Shown one piece after another: positions 1-64,000 of a stretch of 64,000 bases of DNA (position 1 is its first letter; the number at the start of each line of letters is the position of its first letter). The position numbers were made by a program, and so were the translations under genes. Source of the DNA: Clostridia bacterium (lineage in GTDB: Bacteria; Bacillota_A; Clostridia; Oscillospirales; CAG-272); NCBI GenBank assembly GCA_017445115.1, contig JAFSUU010000101.1, forward strand, positions 1 to 64,000. Reading direction: 5' to 3'. Under the pieces are notes generated by a model. It saw only the letters and a program-made list of their open reading frames with translations. It searched no databases and was not told the origin of the DNA.

Positions 1-174
1 ATCGGGCAAAATATCTTCCGGCTCTGTATATTCCGGCAATTCTTCTTCATACAGAGTTTCTTCTGTCTCTTCTTCCGTCCCGTTTATCATGCCGTCCAGC
101 GCACCCACGGGCACTACTTCAATGAACATTATGACAGACAGTATAAGCGCTAACAGTTTAAATGCTTTGCTCAT
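1..174 (-). CDS. Secreted protein, N-terminal fragment (cut by window edge)
   Basis: Only the first 58 codons are inside the window. The start ATG at 174 follows a good ribosome binding site (GGAGG, 6 nt spacing). The N-terminus MSKAFKLLALILSVIMFIEV is a typical signal peptide: a lysine, then a hydrophobic core, with likely cleavage near VVPVGALDG. The mature part that follows is strongly acidic and rich in Glu and Thr (NGTEEETEETLYEEELPEYT), a common linker composition in extracellular Firmicute proteins. The family cannot be named from this piece. It has its own sigma-A promoter at 244-272. Confidence 0.75.
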   Translation of the reverse strand, partial: MSKAFKLLALILSVIMFIEVVPVGALDGMINGTEEETEETLYEEELPEYTEPEDILPD

Positions 175-243
175 AATTTCCTCCGACTTATATTTTATTG
201 ATTAGTCACTGATAAACATATTTATTAATTATATCTATTTATT

Positions 244-272
244 AGTTTAACCTAAACAGGCTTTTCTGTCAA
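244..272 (-). promoter_or_regulatory. Sigma-A promoter for the secreted protein at 1-174
   Basis: On the minus strand, TTGACA (267-272) and TAAACT (244-249) are separated by exactly 17 bp. It lies about 70 bp upstream of the start codon of the partial gene. Confidence 0.6.
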
Positions 273-303
273 CATTCGTAACAGAAAATGATGTTATAAC
301 GTG

Positions 304-333
304 AGAACGACGGGTCGTACGCCCCGTCGTTCT
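304..333 (-). terminator. Hairpin downstream of the SPFH gene
   Basis: AGAACGACGGG pairs with CCCGTCGTTCT around an 8-nt loop, 30 bp beyond the stop of the SPFH gene. There is no strong T-run on the minus strand, so it may be an inefficient terminator or only an mRNA-end hairpin. Confidence 0.45.
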
Positions 334-363
334 ATTAATAATAAGGAAGGAAATCTGAAACTG

Positions 364-1173
364 TCAATTCGCTTCTTCCATCAGGCCGTCGAGGCCGATG
401 AATGTTGACGCGCCGCCGGTGACCTTAGGCAGTACGCCGTCCCATTTTTCGAGCTTCTTGTAGTTGATGACGTTCTCGGTGATCGATTCGCTGATGATGC
501 GGTTCGCGTCCGCTTCCGCCTGAGCTTTGATCCTTATCGTCTCAGCCTCTGCTTCCGCATTGGTGATCGCGGTCTGCTTCTCTGTTTCAGCCTTGAGGAG
601 CTTCTGCTGTGCTACCTGCTTTTCTTCGATAGCCGTGATGAACGCTTCGGAGAAATCGAAGTTGATTATGTTGACGTCTGTGACGTACAGGCCGATGTCG
701 TTGAGTTTTTCATTGAGCCCGGTCACAAGTCCGTCGGAGATCAGCGCGCGGTTTGTGACGCTCTGTTCTGCGGTGTACTGAGCCGTGATCGCTTTGAGCA
801 CTTCGTTCACCGCGGGTGTGACGAGGACTGTCTCGTAGTTAGCGCCTATGTTCTTGTAAATGCTGTAGGATTTCGAAGTGTCGACGCGGTAGTTGATCGC
901 GAGAGTCGTCATGACGCTCTGAAGGTCTTTTGAAAACGCTTCCGTCTGTACTTCGAGTTTTACGATCCTGTTGTCGATCTCAACGCACTGCTGAATGAAA
1001 GGAATTTTGAAATGTACGCCTTCCTGAAGGACTGTCTCGTTGACTTTACCGAGCGTTACAAGGACGCCGGTGTGTCCCGCGGAGACGACCGTGAAGCTGT
1101 TCGCAAGAACGATTATCAGCAAGACGATGATAACGACCGGCAGAACGATCTTCTTTGTGAGTTTGAATTTCAT
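364..1173 (-). CDS. SPFH/band-7 (prohibitin/HflC-like) membrane protein
   Basis: A 269-residue membrane-anchored SPFH-domain protein. One N-terminal membrane segment (about residues 8-30, VVIIVLLIIVLANSFTVVSA) is followed by the band-7 domain, including GHTGVLVTLGKVNETVLQEG and VEIDNRIVKLEV. A long charged coiled coil rich in Glu, Ala and Lys covers about residues 185-235. Family members oligomerise in membranes and act as scaffolds or protease modulators; the partner here is unknown. The start at 1173 was chosen because GGAGGT sits 7 nt upstream; an upstream ATG at 1200 lacks a site. Length is normal for single-gene prohibitin homologues. It is monocistronic with its own promoter. Confidence 0.88.
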   Translation of the reverse strand: MKFKLTKKIVLPVVIIVLLIIVLANSFTVVSAGHTGVLVTLGKVNETVLQEGVHFKIPFIQQCVEIDNRIVKLEVQTEAFSKDLQSVMTTLAINYRVDTSKSYSIYKNIGANYETVLVTPAVNEVLKAITAQYTAEQSVTNRALISDGLVTGLNEKLNDIGLYVTDVNIINFDFSEAFITAIEEKQVAQQKLLKAETEKQTAITNAEAEAETIRIKAQAEADANRIISESITENVINYKKLEKWDGVLPKVTGGASTFIGLDGLMEEAN

Positions 1174-1221
1174 TGCTTTTACCTCCGATTCTGGATGCAA
1201 ATAATATTATTGTACGAAAAA

Positions 1222-1250
1222 ATTTTAGCAGACTTGCGCTATTCTGTCAA
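1222..1250 (-). promoter_or_regulatory. Sigma-A promoter of the SPFH gene
   Basis: Minus-strand TTGACA (1245-1250), 17-bp spacer, TAAAAT (1222-1227), about 50 bp upstream of the chosen start. Confidence 0.75.
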
Positions 1251-1349
1251 GCGCTCTGATATAATAACGCCGCGCGCGCCGTTTTTCGCCGGAAAAAGAA
1301 CGGTTTTTAATTGATCATGGGAGGTCAATATTTTGCGTAACAGGTTGCT

Positions 1350-1378
1350 TTGACGGAACTAATGTGATAAAATAATTA
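1350..1378 (+). promoter_or_regulatory. Possible xpt promoter
   Basis: TTGACG (1350-1355), 17 bp, TAATTA (1373-1378). It would give a very short leader of about 20 nt, leaving no room for a purine riboswitch. The -10 match is only moderate. Confidence 0.4.
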
Positions 1379-1402
1379 TATATGGATTCGGAGGCGCGAA
1401 CA

Positions 1403-1975
1403 ATGAAATTGCTTGAAGATAGGATCATAAAAGACGGTGTTTTTCTCGGCAACGATATTCTTAAGGTTGACAGCTTTCTCAACCATCAGATAGATATTTC
1501 TCTGCTCGATGAAATGGGCAAAGAGTGGGCAAGGCTGTACGAGGGCTGCGGCGTAAACAAGATACTGACGATCGAGGCGTCCGGCATCGGGATCGCCTGC
1601 ATCGCCGCGAGATATTTCGGAAACTGCCCGGTCGTTTTCGCCAAGAAGGCGAAGACCTCCAATATGGGTGAGGATTTCTATACCGCGAAAGCGTATTCGT
1701 TCACTCACGGAAACGTAAACGATATCGTACTGTCGAAAAAATATCTCACAAAGGAAGACCGCGTGCTTATAATCGACGACTTTCTCGCCAACGGAGAGGC
1801 GCTCTTCGCGCTGATCTCGATCTGCAACAAAGCGGGCGCGTCAATAGCCGGAGCCGGAGTCGCCATCGAAAAATTGTATCAGGGCGGCGGCGACAAGGTC
1901 AGAGATATGGGAATCAGAGTCGAATCGCTTGCGAAGATCAAGAGAATGGAAGGCAAAGACATAGAGTTCTGTTAA
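1403..1975 (+). CDS. xpt: Xanthine phosphoribosyltransferase
   Basis: A 190-residue type I phosphoribosyltransferase that salvages xanthine to XMP using PRPP. Hallmarks are the Xpt-specific stretch DILKVDSFLNHQIDISLLDE near the N-terminus, TIEASGIGIACIAARYFG, and the PRPP-binding loop VLIIDDFLANGEA. The C-terminal AIEKLYQGGGDKVRDMGIRV also matches Xpt. Length is as expected. The start at 1403 is preceded by GGAGG with 8-nt spacing; the ATG at 1382 has no such site. No purine riboswitch is visible in the short upstream region. Its stop overlaps that of the convergent hydrolase gene at a shared TTAA (1972-1975). Confidence 0.95.
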   Translation: MKLLEDRIIKDGVFLGNDILKVDSFLNHQIDISLLDEMGKEWARLYEGCGVNKILTIEASGIGIACIAARYFGNCPVVFAKKAKTSNMGEDFYTAKAYSFTHGNVNDIVLSKKYLTKEDRVLIIDDFLANGEALFALISICNKAGASIAGAGVAIEKLYQGGGDKVRDMGIRVESLAKIKRMEGKDIEFC

Positions 1976-2439
1976 GGAGAGGCGAATATCAGACCGTCAG
2001 TCTTTATCGTCACGGTAAAGCACCCGGCGTCCGGATCGTCCTCTGTAAAGCAGAACAGGGCGCCGCAGGTCGGATCTATCCCGTATTTATAGACGATCCG
2101 GGCGAGATACAGATATTCTTCGAACGCCCCGTCTTCGGTGTCGACGCTGTCTATCGCATCGCCATCTGCGAATAAAAGCGCGCCGGACTCGTATACCGCG
2201 TCGTGCGCGCTCCGCTTCAGAACGCCGTCTGCCATACGGTTGAAAAGCATCGCCGCGACGCAGGTCTTCGTGAGATAGTTTTTCCCCGCAGTCTCCGCGG
2301 CAAGCGCTTTTGCGACGAGGGTAAGCTCGTCGTCGGTCAGCGACAGACTCAAGTATTTGTCCTTGTCGGCGGCATAGGCGGGAACGGCGGCTGCCAGCGC
2401 CAGAGCGAGTAATAATATAAATATGATAGCTTTTTTCAT
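1972..2439 (-). CDS. Secreted SleB/CwlJ-type cell wall hydrolase (hydrolase_2 fold), minimal form
   Basis: A 155-residue protein with an N-terminal signal peptide (MKKAIIFILLLALALAAAVP, cleavage after AYA). The rest resembles the SleB catalytic domain: ELTLVAKALAAETAG contains the expected catalytic Glu, followed by AAMLFNRMADG and a C-terminal DPTCGALFCFTEDD that corresponds to the family's DPT.GAL.F motif. Such enzymes are lytic transglycosylases for spore cortex or peptidoglycan. Unlike SleB it has no peptidoglycan-binding domain. No clear ribosome binding site precedes the ATG at 2439. It converges on xpt with a 4-bp overlap. The role in germination is an inference. Confidence 0.75.
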   Translation of the reverse strand: MKKAIIFILLLALALAAAVPAYAADKDKYLSLSLTDDELTLVAKALAAETAGKNYLTKTCVAAMLFNRMADGVLKRSAHDAVYESGALLFADGDAIDSVDTEDGAFEEYLYLARIVYKYGIDPTCGALFCFTEDDPDAGCFTVTIKTDGLIFASP

Positions 2440-2534
2440 AAGCTTATTATTTGCAGAAGCGGCTGCCTCACACCTGAATAAGTATTGAAAGTAATCTATT
2501 TTTTACATAAATCCGATATGAAAGGAGCATCGGT

Positions 2535-3587
2535 ATGACCGACAAGGAATTCAAAGCTGAGATAAAGAGCGGGCTTGAAGGCGGGTATCTAATTTTCGGC
2601 GAAGAAGAATATCTGAAGCGTCACCTCGTTGATACGGCTGTAAAATCGGTCGTCGGCGACGATGATTTTTCGGCGATCAACGCAGTCCGTACCGATGCGG
2701 ATTCGTACAGCGCCGCGTCGCTTGAAGACGCGATAGCAAACGTGCCGATGATGGCGGAAAAGTGCGTCGCGGTATGCGAAGTCAGACTTACTGATCTCAA
2801 GGAATCCGAAAAAGAGGCGATGTACGCGTCGCTGAAAACGCTTGAAAACAATCCTCAGTGCGTACTGCTCCTCGTCGTTCCCGCGGGATATTTCGAGGAC
2901 GCAAGCGCGAAGCGGGGCAAGGCTCCGGCAGTTCCCAAAAAGCTTGAGGCGCTCTTGAAACCTGTTTACGTTCCGTATCAGCCGTCACAGGTCTTAAAAG
3001 GCTGGGTGGAGCGGCATTTCCGCGCGGAAGAGCTGTCGGTCGATCCCGATACGCTGGGCTACTTTGTGTCGCTCTGCGGTCCGGATATGACGTCGCTCGT
3101 CAATGAGATAGACAAGGTGTCCTGCTACGTCAAATCGAAGGGGAGAACGAAAATATCTTCTTCCGACGTTGCGGCGGTCTGCACCGACAATACTGAGCTC
3201 GACGCGTTCGCGCTTTCCAACGCTGTTGTGAACGGCGACCGCGAGGGCGCGCTCGAAGCGCTTTGCGAGTGCCGCGACAACAAAGTGAAACCCACCGCGG
3301 TCATCGCGCGTATGACGTCGGAGTTTATGAATATGCTCTCCGTCGCCGCGTGCGTCAGAGCGGGGATGTATAAGCAGGAGATCTCAAAAAAGCTCGGACT
3401 TCACGAGTTCCGGGTCGGAAAGTATATGGAATCGGTGAGAGATACCGATATCGAGTCGATCAGAGCGGTACTGGCGCGCTGTGTGGACGTCGAAGCGGCG
3501 CTGAAGAGTACGGCGACAGGATATGAACCGCTCGAAAAATTCGTGTGCACCATCCCGTCGAGAAAGACTGCGAGGGGATACAGATGA
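2535..3587 (+). CDS. holA: DNA polymerase III subunit delta
   Basis: A 350-residue clamp-loader delta subunit that opens the beta clamp during replication. The N-terminal AAA+-like part starts with GGYLIFGEEEYLKRHLVDT, as in HolA, followed by ANVPMMAEKCVAVCEV and a weak Walker-like region. The helical domain around residues 150-230 carries LGYFVSLCGPDMTSLVNEID, the most recognisable HolA stretch. The C-terminal collar domain follows with PTAVIARMTSEFMNMLSVAA. Length is typical. The stop overlaps the next start by 4 bp (ATGA at 3584), indicating translational coupling with the RNase M5-like gene. RBS AAAGGAGCA lies upstream of the start. Confidence 0.93.
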   Translation: MTDKEFKAEIKSGLEGGYLIFGEEEYLKRHLVDTAVKSVVGDDDFSAINAVRTDADSYSAASLEDAIANVPMMAEKCVAVCEVRLTDLKESEKEAMYASLKTLENNPQCVLLLVVPAGYFEDASAKRGKAPAVPKKLEALLKPVYVPYQPSQVLKGWVERHFRAEELSVDPDTLGYFVSLCGPDMTSLVNEIDKVSCYVKSKGRTKISSSDVAAVCTDNTELDAFALSNAVVNGDREGALEALCECRDNKVKPTAVIARMTSEFMNMLSVAACVRAGMYKQEISKKLGLHEFRVGKYMESVRDTDIESIRAVLARCVDVEAALKSTATGYEPLEKFVCTIPSRKTARGYR

Positions 3588-4213
3588 CTCCTAAGCTTGT
3601 GATACCGATACCGGTAATCGTCGAGGGAAAATACGACAAGATTAAGCTCACGTCGGTGATCGACGCCACGATCGTCACGACAGACGGGTTCGGGATATTC
3701 AAAAAGACGGAGAAGATCGCGCTCATTAAGAAGCTTTCCGAGCGCGGAGTTGTCCTCCTCTGCGACAGCGACGGCGCGGGCGGCGTTATCAGACGCCGCA
3801 TCATGGACTCCGTTCCGAAGGATAAGATATATAATCTTTATATCCCTAAAATAGAAGGAAAAGAAAGGCGAAAAAAGGCGCCGTCAAAGGAAGGAACTCT
3901 CGGCGTCGAGGGAATGGACGAGGAGCTTCTTCGGGAAATGTTTTCTTCACTTGCGTCGAGGCTCGGAATCGACACTGCGACGGGAGACGTAGGTGAAGTA
4001 AAGCGCCGCGAGCCGGTCACAAAGGCGGATCTTTACGAATACGGCCTCACGGGCGGGCATGAGAGCGCCGCGCTCCGCGACAGGCTTTGCAAAGCGTACG
4101 GCCTGCCGGACGGCATGACGCCGAACGCGCTTCTCGGCGCGCTGAACATTCTTACCGATAAGGCGGGCTTTACCGAGTCTGCCGAAAAGCTGATAAACAA
4201 CACGGAGGCGTGA
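3584..4213 (+). CDS. rnmV: Toprim-domain protein, ribonuclease M5-like
   Basis: A 209-residue protein with an N-terminal Toprim fold: [19 protein letters not shown] supplies the catalytic-type Glu, and [16 protein letters not shown] supplies the DxD motif. A basic segment ([15 protein letters not shown] type, about residues 85-105) leads into the C-terminal RNase M5 domain, with [11 protein letters not shown] and [20 protein letters not shown]. RNase M5 trims 5S rRNA precursors with ribosomal protein L18. The start at 3584 overlaps the holA stop (ATGA) and has GAGGGG upstream. Some genomes label close homologues only as Toprim/DUF4093 proteins, so the exact substrate is inferred. Confidence 0.82.
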
Positions 4214-4215
4214 AT

Positions 4216-6258
4216 ATGGGACGTTTTTTACCGGTGACACCCGATGAGGTGAGAGAACTCGGACGGGACGTCCCTGATTTTGTTTACGTCTGCGGCGACG
4301 CATACGTCGACCATCCGTCGTTCGGCGCCGCGATAATCTCAAGAGTTCTCGAAGCGGCGGGATTCGTCGTCGCGATGCTTCCTCAGCCGGATTACAAGTC
4401 GTGCGCCGATTTCAAAAAGTTCGGAAAGCCGCGCCTCGGTTTTCTCGTCTCGGCGGGGAACATCGACTCGATGGTAGCTCACTATACCGTTTCCAAAAAG
4501 AAAAGAGGAAACGATTATTACAGCCCGGGCGGAAAACCGGGCTACCGTCCCGACCGCGCCGTGATCGTCTACTGCAACCGCATCAGAGAGGCGTACGGAG
4601 ACGTCCCGATAATAATCGGAGGGCTTGAAGCGTCGCTCAGGCGTTTCGCCCATTACGATTACTGGGACAACAAGGTGCGCCGCTCGATACTCGTGGACAG
4701 CAGAGCGGACATACTCGAGTACGGCATGGGAGAAGCGACGATGCTCCGCGTCGCCGAGCTTCTCGACAAAGGAGTTCCGGTAAAGAAGATAAGGGACGTC
4801 AGAGGTACGGTCTATCTCGCCTCAAAGGGCGACAAGATCCATTACGAGCCCGCGTCCGGATACGACGGAGAACTTCCCGCCGGATACGATTACGACGAGC
4901 TTAAGACCGATAAAGCCGCTTACGCCGCCGCTTTCGCGGTGCAGTACCGCAATAACGACGCGATCACCGGCAAGACGATCGTGGAATACTACGGCGACCG
5001 TATGCTCGTTCAGAACCCGCCCATGCCTCCTCTCGAGACGGAGGAGCTCGACCGCGTATACGCGCTGCCTTATGCGAGGGATTACCATCCGATGTACGAA
5101 AAGGACGGCGGGATCCCGGCGATACAGGAGGTCAAATTCTCGATCACCCACAACAGAGGATGCTTCGGAGAGTGCAATTTCTGCGCGCTGACCTTCCACC
5201 AGGGAAGGAGCGTCAGAGCGAGGAGCATCGAGTCGGTGGTATCCGAGGCGGAGCTTATCTCAAAAATGCCCGACTTCAAAGGATATATCCACGACGTCGG
5301 CGGTCCGACGGCGAACTTCCGCCATCCCGCCTGCAAAAAGCAGCTGAAACACGGCGTCTGCACGGACAGAAGATGTCTTTTCCCCGAGCCGTGCCCGAAT
5401 ATCGACGCGGATCACTCTGAATACGTGGAGCTGCTCGACAGAGTGTCAGCTCTCCCGGGCATCAAAAAGGTGTTCATCCGATCCGGAATAAGATACGACT
5501 ATATGCTCGCCGACCGCGACGGTACGTTTTTCAAAAAACTCGTCACGGAGCACACGAGCGGACAGCTCAAAGTTGCGCCGGAGCACTGCACCGACCACGT
5601 GCTCGCGTGCATGGGCAAGCCGAAAATCTCGGTGTACGACAAATTCAGAAAGAGATTCTTTGAGATAAGCCGCAAAGCGGGGCTTGAACAGTTCCTCGTG
5701 CCCTATCTCATGTCGAGCCACCCCGGAAGCAGGCTCGAGGACGCGGTGGAGCTCGCGCTTTATATGAAAAAGATCGGTCTCAACCCGGAACAGGTCCAGG
5801 ACTTCTATCCGACGCCCGGTACGGCGTCCACCGTGATGTATTATACGGGCATAGATCCGCTTACCGGTAAAGAGGTGTACTGTCCGACAGATTACCGCGA
5901 AAAACAGCTCCAGAGAGCTCTCCTGCAGTATTACAAGCGCGAGAATGCGCCTCTCGTGCGCGAAGCGCTCATAAGATGCCACAGGGAAGACTTGATAGGC
6001 TACGGGCCCGACTGTCTCGTACGTCCCGAAAAAGACGGCATGCGGCAGGGAGCAAAGAATGCCCCGAAAGACTCCGGGAACGCAAAGAAAAAAGAAACGT
6101 TCGTCAGAAAAGAGGGTTGGGCAAAACCCGCGAAAAAGAAAAATACCGGCGGCGGAAAGGGAAAAGCGTCGCCGAAAGGAATTTCCGATCACAGGATCAT
6201 AAAAGAATCCGACCTCAAAAAGCCGCACAAAACTTCGAGAAAAAAAGGCGGCAGATAA
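4216..6258 (+). CDS. ygiQ: YgiQ family radical SAM protein
   Basis: A 680-residue radical-SAM protein of the YgiQ family. The N-terminal region has [14 protein letters not shown] and the conserved [17 protein letters not shown]. The radical-SAM cluster motif is [20 protein letters not shown], giving CxxxCxxC near residue 325, followed by [14 protein letters not shown] with additional cysteines. A Lys-rich, low-complexity tail (about residues 620-680) is poorly conserved in the family. The reaction is not established for the family. ATG at 4216 is preferred over GTG at 4210 because GGAGG at 4204-4208 gives 7-nt spacing to it. It ends the holA-rnmV-ygiQ operon, with a terminator right after the stop. 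Confidence 0.92.
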
Positions 6259-6264
6259 AAAATT

Positions 6265-6309
6265 ACCGCGAAAGAGAAAAGTATTTTTCCTTTCGCGGTT
6301 TTTTATTTT
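6265..6309 (+). terminator. Rho-independent terminator of the holA-rnmV-ygiQ operon
   Basis: ACCGCGAAAG pairs perfectly with CTTTCGCGGT (6265-6274 and 6290-6299), followed by TTTTTATTTTT. Confidence 0.9.
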
Positions 6310-6930
6310 TCGCGGATTAAAAATCCCGGAAAGTGAATATACTAATATCGGGTAAAGAGACAAGCGCCCTTTACCCGAACGAAGCAGCTCCGATTGGATG
6401 TTTTTGCGCCTGTTTTTTGGCAAAAATCCGTGACCACGCCGGGCGGATATGGCGAAATTATGACGCAAAATAACATTTTCGGAGCTGTTTTGTTCCTTTG
6501 GCAAACCGTAAAAAAGAGGAAAAAATCACCAATCATAAAAGGCGTTCGTCGGGAAATAGCGGTCGGAAATTGTATAATTTTTTGTCAAGAGCTTTTTGTA
6601 ATAATATTATTTTCTACTTTCATACATTTGCCGTTTGACTCTACCGGCGAGAGAATTTTGCTTTTTCTACAGTTAGAAGCGTGCCTATCTTCAAAAAAAG
6701 CCCTGCTCGGAGTGAGTTTTCAGTGTTTTCAACAGGGTTTTCTACATATCGAAAAGTTTTGAATTGCGATTTTGAAACTGCGCGTGCCGAAAATGTTCAT
6801 TTTAACTTTTTTGTATATAATTCATAAAACAAGTCTAAAAACCAAATCAATCTGTCATTTTATGGTATGAATACGGTTTTGAATATAATGCAGATGCATA
6901 ATTCGGCATTCGAAGCGCTTCGTTATTCAA
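6310..6930. other. Gene-free AT-rich interval
   Basis: No convincing coding sequence on either strand. The visible structure is limited to a GGGTAAAG/CTTTACCC hairpin (about 6351-6378) and three related 9-mers (TTTTCTACA at 6663, TTTTCAACA at 6726, TTTTCTACA at 6738). There is also a weak minus-strand hairpin (CCCTGTT/AGCAGGG, about 6699-6737) followed by a T-run. The interval is clearly more AT-rich than the flanking genes. Confidence 0.5.
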
Positions 6931-6933
6931 ATG

Positions 6934-6971
6934 TAAAAAATCCCCGCTTTTCGTCGAAAAGCGGGGATAAA
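6934..6971 (-). terminator. Rho-independent terminator of the polysaccharide deacetylase gene
   Basis: TCCCCGCTTTTC and GAAAAGCGGGGA form a perfect 12-bp stem around a 3-nt loop (6941-6967). On the minus strand TTTTTT follows; the plus-strand side is followed only by TAAAAA. Confidence 0.88.
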
Positions 6972-6991
6972 AACCGTTATTTGTCGCCGGA

Positions 6992-7963
6992 TCACGGTAT
7001 CAGATACGAAAATCCGGTCTTTTGTATGCCGCGGAACACTCTTATCCTCGGCAGCTCGTAAACGGAGAATCCTTCGGTCGAGGTGCGATTTACCGTGGTG
7101 TACGCGAAATCGTAATAATCCTTTACAACTTCGACGACGGAGTCGTTGACCGCGCCGGTCGGATAGCAGAGCGCTTTAACCTCTCTTCCGGTCAGCTCCT
7201 CGAGTCTTGCATTTGATCTTTCGAATTCCTGCTTCATCTCTTCGTCGGAGAGCCCTGTGAGCGCTCTGTGGGACGCGGTGTGCGACTGAAAGCTCACAAG
7301 TCCGCTCGCTGCCATCTCCCTTATCATATCCTCGGTGAGATACCCTGCGCCGTTGATATAGTCGGTTATCATAAACACGGTGACTTTGACGTTGTACTCT
7401 TTTATGATCGGGAACATCTCGGTATAGTTGTCGACGTAGCCGTCGTCGAAGGTCATGATGACCGTCTTCTGATCTGAATAGCCGAACTCGTCGGCGAAGA
7501 TGAAGGTGTAGCCTTTTTCGATCAGCGCCGTTATGTGACATCTCAGCTCGTAAGGTCTTACGAAAAGGCTTTCAAGCTCGGTGTACGGCTCGTCGAGTAT
7601 AAGGTGATACATCGCGGCGACGGGAGCGATGCCGTTGCCGGTCGGAACGTAAGGGGACGGACCGGGCTGAGGAACGGGGTCGGGGATGGGCTCCGGTATC
7701 GGTTCGGGCTCCGTCTCTGTCTCGGTCTCAGTCTCCGTCTCGGTCTCTGTCTCGGTTTCCGTTTCGGTCTCGATTTCAGTCTCCGTCTCGGTTTCGGTTT
7801 CGGTCGACTCCACCGTATCCCAGATCAGCTTCGTCTCCGTTTCGCTCTCGCTGTCGAACGGTGACGGAAGGCCGGGGGAGTTCTCTCTGCCGCACGAAAA
7901 GAGCGATGTGACAAGCGATAATATGAAAATGACAGATAGCACGTTTATGATAAGCCGTCGCAT
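6992..7963 (-). CDS. Polysaccharide deacetylase lipoprotein (NodB domain, carbohydrate esterase 4)
   Basis: A 323-residue lipoprotein. The signal peptide ends in the lipobox LFSC (Cys24). A low-complexity linker follows, with about 25 alternating Glu-Thr pairs and then Pro-rich PEPIPEPIPDPVPQPGPSP, which should hold the catalytic domain away from the membrane. The NodB domain (about residues 120-323) has the metal motifs TFDDGY and HTASH, plus CYPTG in place of the RxPY motif. Family members N- or O-deacetylate peptidoglycan, chitin or xylan; the substrate here is unknown. The ATG at 7963 has GAGG upstream and was preferred over a GTG two codons earlier. It is a single-gene unit. Confidence 0.9.
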   Translation of the reverse strand: MRRLIINVLSVIFILSLVTSLFSCGRENSPGLPSPFDSESETETKLIWDTVESTETETETETEIETETETETETETETETETETEPEPIPEPIPDPVPQPGPSPYVPTGNGIAPVAAMYHLILDEPYTELESLFVRPYELRCHITALIEKGYTFIFADEFGYSDQKTVIMTFDDGYVDNYTEMFPIIKEYNVKVTVFMITDYINGAGYLTEDMIREMAASGLVSFQSHTASHRALTGLSDEEMKQEFERSNARLEELTGREVKALCYPTGAVNDSVVEVVKDYYDFAYTTVNRTSTEGFSVYELPRIRVFRGIQKTGFSYLIP

Positions 7964-7994
7964 AAGCACCTCTATATTGTCTTTGTTAAATACT

Positions 7995-8023
7995 ATTATA
8001 CAATATATACGACATTATGTCAA
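7995..8023 (-). promoter_or_regulatory. Sigma-A promoter of the polysaccharide deacetylase gene
   Basis: Minus-strand TTGACA (8018-8023), 17-bp spacer, TATAAT (7995-8000): a perfect consensus match. Confidence 0.9.
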
Positions 8024-8087
8024 CAAACGTTTTCACTGTCCATTAGATTTTGTAATGAATATTTAAAAGTTATATTATGAATAATAA

Positions 8088-8116
8088 TTGACAAACAAAA
8101 AGAATAATAGTAAAAT
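8088..8116 (+). promoter_or_regulatory. Sigma-A promoter of the giant surface protein gene
   Basis: TTGACA (8088-8093), 17 bp, TAAAAT (8111-8116). Transcription would start near 8123 and give a leader of about 105 nt. Confidence 0.85.
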
Positions 8117-8137
8117 ATGAATGTGAATAACAAGGCG

Positions 8138-8218
8138 GTACGGCGAGGCAGTTGATGCTGCCGCATCTTCGATGCCGCGCCGTGAATTATTCGTTGACGG
8201 TTCTTTTCAAAGCCGTAC
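8138..8218 (+). promoter_or_regulatory. Structured 5' leader of the surface protein mRNA
   Basis: GTACGGC (8138-8144) can pair with GCCGTAC (8212-8218), closing a multibranch structure. Inside are GGCAG/CTGCC around a 6-nt loop and CCGT/ACGG. The ribosome binding site AGGAGGGG starts two bases after the closing stem. No known riboswitch class was recognised, so this is a structural observation only. Confidence 0.4.
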
Positions 8219-8229
8219 AGGAGGGGAAA

Positions 8230-11200
8230 ATGAAAAGGATAATGTGCATTTTGGCAGCGCTGCTGATTTTGGTGTCTGCAGTGCCGGTAGCAGTATTGGC
8301 GGAGGATGTTGATAAAACTGCGACCGTAAATCTTTATGATATTTACGGCAATCTTTGCGAGACCAGAGAGTTTGAACTGTATAATGGTTTTTCGGTATAC
8401 ACGGTGGTGAACGCATCCGCTTTCAACAGCGGAAAGATCTCCGCTGTCGCGGGCAGTCAGACCTATAATGACAGCGTGCTGGCACTTGCGGACGAGCTTA
8501 ATGCTAAAGGTTATATAAAATATAAATCGGACGTTTTCCCGATCTTGGGGAATAACGTCGAAGACGACGCAGCAACATCCGGAGTCATTTTATTCGAAGC
8601 TAATGTAATGAGCATTTTTGATGATCCGTTTGTTTTCGATTCCGACGACGACGTGCTTATCAAGACGACGTATACGGCGGAAAGAACCGGCACCGCCAAT
8701 ATCGTGACAACTCTCGGCACGCTGACAGAAGCGGGAGACCTTGACAGGGAAGGATACTCGATCGTCGAAAACGGTCAGATCAAGTCGGACAACTTAATTT
8801 GCTTTATGTCGTTCGAAAAGCCGCAGTCCGCCGAGAGCTACGCCCTTACGGTAGGCACCGAAAGGGTCACTGCGGGCAATATGTCCGGCGAGGGCTGGAG
8901 CTTTGCTCCCGCCACCAACACGCTGACGCTGAACGGCTTCAACTACAGCGGTGAGGGCCGCGCTTTCGGATCGGGATCGAGAGCCGCGATATCTTATCTC
9001 GGCGACGCCAAACTCAATCTCATCGTCGAGAACAATAACGGCATAAACGTCAGCGGAAACGCTTCAAATATCTACGGCATTTACAGCAGCGCGCCTCTTG
9101 AGTTCTCCGGCAGCGGATCGCTGAAGATCTTAGCCGACGGCGGCTCGGGATCCGATGACGCATACGGAGTATACTGCTCCGGCGACGCCTTAGTCACCGG
9201 CGGTACAGTAGAAGCCACCGGCATGTCAAACGGAAACGGTTACGGCTTCGCGGCGAACGGCGGGGAGCTGAGTATCACAAATAACGTCTATTCCTTCGTC
9301 GCCTGCGGCGACGCGTCCGCAATCTCTGAAACGAGTATCGTACCCTTCGTCTCCGGCATGGCATGGACCGACGTCGCGGGAACGCAGGGCATGACCGTTA
9401 TTGAAGACGGGGTGCTGCGCAAGCTTATCGATTACAGGAGGATCGAACTTCCGATCGTAAACGGTACTCTCTTTGTCGGCAACGACTATGTCCCGGACCG
9501 TAATTCCTCCGGCAACGGCTGGAGCTACGTACACGACACAAACACACTGACGCTGAACGGCTTCAACTACAGCGGTGAGGGCCGCGCTTTCGGATCGGGA
9601 TCGAGAGCCGCGATATCCTATCTCGGCGACGCCAAACTCAATCTCGTCGTCGAGAACTCGAACAGCATAAATATCAGAGGAAGCGCTCCGTACCTCCACG
9701 GCATATACAGCCGCGGAGCTCTTGAGGTGACCGGCAGCGGATCTCTCGATATCTTCACCGGCGAAACCGGCGTGGCAAGCTCTTCCACGGGCTACGGAAT
9801 CGTCTGCGGCTCTTCACTGACCGTGGACGGAGCCTCGCTGACCGCCAAGGTCGGCTCCGCCGTAGGATCCACCGGGATCCATACAGGCGGGGATTTCGTG
9901 ATGAAAAGCGGGGAGGTCACCGCGCGCGGCGGCGAATTTGTCGTCGGTATCACCGAAAGCAACACATACGGGATATACTGCTCCGGTAAATTCACCGTGA
10001 GCGGCGGCAAAGTATACGCCGCCGGCGGCAATAAAACGACGGCGTGGTCATACGGCGTTTACGCCGCTTCCGGGTTCACTGTGAGCGGGGGCGAGGTCGT
10101 TGCGTGCGGCGGAAATGAAGTAAGTATAAGCTACGGCGTTTACGTCAATTCCGGAAAGACGTCCGTCGACGGCGGTTCAGTGGAAGCCGTCGGCGGGTCA
10201 GCCGCTCAAAGCATCGGCTTTGTGTGTAAAATAAGAGAACTGACCATCACAAAAAACGTCCGTTCCTTCGTCGCCGTCGGTGAATATTCTGCATTCCTTA
10301 ATACGCTTATATTCCCCAAACTTTCCGGTATGGCATGGACCGACACCGCGGGAACGCAGGGCGAGTACATTATACCCTCCGGTAGCAGTTTTAGTCAAGA
10401 CGATTACACCAATGAAATGTATAAAAGAATCGAATTTCCGGCAGGCGAAGTCTACAATCTTAAGAGCGGCGTCAACACGAAAGACGCTATGACGGTCCTG
10501 TTCGGCACCGACACCGAAGGAGAGCCGTTGAAGTGGCGCGTGATCGGCTTCAACGGTGAGGGAGTTGCAAGCGAGAGCGGCACGATGACGCTCATCGCCG
10601 CGGACAATCGGGGCTCAACGCCGTTTGACGAGACTGCGAACAACGGATACGCCAATTATTATAAAGGAAGCCTGTTACAGAAAGCGGTCGACGGGATCGC
10701 AAGCTCGTTCTCAGATGCGGAATTATCCGCGGTGGTACCGAGAAAACTCGCTTCGGGTGAGTACAGCGAAGCCGGTGCGGACGTGATCGCGGGAGACGAG
10801 GTCGACGGCGCGATCACGTGGCCTCTCTCGGCAAGCGAAGCGAATCAGCTGAGCAGTGACCTGCGTGCGCTCGAACCGGATAATCCGAACTGGCTCTCGG
10901 GTTACTGGTGGCTCCGCACTCCGGGAGACAGGATCAATTTCGGAAGTTACGTTATAGGCGACGGCACGGTCAAGATCGCAGGAACCGGCGTCGGCAACAT
11001 CTACGGCGTGCGCCCGGCGGTGGTCATCGACCTTAAGAAAGTAAAATCGGCGACCGAGACCCAAAACGGTTGGACCCTGAAGTGCAAGGAGCCGGTCTGC
11101 AGAATAGACAACGAGTATTTTTACACGCTGAACGACGCGATACGTCAAGCAAGGATCAAAGAATACGAGAACGCCGTTATCACGGTGTTGAAGGACACAG

Positions 11201-13713
11201 AGTTCGACGGCAGCGAGGATCTGTACGGGATTGACTACACGATACAGAGCGGCGACAATAGCGTTACGATCACGCTGACAGGCGCGATGAAATTCGGCAG
11301 CAGCAACGCAAGCGATCCGGCCCGTACGTTTATTCTCAGAGGAAATTCGGATAAGATGACGTCGTTGATCATCACTCCGAAACTTACGGACGGCAAGAAC
11401 GCGTTCCGTCCGATCGCGGTCAGAACGAATAACACGCTGAGTCTCCAGACCGGCGTTGCTCTCTTAGACAGTAACTTTGAAGGCGGCACCGGCGGCATGA
11501 TAAACGTCGCGGGAGGCGCTGAGCTGAATATTGACGGCGGTATAATCGGTCAATGCAGCGCGAAACAGGGCGGTGCGATCAGCGTCGCGAAAAACGGCGA
11601 ATTGAATTTCAATAATGGATTTATCATGAACTGCGCTGCAAACCAGGGCGGCGCAATCTACGTTGCAAACGGAGGCAAATGTACGTTTTCCGGCGGTACG
11701 ATCGAGGGTTGCAGCGCGGAACAGGGCGGCGCGATCTTCGTCGCTTACAACGGCGAGTGCAAACTTTATAACTATGCCGCGATCCAGGACTGCCGCGCAA
11801 GACACGATACGGAAGCGACCGTGAACGGCAGTTCGACGAGCGCCGCGGGTGGCGCGGTATACGTCATCGGCACTCTGTTAATGGATAACGGCACTATACG
11901 GCGCTGCGTTGCCGAATCAGGCAAGGGCGGCGGAGTTTACGTGTATCCCGAAAGCGGGTGTTTCGTACTGTACGGCGGCAAGATCTCAGAGTGCAGCGCA
12001 ATCGAGAATGAAAACAAAGACCTTTACTACAATGACGGCGAAGGCGGCGGAGCATACATCGGAAAGGCCATACCTCACGTTTTGAACGGTATTTTCAGCG
12101 GCGGAACGATAAGCTCAAATACCGCGGCGACAGGCGGCGGCGTTTACATCCATGAAGGAGCAGACGTGGAGTTCGATAATTACGTGAAAGTGACCGGGAA
12201 TACCTTCGGCGACGTATTCGTCACAGACAGCGATTCACTCGTGCTCTTTAATTGCGATTTCAGTAAAAATGCAAAAATCGGTATTATGACAAAAACGGTG
12301 CCGAGCGAAGACTCTCCCGTCAGGTTTACCGCGTATGCTTACCTGGACTGCAGCAAATACTTCGTTCCGAACCTCGAGAACACTTACGTTGAATACGATC
12401 CAAACGACTATGTGCTTTTACTTAAAGCAATGACGAAAGAGGAGAAGCCCGCGGCGACGTTCAATGCGACGGGTGAAGATACGGCTGCCCTCGGCAACCT
12501 GAAGGCGGGAATGATATATACCGTCGGCGACGGCACCCCGACTGAATACACGGGGAGCGGCGACGTTCAACTGTCCGGACTGGAACCCTGCAGCATCACG
12601 GTCTATATGCCGGGCAACGGCGCGACGACGAGCAGCAGCGACGTCCAGACGATAGAGGTCAAGAGAGCCGCGACGCCGGCGCTGAAACCTACTCAGCCCG
12701 CGACTGTAAACGACAAGGGCGCGATCCCCACTACGACGGCGCACCAGATTAGCACTGACGGCGTGAACTGGACGGACTGCAGCGGAGCATCTTCAAATCT
12801 CAATGAGGGCGTGTACTACGTTCGCGTAAAGGCTAACGGCAATAATCTCGCTTCCGAGGCGCAGGAGATATTGATAGAAGTAAAGTCCTTCAATATCAAA
12901 TTCACCGATTATGACGGCACGGTGCTTGAAAGCATGACTTTGAAGTGCGGCGAAACGCCGTCATATACCGGCTCGGAACCCGTGAGGTTGGCTACGCAGG
13001 AGAAATCCTTTAAGTTCGCGGGATGGAATACACCCGTCAAACCCGTCACGGAAGAAGCGACTTACGTCGCAACGTATACGGAGTCGATCAACAACTACAA
13101 GGTCACGTTCGTCACCGACGGCGGATCCGACGTAAATGAGCAGACGGTGCCTTACGGCAGCGCGGCGTCCGAACCGGAAAAACCGGAAAAGAAATCGTTC
13201 GCGTTTGCCGGATGGTACGCGGATCAAGAGCTTTCAGTTCCTTTCGACTTTGCGTCCGGGATCGTCGGCGACACGACCGTTTACGCCAAGTGGGAAGCGG
13301 TCACGTATCCCGCGACCAATGGCGAGACCTGCAGCTGGATGAAGGGCAGCGGGGAAGACATGGTCTTCACGTTCAAGCGCAGTCACAACGACGAAACGTG
13401 CTTCGAACACTTCAAGAACGTTTTGGCTGACGGAAAAACCCTTACGAAAGACAAGGACTACACGGCGGGCAAGGGAAGCACGGTCATAACGCTTAAAGCG
13501 GAGACGCTCGAAGCGCTCTCGGCAGGCGAGCACACACTGACCGTCGTCTTCGACGACGCCGAGTCCGAGATCAGGCTGACGATAAAAGAAGCTCCCGCGT
13601 CGCATCAGACGGGCGATGACCTCGTGATGTGGATCGGGCTCATGGTGCTCTGCGTCCTCTGCGGAGTATCGGCTTACTCGATCGGAAAGAAGAAAAAAGT
13701 CTTCGGTAAATGA
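8230..13713 (+). CDS. Large surface protein with beta-helix repeats, DUF6273-like and InlB B-type repeat domains
   Basis: A 1,827-residue secreted protein with signal peptide MKRIMCILAALLILVSAVPV. The first ~750 residues hold repeated units of the form TNTLTLNGFNYSGEGRAFGS, with GIYCSGKFTVSGG-like strands, typical of right-handed beta-helices in gut Clostridia adhesins. Residues ~750-940 resemble DUF6273 (WWLRTPGDR ... YGVRPAVVIDL). A second beta-helix follows with QGGAIYVANGGKCTFSGG repeats. An Ig-like segment and an InlB B-type repeat (AFAGWYADQELSVPFDF) lead to a C-terminal SHQTGDD, a membrane helix and KKKKVFGK. This is sorting-signal architecture, though the motif lacks the usual Leu-Pro or Ser-Pro. 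The start at 8230 has AGGAGGGG upstream. A role in adhesion is inferred. Confidence 0.88.
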   Translation: MKRIMCILAALLILVSAVPVAVLAEDVDKTATVNLYDIYGNLCETREFELYNGFSVYTVVNASAFNSGKISAVAGSQTYNDSVLALADELNAKGYIKYKSDVFPILGNNVEDDAATSGVILFEANVMSIFDDPFVFDSDDDVLIKTTYTAERTGTANIVTTLGTLTEAGDLDREGYSIVENGQIKSDNLICFMSFEKPQSAESYALTVGTERVTAGNMSGEGWSFAPATNTLTLNGFNYSGEGRAFGSGSRAAISYLGDAKLNLIVENNNGINVSGNASNIYGIYSSAPLEFSGSGSLKILADGGSGSDDAYGVYCSGDALVTGGTVEATGMSNGNGYGFAANGGELSITNNVYSFVACGDASAISETSIVPFVSGMAWTDVAGTQGMTVIEDGVLRKLIDYRRIELPIVNGTLFVGNDYVPDRNSSGNGWSYVHDTNTLTLNGFNYSGEGRAFGSGSRAAISYLGDAKLNLVVENSNSINIRGSAPYLHGIYSRGALEVTGSGSLDIFTGETGVASSSTGYGIVCGSSLTVDGASLTAKVGSAVGSTGIHTGGDFVMKSGEVTARGGEFVVGITESNTYGIYCSGKFTVSGGKVYAAGGNKTTAWSYGVYAASGFTVSGGEVVACGGNEVSISYGVYVNSGKTSVDGGSVEAVGGSAAQSIGFVCKIRELTITKNVRSFVAVGEYSAFLNTLIFPKLSGMAWTDTAGTQGEYIIPSGSSFSQDDYTNEMYKRIEFPAGEVYNLKSGVNTKDAMTVLFGTDTEGEPLKWRVIGFNGEGVASESGTMTLIAADNRGSTPFDETANNGYANYYKGSLLQKAVDGIASSFSDAELSAVVPRKLASGEYSEAGADVIAGDEVDGAITWPLSASEANQLSSDLRALEPDNPNWLSGYWWLRTPGDRINFGSYVIGDGTVKIAGTGVGNIYGVRPAVVIDLKKVKSATETQNGWTLKCKEPVCRIDNEYFYTLNDAIRQARIKEYENAVITVLKDTEFDGSEDLYGIDYTIQSGDNSVTITLTGAMKFGSSNASDPARTFILRGNSDKMTSLIITPKLTDGKNAFRPIAVRTNNTLSLQTGVALLDSNFEGGTGGMINVAGGAELNIDGGIIGQCSAKQGGAISVAKNGELNFNNGFIMNCAANQGGAIYVANGGKCTFSGGTIEGCSAEQGGAIFVAYNGECKLYNYAAIQDCRARHDTEATVNGSSTSAAGGAVYVIGTLLMDNGTIRRCVAESGKGGGVYVYPESGCFVLYGGKISECSAIENENKDLYYNDGEGGGAYIGKAIPHVLNGIFSGGTISSNTAATGGGVYIHEGADVEFDNYVKVTGNTFGDVFVTDSDSLVLFNCDFSKNAKIGIMTKTVPSEDSPVRFTAYAYLDCSKYFVPNLENTYVEYDPNDYVLLLKAMTKEEKPAATFNATGEDTAALGNLKAGMIYTVGDGTPTEYTGSGDVQLSGLEPCSITVYMPGNGATTSSSDVQTIEVKRAATPALKPTQPATVNDKGAIPTTTAHQISTDGVNWTDCSGASSNLNEGVYYVRVKANGNNLASEAQEILIEVKSFNIKFTDYDGTVLESMTLKCGETPSYTGSEPVRLATQEKSFKFAGWNTPVKPVTEEATYVATYTESINNYKVTFVTDGGSDVNEQTVPYGSAASEPEKPEKKSFAFAGWYADQELSVPFDFASGIVGDTTVYAKWEAVTYPATNGETCSWMKGSGEDMVFTFKRSHNDETCFEHFKNVLADGKTLTKDKDYTAGKGSTVITLKAETLEALSAGEHTLTVVFDDAESEIRLTIKEAPASHQTGDDLVMWIGLMVLCVLCGVSAYSIGKKKKVFGK
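8917..9033 (+). repeat. 117-bp direct repeat, copy 1, inside the surface protein gene
   Basis: This 117-bp segment, encoding from NTLTLNGFNYSGEGRAFGSG to the VEN codons, recurs at 9541-9657 with only three mismatches, all transitions. It is far more alike at DNA level than the surrounding protein repeats. Confidence 0.9.
9541..9657 (+). repeat. 117-bp direct repeat, copy 2, inside the surface protein gene
   Basis: Second copy of the repeat at 8917-9033, same length, three mismatches. The copies are 624 bp apart, a multiple of three, so recombination between them would delete 208 residues in frame. Confidence 0.9.
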
Positions 13714-13730
13714 TCGGGGAACAAAAATAA

Positions 13731-13772
13731 CGGGCAGGCTGAATCCAGCCTGCCCGCATTTTATTTTGTTTT
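13731..13772. terminator. Bidirectional terminator between the surface protein and ECF S-component genes
   Basis: CGGGCAGGCTG and CAGCCTGCCCG form an 11-bp stem (13731-13756). On the plus strand it is followed by a T-rich run; on the minus strand TTATTTTTG follows. It serves both convergent genes. Confidence 0.88.
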
Positions 13773-14336
13773 TCTCAGATATACTTTATTCAGCTTTCCG
13801 AGAAGCTTTATCATCGGGACGACGAGCATGCCCGCAACAAGGTTTCCTCCCGCGTGGACCAGGTCCCACGGAAAACCCGCGGCGATCCAGGCGAGCGTCT
13901 GACTGAACGAATAGTGAAACGCTATCGCCTGATACGGCGCGTAAAGCGTGCCGTACGCCAGCCCGTGGAGAGCGCAGACCGCGCAGTATACGACCGGCGC
14001 GACGCGGCGCGGCATATTCTTCGGAAGGAGCATGGTGACTCCCCAAAGCACCGTCCACAGATACAAATACGGGATCCACCAGACGGCAAAACCGTTGTAA
14101 AGTCCGGTGATAAGTACGAAAACGTATATCGGGATCAGAGCTTTCACTCTGTAAACTACGGTGAACGAGATGACGAACATTCCGATCAGATGGACGTTCG
14201 GAAGACCTTCCATCAGGATCTTGGAGACGAACATCAGCGCACCGAACATTGCAAAAAGCGCTATCTCCGAGAGGGTGATGCGCGCTTTTTTATCCGGCGT
14301 ATCAGCCCTTCGTGTAAACAAGGCCGTAGACCGCAC
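13761..14336 (-). CDS. ECF transporter S component, probably cobalamin-related
   Basis: About 191 residues with five to six membrane segments. The start of the fold, LSEIALFAMFGALMFVSKIL, is the typical S-component first helix with its A-x-x-x-A-type packing motif (AMFGALMFV). S components bind a vitamin and dock onto the EcfAAT energy module, which is not in this window. The gene overlaps the upstream DUF4430 gene by 35 bp and shares its cobalamin riboswitch, so vitamin B12 or a related corrinoid is the likely substrate. The start is uncertain: GTG at 14336 is the only candidate upstream of the first helix and has no good ribosome binding site, suggesting translational coupling. Confidence 0.82.
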   Translation of the reverse strand: MRSTALFTRRADTPDKKARITLSEIALFAMFGALMFVSKILMEGLPNVHLIGMFVISFTVVYRVKALIPIYVFVLITGLYNGFAVWWIPYLYLWTVLWGVTMLLPKNMPRRVAPVVYCAVCALHGLAYGTLYAPYQAIAFHYSFSQTLAWIAAGFPWDLVHAGGNLVAGMLVVPMIKLLGKLNKVYLRKTK

Positions 14337-14775
14337 CGGCTTCGAGCGTTTCGCCGTCAGCGCCGGTCATCATGTACTCGCCGTTCTTGTAGAGCGCCCA
14401 GTAAGCGCCGTCTTTCTCGTAGTCCGCGGTGATGCCGTTGACAGCCGTGATGTAAAAGCCGTACGCAGAGTCTTCGCCTTCAACGAGATCGTTCTCTTTG
14501 AGAAGGTCTGCGAGGGTAGCGGCGCTCGAGGTGTATTCCTTCGAGGTCTTTTCACCCTTGTCGTCGGTGATCTCGATCGTTACCGTTACCTCGGCAGCGT
14601 CAGTGTCGCTTGAGGTGTCGACTGCTTCTGCGGTGTCGACAACGCTTTCAACGGGCGTTGTATCGGACGTGTCCGCGGGTGTTTCATTGCCGCATGAAAA
14701 CAGACTCAGCGCAGTTACCGCCAAAAGCGCGAGAAGAGTGATCAGCGACAGGATCTTGATTCCTTTTCTTGTCAT
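14302..14775 (-). CDS. DUF4430 lipoprotein (transcobalamin-like domain)
   Basis: A 157-residue lipoprotein with lipobox SLFSC (Cys28). An acidic Asp/Thr/Ser-rich linker (about residues 30-62) precedes a DUF4430 domain (residues ~65-157). The domain's recognisable parts are TLADLLKEND, GFYITAVNGI, YWALYKNGEYMMTGADG and the terminal GAVYGLVYTKG. The fold is shared with the C-terminal domain of transcobalamin and intrinsic factor. With the cobalamin riboswitch upstream and the ECF S component downstream, a surface corrinoid-binding or delivery role is likely. The start has AAGGAG with 8-nt spacing. Confidence 0.87.
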   Translation of the reverse strand: MTRKGIKILSLITLLALLAVTALSLFSCGNETPADTSDTTPVESVVDTAEAVDTSSDTDAAEVTVTIEITDDKGEKTSKEYTSSAATLADLLKENDLVEGEDSAYGFYITAVNGITADYEKDGAYWALYKNGEYMMTGADGETLEAGAVYGLVYTKG

Positions 14776-14839
14776 TTTGATTTCTCCTTTGATCTTCAGA
14801 TCTTATATATTTCCAATCGGCTTGCCGATACGTGATAAC

Positions 14840-15062
14840 TCGCACACACGGCAATTCTCGGGCAAGTCTCCCGGCTTATGACGGCGGAAAATATCCGACG
14901 CTTTGCGGTCATGGTCCGCCCATCGCCTTCTCAGCTTTCGCCAATGGACGCTCCGCGGCGGTGCGGAGGATGGGAGGACGGCCGTACACGGTGACGAGAT
15001 CGCCCGGGATTTTCACCCGGTTCCTTATTGAGTCGCGGCGCATCGCCGTAACACCCGATACC
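14840..15062 (-). promoter_or_regulatory. Cobalamin riboswitch
   Basis: Read on the minus strand, the element carries the diagnostic AACCGGGTGAAAATCCCGGG segment (around 15001-15020). Near its 3' end is a near-consensus B12 box, AGCCGGGAGACTTGCC (14861-14876). Between them lies a GC-rich paired region. It ends about 65 nt before the DUF4430 start. An ATCGGC/GCCGAT mini-hairpin (about 14816-14830) could belong to the expression platform. The match to the class is clear; the exact ends are approximate. Confidence 0.88.
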
Positions 15063-15093
15063 GACTGTTTCAAAAGTAATTATTCCGAACGAA

Positions 15094-15113
15094 CGGCGCC
15101 GCAAGCGGCGCCG
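15094..15113 (-). terminator. GC-rich hairpin after alaS
   Basis: CGGCGCCGC and GCGGCGCCG pair around a 2-nt loop directly after the alaS stop. The T-run is poor, so termination may be incomplete and alaS transcripts could enter the riboswitch region. Confidence 0.45.
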
Positions 15114-15122
15114 ACGTTGCTA

Positions 15123-17765
15123 TTATTTATTCAGCTGTTTTTCAAGAATTCCTTTGACGGCTGCGAGTGCTTCGGCGAGCTTGGATATATCCTTGCCTCC
15201 GCTCATAGCGCTGTCGGGGCGTCCGCCTCCGCGTCCGTCCGTTATCGCGGCGACGTCACCGGCAAGCCTTCCTGCGTGAGCTCCCGCGGCGACTGCGTCC
15301 TTGCCGCAGCAAACTACGAAGTTCAGCTTATCGCCCGAGTGTACCGCGAGGACAGCGACGAGCGCGGCATCCTTGTCGCGGAGCTTGTCGGACATTCCGC
15401 GCGCGACGTCGGGAGCTGTGTCGCCTAGGTCTGCGGCGATGAGCTTCACGGAGCCGACGGCGACGGCGGAGTCTATCAGCTCGTCGGTCTTGCCGGACGC
15501 GAGTTTCGCGTTCAGCGCTTCGATCTGCTTCTTGAGAGAGGAGATCTCAGCCATTACGGCTGCGGCGCGGGAAGCCGTCTCGGACGGGTTGTTCGCCTTG
15601 AGAGTCTTTGCGGTCTCGGCGATGAGTCCGTCTTTTTCTTCGATGTATTTTTCAACTCCGAGGCTCGTGATGCCGGTGATCCTTCTGACGCCGGAGGCGA
15701 CGGAGGACTCGGAGATTATCTTGAACATACCGATCTCGGCGGTGTTCTTTACGTGCGTACCGCCGCAGAGCTCGATCGATCTTACGACGTCCTCGCCGCC
15801 GATCATCTTTACCATGCGGACGGTCTTGCCGTACTTCTCGCCGAAGAGCGCCATCGCGCCCTCGCGCTTTGCAGTCTCGACGTCGGTCTCGACCGTCTCA
15901 ACGGGGATAGCGGCTCTGATAGCGGCGTTGACTTCTTCCTCGACCGCCATTATCTCCTCTTTCGTCATAGCGGAGAAGTGCGAGAAGTCGAATCTGACCT
16001 CGTTTTCGTCGACGTATGAGCCCGCCTGCTCGACGTGGCTTCCGAGCACTTTTCTGAGTGCCGCCTGGAGCAGGTGAGCCGAGCTGTGGTTGCACATCGT
16101 GAGCTTTCTGATACCGGGGTTGTATGCTATTCTGACTTCGTCTCCTGCCTTGAGCGTTCCGTTGATATCGGTCACGCTGTGGATGAAGACGCCGTTTTCC
16201 TTCTTTGTGTCCGCGACTGTGGCTATCTCGTTTCCTGCGACAGAGATCGATCCGCGGTCGCCGACCTGGCCGCCGCCCTCGCCGTAGCAGACCGTCCTGT
16301 CGAGGATGATCGAAGCGGAGCCTTCCGTGACCTCGTCGACCTTTCCGTCTTCGGTGATGATCGCTATGATCTTCGCGTCGACGGACGGCTTTTCGTAGCC
16401 GAGGAATTCCGTCGCGGGAAGACCTGCGATGAGGGATTCGCCCGCGCTCTCCCAGCTGGAGCCTGCCGCTCTCGCCGATCTTGCGCGAACCTTCTGTTCG
16501 TTCATAAGCTCTGTGAAGCGGGCCTCGTCGACCTCAAAGCCCTTCTCCTCCGCGATCTCTTTCGTGAGGTCGATCGGGAAGCCGAACGTGTCGTAGAGCT
16601 TGAACGCGTCGTCGCCCGCGATGACGCCGCCCGACGCTTTTTCCATAACGCCGTTCAGGATGGAGAGTCCCTGGTCGATCGTCGCGTCGAACTTGTCCTC
16701 TTCGATGGAGAATATCTTTTCGATATAGTCGCGCTTCTCGACGAGTTCGGGATAAGCGCCGCGGTTTTCATTTATAACGACGTCGGCTACTTTCGTGAGG
16801 AACGAGCCTTTGATGCCGAGAAGTCTGCCGTGGCGCGCCGCGCGTCTCACGAGACGGCGGAGGACGTAGCCGCGGCCCTCGTTTGACGGAAGTACTCCGT
16901 CGCAGATGAGGAACACCGCCGAGCGCGTGTGGTCGGTGATGACTCTGATCGAGACGTCTTTCTTGTATTCGTCGTGATATTTTACGCCGGAGAGCTCGCA
17001 GACCTTGTCGAGGATCTTTCTGATCGTGTCGACCTCGAAAAGGTTGTCGACGCCCTGCATAACGCAGGCGAGTCTTTCGAGTCCCATGCCGGTGTCTATA
17101 TTCTTATGAGCGAGCTCGGTGTAATTGCCGTTTCCGTCGTTGTTGAACTGCGAGAAGACGTTGTTCCAGACTTCGATGTATCTGTCGCAGTCGCATCCGG
17201 GGAAGCAGGTGGGCTTGCCGCAGCCGTGCGCCTCGCCGCGGTCGAAATAGATCTCGGAGCAGGGACCGCACGGACCGCTGCCGTGCTCCCAGAAGTTGTC
17301 CTCGCGACCGAGCTTGACTATGCGCTCCGCGGGAACGCCGATCGTTTTGTTCCAGATTTCGAACGCTTCGTCGTCCTCTTTGAATACGGACGGGTAGAGA
17401 AGCTCTTCCGGAATTTCAAGCACTTTTGTCAGGTACTCCCACGCCCATGTGATAGCCTCTACCTTGAAGTAGTCGCCGAACGAGAAGTTGCCGAGCATTT
17501 CAAAATACGTGCCGTGACGGTCTGTCTTGCCGACGTTGTCGATGTCGAGGGTGCGGACGCACTTCTGACAGGTGCACATACGGCGGCGCGGGGGTTCTTC
17601 CTCGCCGGTGAAATATTTTTTGAGCGGCGCCATTCCGGCGTTTATCAGAAGAAGCGATTTGTCGCCCTGAGGGATCAGCGAGTAACTCTCGTGGCGCAGA
17701 TGTCCTTTTGACTCAAAGAATGACAGAAACGACTCTCTGAGGTCGTTTAGCGATGTCCATTTCAT
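15123..17765 (-). CDS. alaS: Alanyl-tRNA synthetase
   Basis: An 880-residue class II synthetase that charges tRNA-Ala. The N-terminus FFESKGHLRHESYSLIPQGD and the motif HGTYFEMLGNFSFGDYFK mark the catalytic domain. The tRNA-binding region follows, and the editing domain carries CNHSSAHLLQAAL and ELCGGTHVKNTAEIG with its zinc-binding His and Cys. The C-terminal C-Ala region has the usual Gly-rich GGRGGGRPDSAMSGG. Length matches bacterial AlaRS. It is transcribed from a consensus promoter; no T-box fits between that promoter and the start, unlike valS in this window. Confidence 0.97.
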   Translation of the reverse strand: MKWTSLNDLRESFLSFFESKGHLRHESYSLIPQGDKSLLLINAGMAPLKKYFTGEEEPPRRRMCTCQKCVRTLDIDNVGKTDRHGTYFEMLGNFSFGDYFKVEAITWAWEYLTKVLEIPEELLYPSVFKEDDEAFEIWNKTIGVPAERIVKLGREDNFWEHGSGPCGPCSEIYFDRGEAHGCGKPTCFPGCDCDRYIEVWNNVFSQFNNDGNGNYTELAHKNIDTGMGLERLACVMQGVDNLFEVDTIRKILDKVCELSGVKYHDEYKKDVSIRVITDHTRSAVFLICDGVLPSNEGRGYVLRRLVRRAARHGRLLGIKGSFLTKVADVVINENRGAYPELVEKRDYIEKIFSIEEDKFDATIDQGLSILNGVMEKASGGVIAGDDAFKLYDTFGFPIDLTKEIAEEKGFEVDEARFTELMNEQKVRARSARAAGSSWESAGESLIAGLPATEFLGYEKPSVDAKIIAIITEDGKVDEVTEGSASIILDRTVCYGEGGGQVGDRGSISVAGNEIATVADTKKENGVFIHSVTDINGTLKAGDEVRIAYNPGIRKLTMCNHSSAHLLQAALRKVLGSHVEQAGSYVDENEVRFDFSHFSAMTKEEIMAVEEEVNAAIRAAIPVETVETDVETAKREGAMALFGEKYGKTVRMVKMIGGEDVVRSIELCGGTHVKNTAEIGMFKIISESSVASGVRRITGITSLGVEKYIEEKDGLIAETAKTLKANNPSETASRAAAVMAEISSLKKQIEALNAKLASGKTDELIDSAVAVGSVKLIAADLGDTAPDVARGMSDKLRDKDAALVAVLAVHSGDKLNFVVCCGKDAVAAGAHAGRLAGDVAAITDGRGGGRPDSAMSGGKDISKLAEALAAVKGILEKQLNK

Positions 17766-17805
17766 ATAAAAGACTCCTTGATGAGTAAATATTTCATAAT
17801 ACTAA

Positions 17806-17834
17806 ATTTTATCATAATAATTATTATCTGTCAA
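17806..17834 (-). promoter_or_regulatory. Sigma-A promoter of alaS
   Basis: Minus-strand TTGACA (17829-17834), 17-bp spacer, TAAAAT (17806-17811), about 40 bp before the alaS start. The divergent mnmM promoter lies 24 bp away. Confidence 0.85.
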
Positions 17835-17857
17835 TAACAATTTCACCGCGCGATTTA

Positions 17858-17886
17858 TTGACAAAAAATACGTTCGGATGTATAAT
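17858..17886 (+). promoter_or_regulatory. Sigma-A promoter of mnmM and the VanY-like gene
   Basis: TTGACA (17858-17863), 17 bp, TATAAT (17881-17886): perfect consensus. Confidence 0.92.
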
Positions 17887-17921
17887 AAAATGATAGTTAT
17901 TATTTATCGGCGGTGATCTGT

Positions 17922-18476
17922 ATGGTAGACCTTCTCGATCTTCAGAATAAGTTTATTCTTTCCCATTTGAAAGAGGGCGATCTCGCCGTGGATTTTAAGA
18001 TGGGCAACGGGCACGACACGGAGTTTCTGTCGAAGACTGTCGGCGAGAGCGGACGCGTCGTCGCGTTTGACATTCAGAAAAAGGCGCTTGCGAGCACGGA
18101 GGCGCATCTTATCGCTTCCGGATGCCCGAAAAACTGGCAGCTCATCCTCGCCTCTCATCACAGGGCGAAGGAGTTCGTGACGGAGCCGATAAAAGCGGGA
18201 ATGTTCAATCTCGGCTATATGCCGGGGAGCGGGAACAAGGCGCTGACGACGATGCGCGAGACGACGCTGCCGGCGGTGGCGTCAGCGGTGGAGATGCTGG
18301 GGCGTGACGCGATCCTTCTCGTCGCGGTCTATCCGGGACATCCGGAGGGCGAAGCGGAGGGGATCGAGCTTGCAAAGTATTTTTCGACGCTGTCGAAATA
18401 CAAATATTGCGTCGGGCAGTTCAAGATGATGAATTCGCCGACGTCGCCGTATTTTATGATCTGCGAAACTAAATAA
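17922..18476 (+). CDS. mnmM: tRNA (mnm5s2U34) methyltransferase MnmM (YtqB) family
   Basis: A 184-residue class I SAM-dependent methyltransferase. The SAM motif reads AVDFKMGNGHDTEFLSKTVG, matching the family's D.TMGNGHDT signature with Phe-Lys in place of Ala-Thr. It continues with VVAFDIQKKALAST and the family-typical MFNLGYMPGSGNKALTT and VYPGHPEGEAEG. MnmM methylates the wobble uridine side chain (nm5s2U34) in several tRNAs. The ATG at 17922 has GGTGAT upstream; a GTG three codons earlier is a weaker choice. It lies 42 bp upstream of the VanY-like gene, probably in one operon. Confidence 0.87.
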   Translation: MVDLLDLQNKFILSHLKEGDLAVDFKMGNGHDTEFLSKTVGESGRVVAFDIQKKALASTEAHLIASGCPKNWQLILASHHRAKEFVTEPIKAGMFNLGYMPGSGNKALTTMRETTLPAVASAVEMLGRDAILLVAVYPGHPEGEAEGIELAKYFSTLSKYKYCVGQFKMMNSPTSPYFMICETK

Positions 18477-18518
18477 ACGATAGAATATTTCAAATCTGAG
18501 TGAAAGGAGGGAGACACC

Positions 18519-20333
18519 GTGGCGGAAAACAGAAACGGAAACAACGGAAACGGCGGAAACGGAAGAAACGGCGCAAACTACGCCGGAAGGCCGGCGCAGC
18601 CGTACAGGCAGGACCGTCCGGCGGACGCTCCCCGCGCTCAGATGACGGACAGGCAGAGAGAAGCGTACGAGAGGGCTTATTTCCAGAGATACGGCGTACT
18701 TCCTCCTCTCGACAGCGAGATATACAGTCAGGACATGGCGCGCGATCCGTACAGCGATCCGGAGCGTGAGCGCCGGATCAGGGAAGCCGCGGAGCGCCGC
18801 CGCGCCGAGGACCGCCGCCGCGCCGAGTGGGAAAGGCGCGAGAGGATGGCGGCAGAGCGCGAGGAAAAGCGTTTCCGCGAGCGCGAAAGGGAATTCACCG
18901 TAAAGAAGCGCGAGTGGGAAAATCTCGCGGACTACAAAGAAAAGAGAGCCCGCCTTGAAGCGGAGCGCGAGCGCGAGCGGCAGAGAAGGAAACTCGCCGA
19001 GGCAGAGCGCCGCGAAGCGGCAAGGCGCCGCCGCCGCAGAAAGAGAGTTTTCAAGTTTCATTTCAGGATATTCGCCGCGGCGTTCGCGGCGTTCGCGGTG
19101 CTCGTCGTGATCCTGATCTACAAGGTATTCTACGCCGGAGACGCGGGCGGCAGCGGAAGAGTTGCCTACTACGTCGACGGAGACAGAGCTTATTCCGCGT
19201 CGACGGAGACTGCTTACTGCAACGGCAAGATCTGCTTCAATTTCTCCGACATGGCAAAGAGATACGGATTTTACGTATACGGCGACAGCACGTCGCTGAA
19301 GTTCGTGATCCCGGAGGAGCAGGGCAAGTCGACCGGGGACGTGGTGGAGTTCTTCATCGGCTCCAACACGGCGACCGTAAACGACACGCCGGTCTCCCTT
19401 GAGACGGATTCGCGCTACATCGGCTCGTCGCTGTGGGTATCCTGCTCGATCGGAGACTATTTCGAAAACGGTATCGAGATCAAGACTTCCGGCTCGGGAA
19501 GCGTTGATATAACGAGGATAAGAAAGCTCGACGCCAACGGCAACTACGTCAGAGACGCGGACAGAAACTACGTTTACGAGGCGGTGACTCTGAGCTGCAA
19601 GCCGATGTTCGAAAACGAGAGCATTGATTTCGTCGCGGTATTCGGCGACGACGCGAAGGGACTCGGAAAAGGCTCTGAGGTCACGTTCAAAGCCGATCTT
19701 TCGGCTTACGAGGAGTATATGAATCCCGCCGACTCGAACGAGTATCTGATACTTGTGAGCGACGAGAGCCCGCTCGACGTCACGTATCTTCCCGAAGACC
19801 TGATGAACGTCTCCAACTCGAGAGCCGACGGCCGTGCGGTGCAGAGGCTCAGAAAGTACGCCGCGATGTCGCTCGACGCGCTGTTTATCGAGATGAACGC
19901 CGAGGGCTTCAAGGGAGTCACGGTCACCAGCGGCTTCGTGTCGTACAACGAGCAGGCAAACCTGTTCGCGAAATACGTCGGCGAGGAAATGGCAAAGGGT
20001 TACACCGAGGCTCAGGCGAGAAGTCTTGTCAGCACTTACTGCGACGAGGCGGGCACCAACGACCTGCAGAGCGGTATGTCCGCCGTCTTCCACGACATGC
20101 CTTACGCGTCCGTGAAATTTGCGGACGAAGCGGTCTACAAATGGATCAAGAACAACGCGTGGAAGTTCGGGTTCGTCGAGAGATATCCGCTCGGAAAAGG
20201 CGATATAACCGGGCATGAGTTCGACCCGTGTCACTTCAGATACGTCGGCCGTTACGTCGCCGAGATCATCTATAAGAACAACGGCTGCCTCGAGGAGTTC
20301 CTTAAAGGCGAGCTTAATCTTAAAGTTAAGTAG
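18519..20333 (+). CDS. VanY-like (M15B) membrane protein, probably catalytically inactive
   Basis: A 604-residue protein starting with GTG 8 nt after GAAAGGAGGG. The N-terminal ~175 residues are cytoplasmic: Asn/Gly-rich, then a long Arg/Glu coiled coil (REREREFTVKKREWENL type). One membrane helix (~176-205) follows, then a stalk domain (~210-330), then a D,D-carboxypeptidase-like domain (~420-600). The VanY signature is altered: the usual SEHQTGLAVD zinc site reads NDLQSGMSAVF, losing His and Asp, and the RSGYRS substrate motif reads TSGFVS. The second site, DPCHFRYVG, keeps its His. It may be a peptidoglycan-binding or sensing pseudoenzyme; this is inference. Confidence 0.82.
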   Translation: MAENRNGNNGNGGNGRNGANYAGRPAQPYRQDRPADAPRAQMTDRQREAYERAYFQRYGVLPPLDSEIYSQDMARDPYSDPERERRIREAAERRRAEDRRRAEWERRERMAAEREEKRFREREREFTVKKREWENLADYKEKRARLEAERERERQRRKLAEAERREAARRRRRRKRVFKFHFRIFAAAFAAFAVLVVILIYKVFYAGDAGGSGRVAYYVDGDRAYSASTETAYCNGKICFNFSDMAKRYGFYVYGDSTSLKFVIPEEQGKSTGDVVEFFIGSNTATVNDTPVSLETDSRYIGSSLWVSCSIGDYFENGIEIKTSGSGSVDITRIRKLDANGNYVRDADRNYVYEAVTLSCKPMFENESIDFVAVFGDDAKGLGKGSEVTFKADLSAYEEYMNPADSNEYLILVSDESPLDVTYLPEDLMNVSNSRADGRAVQRLRKYAAMSLDALFIEMNAEGFKGVTVTSGFVSYNEQANLFAKYVGEEMAKGYTEAQARSLVSTYCDEAGTNDLQSGMSAVFHDMPYASVKFADEAVYKWIKNNAWKFGFVERYPLGKGDITGHEFDPCHFRYVGRYVAEIIYKNNGCLEEFLKGELNLKVK

Positions 20334-20340
20334 AATGATG

Positions 20341-20412
20341 AGGGCGGGGAAAACTTTTTTGTAAAAAGCTTTCCCCGCGCCCCTTTCAAAAACTTCCCGA
20401 GAGTTTTTGAAG
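20341..20412 (-). repeat. Intergenic hairpin repeat, copy A
   Basis: Two adjoining inverted repeats: GCGGGGAAA...TTTCCCCGC (20344-20378) and TTCAAAAACT...AGTTTTTGAA (20385-20411). Read on the minus strand, the order GTTTTTGAAAGGGGCGCGGG and then a T-rich stem matches the element at 57365-57417, so both belong to one family. It may also terminate the VanY-like gene. Confidence 0.7.
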
Positions 20413-20430
20413 TCTATAGTGATACTGCAT

Positions 20431-20470
20431 ACAAAAACGGCTCCGGAGCCATTCGACCCCGGAGCCGTTA
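20431..20470 (-). terminator. Rho-independent terminator of the ROK kinase gene
   Basis: AACGGCTCCGG (20436-20446) pairs with CCGGAGCCGTT (20459-20469), and the minus strand continues with TTTTTG. Confidence 0.9.
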
Positions 20471-20484
20471 TATTATTGAATGAT

Positions 20485-21450
20485 TTATCTTCCGAGCGCT
20501 GCGGCGCCGATGATGCCGGCGTCGTTTCCGAGCTCGGCGATCTTAAGCGTGCACTGGGGCGTATCTCCTCTCGAGTACGTTTCCGCAAAAACTCTCTCGG
20601 GGAGCATATTGAGCAGGTAATCGCCCTCGCCCGAGATGCCGCCGCCGATGGACAGCACGTTGGGCTGGAATATATTGATTATATTGACGAGTCCGCACAC
20701 GAGGTCGTCCACGTATTCGTCGACCACTTCGGCGGCCACCTCGTCGCCGCGGCGCATTGCGTTGAAAGCGGTGCGCGCGGAAACTTTCTGAAGATCGCCT
20801 CCGGTCATCTCGTCCATAACCGTTTTGCGTCCGCTCTTATGACACTCTTCGAGCTTCTCTCTTGTGGTGCGTACGAGACCTGTCGCCGAGGAATAAGTCT
20901 CCCAGCATCCGAAACGGCCGCAGGAGCAGCGGCGTCCGCCCTTTTTGATGACGATATGTCCGAGCTCCGCTCCGGCGTAGTTGAATCCGGTATAGACCTG
21001 TCCGTCGAGGATGATACCGCCGCCGACGCCCGTGCCGAGCGTGATCATAACTGAGTATTTGGAGCCTTTTGCGGCGCCCGCGACCGCTTCCGCTTTGGCG
21101 GCGGCGTTGGCGTCGTTTTCTATATACACTTTTTTCTCTTCACCGAGCATTGCGGAGAGCTTTTCCGCCATATTGTAGTTTGAAAAGGGAAGATTGTTTG
21201 CGTAAAGGATCTCTCCGGTGTCGCACTTTGCGCTTCCGGGAGTCGCGATGCCGATGTACTCGATTTCTCCGATCGTAAGTCCCGCTTCGGCGGCTGCTCT
21301 CTTGCAGAGAGCGGCGATGTCCGCGGTGATCTCGTCAGCCGGGCGGGAGGCACCCGTCGGGGCGCTTATCTTCTTTATTATATTGTGGTCGTCGTCGACG
21401 ACGCCCGCGGCGATGTTCGTACCGCCGAGGTCAATGCCTATGTAATACAT
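20485..21450 (-). CDS. glcK: ROK family glucokinase
   Basis: A 321-residue ROK-family sugar kinase. The phosphate-binding loop is IGIDLGGTNIAAGVVDDD, the catalytic Asp lies in ENDANAAAKAEA, and the Gly-rich ATP site is LGTGVGGGIILDG. The zinc site is CSCGRFGCWE, with the preceding GAELGHIVI. These features and the length agree with Firmicute glucokinases that phosphorylate cytoplasmic glucose with ATP. The sugar is assigned by family only. RBS AAAGGA precedes the ATG at 21450. It is transcribed alone, divergently from the carbohydrate-uptake locus, to which it could be linked metabolically. Confidence 0.9.
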   Translation of the reverse strand: MYYIGIDLGGTNIAAGVVDDDHNIIKKISAPTGASRPADEITADIAALCKRAAAEAGLTIGEIEYIGIATPGSAKCDTGEILYANNLPFSNYNMAEKLSAMLGEEKKVYIENDANAAAKAEAVAGAAKGSKYSVMITLGTGVGGGIILDGQVYTGFNYAGAELGHIVIKKGGRRCSCGRFGCWETYSSATGLVRTTREKLEECHKSGRKTVMDEMTGGDLQKVSARTAFNAMRRGDEVAAEVVDEYVDDLVCGLVNIINIFQPNVLSIGGGISGEGDYLLNMLPERVFAETYSRGDTPQCTLKIAELGNDAGIIGAAALGR

Positions 21451-21495
21451 TTTCGTTTTCCTTTCGATTCTGAGCGTTTCGCTCTTTTCACTTTA

Positions 21496-21524
21496 ATTAT
21501 AGACGCGCGCGCGCGATTTGTCAA
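21496..21524 (-). promoter_or_regulatory. Sigma-A promoter of the ROK kinase gene
   Basis: Minus-strand TTGACA (21519-21524), 17 bp, TATAAT (21496-21501). The spacer contains an uninterrupted CG-alternating run (CGCGCGCGCGCG). Confidence 0.88.
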
Positions 21525-21985
21525 TATCGATTTTGAATATGACATTTGGACCTCCGAAATGTAAGATCGGGGCGAAAAAACGGCGAAAATACGCTTGTTA
21601 ACAGAAAATTTACTTTTGAAAATCATTTGTCAAACACGCGCGCAGTCCACCGGGATCCGGTCTCATTTTTTACAAAAGCTGAAAACCGTTAGGCGGATGA
21701 CATAACAGACCGGAACGGGAAAACCGTGCCTAAAAAAGTAAGCTAAATTTACATAATTGACAGAAAAACGGCTGACTTTTTTCGCGCTTTTCGGAATATC
21801 GGCATCAAGATCCGAAAACGGTAAATTATATTTACCGAGGTGAAAGCGCAAAAAGAGTTCGCGATCCGGCGTGAAAAGCGCGTGAGGGGAAAGCGACGGT
21901 CTTGCGACGGCAATGTGAAAACAGACGAATGCATATTATAAAGAAAAAAGCGCGTTTTGGGCGCCGGGCGCGCCGATTTCCGCTC
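21525..21985. other. Intergenic region without recognisable gene
   Basis: No convincing coding region or RNA gene. AT-rich stretches and a few GC-rich patches are seen, but no clear terminator or known regulatory element. Confidence 0.5.
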
Positions 21986-22014
21986 TTGACACCTTATTTC
22001 ACGCGTGTTATTAT
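21986..22014 (+). promoter_or_regulatory. Sigma-A promoter of the carbohydrate-uptake locus
   Basis: TTGACA (21986-21991), 17 bp, TATTAT (22009-22014). The roughly 135-nt leader contains several self-complementary segments, including GGGCGC/GCGCCC and TTTTCGC/GCGAAAA. Confidence 0.85.
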
Positions 22015-22155
22015 ATATGTGTCTGTGAAGGGCTTGACAACCCCTTTGCAAAAAAATCTGAGTTCGACGACTTGAAGAAGTTTTTCGCGAGAGCGAAAAG
22101 GGCGCGCCGTAGTTCGCAAGGCGCCCCCGAACGGCACACCAGGAGGAAAACACAC

Positions 22156-25100
22156 ATGCGCTTCTCAAAGGCACTGCGTCTGCTTGCGGTATTGCTTGCC
22201 TTACTGACGCTGATCGGTCCCGTATCGGTCAGCGCGGCTGACGGCGACACCGAAACACAGAGCGGTCTGAACGGTCTTGTTGAAATGAGCGATGACCTCA
22301 TCTTCATTTCATATCAGGACTATCTCATCAAATACCTCGACGTTCCGGACGAGACGTACGTCACCGCGGCGCTCGAGGAAAAGAGAGCAAAACCCGGCGA
22401 TGAATTTACGTTCTCCGCCGCGGATTACGTCGAGGAGGGTACGACGGCTGACGTCGAAGTGGTGAACCACAACGGCAGACGCTGCATCTCCATCGGCGAG
22501 GAAGGACTCGTCACCTGGAAATTCAATGTTAAGAAAGAGGGCTTTTACACGCTGTCGTTCAATTACTGCAGCGATTCGCAGCGTTCTTCCAGCATTGAAA
22601 AGATCTTCTATCTGAATGAAAAGGTCCCGTTCCAGGAAACGCGTTATTTCGCAGTCAAAAAGCTTTGGGAGTATTCGTATCCCGAAGATTACACGCTCGG
22701 CTACGGACTTGAAGGGCGCGAGGGCGCTTTCAGAAAGGACGCGGGCGAAAACGAGATACGTCCGAGCTGCGTCGCGAACACTCTCGTATGGCAGACCTAT
22801 ACGATGCACGACCGCGACGGTTATATCGTAGGCGATTTCGAGTATTACCTCAGAGAAGGCGAGAATACGATCACCTTCCAGGGAATGGGCGACACCTGCT
22901 TTATCGACGAATTCACGTTCGGATGCAAGAAAGAGGCGATCTCCTACAAGGAATACAGCGAGCGTTACGCGAACAAGACCGAGGCGGATGCGGAGCCGAT
23001 CTACATCAACGCCGAGATACCGAGCGCGACGTCCGACTACACGATCTATCCGATCTCGGACCACTCGTCCGCGATAACAGAGCCTCAGGACACGACGCTC
23101 ACGCTCCTCAATACGATAGGAAGCGACAAATGGAAGTCCAACGGCCAGTGGATAAGATACACTGTGAACATAGAGAAAGCGGGCATGTACGTCATCGCTC
23201 CGAGATTCAAGCAGGACCTCAACGAGGGCTCGTTCTCGTCGAGAGCTCTTCGCATCGACGGCGAGTATCCGTTTGAGGAAGCCGAGTCCATCAGATTCGG
23301 CTACGACAACGATTGGGTCATAGCTCCTCTTTCGGACGACGACGGCACGGCGTTTGAATTCTACTTCGACGCCGGCGAGCACACGATAGAGTTCGAGGCG
23401 TGCCTCGGCGATATGGGCGAGATACTTCAGCAGTCGAAATACGTCAGAGACAGCCTGACGTCCGACCTGCTCTCGTTCTCAAAGCTGACCGGACAGGATC
23501 CCGACGTGAACCGTTCCTACGGCTTCACGAGGATAATGCCCGACACAGTCGCGGACCTCTCCTACCAAAGCACCAACCTCAGAATAATAATGTCGAATAT
23601 CACTCAGACGAGCGGTATCAAGAGCGACGCGACCGGTACGCTTGAAAAGCTTATCGAGCTGCTCAGAAAGATGGGCGCCGACGAATCGAAGATCGCCGGC
23701 AACCTCACCGAGCTCGCAAGCCAGATCTCGACCTTCGGCGAATGGATAGCGAACATGACAAGTCAGTCTCTCGAGATGGACTACATTCTCATTCAGCCGG
23801 CAAGCGCCGAGCTCCCCAGAGCCGACGCAAACTTCTTCCAGTCTTTCATATACGAGATCAAGAAATTCTTTGCAAGCTTCTTTGCCGATTATGATTCGGT
23901 CGACTATGAGGACAAAGACAATACCTACAGCGGCACCCTCACGGTCTGGACCACTTCCGGCAGAGAGCAGGCGCAGATAGTAAACAGTATAATAAAGAAC
24001 GATTTTACGAGCAAGACCAACATCGCGGTCACTCTGAAGCTCACGGCGGACGGCACGCTGCTCCCGTCGATCATCGCGGGTATCGGTCCCGATATCTCGA
24101 TAGACGGAACGACGCCTCTCGACCTCGCGCTCAGAGGCGCGGCGGTCAAGCTGAACGACTTCGACACGTTTGACGAGGTCGTGGCAAGGTTCCCGAAGGC
24201 GGCGATGACGCAGGTGTCCCTCTACGGAGACGCGTTCGCGATCCCGACTTCGATGGGCGTCCCCGTAATGTTCTACCGTTCGGATATCCTCTCCGACCTC
24301 GGCCTGTCCGTTCCTCAGACGTGGGACGACCTGATGGCGATGGTCCCGGTGCTCCAGTTCAACAATATGGAGATCGGCGTTTCGTTCGAGTTCCCGTCGC
24401 TGGTGTTCCAGGCGGGCGCGAAATGGTGGAAGGACGACGGTATGAGGATCGGCTTTGACGAGACCGAGACGCTCGACGCGTTCGAGACGATGTGCAACTA
24501 CTTCACTCAGTACTCGCTGCCGCTCCAGTTCAACGGCATCAACCGTATGAGGACGGGCGAAATGCCTATCTTCCTCGGAGTATTCCAGAACTACAACTAC
24601 CTCGTCGTATCCGCTCCCGAGATCCTCGGTCTCTGGTCGTTTACAGAGATCCCCGGCGTCGAGAGAGTAGATGAAGACGGAAACACATACGTTGACCACA
24701 CGGCGGCCGCGACTTCGTCCGGTATCATCATGCCGAGCACGGTGAAAGACAAAGAAATCGCCTGGGACTTCATGGACTGGTACACCGATAAAGACGCGCA
24801 GCTCCAGTACTGCAACGATATGGTCGCGCTGCTCGGTCAGTCCGCTAAGATCGTCGTCGCAAATCAGGAAGCGTTCGTATCGCTGCCGTGGACTTCCGCG
24901 GAGCGTGAGATCTTCCTCACGGCGTTCGATCACGCAAAAGAAGTAGAAGTTTACCCCGGCGACTACGTCGTCGTCAGATATTACAACTTCGCGTTCAACG
25001 CGGTATATAACGAGGGCGGTGACCCGTCCGACGAGCTGCTCGAGCGCGTACCCCTTATAAATGCGGAGCTCACGAGAAAGCGCCGCGAATTCGGATATAT

Positions 25101-25329
25101 GGTCGCGGAGGAATGGGACGCGGTCAAAGAATACACGGGACTTGATTCGTACTACGACAGTTCCGACGGAAAGAAGACATGGATGCAGTATGCCGAGGAC
25201 AACGGCATCGAGGACTATAAGGACTGGATGGACGAACACGGCATAACCGAAGAAAATTACGTCGAGTGGGGCAAACTCGTAAGACGGGGAGAGACCGATC
25301 TGTCCTATAAGGACTGGCTCGGAACCTGA
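22156..25329 (+). CDS. Extracellular solute-binding protein with large N-terminal beta-domain extension
   Basis: A 1,057-residue secreted protein. The signal peptide MRFSKALRLLAVLLALLTLI ends at SVSA with no lipobox cysteine. Residues ~60-210 and ~290-430 look like two carbohydrate-binding-module-like beta-sandwiches (WKFNVKKEGFYTLSFNYCSD; WIRYTVNIEKAGMYVIAPRF). A helical region follows. The family 1 solute-binding domain covers ~590-955 (GTLTVWTTSGREQAQIVNSI, GDAFAIPTSMGVPVMFYRSD). The C-terminal tail is acidic. Usual binding proteins are about 450 residues and lipid-anchored, so this one is atypical. AGGAGG lies 9 nt before the start. It heads the seven-gene locus and should feed the permeases that follow. 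Confidence 0.88.
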   Translation: MRFSKALRLLAVLLALLTLIGPVSVSAADGDTETQSGLNGLVEMSDDLIFISYQDYLIKYLDVPDETYVTAALEEKRAKPGDEFTFSAADYVEEGTTADVEVVNHNGRRCISIGEEGLVTWKFNVKKEGFYTLSFNYCSDSQRSSSIEKIFYLNEKVPFQETRYFAVKKLWEYSYPEDYTLGYGLEGREGAFRKDAGENEIRPSCVANTLVWQTYTMHDRDGYIVGDFEYYLREGENTITFQGMGDTCFIDEFTFGCKKEAISYKEYSERYANKTEADAEPIYINAEIPSATSDYTIYPISDHSSAITEPQDTTLTLLNTIGSDKWKSNGQWIRYTVNIEKAGMYVIAPRFKQDLNEGSFSSRALRIDGEYPFEEAESIRFGYDNDWVIAPLSDDDGTAFEFYFDAGEHTIEFEACLGDMGEILQQSKYVRDSLTSDLLSFSKLTGQDPDVNRSYGFTRIMPDTVADLSYQSTNLRIIMSNITQTSGIKSDATGTLEKLIELLRKMGADESKIAGNLTELASQISTFGEWIANMTSQSLEMDYILIQPASAELPRADANFFQSFIYEIKKFFASFFADYDSVDYEDKDNTYSGTLTVWTTSGREQAQIVNSIIKNDFTSKTNIAVTLKLTADGTLLPSIIAGIGPDISIDGTTPLDLALRGAAVKLNDFDTFDEVVARFPKAAMTQVSLYGDAFAIPTSMGVPVMFYRSDILSDLGLSVPQTWDDLMAMVPVLQFNNMEIGVSFEFPSLVFQAGAKWWKDDGMRIGFDETETLDAFETMCNYFTQYSLPLQFNGINRMRTGEMPIFLGVFQNYNYLVVSAPEILGLWSFTEIPGVERVDEDGNTYVDHTAAATSSGIIMPSTVKDKEIAWDFMDWYTDKDAQLQYCNDMVALLGQSAKIVVANQEAFVSLPWTSAEREIFLTAFDHAKEVEVYPGDYVVVRYYNFAFNAVYNEGGDPSDELLERVPLINAELTRKRREFGYMVAEEWDAVKEYTGLDSYYDSSDGKKTWMQYAEDNGIEDYKDWMDEHGITEENYVEWGKLVRRGETDLSYKDWLGT

Positions 25330-25384
25330 ACCGGCGTAATATTCCGGAAAATCAACTGCAAAATAATATAAGGAGAAATCGACA

Positions 25385-26326
25385 ATGTCAACTAAAGTCA
25401 AAGCGGACGTCAACAGAAAAGATATGACGAAGCTTCAGTGGACATGGCATCTGATGAAACAGAACTGGGTCGGGTACGTATTCCTGCTCCCGTTCGCCGT
25501 GTTCTTCCTGTTCTTCACGATCATACCTGTCGTTGCGTCGCTGTTTCTCAGCTTGACGTCTTACAATATGCTTCAGGCGCCGACCTGGGTCGGTTTTAAC
25601 AACTACATCCAGCTCTTCTTAAATGACGACCTGTTCATAACCGCTCTTAAGAACACGCTGATCTTCGCGGTGGCGACCGGCCCTACTGCGTTCATCCTCT
25701 CATTCGTCGTGGCGTGGTTCATCAACCAGCTCCCTCCGAAGGGAAGAGCGCTTATGACGCTTATCTTCTACGCGCCTTCAATGGTCGCGAACGCATACGT
25801 CATATTCAACTACATCTTCGATAAAGACGCGTACGGACTTGTAAACGGCTGGCTCCTCAGTCTCGGCATCATTGATTCGCCGATACTCTGGTTCTCGAAC
25901 CCGACGTACATCATGCCGCTCTGTATCGCGATCTCACTGTGGATGTCGTTCGGTACCGGATTCCTTTCGTTCATCGCAGGTCTCCAGGGCGTCGACAAGG
26001 CGCAGTACGAGGCGGCGGCGGTCGACGGCGTAACAAACCGTTGGCAGGAGCTCTGGTACGTCACTCTTCCGAACATGAAAGAGCACCTGCTCTTCGGTTC
26101 GATCATGGCGATAACCGGCGCGTTCAACTACGGCGACGTCGTAACCACCCTCGCGGGCAGCCCTCCGACGGACTACGTCGGATACACGCTTTCCCACCAC
26201 CTCGGCGAGTACGCCAACATAAGGTGGGAGCTCGGATACTCCTGCGCGATATCGGTGGTCATCTTCCTACTCTGCTTCGGCTCTAATATCCTGATCCAGA
26301 AGCTGATCAAGAAAGTGGGGCAGTGA
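25385..26326 (+). CDS. Sugar ABC transporter permease, MalF-type
   Basis: A 313-residue inner-membrane permease with six predicted helices, the first at WVGYVFLLPFAVFFLFFTII. The cytoplasmic EAA loop that contacts the ATPase reads YEAAAVDGVTNRWQELWYVT followed by LP. Length and order fit the MalF/UgpA group. It pairs with the MalG-type permease that begins 2 bp after its stop, and with the binding protein 56 bp upstream. No ATPase gene is present in the locus, so a shared MsmX-like ATPase encoded elsewhere is assumed. Confidence 0.93.
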   Translation: MSTKVKADVNRKDMTKLQWTWHLMKQNWVGYVFLLPFAVFFLFFTIIPVVASLFLSLTSYNMLQAPTWVGFNNYIQLFLNDDLFITALKNTLIFAVATGPTAFILSFVVAWFINQLPPKGRALMTLIFYAPSMVANAYVIFNYIFDKDAYGLVNGWLLSLGIIDSPILWFSNPTYIMPLCIAISLWMSFGTGFLSFIAGLQGVDKAQYEAAAVDGVTNRWQELWYVTLPNMKEHLLFGSIMAITGAFNYGDVVTTLAGSPPTDYVGYTLSHHLGEYANIRWELGYSCAISVVIFLLCFGSNILIQKLIKKVGQ

Positions 26327-26327
26327 T

Positions 26328-27209
26328 ATGGCAAGACAGAAAAAACTTCGCACGGTAAACCACCGCGTGGTGCTCAACCGCTCCGCGGGCGGCGACTTCG
26401 TGATCACGATTATGCTCCTGATACTCGGGCTTTTCATCGCGCTTCCGATGTACTTGCAGATCATCAACGCGTTCAAGCCTCTCAGCGAGCTGTTCATCTA
26501 CCCTCCGCGCTTTTACGTTACGAGCCCGACGCTCGATAACTTCAAAAACCTCTTCACGCTCATAACCTCGACCTGGGTGCCGTTCACGAGATATATCTTC
26601 AACACGATCTTCATCTCGGTCACCGGTACGTTCGGAACGATCATGCTCTCCGCAGTCGCGGCTTACGCGCTGTCGAAGATGAAGTTCCCCGGAAGCCGCG
26701 CGTTCTTCAAGACGGTAATCTACGCCCTGATGATCCCGGCGGCTGTCGGCGGTATCGTACAGTTCATCATCATCAGCAGACTCGGAATGATGGATACGTA
26801 CTGGGCGTACATAGTTCCCGCATGGGGCGGTACCACGAATGTCTTCCTTATGAAACAGTTTATGGAGGCAAACATCACCGACGCGGTACTCGAATCGGCG
26901 CGTCTTGACGGCGCGTCGGAGCTTAGGATCTTCTGGAAGATAGCGATGCCGATGGTCAAGCCCGCGTGGCTAACTATCATAGTCTTCTCGTTCAACGGAC
27001 TGTGGAAGACTCCGGCTATAACGTACGTCCAGAGCGAACAGCTTAAAACGCTTCCCGCGTCCATCAACCAGCTCCTGTCCGCAGGTATCGTCAGGACCGG
27101 AGCGTCGGCAGCTTCGTCGTTCATTCTGATGATAGTGCCGATCGCCGTCTTTATCATAACGCAGAGCAAGATCATCGAAACGATGGGCTCCAGCGGTATG
27201 AAAGACTGA
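26328..27209 (+). CDS. Carbohydrate ABC transporter permease, MalG-type
   Basis: A 293-residue permease with six helices; the first (VITIMLLILGLFIALPMYLQ) leads into IINAFKPLSELF, typical of MalG/UgpE proteins. The EAA loop reads LESARLDGASELRIFWKIAM. The start is 2 bp after the previous stop and has GTGGGG upstream, implying coupled translation. It forms the first permease pair of the locus with the preceding gene. Confidence 0.93.
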   Translation: MARQKKLRTVNHRVVLNRSAGGDFVITIMLLILGLFIALPMYLQIINAFKPLSELFIYPPRFYVTSPTLDNFKNLFTLITSTWVPFTRYIFNTIFISVTGTFGTIMLSAVAAYALSKMKFPGSRAFFKTVIYALMIPAAVGGIVQFIIISRLGMMDTYWAYIVPAWGGTTNVFLMKQFMEANITDAVLESARLDGASELRIFWKIAMPMVKPAWLTIIVFSFNGLWKTPAITYVQSEQLKTLPASINQLLSAGIVRTGASAASSFILMIVPIAVFIITQSKIIETMGSSGMKD

Positions 27210-27225
27210 GAGGGGGGACGAAGAT

Positions 27226-29346
27226 TTGAAAAAAGTTATAAGAATTCTCGTCTTTCTGGTTCTCCTCGTGATGGTGCTGACAACGGCGTCATCCGCTTCC
27301 ACCGCGTACTCGACGTACACGTACTCGTCGGACGGCTACGTTCTTCTGTCGCCTGACGCTTACGTGCCGGACAGCACTTACACCGGATTCGGCAAACCGG
27401 TCGATATATTCGCCGACAGCGATAACAACGTCTACGTCGTTGACTCCGCGGCGGGCGTCGCCGGTGGCGTTTACATCTACGATCCGTATTTCAACCTCAC
27501 CGGATTCATCTACGGATTTATAAACGAACAGGGCGTTGCCGACACTTTCTCGGGACCGAACGGCGTATTTGTTACCGATAAATATATATACGTCTGCGAC
27601 ACGGGCAACTCGAGAATAGTGATGTTCGATAAGAACACGCACGAGTTCTTAAAAGTCGTTCCGAAGCCGGTCTCCAACCTGTTCGACGAGGACGCGATCT
27701 ACAGTCCCGTCGCTCTCGCGGTCGACGAATACGGAAGAATGTTCATCGTATCGTCCACGACTTACGAAGGTATCATCGTAATGAGCGACAACGGAGACTT
27801 CTACGGCTTCATCGGAGCGCAGAAGACTTCTTCGGCGAGCGGTATCAGCGCTTTCCTTGAAAAGCTCGGACTCAAGGACAAGGACGCCGACGAGAACATT
27901 TCAAAAGAGTATAACAACATAACGATCGACTCCGATAACTTTATATACGTCACGATCAACACGCTGAAGGAAAGCGATCAGCAGAACGCCATCACAAGCA
28001 AGGACGGCACGTACGCTCCCGTTAAGAAATTCAACGCGTCCGGTCTTGACGTGCTCAACAGAAACGGATTTTTCGCTCCTTCCGGAGAGGTCAAGGTCTC
28101 AACGTCGAAGACAGACCAGATAACAGGTCCGTCGTCAATCACCGACGTCGCGGTCGGTCCCGAGGGAACGTGGTCCATCGTTGACCAGAAGAGATCCAAG
28201 ATATTCACCTACGACTTTGAAGGCAATCTGCTCTTCGCGTTCGGTGATAAGCTCGGAAATCAGAGGGGCAATATAAACAGGATAGCCGCATTCTGCTACC
28301 AGGGCGACAACCTTCTCGTCGTCGACTCCTCGTCAAGCAGCATCACTTCGTTCAGAAGGACCGAATACGGCGATATACTGATAAACGCCCTTCGCAACCA
28401 GAACGAGAGAAACTACGATACAGCCGTTGAAGACTGGCAGGAGATCCTGAAGAGAAACAACAACTTCGACATCGCCTACATCGGCATCGGCAAAGCGCTT
28501 GCGCGTGACGGAGATTACTCCCAGGCTATGGAATACTTCAAGTATTCTCACGAGCAGGGCGGCAGATACGCCTCCGCATACAAGCAGGTCCGTAAGGAAT
28601 GGGCGTCGAAATACTTCGTCGTCATTCCGATAGTCGTCGTGGTGTTCCTCGTGGCGATAACGCTCTTCTTCGGATACGCCGGAAAGGTGAACAAGAGGGC
28701 GTCGCTCAAGGTCGGCACCAAGTCGATAGGGGAGGAGATACTTTACGCCTTCCACATCATGGTCCATCCGTTCGACGGATTCTGGGACCTCAAGCATGAG
28801 AAGCGCGGCAGCGTACGAAGCGCGTTCATCATACTTCTGATCGTAGTCGCGTCGTTCGCATACCAGTCTCTCGGAACGGGCTACATCTTCAACCAGGAAG
28901 GCACAAAAGGCTACGACGGCATTTACTCGACGATAATCTCGGTAGTCATCCCGATAATGCTTTGGGTAGTTGCGAACTGGTGTCTCACGACGCTGTTCGA
29001 CGGCGAAGGCAATTTCAGCGACATCTTCGTCGCGACCTGCTACTCGCTCATCCCGCTTCCGCTCTTCATAATCCCGTCCACAATGCTCTCGAACGTACTC
29101 GTCCCCGACGAGGAGGGCATCATAACCACGCTGATGGCTATAGGATGGCTCTGGACCGGAATGCTTCTGTACTTCGGAATGATGACCACGCACGGTTATT
29201 CGTTCTTCAAAAACCTTGTCACGGTAATAGCAACGATACTCGGCATGGCGATAATCATGTTCCTCGCGATACTCTTCTTCGTGCTGATGTCAAAACTCTA
29301 CAACCTGTTCTCGCAGCTGTTCGTAGAGATCAGCTTCCGAACGTAA
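27226..29346 (+). CDS. NHL-propeller/TPR/Yip1-domain membrane protein
   Basis: A 706-residue protein starting with TTG 8 nt after GAGGGGGG. A signal-like first helix is followed by a beta-propeller of NHL type (~50-380; units such as PVDIFADSDNNVYVVDSAAG and KYIYVCDTGNSRIVMFDKN). A short TPR-like pair follows (~395-445, ARDGDYSQAMEYFKYSHEQG), then a membrane helix near 468-490. The C-terminal Yip1 domain (~500-700) has about five helices. The propeller is expected outside the cell. Similar NHL-Yip1 proteins are recalled next to DUF5696 and ABC permease genes in other Firmicutes, but their function is unknown. Confidence 0.82.
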   Translation: MKKVIRILVFLVLLVMVLTTASSASTAYSTYTYSSDGYVLLSPDAYVPDSTYTGFGKPVDIFADSDNNVYVVDSAAGVAGGVYIYDPYFNLTGFIYGFINEQGVADTFSGPNGVFVTDKYIYVCDTGNSRIVMFDKNTHEFLKVVPKPVSNLFDEDAIYSPVALAVDEYGRMFIVSSTTYEGIIVMSDNGDFYGFIGAQKTSSASGISAFLEKLGLKDKDADENISKEYNNITIDSDNFIYVTINTLKESDQQNAITSKDGTYAPVKKFNASGLDVLNRNGFFAPSGEVKVSTSKTDQITGPSSITDVAVGPEGTWSIVDQKRSKIFTYDFEGNLLFAFGDKLGNQRGNINRIAAFCYQGDNLLVVDSSSSSITSFRRTEYGDILINALRNQNERNYDTAVEDWQEILKRNNNFDIAYIGIGKALARDGDYSQAMEYFKYSHEQGGRYASAYKQVRKEWASKYFVVIPIVVVVFLVAITLFFGYAGKVNKRASLKVGTKSIGEEILYAFHIMVHPFDGFWDLKHEKRGSVRSAFIILLIVVASFAYQSLGTGYIFNQEGTKGYDGIYSTIISVVIPIMLWVVANWCLTTLFDGEGNFSDIFVATCYSLIPLPLFIIPSTMLSNVLVPDEEGIITTLMAIGWLWTGMLLYFGMMTTHGYSFFKNLVTVIATILGMAIIMFLAILFFVLMSKLYNLFSQLFVEISFRT

Positions 29347-29369
29347 GGAAAGGAGGATAATATAATAAA

Positions 29370-32318
29370 ATGAATAAAATCATAAAATCGTTATCTATCT
29401 TCCTTGCCCTTGTATTTGTCTTCGGCGCGGCGCCGGTCTTTATGACTCAGGACGCATCCGCGGCTTATTCCGACCGCGTCGACGAAAAAGGCAATCCGCT
29501 GATAAATTACTTTACACAGCAGTATTTCACAGACGAAGACAAACTCGCCGATATGACGCTTTACAAGACGCAGAACGGTTACGCGATCTACGTCGAGGAG
29601 TACACGGGCGAGGTCGCGTTCCGCGATCTCGAAACGGGAGACACGATCTTCTCGAACCCGTACGATATCGGCATCCCCGGAAACGCCAACTCCAGATCCG
29701 TCAAGGAACAGCTTCTGTCCCAAATAGTTCTGACTTACAAAGACAACGGCATTCCCAAGACGATGTACTCTTACTCGCAGGCGGCAACGCGCGGTCAGAT
29801 CACCGTCAAGAACATCAAAAACGGCGTTCGTATGGAATACGCGATCGGTGAGATCATGGTCACCCGTCTCGTTCCGAGAAGGATCTCAAAGGAACGTTTC
29901 GAGACGATGATACTCGAGCACATCACGAACGACCACGACAGAGAGAGACTCGAGAGCTTCTATCAGCTCTACGACAGCAAAGACAAATCGCTGACAGAGA
30001 CTCAGGCGAAAGAGATCGAGGCAAAATATCCTATCACAAGGAAGATCCCGATCTACGTCTGCTCGACGGACATCACGTCGAACGAGCTCAAAGAGCTGGA
30101 ACGCATAATCAAAGCGTACTGCGCCGAGTTCTATACGCTCGACGATATGGAGCAGGACCACTCCGATACCGACTTCGTCGGCATCGACGTCGCGCCCGCG
30201 TGCTTCAGAATGGCGCTTGAGTACACGATCGAGGAAGACGGACTCAGCGTCAGACTTCCCGCGAACGGCATCCGTTTCGACGAGTCGAACTACAAGCTGA
30301 ACACCGTCAGCATCCTTCCGTATATGGGAGCGGGCAACACGAACTATTCGGGTTACACGTTCATTCCGGACGGCTCCGGCGCGCTTGTCGACTTTGAGAC
30401 GGTCAACGGTCAGAGCAACACGATCTCAGGACAGATCTACGGCTCCGACTACGCGTACATCACGATCTCGAGCGGTCAGTACCGCCACGAGCAGACGATG
30501 AGATACCCCGTGTTCGGCAACATAATGCAGAGCAGAAGCGGCTCGGGCTCCGGCGGAAACGTCGGGTTCGTCGCGATCATCACCGAAGGCGACTCCATGG
30601 CGGACGTCGTAGCGGTGACCGAGGGACTCATCCACAAATACAGTTACGTTTTCGCGAGATTCACACCGCGTCCGTACGACACCTACAACCTCGCCGCGTC
30701 GGTTGAAAACGCAAAGAGCGCGGAACATACGGTCGAGTCAAAGAGAAAGTATTCCGGCAGTTACGTCATCAAATACAAGCTGCTCTCCGACCGCAAGAAA
30801 GCGGGCGCAAAGAATTATGAGTGCTCGTACGTCGGCATGGCAAAGGTATACAGAGACTACCTGCAGAGCATCGGCGCGCTCACAAAGATAACGGAAGCCG
30901 AAAAAGACGTGCCGCTCTACATCGAGACTTTCGGCTCGATCAAATCGGATTCCACGTTCCTCTCGTTCCCCGTAAAGGTGGACAAAGAGCTGACGACGTT
31001 TGAGGACGTCATCAAAATATACGACGACCTCGCCGGCAAGGGCGTGACAAACATCAACTTCAAGCTCACCGGATATGCAAACGGAGGACTTGATTCAACG
31101 TATCCCGCAAAGGTCAAATGGGTATCGGCGCTCGGCGGCAGCTCGGGTTTTGCCGATCTGAAAGATTACGCCGCGGAAAAGAACTTCGGCATCTATCCCG
31201 ACTTCGACTTTGCGTACGTCTCCTCGACGTCGTTCTTCGACGGATTCAGCGAGAGGACGGACGCGGTCAAGACGATAGACGGCCGTTACACTTCGAGAAA
31301 GTATTACGACTCCGCGACACAGCAGCTTGAAAACGACTACGCGAAAGCGATCTCGTCTTCGAGATACCCGTATTTCGCAGAGAAGTTCAAAGAGAGCTAT
31401 TCCGAATACGGACTGAACGCGGTCTCCGCGTCAACTCTCGGAACGACGCTCAACTCCGACTTCGACACGAGCGATCCTTACAACAGAGAGGACTCCAAAA
31501 AGTTCACCTCCGAATTCCTCGCAACGCTCAAAGAGGAATACGGCAGCGTTATGACGGACGGCGGTAACGCGTACACGCTTCCTTACGTCAGCCACGTCAT
31601 CGACGTCTCCACGGACAGCAGCAACTATAAGCTCGCTACCCGCACGGTTCCTTTCGCGGGATTCGTGCTCCACGGATTCGTGAACTTCTCCGGCAGCGCT
31701 CTCAATATGGAGGGCGACGTCGATTACACGCTCCTCAAGGCGATAGAGAACGGCGCTTCGATCTACTTCACGCTCGCTTATGAGAATATAAACGAGCTGA
31801 AGGAATCCGACGTTTACAACAAGTACTATTCCGTAGGCTACGACGTCTGGAAGGACGAGATCGTGAACCTCTACGGAAAAGTGAACGACGCGCTGTCGGG
31901 CGTTCAGACGTCTCTCATCGACGGCCATTCGTTCCTCGAAGGATTCAGAGTCCCGAGCGAAGCTCAGCGCGCCGCCGACAAAGCGGATGCCGAGCGTCAG
32001 CAGGCGGAGCTTGACAAAGCCGCGGAAGAGGCTGCAAAGAGAGAAGAGCTCGACCGCAAGCTTGCCGAGAGAAAAGGAGTCACATACGTGCCTCCGAAGA
32101 GCACCGGCACGGGCAAAGTCACGGACTATTCGATGACCGCCGACGACGGTACCGAGTACAGCGCTAATCCGAAGTACCGGCTGAACGACGGAACGATAGT
32201 AAAAGTTCAATACGACAACGGGACCGAGATCTACATCAACTACAACGCGTTCGACGTTGTCGTAACAGACGAGGGCAAGACCTTCTCGATAGGCGCTCTC
32301 AACTATACTAAGAGATAA
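29370..32318 (+). CDS. DUF5696 domain secreted protein
   Basis: A 982-residue secreted protein with signal peptide ending near TQDASAAY and no lipobox. The body matches my recollection of DUF5696 proteins: a beta-rich N-terminal half with GYTFIPDGSGALVDFETVNG around residue 330, and a C-terminal half that looks like an alpha/beta barrel (LTGYANGGLDSTYPAKVKWV; FGIYPDFDFAYV). A charged coiled coil (~870-905) and a short beta tail end the protein. A glycoside-hydrolase-like barrel is possible but no catalytic pair was identified. AAGGAGG lies 13 nt upstream of the ATG, rather far. It sits between the two permease pairs. Confidence 0.8.
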   Translation: MNKIIKSLSIFLALVFVFGAAPVFMTQDASAAYSDRVDEKGNPLINYFTQQYFTDEDKLADMTLYKTQNGYAIYVEEYTGEVAFRDLETGDTIFSNPYDIGIPGNANSRSVKEQLLSQIVLTYKDNGIPKTMYSYSQAATRGQITVKNIKNGVRMEYAIGEIMVTRLVPRRISKERFETMILEHITNDHDRERLESFYQLYDSKDKSLTETQAKEIEAKYPITRKIPIYVCSTDITSNELKELERIIKAYCAEFYTLDDMEQDHSDTDFVGIDVAPACFRMALEYTIEEDGLSVRLPANGIRFDESNYKLNTVSILPYMGAGNTNYSGYTFIPDGSGALVDFETVNGQSNTISGQIYGSDYAYITISSGQYRHEQTMRYPVFGNIMQSRSGSGSGGNVGFVAIITEGDSMADVVAVTEGLIHKYSYVFARFTPRPYDTYNLAASVENAKSAEHTVESKRKYSGSYVIKYKLLSDRKKAGAKNYECSYVGMAKVYRDYLQSIGALTKITEAEKDVPLYIETFGSIKSDSTFLSFPVKVDKELTTFEDVIKIYDDLAGKGVTNINFKLTGYANGGLDSTYPAKVKWVSALGGSSGFADLKDYAAEKNFGIYPDFDFAYVSSTSFFDGFSERTDAVKTIDGRYTSRKYYDSATQQLENDYAKAISSSRYPYFAEKFKESYSEYGLNAVSASTLGTTLNSDFDTSDPYNREDSKKFTSEFLATLKEEYGSVMTDGGNAYTLPYVSHVIDVSTDSSNYKLATRTVPFAGFVLHGFVNFSGSALNMEGDVDYTLLKAIENGASIYFTLAYENINELKESDVYNKYYSVGYDVWKDEIVNLYGKVNDALSGVQTSLIDGHSFLEGFRVPSEAQRAADKADAERQQAELDKAAEEAAKREELDRKLAERKGVTYVPPKSTGTGKVTDYSMTADDGTEYSANPKYRLNDGTIVKVQYDNGTEIYINYNAFDVVVTDEGKTFSIGALNYTKR

Positions 32319-32331
32319 GGAGGACGGAAAA

Positions 32332-33306
32332 GTGGCATTTCAGTTACCTTCGTTAAAAGGTAAGGGAAAATCGAAGAAGGCCGGCGACGTTAAAGAGCGT
32401 CACCGGATAGCTTCTCTCGATAAAAAGAAAGCAAGAGCCGGATGGTTTTTCGTTCTTCCTTTCATAGTCGGTTTCTTACTGATATATATCCCGATAATCT
32501 GGCAGTCCCTCCAGTACAGCTTCAGCAAGATCAACTACATTCAGGGCGGTTCGTACGTTCCCGAGAACGTAATGTTCGACAACTACAAATACGCTCTGGA
32601 AGACGAAAACTTCGTAAACAATCTTCTCGACAGCCTGAAGAGCCTTCCGCTTGAAATAATCGCGATCCTGTTCTTCTCGCTGTTCGTCGCGATCCTTCTC
32701 AACCAGAAGATGGTGGGAAGAGCGGCGTTCCGTGCGATATTCTTCGTGCCTGTCATACTCGCGACCGGTCTTATCTCATACATTGACACTCTGACCGGAA
32801 ACGCCGCCAACACGGCGAACGCAATCGCGACCGGCAGTGCCACGACGGCGATCGTATCGGCGGACGACATAAAAGGTCTGTTCTCCAATATGATCGTCGG
32901 AAGCGAGCTTGTCGAATATGTTATGGGACTTGTAAACAGCATATTCGACATAGTAAACCGCTCGGGCGTTCAGATGCTCATATTCCTCGCGGGACTTCAG
33001 AGTATTTCACCGTCCGTTTACGAATCCTGCGAGATGGAAGGCGCCTCCGCATGGGAGACCTTCTGGAAGATAACGCTTCCGATGATAAGCCCGATGATAC
33101 TCGTCAACTTCGTTTATACGCTGATAGACTCGTTCACGGCGGAATCGAACAAGGTCATGTCGTATATCTCGACGGTATACGATACGAGCGGAGGTATGGT
33201 GCGCGCGTCGGCGATGTCGTGGTTCTACTTCCTCGTCGTCATCGTTGCGGTCGCTATCCTCGGCGTGATCGTCGGCAGACTGGTGTTCTACCAGAGAAGA
33301 GACTGA
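32332..33306 (+). CDS. Sugar ABC transporter permease, MalF-type (second pair)
   Basis: A 324-residue permease with GTG start 8 nt after AAGGAGG. The first helix is WFFVLPFIVGFLLIYIPIIW. The EAA loop is divergent: YESCEMEGASAWETFWKIT then LP, with Glu-Met-Glu where Val-Asp is usual. An extra segment of about 50 residues (~160-210, Ala/Thr-rich then VSADDIKGLFSNMIVGSELV) lies in an extracytoplasmic loop; it is absent from the first-pair permease. It follows DUF5696 by 13 bp and pairs with the next gene. Confidence 0.9.
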   Translation: MAFQLPSLKGKGKSKKAGDVKERHRIASLDKKKARAGWFFVLPFIVGFLLIYIPIIWQSLQYSFSKINYIQGGSYVPENVMFDNYKYALEDENFVNNLLDSLKSLPLEIIAILFFSLFVAILLNQKMVGRAAFRAIFFVPVILATGLISYIDTLTGNAANTANAIATGSATTAIVSADDIKGLFSNMIVGSELVEYVMGLVNSIFDIVNRSGVQMLIFLAGLQSISPSVYESCEMEGASAWETFWKITLPMISPMILVNFVYTLIDSFTAESNKVMSYISTVYDTSGGMVRASAMSWFYFLVVIVAVAILGVIVGRLVFYQRRD

Positions 33307-33323
33307 GGAGGGAGGTGTAAGAT

Positions 33324-34376
33324 ATGAATAAAGAAGTAACTCCTACGGTCGTAAAACGCGAGAGCAAAAATTCGATAAGAGTCGAATTTGACAGAACTCC
33401 GCTTTTCGACAGGATCAGGGCAAAATTCTTCACGACGTACTTCCTTCAGAGAGTCGTCTGGTATTTGTTCAGACTTCTTCTCCTGATAGGTATAGCGTAC
33501 ATCATCCTCTATCCGTTCATCTCCAAGATCTCCGCTTCGTTCATGAGTCCTTCGGACTTTGACGACGTAACGGTCAGCCTTATTCCGAGAAGCCCGACGC
33601 TTGACACGTACAAGGCGATAATCACGGAAAACGGATACTTCTCCGCGCTCGGCAACACGCTGGTGCTCGCGGGATCCTGCGCGATCCTCCAGACCTTCGT
33701 CTGCTGCGTCATCGGATACGGATTTGCAAAGTTCAAATTCAAGGGCAACAAGCTTCTGTTCGCACTCGTCATCTTCACGATGATCGTGCCTCACTCAACG
33801 CTCAAGCTCGCGCTCCAGTTTGAATTCAGAAACTTTGATATCCTCGGCATATTCAACTTCCTCGGAGGAGGTGCGATCGAAGGGATCAATATCCTCGACG
33901 AGACGTACATAAGACTCACTAATACGTACTGGCCGCTGTGGATACTCTCCGCTACGGGACTTGCGTTCAAGAACGGACTTTATATCTATATGTTCCGCCA
34001 GTACTTCAAAGGCGTTCCGGATGAACTTGAAGAATCCGCGTACGTCGACGGCTCGGGCGTTTTCAGGACGTTCATTACGATCATCCTGCCAATGACGATA
34101 CCGATGCTTGTCACGGTCTTTATGTTCTCGTTCTCGTGGCAGTGGACAGACAGCTTCTACACCAAGATATTCTTCTCGTCCGGCACCTCTCTGATGAGAA
34201 ATATCATCGCGATCCCGAGGACGATAGACACGAGTGTCGCGACCGCGTCCGACCAGTACGCGAACGCGATCTACAACACCTGCGGACTTCTTATCATCGC
34301 GCCTCTGGTGCTGATATACGTCTTCGCGCAGAAGTTTATCATTCAAGGTATCGAGCGCTCCGGTATCACCGGCTAA
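33324..34376 (+). CDS. Carbohydrate ABC transporter permease, MalG-type (second pair)
   Basis: A 350-residue permease, longer than the first-pair MalG homologue, with an extended basic N-terminus (~50 residues) before the first helix (YLFRLLLLIGIAYIILYPFI). The motif FISKISASFMSPSDF is MalG-like. The EAA loop reads ELEESAYVDGSGVFRTFITI followed by ILP. GGAGGG precedes the start. It ends the locus, followed by a strong terminator at 34471-34510. The second pair has no binding protein of its own. Confidence 0.9.
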   Translation: MNKEVTPTVVKRESKNSIRVEFDRTPLFDRIRAKFFTTYFLQRVVWYLFRLLLLIGIAYIILYPFISKISASFMSPSDFDDVTVSLIPRSPTLDTYKAIITENGYFSALGNTLVLAGSCAILQTFVCCVIGYGFAKFKFKGNKLLFALVIFTMIVPHSTLKLALQFEFRNFDILGIFNFLGGGAIEGINILDETYIRLTNTYWPLWILSATGLAFKNGLYIYMFRQYFKGVPDELEESAYVDGSGVFRTFITIILPMTIPMLVTVFMFSFSWQWTDSFYTKIFFSSGTSLMRNIIAIPRTIDTSVATASDQYANAIYNTCGLLIIAPLVLIYVFAQKFIIQGIERSGITG

Positions 34377-34427
34377 AACTCGGTAGAACGGCAATGACCC
34401 GAATGATCAAAGGTATATCCGCAAACC

Positions 34428-34457
34428 GTAGGGCACGATGCCCGCATCGTGCCGTGA
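34428..34457. repeat. Short intergenic palindrome
   Basis: GGCACGATGC and GCATCGTGCC form a near-perfect inverted repeat (34432-34453) just before the terminator. Its form resembles short GTAGGGCAC-type palindromes recalled from other Clostridia genomes. Confidence 0.45.
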
Positions 34458-34470
34458 CAGTGAAAACAAA

Positions 34471-34510
34471 AAAAGCGTTTACGGTCCAAGCCGTAAACGC
34501 TTTTCTTTTG
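34471..34510. terminator. Bidirectional terminator of the uptake locus and the 34526-35122 gene
   Basis: AAAAGCGTTTACGG (34471-34484) pairs with CCGTAAACGCTTTT (34491-34504), then TCTTTTG. The minus strand side also ends in T-rich sequence. Confidence 0.92.
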
Positions 34511-34525
34511 TTATAAAAATAATTA

Positions 34526-35122
34526 TTAATCTTCTTCCTCTTCGTCTTCCGCATTTTTCTTTTCTTCCTTGTTCAGCTTATTAAGGCGAGCGGCTTCAAT
34601 GAAAAAGCCTCTGAGGTCGCGGTCGGGTTCGATCACAAGACCGAGCTTTGAAGAATTATCAAGCTCGAATATCAGAAGGAGCGATTCGGGAGGCGAGATC
34701 GTCACGGTGTAGTAGAAGAGCGTCATTTTGCCAAAACTCTTTATATACTTCCGTCTTTCGGAGTACGTCGCCGGAAGATCCTCTGCCCGAACGAGCGTGC
34801 CGAGGTCGAGCTTTGCGCGGTTCGTATCGACGCCGCTTGCGAACCGTCTCGAGATCACGAGGTCGAGGTCTCCGGGCATGAGCTCAGAGACGCTCTTTGA
34901 CGGCGCGTCGTCCTTCGGATATACGGTGTAGGTGTACGAGTTCAGCCTTTTGATAATGAAGTATGCCGCAAACGACAGGAACACGACGGCAGACGCCTGG
35001 ACGATCGCCCGTCCTTTCGTGTAGTATTGCGTTCCGAGAAAGAAGAGAACCGCCGCCGCTGCCGTGAGCACGAGAGATGCGACGAGCGCGGTCTTGTTCT
35101 TTTGCTGTGGAGTGTATTTCAT
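34526..35122 (-). CDS. Uncharacterised two-helix membrane protein
   Basis: A 198-residue protein whose family I do not recognise. Two membrane helices lie near the N-terminus (TALVASLVLTAAAAVLFFLG and IVQASAVVFLSFAAYFIIKR), separated by a short loop. The remaining ~130 residues are soluble and probably cytoplasmic, with a beta-rich section (KMTLFYYTVTISPPESLLLI). The tail is strongly acidic (KNAEDEEEED). The arrangement resembles PH-like membrane proteins, but this is only an impression. It lies downstream of rpmF in the same direction, separated from it by a terminator. Confidence 0.7.
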   Translation of the reverse strand: MKYTPQQKNKTALVASLVLTAAAAVLFFLGTQYYTKGRAIVQASAVVFLSFAAYFIIKRLNSYTYTVYPKDDAPSKSVSELMPGDLDLVISRRFASGVDTNRAKLDLGTLVRAEDLPATYSERRKYIKSFGKMTLFYYTVTISPPESLLLIFELDNSSKLGLVIEPDRDLRGFFIEAARLNKLNKEEKKNAEDEEEED

Positions 35123-35156
35123 AACAAATAAAGATGGAGCCGAGGTGAAAAGTCCC

Positions 35157-35218
35157 GAAAAAAAGCGTAAGGTCGCATCTGTCGTGCGACCTCTACTGCA
35201 TAAGCAATTTTACGCTTC
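35157..35218 (-). terminator. Terminator of yceD-rpmF, overlapping the rpmF stop codon
   Basis: On the minus strand, AAGCGTAA (which contains the last codon and stop of rpmF) can pair with TTACGCTT, enclosing an inner GGTCGCA/TGCGACC hairpin. A run of T follows (TTTTTTT). Confidence 0.7.
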
Positions 35219-35395
35219 TTCCTTTTTGATGATCTCTTTGCCGTCATAGTAACCGCAGTTCGAGCAAACGCGGTGAGCGAGATTGAATTCTCCGCAGTGC
35301 GGGCACTTGACCATCCCGGGTGTTGCAAGCTTCCAAACGTTGCTGCGTCTCTTGTCGCGGCGGGCTTTGGAAGTTTTTCTCTTCGGTACTGCCAT
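35210..35395 (-). CDS. rpmF: 50S ribosomal protein L32
   Basis: A 61-residue basic protein, [20 protein letters not shown] at the start, with the zinc-type pairs [20 protein letters not shown]. This is the C+ form of L32, a component of the large ribosomal subunit. AGGAGG precedes the start. It lies 62 bp downstream of yceD, the usual bacterial order. The stop codon is within the terminator stem. Confidence 0.96.
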
Positions 35396-35457
35396 TTTGT
35401 ATCCTCCTGTATCAATTTGAAGCGATTTTCAGCTTCAACCATTTAATTATACATCAA

Positions 35458-35994
35458 CTATTCGAAATTATCAAGTAGTTTTTGTAATTTTTTGAGTCTC
35501 GGGTCGATTTCTTTTTCTTCGCGGCATCCGCAAGGACCGTTTTTGAGGTTCTTTCCGCACTTCGGACAGAGCCCGGGGCAGTCCGCGGAGCAAAGACGGT
35601 AGGGCGGGATGCGAAGCGCGATCTCCTCGACGATCACGCTGTCGAGATCGATCGACGACTCCGAAACGAAGACCACGTCGTCGTAAGTCGGATCGTCCTC
35701 ATATCCCTCGGGCGCTTCGTCCGTGGAGACGGTCTTTTCAAAATCAAAGTCGAGTTCGCACTCAACGTCGTCAAGGCATCTGTCGCAGGGAGCCGTGTAT
35801 TTAAGGCTGACCGAGCAGACGAGCGACATACAGTTGTTCTGATCCCTGACTTCAACGCGGACAAGGCAGGGCGACGTCACTGCAACGTCGTCGGGGAGTA
35901 TTGCGCCGCCCTCGACAGACGCGACGTCAAGGCTGTATTCAAAATCAAGCTTTGCTGCTCTTTTGTTCAGAAGAGCGGTAACGTCGGTTTTCAT
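35458..35994 (-). CDS. yceD: YceD/DUF177 family protein
   Basis: A 178-residue member of the YceD family, which is nearly always encoded directly upstream of rpmF and is implicated in 23S rRNA accumulation. Recognisable parts are the CDRCLDDVECELDFDFEKTV region with its metal-binding-type Cys pair, and the C-terminal LCSADCPGLCPKCGKNLKNG with four more cysteines, typical of Firmicute members. The ATG at 35994 has a GGGAGGAC site upstream. Own consensus promoter at 36028-36056. Confidence 0.92.
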   Translation of the reverse strand: MKTDVTALLNKRAAKLDFEYSLDVASVEGGAILPDDVAVTSPCLVRVEVRDQNNCMSLVCSVSLKYTAPCDRCLDDVECELDFDFEKTVSTDEAPEGYEDDPTYDDVVFVSESSIDLDSVIVEEIALRIPPYRLCSADCPGLCPKCGKNLKNGPCGCREEKEIDPRLKKLQKLLDNFE

Positions 35995-36027
35995 CCTGTC
36001 CTCCCGAGAAAAAGATTCCGAGACTCT

Positions 36028-36056
36028 ATTATATTGAATATCTTGCGGTTTGTCAA
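36028..36056 (-). promoter_or_regulatory. Sigma-A promoter of yceD-rpmF
   Basis: Minus-strand TTGACA (36051-36056), 17 bp, TATAAT (36028-36033): perfect consensus. Confidence 0.92.
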
Positions 36057-36093
36057 GAGTTGAGCCGTTTTTTGCGAAAGAGACGATTTCCTC

Positions 36094-36122
36094 TTGTATG
36101 TCGTACCGAAATTTGATATAAT
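36094..36122 (+). promoter_or_regulatory. Sigma-A promoter of the 36162-38003 operon
   Basis: TTGTAT (36094-36099), 17 bp, TATAAT (36117-36122). Confidence 0.75.
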
Positions 36123-36161
36123 AGTATATCGTAAAGTTCGATGTAATTGTGAGCGGTAAAA

Positions 36162-36725
36162 ATGAAAAAAGTTTTGACTGTAATTTTTCTTTTGATATTC
36201 GCGGTCGCGATCGGCTTCGCTGTCGTCATGATCTCAATTTCGGAGTCAACAAGCGTTCTTGATCTTGTGACGCCGACTGACGCGGTGAAGGCCGCCAACG
36301 CGAGCGGAGGCGAAATCTTCGAGCTTGACCCGGAGATCGCGATTTCATACGACGGTTATATGAGATGTTACACCATCGTGTGGATACCGGAGGCAAAGGA
36401 ACTCCAGGTCTCCGTGAAGAGCAACAACAGCACTTACGAAAAGCTCGGCGCCACCAAAGCCGACGGGTACGACTTCATGCTCTACGACGTCGCGTCGGAG
36501 ACCGAATACAGGACGTACACCGAGGAAAGAGAATACGAGGGAAGATACAGCTATTTCAGACTCGTCTTCGAAGGCGTTGAGTTTGACGAGAACGTGAGCC
36601 TTGAGCTCATAATGTTCCCTAAAGGAAAAGAGACGCCGTACAGCTATTTCATGCTCCACGAGAGCGGGGACGAGCTCAAAACATATAAACTGTCAAAAGA
36701 GGAGATCGCCTTGCTCGGCGAGTGA
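36162..36725 (+). CDS. Uncharacterised membrane-anchored or secreted protein
   Basis: A 187-residue protein I cannot place in a family. It starts with a hydrophobic segment (VLTVIFLLIFAVAIGFAVVM) that may be a signal anchor. The rest is predicted extracellular and beta-rich, with many Tyr and acidic residues (YDVASETEYRTYTEEREYEG) and no cysteines or obvious catalytic motif. It is six bp upstream of the CapA-like lipoprotein gene, so the two are likely co-translated and may act together at the surface. Confidence 0.68.
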   Translation: MKKVLTVIFLLIFAVAIGFAVVMISISESTSVLDLVTPTDAVKAANASGGEIFELDPEIAISYDGYMRCYTIVWIPEAKELQVSVKSNNSTYEKLGATKADGYDFMLYDVASETEYRTYTEEREYEGRYSYFRLVFEGVEFDENVSLELIMFPKGKETPYSYFMLHESGDELKTYKLSKEEIALLGE

Positions 36726-36731
36726 CGTATT

Positions 36732-38003
36732 ATGAAATTCTGCAGATTTATTGCGCTTGTAACAGCGCTTGTGATGATGTCGGCGCTCTTCGTGTCGTGT
36801 TCCGGAAATGACTCCGGCGAAACGAAAGCCGACCCCTGGACGTTTGAAAGCATAACCGACGGGACCGACAGCGAAACGGAAAGTCAGACTGAAACGGAGA
36901 CGGAGACCGAACCGGCGCCGCGCGACAGCGTCGTCAGATTCTTCGCCGCGGGCGACAATATAATACACGAGTGCGTGTATCTCGACGCCATGACGCAGGC
37001 GACGTCCGTCGGCGCGCCGTCGGAATACTATTTTTCCGGTATGTACTCCAATCTGAAGGACAAGATCTCATCCGCCGATCTCGCGTTTATCAACGCGGAA
37101 GGACCTCTCGACACCGATTACGGTCCGAACGGGTACCCGTCGTTCAACGCCCCGAAGGAAGCGGGCGACGCGCTCGTCGACGTGGGATTTGACATCGTAA
37201 ACCTCGCGAACAACCACATGCTCGACTATCACGGCGCCGTCGGACTCAAAGGAACGATAAAATTCTGGAAGACGAAGGACGTCATGACCGTCGGCGGCTA
37301 CGAGGGCGAAGCGGACTACAACACGGTAAGGACGATCGAGAGAAACGGGATAAAGATCGCCGTGCTCTCCTATACATACGGAACGAACGGAAACTATCTC
37401 CCCGCCGGGACGACGGACCTCTGGATCCCGTATATCGACGACGCGGACATCACGCGCCACATCGCGGAGGCGAAGAATATCGCCGACTGCGTCATAGTCT
37501 CGATGCACTGGGGAAACGAGAACACGTTTGACGTGACCGCGGAGCAGCAGAGACTTGCGAAACTTATCGCGAACGCGGGCGCGGACGTCATAATCGGACA
37601 CCACTCTCACACGATACAGCCGATAGAGTGGGTTGAGGGTCAGAACGGTCACCGCACGCTCGTGACGTATTCGCTCGGCAACTTCCTTCACACTCAGCTT
37701 TACTCATACAATATCGTCGGCGGAACGGTGACGTTTGATATAGTCAAGAACGCCGGGACCGGAGAGGTCACGATCGAGAACCCGGTTTTCGATCCGACGG
37801 TCTGCCACTATACCGCGAATATGGCGGTGCTCGACTCGCTTGACTATTATAAGAGGGAAAACATAAAGATCTACAGACTCGCCGAGTACACCGACGCGCT
37901 CGCGTCCGGGCACGGAAGCCAGAAGTGGAATTCTTTCAGCCTTGCCACGCTGAAAGGATACGTCAACTCGACGATAAAGCCGGAATTCCTGCCGTCTGAC
38001 TGA
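36732..38003 (+). CDS. CapA family lipoprotein (poly-gamma-glutamate synthesis-type metallophosphatase fold)
   Basis: A 423-residue lipoprotein with lipobox LFVSC (Cys23) and an acidic SETESQTETETETEP linker like that of the deacetylase at 6992. The CapA domain begins at FFAAGDNIIHECVY and has NAEGPLD, NLANNHMLDYH, SMHWGNENTF and GHHSHTIQPIEW, the metallophosphatase-like motifs of the PGA_cap family. CapA homologues take part in capsule polyglutamate export, but most paralogues are uncharacterised and no capB/capC is present here. The role is therefore open. It is the second gene of its operon and ends at a terminator. Confidence 0.9.
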   Translation: MKFCRFIALVTALVMMSALFVSCSGNDSGETKADPWTFESITDGTDSETESQTETETETEPAPRDSVVRFFAAGDNIIHECVYLDAMTQATSVGAPSEYYFSGMYSNLKDKISSADLAFINAEGPLDTDYGPNGYPSFNAPKEAGDALVDVGFDIVNLANNHMLDYHGAVGLKGTIKFWKTKDVMTVGGYEGEADYNTVRTIERNGIKIAVLSYTYGTNGNYLPAGTTDLWIPYIDDADITRHIAEAKNIADCVIVSMHWGNENTFDVTAEQQRLAKLIANAGADVIIGHHSHTIQPIEWVEGQNGHRTLVTYSLGNFLHTQLYSYNIVGGTVTFDIVKNAGTGEVTIENPVFDPTVCHYTANMAVLDSLDYYKRENIKIYRLAEYTDALASGHGSQKWNSFSLATLKGYVNSTIKPEFLPSD

Positions 38004-38031
38004 AAATGATATAAAGTTCATAATTTACAAT

Positions 38032-38062
38032 AAAAGCCGCGTTTCCGGACGCGGCTTTTATT
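38032..38062 (+). terminator. Rho-independent terminator after the CapA-like gene
   Basis: AAAAGCCGCG and CGCGGCTTTT pair around an 8-nt loop (38032-38059), followed by ATTATTT. Confidence 0.9.
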
Positions 38063-38102
38063 ATTTCCATTCATTAGTTATTATTCATTAGCTTTAAAAA
38101 TA

Positions 38103-38120
38103 TTGTGATAAATTTTCACA
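38103..38120 (+). promoter_or_regulatory. Palindromic operator, Rex-like or CRP/FNR-like
   Basis: TTGTGA-TAAATT-TTCACA is a dyad centred about 50 bp before the expected transcription start of the HD-GYP gene, just upstream of its -35 box. TTGTGA-N6-TTCACA fits the Rex consensus for NADH-sensing and also the generic TGTGA-N6-TCACA of CRP/FNR regulators. Which regulator binds cannot be told from the sequence. Confidence 0.55.
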
Positions 38121-38125
38121 GTTTG

Positions 38126-38154
38126 TTGCAAATTCACACTTTTTGTTGTATAAT
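38126..38154 (+). promoter_or_regulatory. Sigma-A promoter of the HD-GYP gene
   Basis: TTGCAA (38126-38131), 17 bp, TATAAT (38149-38154). Confidence 0.8.
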
Positions 38155-38202
38155 CATTAACGGAAGAATGTTCGCTCCCCTCTGCCCCCGAAAGGATTTG
38201 AA

Positions 38203-39561
38203 ATGGACTTTATAAGAGATCATCAGTTAGACATAATGCTTGTTTTGAGCGGAATGTGCGGCATTTTAGCCGTGATGACGCTCGTCGCGAAGACTCTGCC
38301 GCGTAAAACGAAATTTGTGCTGATGTCAATGGAACTGTCAGCTATGTTGCTCCTTGCGTTTGACCGGTATTCGTACATTTTCAGAGGCGATACGAGCCGC
38401 CTCGGATACTATATGGTCAGAGTGAGCAACGGCATGGTGTTCTTTCTCTCGCTTCTTATCACTTTTCTCGTCACGAGATTTCTTTCCGTCATATATTTAA
38501 ATGAATGTAAGCTGAAACGGCTGCCGAAACAGCTGGTGGTCGCCGACGTTCTTTTTGCCGTCGGCGTCGCGCTGCTTTTCATTTCGCAGTTCACGGGGCT
38601 TTACTATACGTTCGACGAGAACAATAACTATGAACGTTCGCCTTTTTATGCGCTTTGCCTTGCGATTCCTCTTATGATGATCATTCTTCAGGAGTGGACC
38701 CTGATAAACAACCGCAAAAAGATCACAAAAGGCGTGCTCATCTCGATAATGATCTGTATCGCTCTGCCGACTGTCGCGTCGCTGGTGCAGATATTCACCT
38801 ATGGTATCTCGCTTACGAATATGACGGTCGCAGCCGTCGTCATCGTGTTCTACACGTATTCGCTGATCTATCTCGGCAACGCGGCTGAAAGGGCGAAGCA
38901 GCACGAGCTGGAGTATTACAAAAAGTCAAAGGAAAAAGAGGCGGCGCTTTTCGTGCAGACAACGGAAGCGCTGGCGAGCGCGATCGACGCGAAAGACAAG
39001 TACACGCACGGTCATTCCTCGAGAGTCGCCCTCTATTCCAAGCGTATCGCGAAGAAAGCGGAACTTCCCGACAGCTTTTGCGATCAGGTGTATTTCGCGG
39101 CGCTTCTTCACGACGTCGGCAAGATCGGCGTCAGCCGTTCGCTTCTGAACAAGGTCGAGGCGCTGACCGACGAGGAGTTCGAGCAGATAAAATCCCATTC
39201 GTTATACGGAGACCAGATCCTCTCGACCATAAAACAGGCTCCTTTCCTTGCGGAAGGCGCAAGACATCACCATGAGAGATTCGACGGCAGCGGTTATCCC
39301 GACGGTCTGTCGGGCGTTGATATCCCGAAGATCGCCCGCATAATCTCCGTCGCGGACGCGTACGACGCCATGACCTCTCACAGAGTCTACCGCGCTCCGC
39401 TCGACAGAGAGACAGTAAAGGAGGAACTCCGGAAAGGAATGGGAACGCAGTTCGATCCCATTTTCGCGGAGATCATGCTTGACATTATGGAGGAAGACGA
39501 AAAAGAGAACGGCGCCGCTGACCGCAACGCCGACGGGGAGTCCGTTACACGGGATATCTGA
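38203..39561 (+). CDS. Seven-helix membrane HD-GYP domain protein (probable cyclic-di-GMP phosphodiesterase)
   Basis: A 452-residue protein. About seven N-terminal membrane helices (residues ~8-225; for example GMVFFLSLLITFLVTRFL and TVAAVVIVFYTYSLIYLGN) probably form a ligand- or redox-sensing module. A short coiled linker leads to the HD-GYP domain (~255-440). The metal residues are present: HGHSSRVALYS, LLHDVGKIGV, KSHSLYGD, RHHHERFDGSGYPDGL (the GYP signature) and SVADAYDAMTSHRVYR. Such domains hydrolyse cyclic di-GMP, so activity is likely retained. Its 3' end overlaps the convergent GNAT gene by 17 bp. Confidence 0.92.
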   Translation: MDFIRDHQLDIMLVLSGMCGILAVMTLVAKTLPRKTKFVLMSMELSAMLLLAFDRYSYIFRGDTSRLGYYMVRVSNGMVFFLSLLITFLVTRFLSVIYLNECKLKRLPKQLVVADVLFAVGVALLFISQFTGLYYTFDENNNYERSPFYALCLAIPLMMIILQEWTLINNRKKITKGVLISIMICIALPTVASLVQIFTYGISLTNMTVAAVVIVFYTYSLIYLGNAAERAKQHELEYYKKSKEKEAALFVQTTEALASAIDAKDKYTHGHSSRVALYSKRIAKKAELPDSFCDQVYFAALLHDVGKIGVSRSLLNKVEALTDEEFEQIKSHSLYGDQILSTIKQAPFLAEGARHHHERFDGSGYPDGLSGVDIPKIARIISVADAYDAMTSHRVYRAPLDRETVKEELRKGMGTQFDPIFAEIMLDIMEEDEKENGAADRNADGESVTRDI

Positions 39562-40027
39562 GGTAATAGATATCGTCCCCTTCCGAATACTCAGTTTTAA
39601 CAAAGCCGTGCTTTTCGTAGAAACGCGCGGCTTTTTTGTTGTCGCGGTGACATCCGAGCACGATCGGTCGAACGCCTGATTCACGATACAGCCGTTCGAC
39701 CGTTTCTTCAAGTATGATCCCGCCGTAACCTTTGTTCCGGCAGGCTTTGTCTATCACGAACCCCATCAGACGGTAGAACGGTTCGCTCTTGACCTGCGGC
39801 GGATCGGTCTCCCAGGGGATCGCCTCGCCGAGCAGTATCGTACCGATGCATTTGCCGTCAAGTCTTGCGAGAAACGTGTGCCCGATACAGCGGTGTTCCA
39901 CGCCGTAGTCGGTCAGCTCAAGCAGTGTCGCGACAGTGTCGACGTATGATTCCGGCACGTCGTCGCGGTCGATCGCGCGCGCTTCGGGATAATTGTCGTG
40001 AGTGAGCTCTTCAAGGGTGATCGTCAT
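39545..40027 (-). CDS. GNAT family N-acetyltransferase
   Basis: A 160-residue acetyltransferase. Motif A, the acetyl-CoA loop, is DKACRNKGYGGIILEETVER, with the R/Q-x-x-G-x-G/A variant RNKGYG. The C-terminal NKKAARFYEKHGFVKTEYSE is the usual GNAT end (beta 5 and helix 4). The substrate is unknown. The ATG at 40027 was chosen because AAGGT lies 7 nt upstream; upstream in-frame starts at 40048 and 40054 lack a site. It converges with the HD-GYP gene and is divergent from the tRNA-Thr promoter. Confidence 0.88.
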   Translation of the reverse strand: MTITLEELTHDNYPEARAIDRDDVPESYVDTVATLLELTDYGVEHRCIGHTFLARLDGKCIGTILLGEAIPWETDPPQVKSEPFYRLMGFVIDKACRNKGYGGIILEETVERLYRESGVRPIVLGCHRDNKKAARFYEKHGFVKTEYSEGDDIYYLRYPV

Positions 40028-40072
40028 GGCTTTTACCTTAATCTTCATTTTCAAGAAAAATTAAAAAAGATG

Positions 40073-40101
40073 TTGACACTTATCAAAAAGTGATGTATAC
40101 T
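40073..40101 (+). promoter_or_regulatory. Sigma-A promoter of tRNA-Thr
   Basis: TTGACA (40073-40078), 17 bp, TATACT (40096-40101), 25 bp before the mature tRNA 5' end. Confidence 0.9.
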
Positions 40102-40126
40102 ATTTAAGCGCGGTAAATTCCGCTTT

Positions 40127-40202
40127 GCTGATATGGCTCAGTTGGTAGAGCAGTTGATTCGTAATCAACAGGTCGTCGGTTCGAGTCCGACTATCAGCTC
40201 CA
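40127..40202 (+). tRNA. tRNA-Thr (anticodon CGT)
   Basis: A 76-nt cloverleaf with encoded CCA. The acceptor arms GCTGATA and TATCAGC pair fully, with discriminator T. The D arm is GCTCAGTTGGTAGAGC, the anticodon arm TTGAT-TCGTAAT-CAA has CGT at 40160-40162, and the T loop has TTCGAGT. The overall pattern resembles other bacterial tRNA-Thr(CGT), which read ACG codons. It has its own promoter and terminator. Confidence 0.96.
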
Positions 40203-40240
40203 AAAAATCGCTTTTGTCGAAAGACAAAAGCGATTTTTTG
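40203..40240 (+). terminator. Rho-independent terminator of tRNA-Thr
   Basis: AAAAATCGCTTTTGTC and GACAAAAGCGATTTTT form a long perfect stem with loop GAAA, ending in a T-run. Confidence 0.93.
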
Positions 40241-40243
40241 TAT

Positions 40244-40434
40244 CCAAGCCGACAGGCTTGGTATATCATCAACTCGCCATGCGAGTTGTATATCATCACG
40301 CCAAAGGCGTGTATATCATCACGGCAACGCCGTGTATTTTTTATACAAAGCTTCGCTTTGATGAGATACAATCCCATTCGGGATTGATGATATACAAAGC
40401 TTCGCTTTGATGATATACAACGGCTGCGCCGTTG
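40244..40434. repeat. Array 1 of eight short hairpins with constant 8-nt spacers
   Basis: Eight perfect inverted repeats with 6-8 bp stems and 3-4 nt loops: CCAAGCC/GGCTTGG, CAACTCGC/GCGAGTTG, CACGCC/GGCGTG, CACGGC/GCCGTG, CAAAGC/GCTTTG, CAATCCC/GGGATTG, CAAAGC/GCTTTG and CAACGGC/GCCGTTG. Spacers are TATATCAT three times, then a central TATTTTTTATA, then ATGAGATA and ATGATATA twice. ATGATATA is the reverse complement of TATATCAT, so spacer orientation flips at the centre. The array lies between the tRNA-Thr terminator and the 3' end of the M23-like gene. Confidence 0.9.
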
Positions 40435-40441
40435 ATGAAGA

Positions 40442-41656
40442 TTAATTCTCCTCATCCACCGGTGCATACACCCACGGGTAGCCGTAGTCGTTGCGGATCT
40501 CGATACCGTTCGGGAGAAAGAACGCTTCCCACGCGTTGAGCGCATCCGGTCCGTCGTTCTCGATCGTCATATCGGAACGGTATTTTCCTCTGTAGCAGGA
40601 GATGTGGCAGTGCTCGCCTTCGGCGTAGCCCGCGGTACCCATCTCGTAGAAAGGTTCGCCCTGGAGGATGATCTCCCCGACTGCAAGGTCGCTTATGTCG
40701 TTATCGTGCATGAACATACAGGTCATATAATCGTAGGTGCCGTCCGCGTAAAGGACTTCGTACGCGCTTTCAATCCAGACGCAGTTTCCGCTTTCCGGCT
40801 TCATCGCGGCGACGCGGCAGGTGAACGGTGCAACGACGGAGTCGCCCTCGTTTATCTGCATATCTATCGCGTTCTGCGTGAAATGCGAGTAGATGTCGTA
40901 CGGACCTTGCGTGATCATCAGCACTTTTCCTGGATATAGCGCGATCTCACCTGCGTCTCCCGCGGAATTCCCGACGTCGTCGAGACGCCATTCGTAAAGA
41001 AATCCTTCTTCGACAAAATCGGTCAGCCAGATCTCAAAACCGTTGTAGTGGAGTTCGGGAAGCGCGAGATATTTTGTTTCGTCATCGGCGAGTACGATGT
41101 ATTTCGTTCCCTCGCCGGCGTTTTTGAGAAGAAAAGACGACTGCTTTCCGCTCGCGAGGCTGTAAAGCGCGACCTTTTCGGTCACGGGATCGTACGCTAT
41201 GACTCTGTTGTATCCGCCTCTGCTGCACGCGGCATAGATCGTGTAGCTTCCGTCCTGGTTCATTGAGAATCTGAAACGCTGCGTGATATCCTGCGTGTCA
41301 TCCCAGGCGGTCAGAAGGACGCCGTCGTAATCGGAATCGGCGCCGTCGGCGTCAACGTTGAAGCATTTTCCCATCGTCGCTTCGTTTATGGTATAAAACC
41401 CGCCGTTGAAAGTTCCGTTCAGCGAACTGCTCGAAAAGTAACCGGTATCTTCGGGGGTGGCGCCTCCTCTGATCCTTGCCGCCGCGGCGTCAATGACGGA
41501 AAGCTTGTCCGTTCCGCGCGCGAGATCAACAGTCACGGCGTTTTCGTATTTTCCGATGCTCTCGTTTTTGCCGTCGGCGACCGCCGGAATACAGAACACG
41601 GACACGGCGACCGCGACTAACGTCAGAAAGAGCGTCAATATCAACGCCTTTTTCAA
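40442..41656 (-). CDS. Secreted M23-like peptidase with ricin-type lectin domain
   Basis: A 404-residue secreted protein. The signal peptide (KKALILTLFLTLVAVAVSVF, cleavage near AVA) is followed by a ricin-type beta-trefoil (~75-215) with QDITQRFRFSMNQDGSYTIY and AACSRGGYNRVIAYDP. The C-terminal part resembles M23 endopeptidases: HFTQNAIDMQINEGDSVVAP gives the first His and Asp, and EGEHCHISCYRG gives the HxH pair. Such enzymes cut peptidoglycan cross-links. TTG at 41656 is the better start: GGAGG at 41664-41668 lies 7 nt before it but only 1 nt before the ATG at 41662. Spacing to the upstream GH2 gene is 79 bp. Confidence 0.82.
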   Translation of the reverse strand: MKKALILTLFLTLVAVAVSVFCIPAVADGKNESIGKYENAVTVDLARGTDKLSVIDAAAARIRGGATPEDTGYFSSSSLNGTFNGGFYTINEATMGKCFNVDADGADSDYDGVLLTAWDDTQDITQRFRFSMNQDGSYTIYAACSRGGYNRVIAYDPVTEKVALYSLASGKQSSFLLKNAGEGTKYIVLADDETKYLALPELHYNGFEIWLTDFVEEGFLYEWRLDDVGNSAGDAGEIALYPGKVLMITQGPYDIYSHFTQNAIDMQINEGDSVVAPFTCRVAAMKPESGNCVWIESAYEVLYADGTYDYMTCMFMHDNDISDLAVGEIILQGEPFYEMGTAGYAEGEHCHISCYRGKYRSDMTIENDGPDALNAWEAFFLPNGIEIRNDYGYPWVYAPVDEEN

Positions 41657-41735
41657 ACGCATACCTCCTTTTTCAAAAACATCTATACAATTATACAATT
41701 AAAATATGAACATTTCTGCTTTTGCCGAAATTCGG

Positions 41736-43481
41736 TCAGTCTTCGATCGCCGCTTTGCGCGCCACGACGCTCTTTATCCTCTCCGTATCGAATTTGGGAG
41801 TTCTGTCAAAGCAGAAGATCCCGTTCTTTTCCTGCATCACGTCGGTGAACTGCGTGTAGCAGAAGCCGCAGATGCGCCCGTTTCCGAGAAGCGCGCCGAG
41901 GAGTCCTTCGAATCTGGTGTAGAATTCCTCGCGCGAGTCCGGACCGTCGCCGTAACCCCAGGAGGCGCCGGCTTTTTCTTTGCCTTCCTCGTCCGCGATC
42001 CAGAGAGTGCCGCCGAATTCCGAGACGAAATAGGGTATTGATTCGTCGCGCGGCTTCTCAAAGTCGGGGTAGTTTATGAACGCTTTGCCGACGCCGGTCA
42101 CGAGCGGATCGTAGTGTTTTTTGAACTCTTCGACGTTCTGCTCGTAGTCGTGAACGTCGTATATATCGGTGAATTCGGAGTGCATAAATCCCGAAATATC
42201 TATCGCGGGGCGCGACGGATCGAGCGTCTTGGTGAGCAGATAGAGGTTCTTGACGAACTCGTGGTTCTCGACGGTCCAAATCTCGTTCAGCGGACACCAG
42301 CCGATGATCGCCGGGGAGGAGATATCGCGCTCGACCTCTTCGCGCCACGCGGGCGCAAGTCTGTCGAAAGCACCGTCTTTTGTCGTGTCAAGTCCCCAGT
42401 TCGGGAATTCGCCCCAGAGGATATATCCGAGGCGGTCCGCCGCGGCTATAAAGCCGGGCTCAAAGACTTTCATGTGCATTCTCGCGCCGTTGAAGCCGGC
42501 GGACATCGAGAGCTTTATGTCGCGTTCAAAATCTTCCTCCGACTTTGCGGTGTAGATCCCTTCGGGGAAATAACCCTGGTCGAGGACGAGACGCTGGAAC
42601 ACGCTCTTTCCGTTTATGCGGAATTTGTACCCGTCGACCTCGACGCTCCTCATTCCGAAATAGCAGGAGAGCATATCGTCGCCGAGCGTGAGGCAGAGGT
42701 CGTAGAGATTTCCGCACCCTATATCCCACAGCACGGGATCCTTTATATCGAGCGAGAACGAGGCGCGGTGTCCCGATACTTTTACGGTCGCTTCGGAGAC
42801 TTCGTCGCCGTCAAACGCCGCTACCGCGCGAAGTATTCCCGAGCTGTCGCCGCCGCACGTCACCACATCGATTTCGACCTTTCCGTTCGGAACGTCGGGG
42901 ACGATCTTTACGGTCTTTATATACGTTTCGGGCACGAATTCGAGCCACACGGTCTGCCAGATGCCCGTTGATCTCGTGTAGAAACATCCGTGGTTCGCGA
43001 ACTTCGCACTCTGTTTTCCGGAGGGCTGGAGCGGATCTTTCACGTCGTCCTTCGCGTGAACGACGACGACGTTTTCGCCTTCTTTGACGAGCTTCGTGAC
43101 GTCGAGAGTGAAGGGTGTGTAGCCTCCGCGGTGATCCCCCGCTGCGGTGCCGTTGATCCATACCGTCGCGGTGTCGTCGACCGCGCCGAAGTGGAGCAGG
43201 ACGCGCCCGGCGAGGTTTTCTTTTTCGAGGGTAAAACTTCTCTTATACCAGACCGAGGGGATAAAATCGGTGTATCCGACGCCTGAAAGAGACGACTCGG
43301 GAGCAAACGGAACGACGATCTTTGAGGCGAGTTTATCCGCGCTCTCAAGACGGCGCTCTTCGCCGCTGTCCGACAGATCGAGCTCAAACTCCCACTCTCC
43401 GTTCAGACAGAGCCAGGAGTCCTCTCCTCTCATAAACTGCGGGCGGGGATATTCCGCTCTCGGTGTATCAATGAAATCCAT
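41736..43481 (-). CDS. Glycoside hydrolase family 2 protein (beta-galactosidase/beta-glucuronidase type)
   Basis: A 581-residue cytoplasmic enzyme without signal peptide. It has the GH2 jelly-roll sugar-binding domain (~20-175, GAVDDTATVWINGTAAGDHR), an Ig-like domain (~180-280) and a TIM barrel (~285-581). The acid/base Glu is in WCPLNEIW (Glu400) and the nucleophile in FVSEFGGTL (Glu488). This is the short GH2 form, lacking the extra C-terminal domains of LacZ; the sugar specificity is unknown. GGAGG precedes the ATG at 43481 with suitable spacing, so the long upstream reading frame to 43622 is excluded. A consensus promoter lies at 43515-43543. Confidence 0.92.
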   Translation of the reverse strand: MDFIDTPRAEYPRPQFMRGEDSWLCLNGEWEFELDLSDSGEERRLESADKLASKIVVPFAPESSLSGVGYTDFIPSVWYKRSFTLEKENLAGRVLLHFGAVDDTATVWINGTAAGDHRGGYTPFTLDVTKLVKEGENVVVVHAKDDVKDPLQPSGKQSAKFANHGCFYTRSTGIWQTVWLEFVPETYIKTVKIVPDVPNGKVEIDVVTCGGDSSGILRAVAAFDGDEVSEATVKVSGHRASFSLDIKDPVLWDIGCGNLYDLCLTLGDDMLSCYFGMRSVEVDGYKFRINGKSVFQRLVLDQGYFPEGIYTAKSEEDFERDIKLSMSAGFNGARMHMKVFEPGFIAAADRLGYILWGEFPNWGLDTTKDGAFDRLAPAWREEVERDISSPAIIGWCPLNEIWTVENHEFVKNLYLLTKTLDPSRPAIDISGFMHSEFTDIYDVHDYEQNVEEFKKHYDPLVTGVGKAFINYPDFEKPRDESIPYFVSEFGGTLWIADEEGKEKAGASWGYGDGPDSREEFYTRFEGLLGALLGNGRICGFCYTQFTDVMQEKNGIFCFDRTPKFDTERIKSVVARKAAIED

Positions 43482-43514
43482 TTTCAAAGCCTCCGGTAAT
43501 ATTACGGTCAAATC

Positions 43515-43543
43515 AGTATAACATAAATAAATAATAATGTCAA
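43515..43543 (-). promoter_or_regulatory. Sigma-A promoter of the GH2 gene
   Basis: Minus-strand TTGACA (43538-43543), 17 bp, TATACT (43515-43520). It also supports the chosen GH2 start, since the longer frame begins upstream of it. Confidence 0.9.
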
Positions 43544-43606
43544 ATGCGCCGCTTTTCGCGCCGGGCGCGCCGCATCTTCCGGAACTCAAGTTTTTTTCCA
43601 AAAAGA

Positions 43607-45696
<2,090 letters not shown>

Positions 45697-45697
<1 letters not shown>

Positions 45698-46695
45698 TGG
45701 ATTGGTATATTGTTATTTTCATAATCGCCGCCGCAGCCGCGGTGCTGATGCTCGCCGGCGGGACTTCGATGTTTTTCAACTTTGCGATCCTCAGCGACAA
45801 CTTCAAAAAAGAGAAGAGGACGAACGCCTGGGACGAGGACGAGAACGATCCCGACGAGGTCTATATTTATTCAAAATGTCTGCCCTATAAAGACGAGCTT
45901 CTCGAGGGCAGAAAATGGGTAAAAAGTCAGCCGCTCGCCGATTTTTCGGTGACGTCGTACGACGGGCTCACGCTCCGCGCGAAGTACGTTCCGGCAAATG
46001 GCAAGGAAAAGGGAATAGTGCTGATGATGCACGGATTCCGCTCGAGCGCGCTCCACGACTTTTCGCTCGCGATAAAGATCTTTCACGAGATGGGATACGG
46101 CTGCATGCTTCCGTATCACAGAGCGCACGGGGACAGCGAGGGCAAGTACATCACGTACGGTACGAAGGAACGCTTCGACGTTCTGTCCTGGTGCCGTCTA
46201 ATCGAAGAAAAGTTCCCCGGCGTGCCGGTGATACTCGACGGTATTTCCATGGGCGGCGCGACGGTGCTTATGGCGTCCGGGCTTGAACTTCCGGGAAACG
46301 TCAAAGGTATTATCGCCGACTGCGCTTTTACGTCTCCGTATGAAGTTTTCAAACACGTCATGAGGCGCAATTTCAAAATGGGACCGTTCCCGTTCCTGCA
46401 TACGACAAGACTTTACGCGAAGATCAGAGCGGGACTCGTGATGAAATCGGTCTCGACTCCCGACGCGCTTAAGAAGAACCGCCTGCCGCTTCTGATCGTA
46501 CACGGAGAGGCGGACGACCTCGTCCCTTACTCCATGTCGGAAAGGAATTTTGAGGTCGCAAAGGAGAACTGCGACGCGACGTTCCTGTCCGTTCCGGGCG
46601 CTGCTCACGGCATCTCGTTCCTCGTCGACAGAGAGCGGTACACCGCTGAAGTAAAGAAACTTTTAGACAAATGCATAAATAAGGAAGAAGCCTGA
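45697..46695 (+). CDS. Alpha/beta hydrolase, membrane-anchored
   Basis: A 332-residue serine hydrolase. An N-terminal helix (YIVIFIIAAAAAVLMLAGG) anchors it in the membrane. The alpha/beta fold begins near YDGLTLRAKYVPANG and VLMMHGFRSSALHD. The nucleophile elbow is DGISMGGATV (Ser184), the Asp lies in VHGEADDLVPY and the His in GAAHGISFL. The sequence resembles the YqkD/DUF1749-like group often called alpha/beta hydrolase in Clostridia; the substrate is unknown. The ATG overlaps the ligA stop by one base (TAATG), indicating coupled translation, and pepT starts 1 bp after its stop. Confidence 0.9.
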
Positions 46696-46696
46696 A

Positions 46697-47905
46697 ATGA
46701 AAGCGATAGACAGATTTATTGAATACGCGAAAATGCCCACGATGTCAGACGAACTGTCAGAGAACTGCCCAAGCACCGAAAAGCAGTTCGCGCTCGCAAA
46801 GAGGATCGTCGCCGACCTCGAGAAGATCGGTATCGGCGCCGAGCTGACGGAGAAGTGCTATATCTACGCAAAACTTCCGGCGAACGCGAAGGCGAAGGGA
46901 AGGATAGGGTTTATCTCCCACATGGATACGAGCCCCGACGCGCCGGATACGGATATAAAGCCGAAGGTCGTCGACTACAAGGGCGGAGATATCGTACTTA
47001 ACGAAGAAAAGGGCATTGTCCTCTCTCCGAAGGACTATCCGTGCCTTGAAAAATACGCGGGAGAGCGCCTCGTCGTGACAGACGGGACGACGCTTCTCGG
47101 CGCCGACGACAAGGCGGGCGTATGCGAGATAATCGCGGCGCTCGAACGCATAGTTAAAGAAGGGCTCCCCCACGGGGATATCTCCGTCGCGTTTACTCCC
47201 GACGAGGAGATAGGGCGCGGCGCCGACCTTTTCGACGTCGCGAAATTCGACGCGGACTACGCTTACACGGTCGACGGAGGCGCGCTCGGCGAGATAGAGT
47301 ACGAGAACTTCAACGCCGCGTCGGCGGATATCGAGATCGACGGTATCTCGATCCACCCCGGCTCAGCAAAAGGTAAGATGGTCAACGCGTCGGAGGTCGC
47401 GATGTATTTCCATTCGCTCCTTCCGGCGAATGAAACTCCTTTCCATACTGAAAAATACGAGGGATTTTATCACCTCGGCGCGCTGTCCGGCACGGTCGAG
47501 CACGCGTCGCTGAAGTATATCATCCGCGACCACGACCGCGCGATATTTGAGAACAGAAAAAAGGTCGTAGCGGAGGCGGCTGCGAGGACGGAAGCGCATT
47601 TTCCCGGAAGCCGCGTCAGATGTGAGATCAAAGATTCGTATTACAATATGAAAGAAAAGATCGAGCCCGTGATGTTCGTCGTTGACCGCGCCGCCGCGGC
47701 GTTTGAAAAATGCGGCGTCACTCCCGTCGCTGTGCCGATAAGAGGAGGTACCGACGGCGCGAGACTCTCGTTCATGGGACTGCCGTGCCCGAACCTCTGC
47801 ACCGGCGGCGAGAACTTCCACTCGCGGTATGAATTCATCCCCGTCGAGTCGTTCGACAAGGTCGTTGACGTCCTCGTCAGAATCGTGACGGACCTCGCGG
47901 AGTAG
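46697..47905 (+). CDS. pepT: Peptidase T (tripeptide aminopeptidase)
   Basis: A 402-residue M20B zinc peptidase that removes the N-terminal residue of tripeptides in the cytoplasm. Metal and catalytic motifs are present: SHMDTSPDAPDTD, LGADDKAGVCEI, TPDEEIGRGADLF with the catalytic Glu pair, TVDGGALGEIEYE, and IRGGTDGARLSFMGLPCPN, ending in GGENFHSRYEFIPVESFDKV. Length matches the family. It closes the ligA operon and ends with TAG. No classical terminator follows; hairpin array 2 begins a few bases downstream. Confidence 0.96.
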   Translation: MKAIDRFIEYAKMPTMSDELSENCPSTEKQFALAKRIVADLEKIGIGAELTEKCYIYAKLPANAKAKGRIGFISHMDTSPDAPDTDIKPKVVDYKGGDIVLNEEKGIVLSPKDYPCLEKYAGERLVVTDGTTLLGADDKAGVCEIIAALERIVKEGLPHGDISVAFTPDEEIGRGADLFDVAKFDADYAYTVDGGALGEIEYENFNAASADIEIDGISIHPGSAKGKMVNASEVAMYFHSLLPANETPFHTEKYEGFYHLGALSGTVEHASLKYIIRDHDRAIFENRKKVVAEAAARTEAHFPGSRVRCEIKDSYYNMKEKIEPVMFVVDRAAAAFEKCGVTPVAVPIRGGTDGARLSFMGLPCPNLCTGGENFHSRYEFIPVESFDKVVDVLVRIVTDLAE

Positions 47906-48105
47906 TGCGCGGCGCGATGCGTGGGCGCATAGCGCAATGAATTGCTCCTCCCAAAGTCGGAGCATGAATTGCCTGACGGCATGAATTGCACTTCGTGCAT
48001 GAATTGCGCTGCGGCGCATTAAGAGGAGCAATTCAAATCATGACGGCTTGCCGTCAATTCACGGAGCGAAGCGAGAATTCATGACGCGACAGCGTCAATT
48101 CATCC
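47906..48105. repeat. Array 2 of short hairpins with constant 7-nt spacers
   Basis: Hairpins with different stems, including GCTCC/GGAGC, GCC/GGC, GCAC/GTGC, GCGC/GCGC, GACGG/CCGTC and GACGC/GCGTC, plus an imperfect stem at about 47912-47935. Spacers in the first half are ATGAATT (four times) and in the second half AATTC or AATTCAT (three times), the reverse complement. The central part (about 48020-48040) is less regular. The array lies between pepT and the hydrogenase promoter. Confidence 0.85.
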
Positions 48106-48220
48106 AATATCATATACGGACCTGAACTCCCGGGCCCGTTTCTTATTTCCGCCCATTTCATTTTTCCATTCTTTCTTTATATATAATAAAATCTTATAAT
48201 AGCAAATAGTAAAAAACGTA

Positions 48221-48249
48221 TTGCAATTTGACGATATCTATGTTAAAAT
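48221..48249 (+). promoter_or_regulatory. Probable promoter of the hydrogenase operon
   Basis: TTGCAA (48221-48226), 17 bp, TAAAAT (48244-48249). The leader of about 115 nt carries one small CGGGGA/TTTCCCG hairpin near 48321-48341. No clear Rex site was found here. Confidence 0.65.
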
Positions 48250-48369
48250 TAATAGGATTGATAATATGGTGTCGAACCGTGACGTGCGGTGAGGCGCTTT
48301 TACTCTGTCAACAATTTTTACGGGGACCGAAAGTTTCCCGAATTCTCATTATAAGGAGGGTCATTTAAT

Positions 48370-48858
48370 ATGGCTCATATCAGCGAAACCGGTGTTAAAA
48401 CGATCTGCGAGATATGCGACAGACACGCTAACGAAAAGACGCCGCTCATGATGATCCTGAGCGATATCCAGAACGAGTACGGATACATTCCGCTCGAAGT
48501 GCAGGAGATTGTATCTCAGAAGACGGGTATCTCCGTCGCGGAGATCTACGGAGTAGTCACGTTCTATTCGTTCTTCTCACTCGTTCCGAACGGCAAATTC
48601 GTCATCGGCGTGTGCCTTGGAACCGCTTGCTACGTCAAAGGCGCGCAGCAGGTCATCGACAAGTTCTCCGAGATCCTCGGCATCAAAGCCGGCGAAACGA
48701 CGGAAGACGGCCTGTTCACGATAGACGCTCTCCGCTGCATCGGCGCGTGCGGTATCGCACCGGCGGTATCGGTCAACGGAAAAGTTTATCCGAAGGTAAC
48801 TGTCGACCTCGTTCCGAAGATAATCGAAGAGCACCGCGCAATGGCGGCTGCAGAGTAA
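48370..48858 (+). CDS. hydC: Hydrogenase subunit HydC (NuoE-like [2Fe-2S] thioredoxin-fold protein)
   Basis: A 162-residue NuoE-like subunit. The N-terminal helical part has LMMILSDIQNEYGYIPLEVQ and GVVTFYSFFSLVPNGKFVIG. The [2Fe-2S] ligands lie in CLGTACYVKGAQ and CIGACGIAP. In HydABC-type enzymes this subunit binds a peripheral cluster next to the NuoF-like HydB. The start has AAGGAGG about 10 nt upstream. It is the first gene of a ten-gene block that ends with hydB and hydA, from which it is separated by the signalling-like module. Confidence 0.92.
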   Translation: MAHISETGVKTICEICDRHANEKTPLMMILSDIQNEYGYIPLEVQEIVSQKTGISVAEIYGVVTFYSFFSLVPNGKFVIGVCLGTACYVKGAQQVIDKFSEILGIKAGETTEDGLFTIDALRCIGACGIAPAVSVNGKVYPKVTVDLVPKIIEEHRAMAAAE

Positions 48859-48921
48859 GCGTCCGCAACTGTTCGAAACACAAGAATAACCGCCTATTTT
48901 ATAAAGAAAGGCTGACGTCGG

Positions 48922-49275
48922 ATGAAAATCAAACAAATACAGGAACTTCTGAATGCTGAGCTCCTTTGCGGAGAGGAATATCTCGACCACGACGTTTTTT
49001 CCGCCTGCTGCAGCGATATGATGAGCGACGTGCTCGCGTACGTCAAGGATCAGGGCGTGCTTCTCACCGGTCTTGTCAACTCTCAGGTCATCAGGACTGC
49101 GAGCATGATGGACATGGTCTGCATCGTCTTTGTCAGAAGCAAATCGCCGAACGCGGAGATGATAGAACTTGCCAAAGAGTGCGGTATCGTCGTTATGAAA
49201 AGCCGCTTCAGAGCTTATGAAGCGTGCGGACATCTCTATACTGCCGGGCTCGTTGCAGCTCCGGAGGGCAAGTGA
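48922..49275 (+). CDS. DRTGG domain protein 1
   Basis: A 117-residue single-domain protein. The region DVFSACCSDMMSDVLAYVKD and the strand-turn pattern GVLLTGLVNSQVIRTASMMD match the DRTGG fold. DRTGG domains sit in CobB/CobQ-like and phosphotransacetylase proteins, and stand-alone forms are recalled next to [FeFe] hydrogenase genes in Clostridia. The ligand is unknown. Its stop overlaps the next start by one base (TGATG), so it is coupled to the anti-sigma-like ATPase gene. Confidence 0.82.
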   Translation: MKIKQIQELLNAELLCGEEYLDHDVFSACCSDMMSDVLAYVKDQGVLLTGLVNSQVIRTASMMDMVCIVFVRSKSPNAEMIELAKECGIVVMKSRFRAYEACGHLYTAGLVAAPEGK

Positions 49276-49700
49276 TGGCTGAAAACGTAACATTTCATTT
49301 CGACGTTGACGGCGAAGATTTTACGTCGGCGGGAGAGGCTTCCGTCGTTGTAAAGAAAAAGCTGCGTCAGCTCGGTCTGCCCCCGGAGGTCATAAGACGC
49401 GTCGCTATCGCGATGTACGAGGGCGAGATCAATATGGTGATCCACGCCGAAGGCGGAGACGCCGACGTCACGGTGACGGACGACGAGGTCATAATCGTTC
49501 TGTCCGACCGCGGACCCGGTATCCCGGACGTTTCGCTCGCCATGCAGGAGGGGTATTCCACCGCCCGCGACAACATCAGAGCCCTCGGGTTCGGAGCGGG
49601 GATGGGACTTCCCAATATGAAGAAATACACCGACAGCATGGAGATTGAGACCGAGATCGGCGTCGGTACTAAGATCACAATGAAGGTGAGCTGCAAGTAA
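49275..49700 (+). CDS. ATP-binding protein, RsbW/SpoIIAB-like HATPase
   Basis: A 141-residue GHKL ATPase-fold protein. The N box region is YEGEINMVIHAEGGDADVTV with the Asn, followed by LSDRGPGIPDVSLAMQEGY (G1) and GFGAGMGLPNMKKYTDSMEI (G2). It has no histidine-phosphorylation domain, like anti-sigma factor kinases RsbW and SpoIIAB. The partner is unknown; the neighbourhood suggests control of the hydrogenase or of a redox response. The start at 49275 overlaps the upstream stop. Confidence 0.87.
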   Translation: MAENVTFHFDVDGEDFTSAGEASVVVKKKLRQLGLPPEVIRRVAIAMYEGEINMVIHAEGGDADVTVTDDEVIIVLSDRGPGIPDVSLAMQEGYSTARDNIRALGFGAGMGLPNMKKYTDSMEIETEIGVGTKITMKVSCK

Positions 49701-49736
49701 AACGCGCATCTTGCCTAAGGAAGGAACGAATACTAT

Positions 49737-51065
49737 ATGCAGGAATACAAGCATTCGGTTTCCCTTGACATCGCCAAATGTAAAGGATGTACTACCTGCC
49801 TTAAGAGATGCCCCACGGAGGCGATCAGGATACGTGACGCGCACGCCAAGATCAATTCCGCAAGGTGCATCGACTGCGGAGAGTGCATAAAAGTCTGTCC
49901 GCACAAGGCGAAAAAAGCTATCCACGACACGCTCGCGGATATGAAAGATTTCAAGATCAACGTGGCGCTCCCCGCGCCGGCGCTCTACGGTCAGTTCGAG
50001 AATATGCCGAGCGTCGACTACATCGTCGACGGACTCTATAAGCTCGGATTCGACTACGTCTACGAAGTCGCCTGCGCCGCGGAGATCGTCTCGGCGTATA
50101 CGAGAGTGTACCTTGGCAGAAAAGATATTCTGCGCCCGGTCATCAGTTCGGCATGCCCGGCGATAGTCCGTATGATAAATATGAACTTCCCCTACCTGAA
50201 GGATCACATAATGCCGATCCTTCCGCCTGTAGAGGTCGCCGCGAAGCTCGCGAGGGATATCGTCATGGAACGCCATCCCGAGCTTGACTCCTCCGAGATA
50301 GGGCTGTTCTTCATATCTCCCTGTCCGGCAAAAGTCAGCTACGTCAAGAACGGATTTGCGGGCGACAGAAACAATATCGACCGCGTGATCTCGGTGAGGG
50401 ACGTCTACTTCGAGCTTCTCGAAGTTATGAACCCCGACGAGAATCCGTCCGAGAACGCGAAGTCCGGCATGATAGGTATCGGCTGGGCGTCGACCGGCGG
50501 CGAATCTTCCGCCGTGTTCAACGACAGATACCTTGCCGCGGACGGCATCGAAAACTGCGTCAAAGTGCTCGAGCAGATCGACAACGAAGGCTTTGCAGAC
50601 CTCGAGTTCATCGAGCTGAATGCCTGCAACGGCGGATGCGTCGGAGGCGCGATGACCGTGACGAACGCGTATATTGCCCAGGCGAGACTCAATTCGCTGA
50701 AAAGATACCTTCCCGTATCTCCCAACAGACCGGACACGTCGGTCTTTCCGGAATGGCTGTGGACGGACAAAAATGTCAGCTACGACACGACAAAGCCGCT
50801 TTCCGAGGACCGCGCCGAAGCGTTCCGCATGATGAGCGACATAGAGCGCATCACGAAATCCCTTCCGGGTATCGACTGCGGTTCGTGCGGTGCGCCGACC
50901 TGTATGGCTTTCGCCGAGGATATCGTCAAGAACGAGACGAACGCCGACGAGTGCACGATCATAATGAGGGAGCTCTTCCACGAGTGCCTCGATATGAGAA
51001 AAGCGCAGATCATTTCGGATAAGATTAAGAAGAGCGGCGAAGAGAACAAAACGGAGACGGAATGA
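49737..51065 (+). CDS. [FeFe] hydrogenase-like protein of sensor type with C-terminal Fe-S domain
   Basis: A 442-residue protein. Two ferredoxin-type [4Fe-4S] motifs lie at the N-terminus (CKGCTTCLKRCP and CIDCGECIKVCP). The H-cluster domain is divergent: SSACPAIVRMI replaces TSCCPxW, ISPCPAKVSYVKNG replaces the MPCxxKK motif, and LNACNGGCVGGA replaces the last motif. A further Cys-rich domain (DCGSCGAPTCMAFAEDIV) ends the protein. The Ala where most enzymes have the first L1 Cys is recalled from sensory HydS proteins. It lacks a PAS domain. A redox or H2-sensing role within the operon is inferred. Confidence 0.86.
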   Translation: MQEYKHSVSLDIAKCKGCTTCLKRCPTEAIRIRDAHAKINSARCIDCGECIKVCPHKAKKAIHDTLADMKDFKINVALPAPALYGQFENMPSVDYIVDGLYKLGFDYVYEVACAAEIVSAYTRVYLGRKDILRPVISSACPAIVRMINMNFPYLKDHIMPILPPVEVAAKLARDIVMERHPELDSSEIGLFFISPCPAKVSYVKNGFAGDRNNIDRVISVRDVYFELLEVMNPDENPSENAKSGMIGIGWASTGGESSAVFNDRYLAADGIENCVKVLEQIDNEGFADLEFIELNACNGGCVGGAMTVTNAYIAQARLNSLKRYLPVSPNRPDTSVFPEWLWTDKNVSYDTTKPLSEDRAEAFRMMSDIERITKSLPGIDCGSCGAPTCMAFAEDIVKNETNADECTIIMRELFHECLDMRKAQIISDKIKKSGEENKTETE

Positions 51066-51066
51066 T

Positions 51067-51396
51067 ATGAAAACTGAAACCGTGATCCGAGAGCTCGGAC
51101 TTAAAGAACTCGCGGGTGGACCTGCCGAGGAGTTCGACGGAGTTTACGCGGGAGACTTTCTCAGCCGCGCTATGAGCCGCGTCGAATACGGCAACCTCTG
51201 GATAACGATCATGAGCAACGTCAACGTTATCGCGGTCGCGAGCCTTACGGAGGCCGCCGCGGTCATCCTCGCGGAGGACGTAACGATGACGCCGGACGTA
51301 CTCGCCGCGGCAGAGGAAAAGGGCGTCGCGGTGTATTCTTCCGGAAAATCGGTCTACGAGCTCTGCGTCGAGATCGACAAGATCATAAACAACTGA
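51067..51396 (+). CDS. DRTGG domain protein 2
   Basis: A 109-residue protein of the same general fold as the one at 48922 but with little sequence identity. It has VYAGDFLSRAMSRVEYGNLW and the strand ITIMSNVNVIAVASLTEAAA. The start lies 1 bp after the preceding stop and its own stop is 1 bp before the PHP gene, so translation of the three is probably coupled. The ligand is unknown. Confidence 0.78.
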   Translation: MKTETVIRELGLKELAGGPAEEFDGVYAGDFLSRAMSRVEYGNLWITIMSNVNVIAVASLTEAAAVILAEDVTMTPDVLAAAEEKGVAVYSSGKSVYELCVEIDKIINN

Positions 51397-51397
51397 T

Positions 51398-52132
51398 ATG
51401 AGTTCGTTCTTTTACGACCTGCACGTCCACTCGTGTCTCTCTCCGTGCGGAGACGACGACATGACGCCGGCAAATATCGCCGGAATGGCGATGCTGAACG
51501 GACTGAATATCGTCGCGCTCACCGACCATAACACTTCGAAGAACTGTCCCGCTTTTTTCGCTCACGCGAAAAAGTACGGATTGATCCCGGTCGCCGGCAT
51601 GGAGCTGACGAGCGCGGAGGATATACACGTCGTCTGCCTCTTTCCGACGCTTGACGCCGCGATGGAGTTTGACAGCTTTGTCGATTCCCGCCGTATCAAG
51701 ATCGCAAACAAAAAAGAGATATTCGGAAATCAGTTCGTGATGGACGAAAACGACGAGGTCGCCCTCGAGGAGCCCGATCTTCTGATAAACGCGACGACGA
51801 TCGACCTTGACACCGCGCATGAAGAGGTCACGCGCCGCGGAGGCGCCTGCTATCCGGCTCACGTCGACCGCGAGTCCGGCGGCATGATCGCGATGCTCGG
51901 CGACCTTCCGGACAGCCCGGTCTACGCCGCGTACGAGCTGAACGACAAGGCCTCGCACGACGAATACGTCGGGAGGTACCCGAAGCTGCGAGATAAGCGC
52001 TTCATCGTTTCGTCGGACGCGCACTACCTGCAAAATATCTCACAGGCGGTGAATCAGATCGAACTCGACGACGAACCGTACAGCTCGCAGAAGGTGCGGG
52101 ACGAGCTTATAAAATATCTGAGAGGGGAATAG
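51398..52132 (+). CDS. PHP domain metal-dependent phosphoesterase
   Basis: A 244-residue PHP-domain protein. The metal ligands are in YDLHVHSCLSPCGDDDMTP, ALTDHNTSKNCPAFFAHAKK and VAGMELTSAED, with further His and Asp residues in ACYPAHVDRES and SSDAHYLQNIS. PHP proteins hydrolyse phosphoesters such as oligoribonucleotides, nucleotides or histidinol phosphate. Stand-alone forms are recalled beside clostridial hydrogenase clusters. The substrate is unknown; a nucleotide signal is a reasonable guess only. The stop is TAG and the next gene starts 1 bp later. Confidence 0.86.
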   Translation: MSSFFYDLHVHSCLSPCGDDDMTPANIAGMAMLNGLNIVALTDHNTSKNCPAFFAHAKKYGLIPVAGMELTSAEDIHVVCLFPTLDAAMEFDSFVDSRRIKIANKKEIFGNQFVMDENDEVALEEPDLLINATTIDLDTAHEEVTRRGGACYPAHVDRESGGMIAMLGDLPDSPVYAAYELNDKASHDEYVGRYPKLRDKRFIVSSDAHYLQNISQAVNQIELDDEPYSSQKVRDELIKYLRGE

Positions 52133-52133
52133 T

Positions 52134-52691
52134 ATGGAAGAGTTTTCGCTTTACGTTCTCGACATCACTATGAACTCCGTCAGAGCCGGAGCCGATAAGA
52201 TCGGCGTCACGCTTGAAGAGAGCGGAGATATGCTGACCTTCACGGTGACCGACAACGGCTGCGGGATGAGCCCGGAAATGGTAGAAAAGCTCTCCGATCC
52301 CTTCTTCACAACGAGAAAAACAAGAGCGGTCGGGCTCGGCGTTCCGTTTCTCAAAATGCTTTCGGAACAAACCGGCGGCACGCTCACGATCGAATCAAAA
52401 GAGGCGTCGAAGTTCCCGGACGGCCACGGCACGAAGCTTTGCGCGACGTTCGGACTTCACCACATAGATTTTATCCCCCTCGGGAATATGATCGATACCG
52501 TGATGACTCTGATACAGGGCTATCCGGATATCAACTTCACTTACGACCACATTACTCCGCGCGGTACGGTCCACCTCTCGTGCGAGGAGCTCCGCGCCGT
52601 ACTCGGCGAAGATATATCTCTTGCAAGCTTCGAGGTCCTCGAATGGATAAGAGGGTATCTCACCGAAGGATATGAGGAAATAAAGCAATAA
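52134..52691 (+). CDS. ATP-binding protein, histidine-kinase-like HATPase
   Basis: A 185-residue GHKL protein. The N-terminal LYVLDITMNSVRAGADKIGV carries the N box, DNGCGMSPEMVEKLSDPFFT is the G1/F-type region, and RAVGLGVPFLKMLSEQTGGT the G2 region. This is the catalytic ATPase half of a histidine kinase without a dimerisation domain. The C-terminal ~60 residues are an extra domain without recognised motif. It is the second ATPase of this module, so the pair may act on a shared partner. Confidence 0.85.
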   Translation: MEEFSLYVLDITMNSVRAGADKIGVTLEESGDMLTFTVTDNGCGMSPEMVEKLSDPFFTTRKTRAVGLGVPFLKMLSEQTGGTLTIESKEASKFPDGHGTKLCATFGLHHIDFIPLGNMIDTVMTLIQGYPDINFTYDHITPRGTVHLSCEELRAVLGEDISLASFEVLEWIRGYLTEGYEEIKQ

Positions 52692-52723
52692 TTTAAAAAT
52701 ATAAACGCAGAAAGGAAACTCTT

Positions 52724-53095
52724 ATGAAATCTCTTGAAGAACTCATGGCAATCAGAGAAAAGATGCAGGACAAGGTAGCCGTCCGTCACGCATCCGACGA
52801 CATTCGTGTAGTCGTCGGTATGGCGACCTGCGGTATCGCAGCCGGCGCCCGCCCCGTCCTCAACGCTTTCGTCGAAGGCGTAGCAAACGAAGGACTCGCC
52901 GAAAAGGTCACAGTCACTCAGACGGGATGCATCGGCATCTGTCAGTACGAGCCCATCGTCGAGGTCTACGAAAAGGACAAGGAAAAAGTCACCTACGTCA
53001 AAATGACCGCGGACAAGGCGAAAGAAGTCATCGAAAAGCACCTCAAAGGCGGCACGCCCGTTACCGAATATACGATCGGCAAAGTGCTTTCGTAA
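52724..53095 (+). CDS. [2Fe-2S] ferredoxin-domain protein (thioredoxin-like, HydD-type)
   Basis: A 123-residue thioredoxin-like [2Fe-2S] protein. The cluster ligands are in MATCGIAAGARPVLNAF and QTGCIGICQYEPIVEVYE. A helical N-terminal extension (SLEELMAIREKMQDKVAVRH) precedes the fold, as in other hydrogenase-cluster homologues of this type. It probably carries electrons next to HydB, whose own N-terminal domain is of the same fold. RBS AAAGGAA precedes the start and hydB begins 18 bp after its stop. Confidence 0.9.
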   Translation: MKSLEELMAIREKMQDKVAVRHASDDIRVVVGMATCGIAAGARPVLNAFVEGVANEGLAEKVTVTQTGCIGICQYEPIVEVYEKDKEKVTYVKMTADKAKEVIEKHLKGGTPVTEYTIGKVLS

Positions 53096-53113
53096 TAGAA
53101 GGAGGACAGTTTA

Positions 53114-54931
53114 ATGTATCGTATTCATGCGCTTATTTGCGGCGGTACCGGATGTACCTCCGCGGGAAGTCAGGCAGTAAGAGAAGCTCTCGAGACCGAA
53201 CTCGCTGTCAAAGGACTCCAGGATGAAGTCAAGATCGTTCAGACGGGCTGCTTCGGACTTTGCGCTCTCGGCCCCGTCATGATCGTATATCCCGAAGGCA
53301 CGTTCTACAGCAAGGTAAAGCCCGAGGACGTTCCCGAGATCGTCGAGGAGCACTTCCTCAAAGGACGTCCCGTTCACAGACTTATCTACAAAGAGACAGG
53401 CGAAGAGGTCAAGCCCGAGGAAGTTCCTTCCCTCGCTGAGACCGGATTCTACAAGAAACAGAAGAGAGTCGCGCTCAGAAACTGCGGCGTCATCAACCCC
53501 GAAAACATCGACGAGTATATCGCGATGGACGGTTACTTCGCGCTCGCAAAAGTTCTGAAGGAAATGACCCCCGAAGACGTCATCAAGACGATCCTCGATT
53601 CCGGACTTCGCGGACGCGGCGGCGGCGGATTCCCGACCGGACGCAAATGGCAGTTCGCGAGAAACAGCGTCTCCGACAAGAAGTACGTCGTATGTAACGC
53701 CGACGAGGGCGACCCCGGCGCGTTCATGGACCGTTCCGTTCTTGAAGGCGACCCGCACGCGGTCCTCGAAGCTATGGCTATCGCCGGCTACGCTATCGGC
53801 GCCGACGAGGGCTGGATCTACGTAAGAGCCGAGTATCCTATCGCGGTCAAGCGTCTCCAGATCGCCATCAAGCAGGCGAAGGAGTACGGCCTCCTCGGTA
53901 AGAACATTTTCGGCACAGGCTTCAACTTTGACATAAACATCCGTCTCGGCGCGGGCGCTTTCGTCTGCGGCGAGGAGACGGCTCTCCTTACATCGATAGA
54001 AGGCAAGCGCGGCAACCCGCGTCCGCGTCCTCCGTTCCCGGCTATCAAAGGCCTCTGGGGACAGCCCACTATCATCAACAACGTTGAGACGTTTGCAAAC
54101 GTCGCTCAGATAATCCTCAAGGGAGCTGACTGGTTCGCTTCCATGGGTACTGAGAAGTCGAAGGGCACGAAAGTCTTCGCGCTCGGCGGCAAGATCACCA
54201 ACACCGGACTCGTTGAGATCCCGATGGGCACGACCCTTCGCGAGATCGTCGAGGAGATCGGCGGCGGCGTTCCGAACGGCAAGAAGTTCAAAGCGGCTCA
54301 GACCGGCGGTCCTTCCGGCGGATGCATCCCCGCATCTCTGATCGACACGCCCGTTGACTACGACAACCTCATCGCTATCGGCTCTATGATGGGTTCCGGC
54401 GGACTTATCATCATGGACGAGGACACCTGTATGGTCGATATCGCGAAGTTCTTCCTCGAGTTCACGGTCGACGAGTCCTGCGGTAAGTGCACGCCCTGCC
54501 GTATCGGTACGAAGAGAATGCTCGAGATCCTGAACAGGATCACTGACGGCAACGGCACGATGAACGACCTCGACGAGCTCGAAGAACTCGCTTCCACGCT
54601 CAAGACAAACTCCCTTTGCGCGCTCGGTCAGACGGCGGCTAACCCCGTCATGTCCACGATCAAGCACTTCAGAGACGAGTATCTCGCTCACATCATCGAC
54701 AAGAAATGTCCCGCTAAGGTTTGTAAGAACCTCATGCAGTACAAGATCGACAAAGAGAAGTGCATCGGCTGCGGTATGTGCGCAAAGGCATGCCCGGCTT
54801 CCGCTATCACCAAGACGGATTACGTCGCGCCCGGCAAGAAGCTTCCGGCAATGCAGATCGATCCCGCTAAGTGCGTAAAGTGCGGCGCTTGTATGGCAAC
54901 GTGCAAGTTCAAGGCAATCTATAAGGATTAA
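53114..54931 (+). CDS. hydB: Electron-bifurcating hydrogenase subunit HydB (NuoF-like)
   Basis: A 605-residue flavoprotein. Domains in order: thioredoxin-like [2Fe-2S] (~1-115, GGTGCTSAGSQ and QTGCFGLCALGPVM); NuoF-type FMN/NADH domain with GRGGGGFPTGRKW and CNADEGDPGAFMDRS; SLBB; and the [4Fe-4S] site CGKCTPCRIGTKRM. Two C-terminal ferredoxin clusters follow (CIGCGMCAKACP and CVKCGACMATCKF). In HydABC it carries the NAD site, so hydrogen production is coupled to ferredoxin and NADH. All expected motifs are present. hydA starts 14 bp downstream. Confidence 0.95.
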   Translation: MYRIHALICGGTGCTSAGSQAVREALETELAVKGLQDEVKIVQTGCFGLCALGPVMIVYPEGTFYSKVKPEDVPEIVEEHFLKGRPVHRLIYKETGEEVKPEEVPSLAETGFYKKQKRVALRNCGVINPENIDEYIAMDGYFALAKVLKEMTPEDVIKTILDSGLRGRGGGGFPTGRKWQFARNSVSDKKYVVCNADEGDPGAFMDRSVLEGDPHAVLEAMAIAGYAIGADEGWIYVRAEYPIAVKRLQIAIKQAKEYGLLGKNIFGTGFNFDINIRLGAGAFVCGEETALLTSIEGKRGNPRPRPPFPAIKGLWGQPTIINNVETFANVAQIILKGADWFASMGTEKSKGTKVFALGGKITNTGLVEIPMGTTLREIVEEIGGGVPNGKKFKAAQTGGPSGGCIPASLIDTPVDYDNLIAIGSMMGSGGLIIMDEDTCMVDIAKFFLEFTVDESCGKCTPCRIGTKRMLEILNRITDGNGTMNDLDELEELASTLKTNSLCALGQTAANPVMSTIKHFRDEYLAHIIDKKCPAKVCKNLMQYKIDKEKCIGCGMCAKACPASAITKTDYVAPGKKLPAMQIDPAKCVKCGACMATCKFKAIYKD

Positions 54932-54945
54932 TCGGAGGGACTGAA

Positions 54946-56721
54946 ATGGCAAAAATTAATATTAAAATAGAAGGCGTCCCCTATCAGGTAGAAGAAGGAC
55001 TTACGATCCTTGAAGCGGCAAAGGCTTGCGGATACGAGATCCCGTCCCTTTGTTCGTTCAACCACGGAGAGTGCTCCGTCGGCTCCTGCCGCGTCTGCCT
55101 CGTCGAGGCTACCGGCGCGAGAGGACTCGTCGCATCCTGCGTATATCCGATCGCAGAGGGCATGGAGATAAGGATCTCCACTCCCGCCGCAACGGCTGCG
55201 CGCCGCGCATCGGTCGAGCTTCTCCTCTCAAACCACAACAAGAACTGCCAGCAGTGCGAAAAGAACGGAAAGTGCGAACTGCTCCGCGTCGCCAACATCA
55301 CAGGCGCGAGAGAGAACAGATTCGCAGGCTCCAAGACACCTACGACCTATGACGACCTCACGCCGTCTATCGTCCGCGACACTTCCAAGTGCATTCTCTG
55401 CGGACGCTGCGTCGCAAGATGCCAGAGCGCTCACGGCATGGGTATCCTCGGCTTTGAGAACCGCGGATTCAACACGATGGTCGGCCCCGCCGAGAACCGT
55501 TCTATGAAGGATTCTCCGTGTATCCTCTGCGGTCAGTGCGTCTCCGTATGTCCTACCGGCGCTCTCATGGAGAAGTCCGAGATAGGCAAAGTCGACGCCG
55601 CATTCAAGGCAGGCAAGCACGTAGTCGTTCAGACAGCTCCCGCAGTCCGCGCGGCGCTCGGCGAAGAGTTCGATCTCCCCGTCGGCACACCCGTCACCGG
55701 CAAGATGGTAGCCGCTCTGAAGCGTCTCGGCTTTGCAAAGGTCTATGACACCGACTTCGGCGCAGACCTCACCATCATGGAAGAGGGAACAGAGCTTCTT
55801 CACAGACTCCAGAACGGCGGCGTCCTCCCGATGATCACATCCTGCTCGCCCGGCTGGGTCAACTACGCAGAGTACAACTACAGCGATCTGCTTCCGCATC
55901 TTTCGAGCTGCAAGTCTCCTCACCAGATGCAGGGCGCAATAATTAAGAGCTACTATGCCGAACAGAAAGGCATCGACCCGAAGGATATCTTCGTCGTCTC
56001 CATCATGCCCTGTACCGCGAAGAAGTTCGAGAAGGAACGCGACGTTATGGAAGTCGACGGCATCCGTGACGTTGACGCGGTCCTCACAACACGCGAGCTC
56101 GCGCGCATGATCAAACGCGCAGGTATCATATTCAACCGTCTCCCCGACGAAGAATATGACGCGGATATCATGGGCGACTACACCGGCGCGGGCGTCATCT
56201 TCGGCGTCACCGGCGGCGTTATGGAAGCAGCTCTGCGCACCGCTTACTTCGCCCTCACCGGCAAGGAGCATGAGGCCATCAAATTTGAGGAAGTCCGCGG
56301 ACACGACGCGGGCATCCGCGAAGCTTCCATCGATATTAACGGCACGGTAGTCAACGTGGCTATCGCTTCCGGAATGAAGAGCGCGAAAGTGCTTCTCGAC
56401 GAGATCAGAGCGGGTACTTCCAAGTACCAGTTCATCGAGATCATGGGATGCCCCGGCGGCTGTATCAACGGCGGCGGTCAGCCCATCGTACGTCCCTGCT
56501 TCCTCCCGAACGAGGGCGACGACATCCTCGATACCTACAAAGAGAAGAGAGCAAAAGCACTCTACAGCGAAGACGAGAGACAAGTCCTCCGTCAGTCGCA
56601 CAACAACCCGCAGATCAAAGAGCTTTACGAGAAGTTCCTCGGCGAGCCGAATTCTCACAAAGCGCATGAACTGCTCCACACCACATACGCAGGCCGCGAA
56701 GGCTTCAATGAGATCAAATAA
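54946..56721 (+). CDS. hydA: [FeFe] hydrogenase catalytic subunit HydA
   Basis: A 591-residue catalytic subunit. The N-terminal plant-type [2Fe-2S] (CSFNHGECSVGSCRVCLV), the His-ligated [4Fe-4S] site (HNKNCQQCEKNGKCEL) and two ferredoxin clusters (CILCGRCVARCQ, CILCGQCVSVCP) precede the H-cluster domain. Its motifs are TSCSPGWVNYAEYNY, MPCTAKKFEKERDV and MGCPGGCINGGGQP. The TSCSPGW variant is common in trimeric bifurcating enzymes. A small C-terminal domain ends the protein, without the extra [2Fe-2S] domain some homologues carry. It is the last gene before a strong terminator. Confidence 0.96.
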   Translation: MAKINIKIEGVPYQVEEGLTILEAAKACGYEIPSLCSFNHGECSVGSCRVCLVEATGARGLVASCVYPIAEGMEIRISTPAATAARRASVELLLSNHNKNCQQCEKNGKCELLRVANITGARENRFAGSKTPTTYDDLTPSIVRDTSKCILCGRCVARCQSAHGMGILGFENRGFNTMVGPAENRSMKDSPCILCGQCVSVCPTGALMEKSEIGKVDAAFKAGKHVVVQTAPAVRAALGEEFDLPVGTPVTGKMVAALKRLGFAKVYDTDFGADLTIMEEGTELLHRLQNGGVLPMITSCSPGWVNYAEYNYSDLLPHLSSCKSPHQMQGAIIKSYYAEQKGIDPKDIFVVSIMPCTAKKFEKERDVMEVDGIRDVDAVLTTRELARMIKRAGIIFNRLPDEEYDADIMGDYTGAGVIFGVTGGVMEAALRTAYFALTGKEHEAIKFEEVRGHDAGIREASIDINGTVVNVAIASGMKSAKVLLDEIRAGTSKYQFIEIMGCPGGCINGGGQPIVRPCFLPNEGDDILDTYKEKRAKALYSEDERQVLRQSHNNPQIKELYEKFLGEPNSHKAHELLHTTYAGREGFNEIK

Positions 56722-56733
56722 GAGTTATAATAT

Positions 56734-56769
56734 AAAAAAGGTGTACGCCGCGAGGCGTACGCCTTTTTT
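56734..56769 (+). terminator. Rho-independent terminator of the hydrogenase operon
   Basis: AAAAAAGG-GTACGCC and GGCGTAC-CCTTTTTT form a long stem with one internal mismatch and loop GCGA, followed by a T-run. Confidence 0.93.
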
Positions 56770-56770
56770 G

Positions 56771-56901
56771 CGATATATTTCAAAGCGGTGCTTTGAAATG
56801 CGATATGCTTAATGCATCCTCGCCGAAGGCGAGATATGCATAAAGCCCGATATGTGCCGTTTAGCGGCACGCGATATGCAAGGCTGACGCCTTGCGAGAG
56901 A
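56771..56901. repeat. Array 3 of hairpins with GCGATAT-type spacers
   Basis: Hairpins ATTTCAAAGC/GCTTTGAAAT, an extended CTCGCC/GGCGAG stem flanked by ATGCAT repeats (56808-56846), GTGCCG/CGGCAC and GCAAGGC/GCCTTGC. They are separated by GCGATAT (three times) or CCGATAT. Unlike arrays 1 and 2, the spacer keeps one orientation. It starts directly after the hydA terminator. Confidence 0.8.
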
Positions 56902-56914
56902 GATTACTCTGAGC

Positions 56915-57165
56915 TAAGGAGATCCCTCACTGCGTTCAGGATGACAGTGTGGGAGAGTATTCTAACAGAGTATAAGTATGTAAAAACCTATCGGTGAACA
57001 AACAAAAATGTCATCCTGACACGAATCGGGGGACGCGAGCGTCACACGAGGGGAAGGATCCACCGACTGACGACACGAGAGTACATACACAAGAACCGTT
57101 CATGCGAAGATCCTTCTCCTCGTGATCCACTTACAGTGTCTCCCGTTACGGATCAGGATGACATT
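56915..57165. repeat. Three dispersed copies of a GATCC(T/C)TC ... TCAGGATGACA element
   Basis: Copy a is at 56921-56946 (plus strand), copy b at 57009-57060 (minus strand) and copy c at 57109-57163 (plus strand). Each begins with GATCCCTC or GATCCTTC and ends in TCAGGATGACA, but the middle varies from about 7 to 36 bases. Motifs of this form are recalled as common intergenic repeats in many bacterial genomes. No gene is seen in this stretch. Confidence 0.7.
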
Positions 57166-57221
57166 AATGGGCTTATTTTACTGACATTTAGTTTATTCAG
57201 CAATTATTTATCGTTCGGAAA

Positions 57222-57332
57222 ATGATATATTCCAAAGCTGACGCTTTGAAATATGATATACCGACAGCGATGCTGCCGGTATGATATCTGCCCTGCGGGC
57301 AGATGATATCCGACGCGTTGCGCCGGATGAGG
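57222..57332. repeat. Array 4 of hairpins with ATGATAT spacers
   Basis: Four hairpins: CCAAAGC/GCTTTG, ACCGACAGC/GCTGCCGGT (one mismatch), CTGCCC/GGGCAG and CCGACGC/GCGCCGG (one mismatch), loops 3-4 nt. They are separated by ATGATAT(A) in one orientation. The spacer matches the one in array 1. The array lies 40 bp upstream of the palindromic terminator of GH172. Confidence 0.85.
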
Positions 57333-57364
57333 AATATAGTCAACAAAAAAGAATATCATTTCCT

Positions 57365-57420
57365 TAAAGTTTTTAAAAGGGGTGCGGGGGATGCTTTTTT
57401 AAAAAAGCATCCCCCGCATA
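57365..57420 (-). terminator. 34-bp perfect palindrome, terminator and repeat copy B
   Basis: GCGGGGGATGCTTTTTT and AAAAAAGCATCCCCCGC abut to form a perfect 34-bp palindrome (57384-57417). Together with the adjacent GTTTTTAAAAGGGGT it matches the intergenic repeat at 20341-20412. It lies 20 bp after the GH172 stop and probably ends the valS operon. Confidence 0.8.
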
Positions 57421-57439
57421 TTCATCCTATTCTTCTTAT

Positions 57440-58489
57440 TCAGCAAATTTCCAGCCCGTCGGCGTCGGGAAGAGGCTTTGACGGAGCGGACGGAGCATCG
57501 AGGTAGAAGTAGGCGCACGATGAGATATCCGCCTGGAGCGGCAGATAGCGGTCGTTGCTCCTCCAGCCGAGCGCCTGTATCGTCACGCGAAGATCTTTGT
57601 CAAAGTGTACCGGATCCACCACGTGCCAGCGGTACATCGAAAAGCGGTTCGCCGCTTTGTAAACACCGTCAGTCTTCCAGTGATAGAAGCCCGTGTAGGG
57701 AGTCGAGAAATTGACGTACTTTCCGTCGACGTCAAAGTTGTACGAGCCGCAGAAATAGTCCTCCGTGCCGGTGCCGCAGATCGTCGGGAACTCACGGTCG
57801 CCGTCAATAAAGAACTTGATCTCGCCCTCGCCCCACCAGCCGTTGTTCGGAATTCCGTAGAGCATCGATACGCCGACGTACACACCCTTGCCGCAAACCG
57901 TGTCAAGGATCGTGTAGACCTCCTTGTACGGAAGCGGATTTTCGCGGCGGAACTGCGCGTGGAAATAGAGCGCGTCGTCGGGTATCTCCCGCTCCTCGTA
58001 GTCTATCTGATACGCAAGCCCCTTGTCCTTGTCGTTCAGATTTTCCATCGTGACGCGGCACGACTTCTTGAACGGCATCTCAAAATAGCAGTTGTACGCG
58101 TTGTTCGGATTGCGGCAGACGAGAAGGGAATTTATCTGATAGTACTCAACGTTCGGCGACGCGAAGAAATCTCCCACCGGACATTCCACCGCCGCTTTTT
58201 TAGCGCCGTCATAGTATATGCGCAGAATGAAATTGCGGACGTCGTGAACGTCGAGCGGAACTATCCACATGTGTTTGATGACGCCGGGGCATTTGATGTC
58301 CGCGATCACCTTTTCCGTCTTCGCCGGAATGTCCGCGAACGGGCTGACCTTCCAGCCCACGCCGAGCTCTCGGGACGCCCAGGAGCCGCTGCCCTCGGTA
58401 GCCCTTCCCGCTTCTCCGTGACCTCCGGTCGGGTTCTCGGCGCAGATAGAGCGCGTCTTTGCGTCCTGCCTTCTCCATAAAGTTTCCAT
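57440..58489 (-). CDS. DUF2961 protein, glycoside hydrolase family 172
   Basis: A 349-residue protein of the DUF2961 (GH172) family. Characteristic stretches are GSGSWASRELGVGWKVSPFA at the N-terminus, IKHMWIVPLDVHDVRNFIL, GWWGEGEIKFFIDGDREFPT and CGTGTEDYFCGSYNFD, the most conserved family motif, and a C-terminal LRVTIQALGWRSNDRYLPLQ. Known GH172 members act on difructose anhydride or on D-arabinofuranosides. No signal peptide is present, so the substrate would be intracellular. The ATG at 58489 follows AAAGGAG. It is the last gene of the valS operon. Confidence 0.9.
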   Translation of the reverse strand: METLWRRQDAKTRSICAENPTGGHGEAGRATEGSGSWASRELGVGWKVSPFADIPAKTEKVIADIKCPGVIKHMWIVPLDVHDVRNFILRIYYDGAKKAAVECPVGDFFASPNVEYYQINSLLVCRNPNNAYNCYFEMPFKKSCRVTMENLNDKDKGLAYQIDYEEREIPDDALYFHAQFRRENPLPYKEVYTILDTVCGKGVYVGVSMLYGIPNNGWWGEGEIKFFIDGDREFPTICGTGTEDYFCGSYNFDVDGKYVNFSTPYTGFYHWKTDGVYKAANRFSMYRWHVVDPVHFDKDLRVTIQALGWRSNDRYLPLQADISSCAYFYLDAPSAPSKPLPDADGLEIC

Positions 58490-58506
58490 ACAAATCTCCT
58501 TTCCGG

Positions 58507-59067
58507 TCAGCTGTAGAATTTCAGCTTTTCGTTCAGCTTCGTGTAAACGGGGATCATCTTCGCTTCTTTGGTCTGCGCGACGGACTCCTCGATAGGTATC
58601 CACTTCACGCCTGTGTTTTCAAGCTCGTTCGCGCGGAACTCTTCGTCCTCGCTCACCTCAAAAAGATAGCAGACGTCGAGGTGAAGATGACTCGAAACGA
58701 AAACTCCGCGGCGGTAGTGGAAGTCGACCGGAACCGTCTCAACGGCGTAAATGCCGTCGGACAGAAGCTTTATATTTTTGACTCCGGTCTCCTCTTCGAC
58801 TTCGCGACGCGCGACCGCGAGAAGATCGCGCTCGCCGTCGGCGTGACCGCCGGTCCACGCCCACTCGTCAAAGATCTTGTGGTAAGCCATTAAGATCTTG
58901 TTCCGCGCGGGATTCACTATCCACGCGGACGCCGTGAAGTGCGCGAGCGCGTTATCCCTTGTGAAAATATCTGGGTAGCGCGCTATCGCGTCGAGCATGA
59001 TCTCTCTGTCCGATCTCTCCTGGTCGTTTATCGGCTTGAATTCTTCAAGCGCTTTTACGATGTCCAT
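58507..59067 (-). CDS. NUDIX hydrolase
   Basis: A 186-residue NUDIX protein. The Nudix box is GGHADGERDLLAVARREVEE followed by ETGV, with all key Glu residues in place. The N-terminal part (DREIMLDAIARYPDIFTRDN; ALAHFTASAWIVNPARNKIL) is typical of a group annotated as isopentenyl-diphosphate-isomerase-like or NUDIX in Clostridia. The likely reaction is hydrolysis of a nucleoside-diphosphate derivative, substrate unknown. It lies 10 bp after the MFS gene and 17 bp before GH172, so the three are co-transcribed. Confidence 0.9.
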   Translation of the reverse strand: MDIVKALEEFKPINDQERSDREIMLDAIARYPDIFTRDNALAHFTASAWIVNPARNKILMAYHKIFDEWAWTGGHADGERDLLAVARREVEEETGVKNIKLLSDGIYAVETVPVDFHYRRGVFVSSHLHLDVCYLFEVSEDEEFRANELENTGVKWIPIEESVAQTKEAKMIPVYTKLNEKLKFYS

Positions 59068-59077
59068 AATAATTTCC

Positions 59078-60277
59078 TTACGCTTTTTGTCTGTTCATAC
59101 GGCGGATAATAAAGACGCATATAACGAGAGTGACGGGGAAGCCGATGCCGGAAAGGATCCCGGCACTGATGCTGTCGCCCGCCGCCTGTGATACGTTGCC
59201 GACGAGAGCGGGGCCGACACTTCCGCCGACGTCGCCGGCGAGGGCGAGAAGCGCGAACAGCGCGGTGCCGCCCTTCGGCAGGAGTTTCGACGAAATGCTG
59301 ATAGACCCCGGCCACATAATTCCGACGGAGAAGCCGCAGGTCATACAGCCGATAAGACCGATGACCGGTATTTTAGTGACGGCGGTCAGAAGATAACTGC
59401 CGAAGCAGAGGATCCCCGAGATGATCATATACACGGTGAGATCCGTCTTTTCTCCGAATTTTCCGTATATCATGCGGCTGATGCCCATAAAGATCATAAA
59501 ACCGCAGGGACCGGCGAGGTCGCCGACTGCCTTCGGAACGCCGAGGGACGACTCCGCGAAGGCGGACGCCCATTGCGCCATCGAGATCTCCGACGCGCCA
59601 GCGGCGATCATCAGGATTATAAAGATCCAGAAACGTCCCGTTTTAAAAAGCTCCGTCATCGTCATCCCCTTGCCGTCTTCGACTATCGGCTCGATCGGGC
59701 AGGTGGCGAAGTTTATCACGTTGTAAAGGGGAATCGCCGCCCAGATGCAGGTGAGGATGCGCCAGTGCTCCGTTCCGAATAACGCGAAGAAGAGGGTCGA
59801 ACCGAGTATCGTGCCGACCGCGCCCCAGCAGTAGAACGAGTGGAGCAGACTCATCATATTCGCCTTGTTCTCAAACGGGCAGGCTTCGATGATCGGACTG
59901 CAAAGAACTTCGATCAGCCCGCTGCCGATGGCGTAAACGACGACGCAGACGAGAATGCCGACGAGCGGATCTGAGAACAGCTCCGGCACGAAGGCAAGCC
60001 CCGCGAGGCCGAGAGCCGAGGCGACCTCGGACGTCACGATGCAGACTCTGTAACCGAGCTTGTCCACTATCTTGACGCAGGCGAAATCCACGACGAGCTG
60101 TGTGACGTAGAAGACGACCGAAATCAGCGCGAGCTTCGAGAATGAAATACCGTAAGCGCTGCGGAACGTCAGAAAGAGAAGCGGAACGAAATTGGCTACT
60201 ATCGCCTGAGTGACAAATCCGAGATAGCAGGCGAGTTTCGTTTTGTTATACTTCTTGAGTGCACTCGCATTGTCCAT
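59078..60277 (-). CDS. MFS transporter
   Basis: A 399-residue major-facilitator permease with twelve predicted helices. The first is ACYLGFVTQAIVANFVPLLF, and the fold is interrupted by a central loop (EPIVEDGKGMTMTELFKTGR). The typical motif-A region is weak (DFACVKIVDKLGYRVCIVTS). Its closest resemblance is to MFS members found beside sugar-metabolism genes, but the substrate is not known. With GH172 in the operon, import of a sugar or glycoside is a reasonable guess. The start lies 8 bp after the valS stop. Confidence 0.9.
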   Translation of the reverse strand: MDNASALKKYNKTKLACYLGFVTQAIVANFVPLLFLTFRSAYGISFSKLALISVVFYVTQLVVDFACVKIVDKLGYRVCIVTSEVASALGLAGLAFVPELFSDPLVGILVCVVVYAIGSGLIEVLCSPIIEACPFENKANMMSLLHSFYCWGAVGTILGSTLFFALFGTEHWRILTCIWAAIPLYNVINFATCPIEPIVEDGKGMTMTELFKTGRFWIFIILMIAAGASEISMAQWASAFAESSLGVPKAVGDLAGPCGFMIFMGISRMIYGKFGEKTDLTVYMIISGILCFGSYLLTAVTKIPVIGLIGCMTCGFSVGIMWPGSISISSKLLPKGGTALFALLALAGDVGGSVGPALVGNVSQAAGDSISAGILSGIGFPVTLVICVFIIRRMNRQKA

Positions 60278-60285
60278 AGGCTTTT

Positions 60286-62916
60286 TTATTTTCCTTCGAT
60301 GGCTGTGAGCGCGTCAACGATACCGGCGCGCTTTGCTTTGTATTTTTCAAGCTTTTCGCGTTCAGCTGCAACGACCTTCTCGGGCGCGCGGGACGTGAAG
60401 CTCTCGTTCGCAAGCTTGCCCTCGGCGCGTGCGATCTCGCCGTCGACCGACGCGAGCTCTTTCGTGAGCCTCTCGCGCTCAGCCGCAAAGTCCACGATCT
60501 CAGCCATCGGGATGTAGACCGTCGCGCTGTCGGTGATTATCTGTACCGAACCCTCGTCGGAATAGCTGTCGACAACGTCGACTTCGGTCGCCGACGCAAG
60601 ACGCTCGAAGAACGGATACGTCGCCGTACCGAACGCCTCGGGATATTTTGTGACGATAAACAGTTTTGCCTTCTTAGACGGCGCAACGTTCATCTCGGCG
60701 CGGCGCGTTCTGATCGCCGTGATCGCCTCGATCACGCGCTCCATAGATTCCGTCTCCGCCTCGAACACGAGAGATCCGTCGTATTCGGGAAAGTCCTGAA
60801 TCATGATGCTCTCCGTCGTTCCGGGAAGCCCTGACCAGAGTTCCTCGGTGATGAACGGCATGAACGGATGAAGCAGCTTCAAAGTGCCCGCGAGCACCCA
60901 CGCGAGAACGTTCTGCGTCACAACGGACCTCTTCGAGCCGCGGTCGTTGACAGACGCCTTCGAGAGCTCGATGTACCAGTCGCAGAAAATGTCCCACGTG
61001 AAGTCGTAGATCTTTGAGAGCGCGATGCCGAGCTCATAGCGGTCGAGGTTGAGGTTCACCGCAGCGGCGGTCTTCTCAAACTCGGAAACGATCCACTTGT
61101 CCTCTATCGCGAGGTCGGCGGCGTCGGGAAGCTTTATCTCGTCGATCTCGAGATTCATCATGACGAATCTCGCCGCGTTCCAGAGCTTGTTCGCAAAGTT
61201 GCGCGCCGCTTCGATCTTCTCGTCGGAGAAGCGCATGTCGTTTCCGGGGCTGTTGCCGGTCGCGAGAGCGAACCTCAGCGCGTCGGCGCCGTACTTTTCG
61301 ATGATCTCGAGCGGATCAATGCCGTTGCCGAGAGATTTCGACATCTTTCTGCCGAGCGCGTCTCTCACAAGACCGTGGATCAGAACCGTGTCGAACGGGA
61401 TCTCGTTCGTGTACTCAAGCGCCGAGAAGATCATTCTGGATACCCAGAACGTGATTATATCGTAACCGGTGACGAGAGTGTTCGTCGGATAGAAGTATTT
61501 GAGGTCTTCGGTCTCCTTCGGCCAGCCCATCGTGGAGAAGGGCCAGAGCGCCGACGAGAACCATGTGTCGAGCGTGTCGGGGTCCTGAGTCATCTTTCCT
61601 CCGCACTTCGGGCACTTTTCGGGCGCCTCGCGTGAGACCACGGTCTCGCCGCAGTCGTCGCAGTAGTAAGCGGGGATCCTGTGTCCCCACCAGAGCTGAC
61701 GGGAGATGCACCAGTCGCGGATGTTCTCCATCCAGTGGAAGTAGTTCTTGTCGAATCTTTCGGGGACGAACTATATCCTGCCGTCGCGCACCGCTTCGAT
61801 CGCGGGCTTTGCGAGCGGCTCCATCTTGACGAACCACTGAAGGGAAGCGCGGGGCTCGACCGTCGTGCCGCAGCGGTAGCAGGTGCCCACGTTGTGCTCG
61901 TGGGCCTCGGTGCTGATGAGAAAGCCGCCCGCTTCAAGGTCGGCGACGACCGCGCGTCTCGCGTCGTATCTGTCCATCCCGGCGTACTTCGGATAGTCGT
62001 CCGTGATCTTCGCGTCGGGGGTCAGCATGTTGATAAGCTCAAGACCGTGACGGCGGCCCACTTCAAAGTCGTTCGGGTCGTGCGCGGGAGTGATCTTCAC
62101 GCAGCCGGTTCCGAAATCGCGCTCGACGTACTCGTCCGCGATCACGGGGATGCGTCTTCCCACGAGCGGGAGGATCAGCATCTTGCCCACAATATCCTTG
62201 TATCTCTCGTCGTCCGGGTGGACTGCCACCGCGGTGTCGCCGAGAAGCGTCTCGGGACGGGTGGTCGCCACTTCAACGTAGCCGGAGCCGTCCTCGAACG
62301 GATATCTGATGTGCCAGAAATGGCCGGGCTGAGTCTCGTATTCAACTTCGGCGTCGGAGATCGACGTCAGGCAGTGAGGACACCAGTTGATGATCCTCTC
62401 GCCGCGGTAGATAAGTCCCTTGTTGTAAAGTCTCATAAAGACTTCCTGAACGGCTTCGGAACAGCCCTCGTCGAGCGTGAAGCGGGTTCTCGTCCAGTCG
62501 CAGGAGGAGCCCATCTTTTTGAGCTGTTCGATTATCCTGCCGCCGTATTTTTCTTTCCATGCCCAGGCGCGCTCGAGAAAGCCCTCGCGTCCGAGGTCGT
62601 CCTTCGTAATTCCTTCTTTTTTCATCGCCTCGACGATCTTTGCCTCGGTCGCGATCGAGGCGTGGTCCGTACCCGGAAGCCAGAGAGTCGAGAAACCCTT
62701 CATTCTCTTATATCTTATGAGAATGTCCTGAAGGGTGTTGTCAAGCGCGTGCCCCATGTGGAGCTGCCCCGTGATGTTCGGAGGCGGGATCACGATGGAG
62801 TAATGCGGCTTTTCGGGGTCTGTCTTCGGCGTGAAGAGACCCGCCTCGCACCACTCTTTGTAGATGCGGTCCTCGAATTCCGAGGGGGCGTAAGTCTTCG
62901 GAAGTTCCTTCTTCAT
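60286..62916 (-). pseudogene. valS: Valyl-tRNA synthetase, full length but interrupted by an in-frame TAG
   Basis: The reading frame encodes an ~875-residue ValRS without frameshift, but codon TAG at 61773-61771 splits it after AVRDGRI, before [20 protein letters not shown]. Homologues usually have Lys or Gln at that point, so one base change (AAG or CAG to TAG) explains it. All other motifs are intact: [28 protein letters not shown], the zinc knuckle CDDCGETVV and [11 protein letters not shown], and a C-terminal coiled coil. Since valS is normally essential, a sequencing or assembly error or suppression is more likely than true loss. A T-box leader controls it, and three genes follow in the operon. 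Confidence 0.9.
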
Positions 62917-62949
62917 TTTTTATCTCCTTTGAATTATTAAATATTTCAA

Positions 62950-63188
62950 AACAAAAAGCGCCCTGAAATATCAGGGCGCAAAGTCGCGCGGTACCACCTG
63001 AATTCGCCTGCTGCGGCGCACTCGATTCTCCTTAACGCGGAACGACGTCGGGTTCTATTTGGCAAAATACCTTTCTTCCCGAAGCTCGAAGACGACAGAT
63101 CGTGACGCCGAGTACCGCGCTCTCACCTTGCCGCGGCTCTCTGAAAACGGTATGACATGATCCCTTCTTGTCACAGCTTTTTGTTTTG
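62950..63188 (-). promoter_or_regulatory. T-box leader of the valS operon
   Basis: On the minus strand the leader carries the T-box sequence AGGTGGTACCGCG (about 62987-62999), followed by a terminator GCGCCCTGA/TTCAGGGCGC with TTTTT (62953-62979). The 5' part has the GAGAGCC and AGGTGAGAGC segments typical of stem I. The specifier codon was not assigned with certainty, but by context it should be a Val codon. Uncharged tRNA-Val would allow read-through into valS and the three genes behind it. Confidence 0.92.
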
Positions 63189-63195
63189 TTAAGCT

Positions 63196-63224
63196 ATATT
63201 AACACAAATTTCCGCTCTTGTCAA
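63196..63224 (-). promoter_or_regulatory. Sigma-A promoter of the valS operon
   Basis: Minus-strand TTGACA (63219-63224), 17 bp, TAATAT (63196-63201). It begins 6 bp beyond the stop of the upstream zinc-ribbon gene. Confidence 0.88.
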
Positions 63225-63229
63225 GAGGC

Positions 63230-63586
63230 TTAAAATTCTTTTCCGCAGTACGGGCAGAACGCGGACGACTTCGGCACGTTCTTTCCGCATACCGGGCAGA
63301 TCTTTCCCCTCTTCGGGAAAGTGCCGACCTCGGCTTTAAGTATCTCCATATCGGCTTTGAGGGTGTCGATCTTCGCGATGATGGCGTCTCTTTTCGCGAG
63401 GTTCTCCACGCCGTCGGATATCTCGGAGTAGTACAGCCTGCCGAGTTCCTCGTAAAGCTCGTCAAGGTCGCCCTGCATATTGGCGAGAGCGAATTTTATC
63501 TTCGTCTTGTTGGCGATGTCGCACACCTTTTTGCCGGCGGCGTCAGCCGTCTCGCAGACAGTTTTTTTCACGTTTTCAAAATTCAT
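63230..63586 (-). CDS. Zinc-ribbon domain protein
   Basis: A 118-residue cytoplasmic protein. A helical N-terminal part (KVCDIANKTKIKFALANMQG, then DELYEELGRLYYSEISDGVE) is followed by a C-terminal zinc ribbon with two Cys pairs: CPVCGKNVPKSSAFCPYCG. Small proteins of this kind are widespread in Clostridia and are of unknown function. GGAGGG lies about 11 nt upstream of the ATG at 63586. It has its own consensus promoter and no terminator before the valS promoter. Confidence 0.82.
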   Translation of the reverse strand: MNFENVKKTVCETADAAGKKVCDIANKTKIKFALANMQGDLDELYEELGRLYYSEISDGVENLAKRDAIIAKIDTLKADMEILKAEVGTFPKRGKICPVCGKNVPKSSAFCPYCGKEF

Positions 63587-63639
63587 AAGTATATGTACCC
63601 TCCGTCAGCGTATTATCATCTTTATTCAGATCCACTAAT

Positions 63640-63669
63640 CATTATACACCGCTTCCGTGAAAATGTCAA
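63640..63669 (-). promoter_or_regulatory. Sigma-A promoter of the zinc-ribbon gene
   Basis: Minus-strand TTGACA (63664-63669), 18-bp spacer, TATAAT (63640-63645). Confidence 0.85.
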
Positions 63670-63744
63670 TCGCGCCGGAATAAACGGGGCGCGGAGCGGA
63701 ACAATAATATATAAAAGATGAAAAGACGGGAAACGAGGGACGGT

Positions 63745-64000
63745 ATGACGGAAGACTACAAAGAATACGCGAAGCGCCACGCGCCGAAGTCGCCGCTTTT
63801 GAAGGACACGCTCTCTGCCTTTATGTGCGGCGGTGCGGTGTGCGCGGCGGGCGAGGGGATAAAAAAGCTGTATATGGCGTCGGGGCTCTCCGAAGAGGAT
63901 GCGTCGCTTATGAACTCGGTGACGCTGATCTTTATCGCGGTACTGCTCACGGGATTCGGAGTCTTCGACAGCATCGCGAGGTTCGCGGGAGCGGGCGTGC
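63745..64000 (+). CDS. spoVAC: Stage V sporulation protein AC, N-terminal fragment (cut by window edge)
   Basis: The first 85 codons of SpoVAC, a membrane protein of the SpoVA channel that moves dipicolinic acid into the forespore. Characteristic is KRHAPKSPLLKDTLSAFMCG followed by GGAVCAAGEGIKKLY and a second helix starting LIFIAVLLTGFGVFD. The ATG at 63745 has GAGGG upstream; an ATG at 63718 in the same frame is possible. The gene runs off the right edge. It is the clearest sign that the organism forms spores. Confidence 0.92.
   Translation, partial: MTEDYKEYAKRHAPKSPLLKDTLSAFMCGGAVCAAGEGIKKLYMASGLSEEDASLMNSVTLIFIAVLLTGFGVFDSIARFAGAGV

Follow-up and report, generated by a model that had tools for sequence, protein, structure and literature searches.

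What is a mirror-symmetric array of eight small hairpins doing between a tRNA gene and the next gene, and does it act as DNA or as RNA? The question arises in a 64,000-nucleotide stretch of DNA from a Clostridia bacterium (hereafter the window), in which, as a sequence-only reading had noticed, the array lies directly after tRNA-Thr and a terminator and the 3′ end of a convergent ORF meets its right side. We consider it likely, at a probability of about 0.7, that the array provides the cis-acting DNA platform for a family of mobile elements in gut Clostridia that are borne by an IVP gene and sit directly 3′ of tRNA genes. This reading draws on what was computed here: the layout of the arrays, the constraint on pairing, the link to IVP genes, the co-variation of linker and protein, the tRNA junction, the dispersal and the similarity across genomes.

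Coordinates, linkers and fold statistics all confirmed that the array is real. Eight perfect hairpins, with stems of 6–8 bp and loops of 3–4 nt, lie within 40244–40434 (Table 1). They are joined by ATATCAT linkers whose orientation flips to ATGATAT at the middle of the array, which bears out the near-constant spacer that had been described as inverted in the right half: the left half has three copies of TATATCAT, the right half two of ATGATATA and one of ATGAGATA, and TATTTTTTATA forms the centre. In the whole window TATATCAT was counted 11 times, compared with 0.99 expected. The stems had been called different; they do vary, but not all of them differ, as the hairpin CAAAGCTTCGCTTTG occurs twice (hairpins 5 and 7). 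Likewise, the interval first given for the array does hold it but omits the terminator hairpin at 40201–40240 (T), which is part of the unit in other copies. RNA folding over 40240–40440 gave a z-score of −9.6 and single-stranded DNA folding over 40244–40434 one of −12.3, with 0/200 shuffles equally stable in either case. The predicted DNA fold branches like a tree, with left linkers paired to right ones and the hairpins as side arms. Apart from a tRNA and a cobalamin riboswitch, the window had no Rfam match at the gathering cut-off, and no IVP gene was found either adjoining the array or anywhere else in the 64 kb. The window copy also has no half copy of its first hairpin (H1) at the centre, unlike most copies. 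A second, more degenerate array with ATGATAT(A/C) linkers lies at 57222–57335 and by eye is closer to the ATGATATA class of loci L095 and L205 than to the first array. The cobalamin riboswitch (14844–15073, minus strand) is located just beyond an 880-aa ORF (15123–17765) that by eye resembles alanyl-tRNA synthetase.

Table 1. Parts of the hairpin array and its neighbours, in window coordinates.
Feature	Position	Strand	Remark
tRNA-Thr(cgt)	40127..40202	+	ARAGORN, Rfam RF00005; CCA end abuts element
Terminator hairpin T, 18-bp stem, A-run and T-run	40201..40240	.	left end of element; same position in other copies
Hairpin H1, CCAAGCC..GGCTTGG, conserved first hairpin	40244..40261	.	
Linker TATATCAT	40262..40269	+	
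Hairpin 2, 8-bp stem	40270..40288	.	
Linker TATATCAT	40289..40296	+	
Hairpin 3, 6-bp stem	40297..40311	.	
Linker TATATCAT	40312..40319	+	
Hairpin 4, 6-bp stem	40320..40334	.	
Centre TATTTTTTATA	40335..40345	.	half copy of H1 absent
Hairpin 5, 6-bp stem	40346..40360	.	
Inverted linker, variant ATGAGATA	40361..40368	-	
Hairpin 6, 7-bp stem	40369..40386	.	
Inverted linker ATGATATA	40387..40394	-	
Hairpin 7, sequence identical to hairpin 5	40395..40409	.	
Inverted linker ATGATATA	40410..40417	-	
Hairpin 8, 7-bp stem, right end of array	40418..40434	.	
Convergent ORF, 418 aa, 3′ end meets array	40442..41698	-	

Relatives were found via LigA (window 43664–45697), using the best 80 of 318 encoding loci; the closest was 81% identical, and the nearest LigA relatives were gut or rumen Clostridia MAGs. 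Comparison of the window's own locus in the three nearest of these relatives, which had been proposed as a check, showed by eye that they differ: the closest (L001) carries an array of another class, with the linker GGTGAAATC, at about 145–281, and by eye no array was seen in two others, one of which (L002) has the tRNA and terminator while the contig of the other (L003) ends before any tRNA. The GGTGAAATC array of L001 lies beside a tRNA-Thr-like gene in opposite orientation, near the contig end. The linker pattern, which was also to be sought in relatives, was found there: GATGATATN{8,34}GATGATAT was present in 29/50 related genomes, up to 32 times each, where single matches are not all arrays, and a reversed-pattern control gave 0 matches. 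Window-class arrays are patchy, occurring in 24/146 genomes of one family. A phylum-wide pattern scan matched 12/398 genomes, with hairpin units visible by eye in G003 only, and no match was found in viral contigs (exact-pattern scan) or plasmids (blastn).

Copies of the array follow a recurrent plan. With T at the left, the CCA end of a tRNA is followed by T, TAT, H1, three linker-hairpin units, a centre with half of H1, three inverted units and ATT, and in most full copies H1 to the last hairpin spans ∼180 bp. Across copies H1 is of either CCAAGCC..GGCTTGG or CCATTGC..GCAATGG type. Within the window class, the half copy at the centre clearly changes together with H1: the mean match in CCAAGCC-type copies was 9.3 nt to the H1 of their own type as opposed to 4.1 nt to the other (n=47), and in CCATTGC-type copies the values were 11.2 and 3.7 nt (n=9). 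This would leave the 5′ arm of H1 two possible pairing partners, the 3′ arm and the centre. By eye, a half copy of H1 appears at the centre in other linker classes too; the cross-class test (a match of at least 7 nt in 24/70 cases compared with 78/700 other-class hairpins) was only weakly positive because the automatic choice of H1 is crude. In G031 (L149, L150, L102) we observed a variant with longer one-way arrays in several places, joined to a conserved segment, ATACCGTTTTTAACGGTAT, and then cttgcgttattcggcgtgtacg.

That selection acts on pairing and not on the stem sequence itself, as the sequence-only reading had suspected, is supported across copies. Perfect stems of at least 5 bp were present in 173/248 linker-flanked units compared with 11/4960 shuffled ones, and these 248 units comprise 164 distinct cores and 55 distinct arms. 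Among units of the form CAAnnn..nnnTTG, all three inner pairs are kept in 46/47, across eight triplet types. The alternative offered at the time, a palindrome-generating copying mechanism, need not be invoked, as identical stems reappear in different genomes and whole arrays are common to several copies.

Fuller copies continue at their right into a gene for a 23S_rRNA_IVP protein, an S23/Avd-like four-helix bundle. The linked protein belongs to PF05635 (7.5e-19, 68.4 bits, curated cut-off 33.8) and matches TIGR02436 of NCBIfam at 3.7e-21. Its predicted fold (mean pLDDT 95.1) matches the S23-family structures 2rld and 2gsc with E <0.001, and in Foldseek also the protein Avd of diversity-generating retroelements (4dwl) and complexes of these retroelements (8ub7, 8ube) with probability 1.00 and E ≥0.02, making Avd a putative structural relative. 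In the excerpts available, S23p is described as a homopentamer without an assigned function (PMC4990558), and PF05635 as Avd-like (PMC10053308) and as functionally uncharacterised (PMC11270868). PF05635 is widespread, being present in 88/146 sampled genomes of G003's family by profile search and scoring over the cut-off in 60/96 sampled genomes of another phylum.

Mirror arrays, called as a mirror-symmetric repeated 7-mer within 500 nt, were located upstream of 46/69 IVP genes compared with 1/633 control ORFs (p 2e-53; shuffles 0/1380), and the single positive control is the L054 array itself. These 69 genes were fetched via PF05635 and have at least 300 nt upstream; their subset L242–L281 was hand-picked in roughly descending score, passing over some genes close to contig ends and a few more, and 4/88 IVP ORFs were dropped for short flanks. 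No array was detected for the other 23/69. With IVPs of two other phylum samples there were 0/30 and 0/30 mirror arrays, and 0/18 in a mixed set, some of whose hits are duplicates or have short flanks. In the wider class arrays occurred at 6/29 IVP loci (the 30th was dropped for a short flank), all six with a short N-terminus by eye. In some other phyla (L312, L313, L319, L322), IVP genes are preceded not by mirror arrays but by short direct repeats in tandem, with units such as AGTCGAA or TCAGTAG, and chains of at least four direct copies were counted, without a control, at 5/30 and 7/30 loci of two phyla and at 3/29 of the wider class.

At its left end the element recurrently adjoins a tRNA gene. 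By hand count T lies at most 2 nt from a tRNA 3′ end in 35/69 H1-bearing window-class copies, a de-duplicated set in which a few are cut by contig ends and one is an internal hairpin. The adjoining tRNAs are of many isoacceptors and are always directed toward the element; the sole reverse-strand tRNA listed in the 400 nt upstream is 245 nt distant (L132). A same-strand tRNA ends within 120 nt before the first linker in 41/68 arrayed IVPs, whereas one lies within 900 nt of 6/123 unarrayed IVPs; this set mixes protein-fetched and pattern-fetched loci, and 19/210 IVPs were left out for short flanks. Two copies in G006, 99% identical over 185 nt, have the terminator hairpin in common after tRNA-Ser and tRNA-Tyr, respectively. 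In four of five classes, mean DNA identity between copies was 72–76% for the array and 78–84% for the IVP gene, falling to 57–59% right after the IVP stop codon and to 53–59% on the tRNA side. The GTGATAT class is an exception, as its identity persists past the stop codon (85% over 100 nt). A duplicated tRNA 3′ end at the right border, which a few flanks had suggested by eye, was rejected: a T-arm-like motif occurred in 1/58 right flanks and in 2/58 control windows further right.

Before the IVP start codon, all nine window-class IVPs (9/9) have a promoter-like TTGAAT/TTGATT – TATAAT-like site, with an exact TATAAT at 17 nt in 7/9, as found with a loose pattern without chance control whose −35 box overlaps the array end in L120 and L133. 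The array probably lies outside both the tRNA transcript and the IVP transcript, from which we infer a role at the DNA level.

Arrays differ in their linker word, which is 7–11 nt long across classes and includes AATGATG, GTGAAGT, GTGATAT, GCTAAATT, ATGAAGC, TGAAATA, ATGAATTG, CATTATTCAT, ATGATATA and the window's GTATATCATCA. In G459 and in G478 several classes coexist. When mapped onto a tree of 56 IVPs, hand-assigned linker classes change 16 times, where the minimum is 14 and shuffled classes averaged 42.0 changes with 0/200 as low; these classes were assigned with the protein N-termini in view and with similar words merged, and 56/59 rows were used, leaving out two unclear words and one short protein. 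With machine-chosen words, linker and protein similarity correlated with r 0.63 (1653 pairs, 58 rows), and among pairs below 70% identity r was 0.39 (1472 pairs), with 0/2000 permutations as high in both cases. Linker and protein might also co-vary just by being passed on jointly, with no need for binding. The sequence-only reading had no means of seeing the association with the IVP gene, the tRNA junction that recurs among copies or the class-specific linkers.

We next considered mobility. For nine of ten pairs among five genomes, LigA was 56–63%, IVP protein 82–90% and array DNA 70–90% identical, and the tenth pair had 71, 95 and 85%, respectively. Within genomes, 30/101 array pairs were at least 80% identical. 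In 29 of these 30, the flanks were near background (left 46–71%, with one unmeasured, and right 33–72%, compared with 57 and 56%), and the remaining pair is a tandem duplication. Copies that resemble each other in unlike flanks, together with a higher identity between genomes for arrays and IVPs than for LigA, make the elements look mobile. All sampled genomes with an IVP at least 85% identical to a window-class IVP (9/9) carry at least two window-class matches, compared with 11/137 others, a count that is partly circular because the probe IVPs sit beside arrays; incomplete MAGs may account for part of the 11 array-bearing genomes without such an IVP. No clean empty site was found. Among 16 array or IVP genomes (MAGs), the reverse transcriptase domain RVT_1 was present in 4, with none in the array-rich G003, G519 and G551, and Y1_Tnp (PF01797) in 8; as far as MAGs can show, either enzyme was thus rejected as an obligatory partner.

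A downstream ORF of at least 50 aa overlaps the IVP stop codon in ATGA-type fashion in 19/71 arrayed IVPs, 14 of these ORFs being at least 100 aa, compared with 15/113 unarrayed IVPs and 48/713 other ORFs. One downstream gene is common to L277, L260, L351 and L264, behind different IVP types. L238 (GTGAAGT class) and L200 (window-class IVP) share a downstream gene that is 85% identical, whereas their IVPs are 37% identical over 71 residues; L186 and L263 also share one (64%, with IVPs at 54%). Only the L238/L200 pair clearly requires an exchange of cargo, and in the other cases the divergence of cargo and IVP is about what common descent could give. A Shine-Dalgarno-like word was seen in the last 36 nt of 26/74 arrayed IVP genes compared with 12/115 others, which fits translational coupling to the downstream gene.

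Known systems resemble these elements in part. REP elements and BIMEs with RAYT transposases consist of palindromes that are scattered outside genes, close to transcript ends, and arranged in inverted pairs, and the palindromic stem of REP elements is conserved. Our arrays are likewise dispersed, extragenic, paired inverted palindromes near transcript ends, but they conserve the linker while their stems vary; the 164 cores and 55 arms in 248 units, together with a Y1 transposase in 8/16 genomes, speak against a REP/BIME system with RAYT. CRISPR arrays have repeats of ∼20–50 nt and non-palindromic unique spacers, and were rejected given a repeat word of 7–11 nt and inter-linker units that are perfect hairpins in 173/248 cases. 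In tRNA-integrated islands (ICE-like) the tRNA 3′ end is the junction. The arrays share this left junction (35/69 with T within 2 nt) and possibly cargo, but no repeat of the tRNA 3′ end appears at their far side (a T-arm-like motif in 1/58 right flanks). The predicted likeness of IVP to Avd brings diversity-generating retroelements to mind; RVT_1 in 4/16 genomes (MAGs) argues against this assignment.

The closest known systems are IVP-encoding rRNA intervening sequences. According to the available excerpts on the Coxiella IVS (PMC4990558) and on CPR rRNA insertions (PMC11270868), they encode the same protein family, PF05635, and, like the arrays, place DNA that can form hairpins at loci of structured RNAs, exist with or without an ORF (PMC11270868) and are scattered in a way for which horizontal transfer is proposed. 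Unlike them, the arrays adjoin tRNA genes instead of lying inside rRNA, and form multi-hairpin mirror arrays with class-specific linkers, an own promoter-like site and downstream cargo. By location, an rRNA intervening sequence was rejected, as 41/68 arrayed IVPs follow a tRNA, the window copy follows tRNA-Thr and the window contains no rRNA. The sequence-only reading knew of no named element with this layout, and we found none either: besides the missing Rfam match, no description was found in the open-access literature searched (subscription papers could hold one). We therefore call the element layout new; the protein family is already known.

Could the array instead serve the host? As a BIME-like DNA element, it would be a supercoil buffer, a gyrase or nucleoid-protein site or a transcription insulator after highly transcribed tRNA genes, with IVP as its binding protein. 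Its placement between a tRNA terminator and the next gene and the many arrays without an adjoining IVP gene would suit such a role, but we regard it as unlikely, given the patchy presence in one family (24/146 genomes), the high similarity between genomes distant by LigA, the several classes per genome (G459, G478) and the window locus itself, which has a different class in L001 and by eye no array in L002 or L003 (where the contig ends before the tRNA). Improbable to a higher degree is a structured non-coding RNA or 3′ stability element that is transcribed from the right and ended by the shared terminator. Perfect pairing is maintained through compensatory changes, the RNA fold is strong, and T, with its A-run and T-run, could terminate transcripts from both sides; against this, there is no Rfam match, by eye no promoter directed into the array was seen, and T stands between tRNA and array. 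Because T separates the tRNA from the array, at or past whose far end the IVP promoter-like site is found, a stable transcript, which had been suggested as something to look for, appears less likely than a DNA-level role.

Least credible of all is a passive repeat, in which case the array would be the MITE of some ordinary transposase and IVP genes no more than common neighbours. Dispersal and the many IVP-less copies would be expected of such a repeat, but the association of 46/69 compared with 1/633 and the match between linker and IVP similarity would not, and neither RVT_1 (4/16) nor Y1_Tnp (8/16) is constant.

Overall, our preferred reading of the array as the DNA platform of an IVP-borne mobile element suggests a model where the full element comprises the terminator hairpin, the mirror hairpin array, a promoter and the IVP gene, and would end close to the stop codon of the IVP; in a minority this codon overlaps the start of a variable downstream (cargo) gene. 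An IVP oligomer may recognise its own linker class, probably on one strand or on a cruciform folded to a tree by pairing of left with right linkers; such pairing, involving at least half of the left-linker bases, was predicted in 43/53 copies. The IVP–array complex would then move or maintain the element, and IVP-less copies, including that of the window, may be non-autonomous or relic derivatives. A more specific version, to which we give somewhat less than even odds, is a new kind of mobile element that has no known catalytic enzyme: class-specific linkers on a single-strand hairpin tree would be read by an S23/Avd-like pentamer, which would set array and gene down at the 3′ ends of tRNA genes and swap translationally coupled cargo. 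If true, this reading would give the IVP family a function, and the co-variation of linker word and protein offers a testable recognition code. If that code holds, it would name the cognate DNA of an S23/Avd-type protein, define a new class of tRNA-anchored mobile elements and provide a route for downstream genes to move among rumen and gut bacteria.
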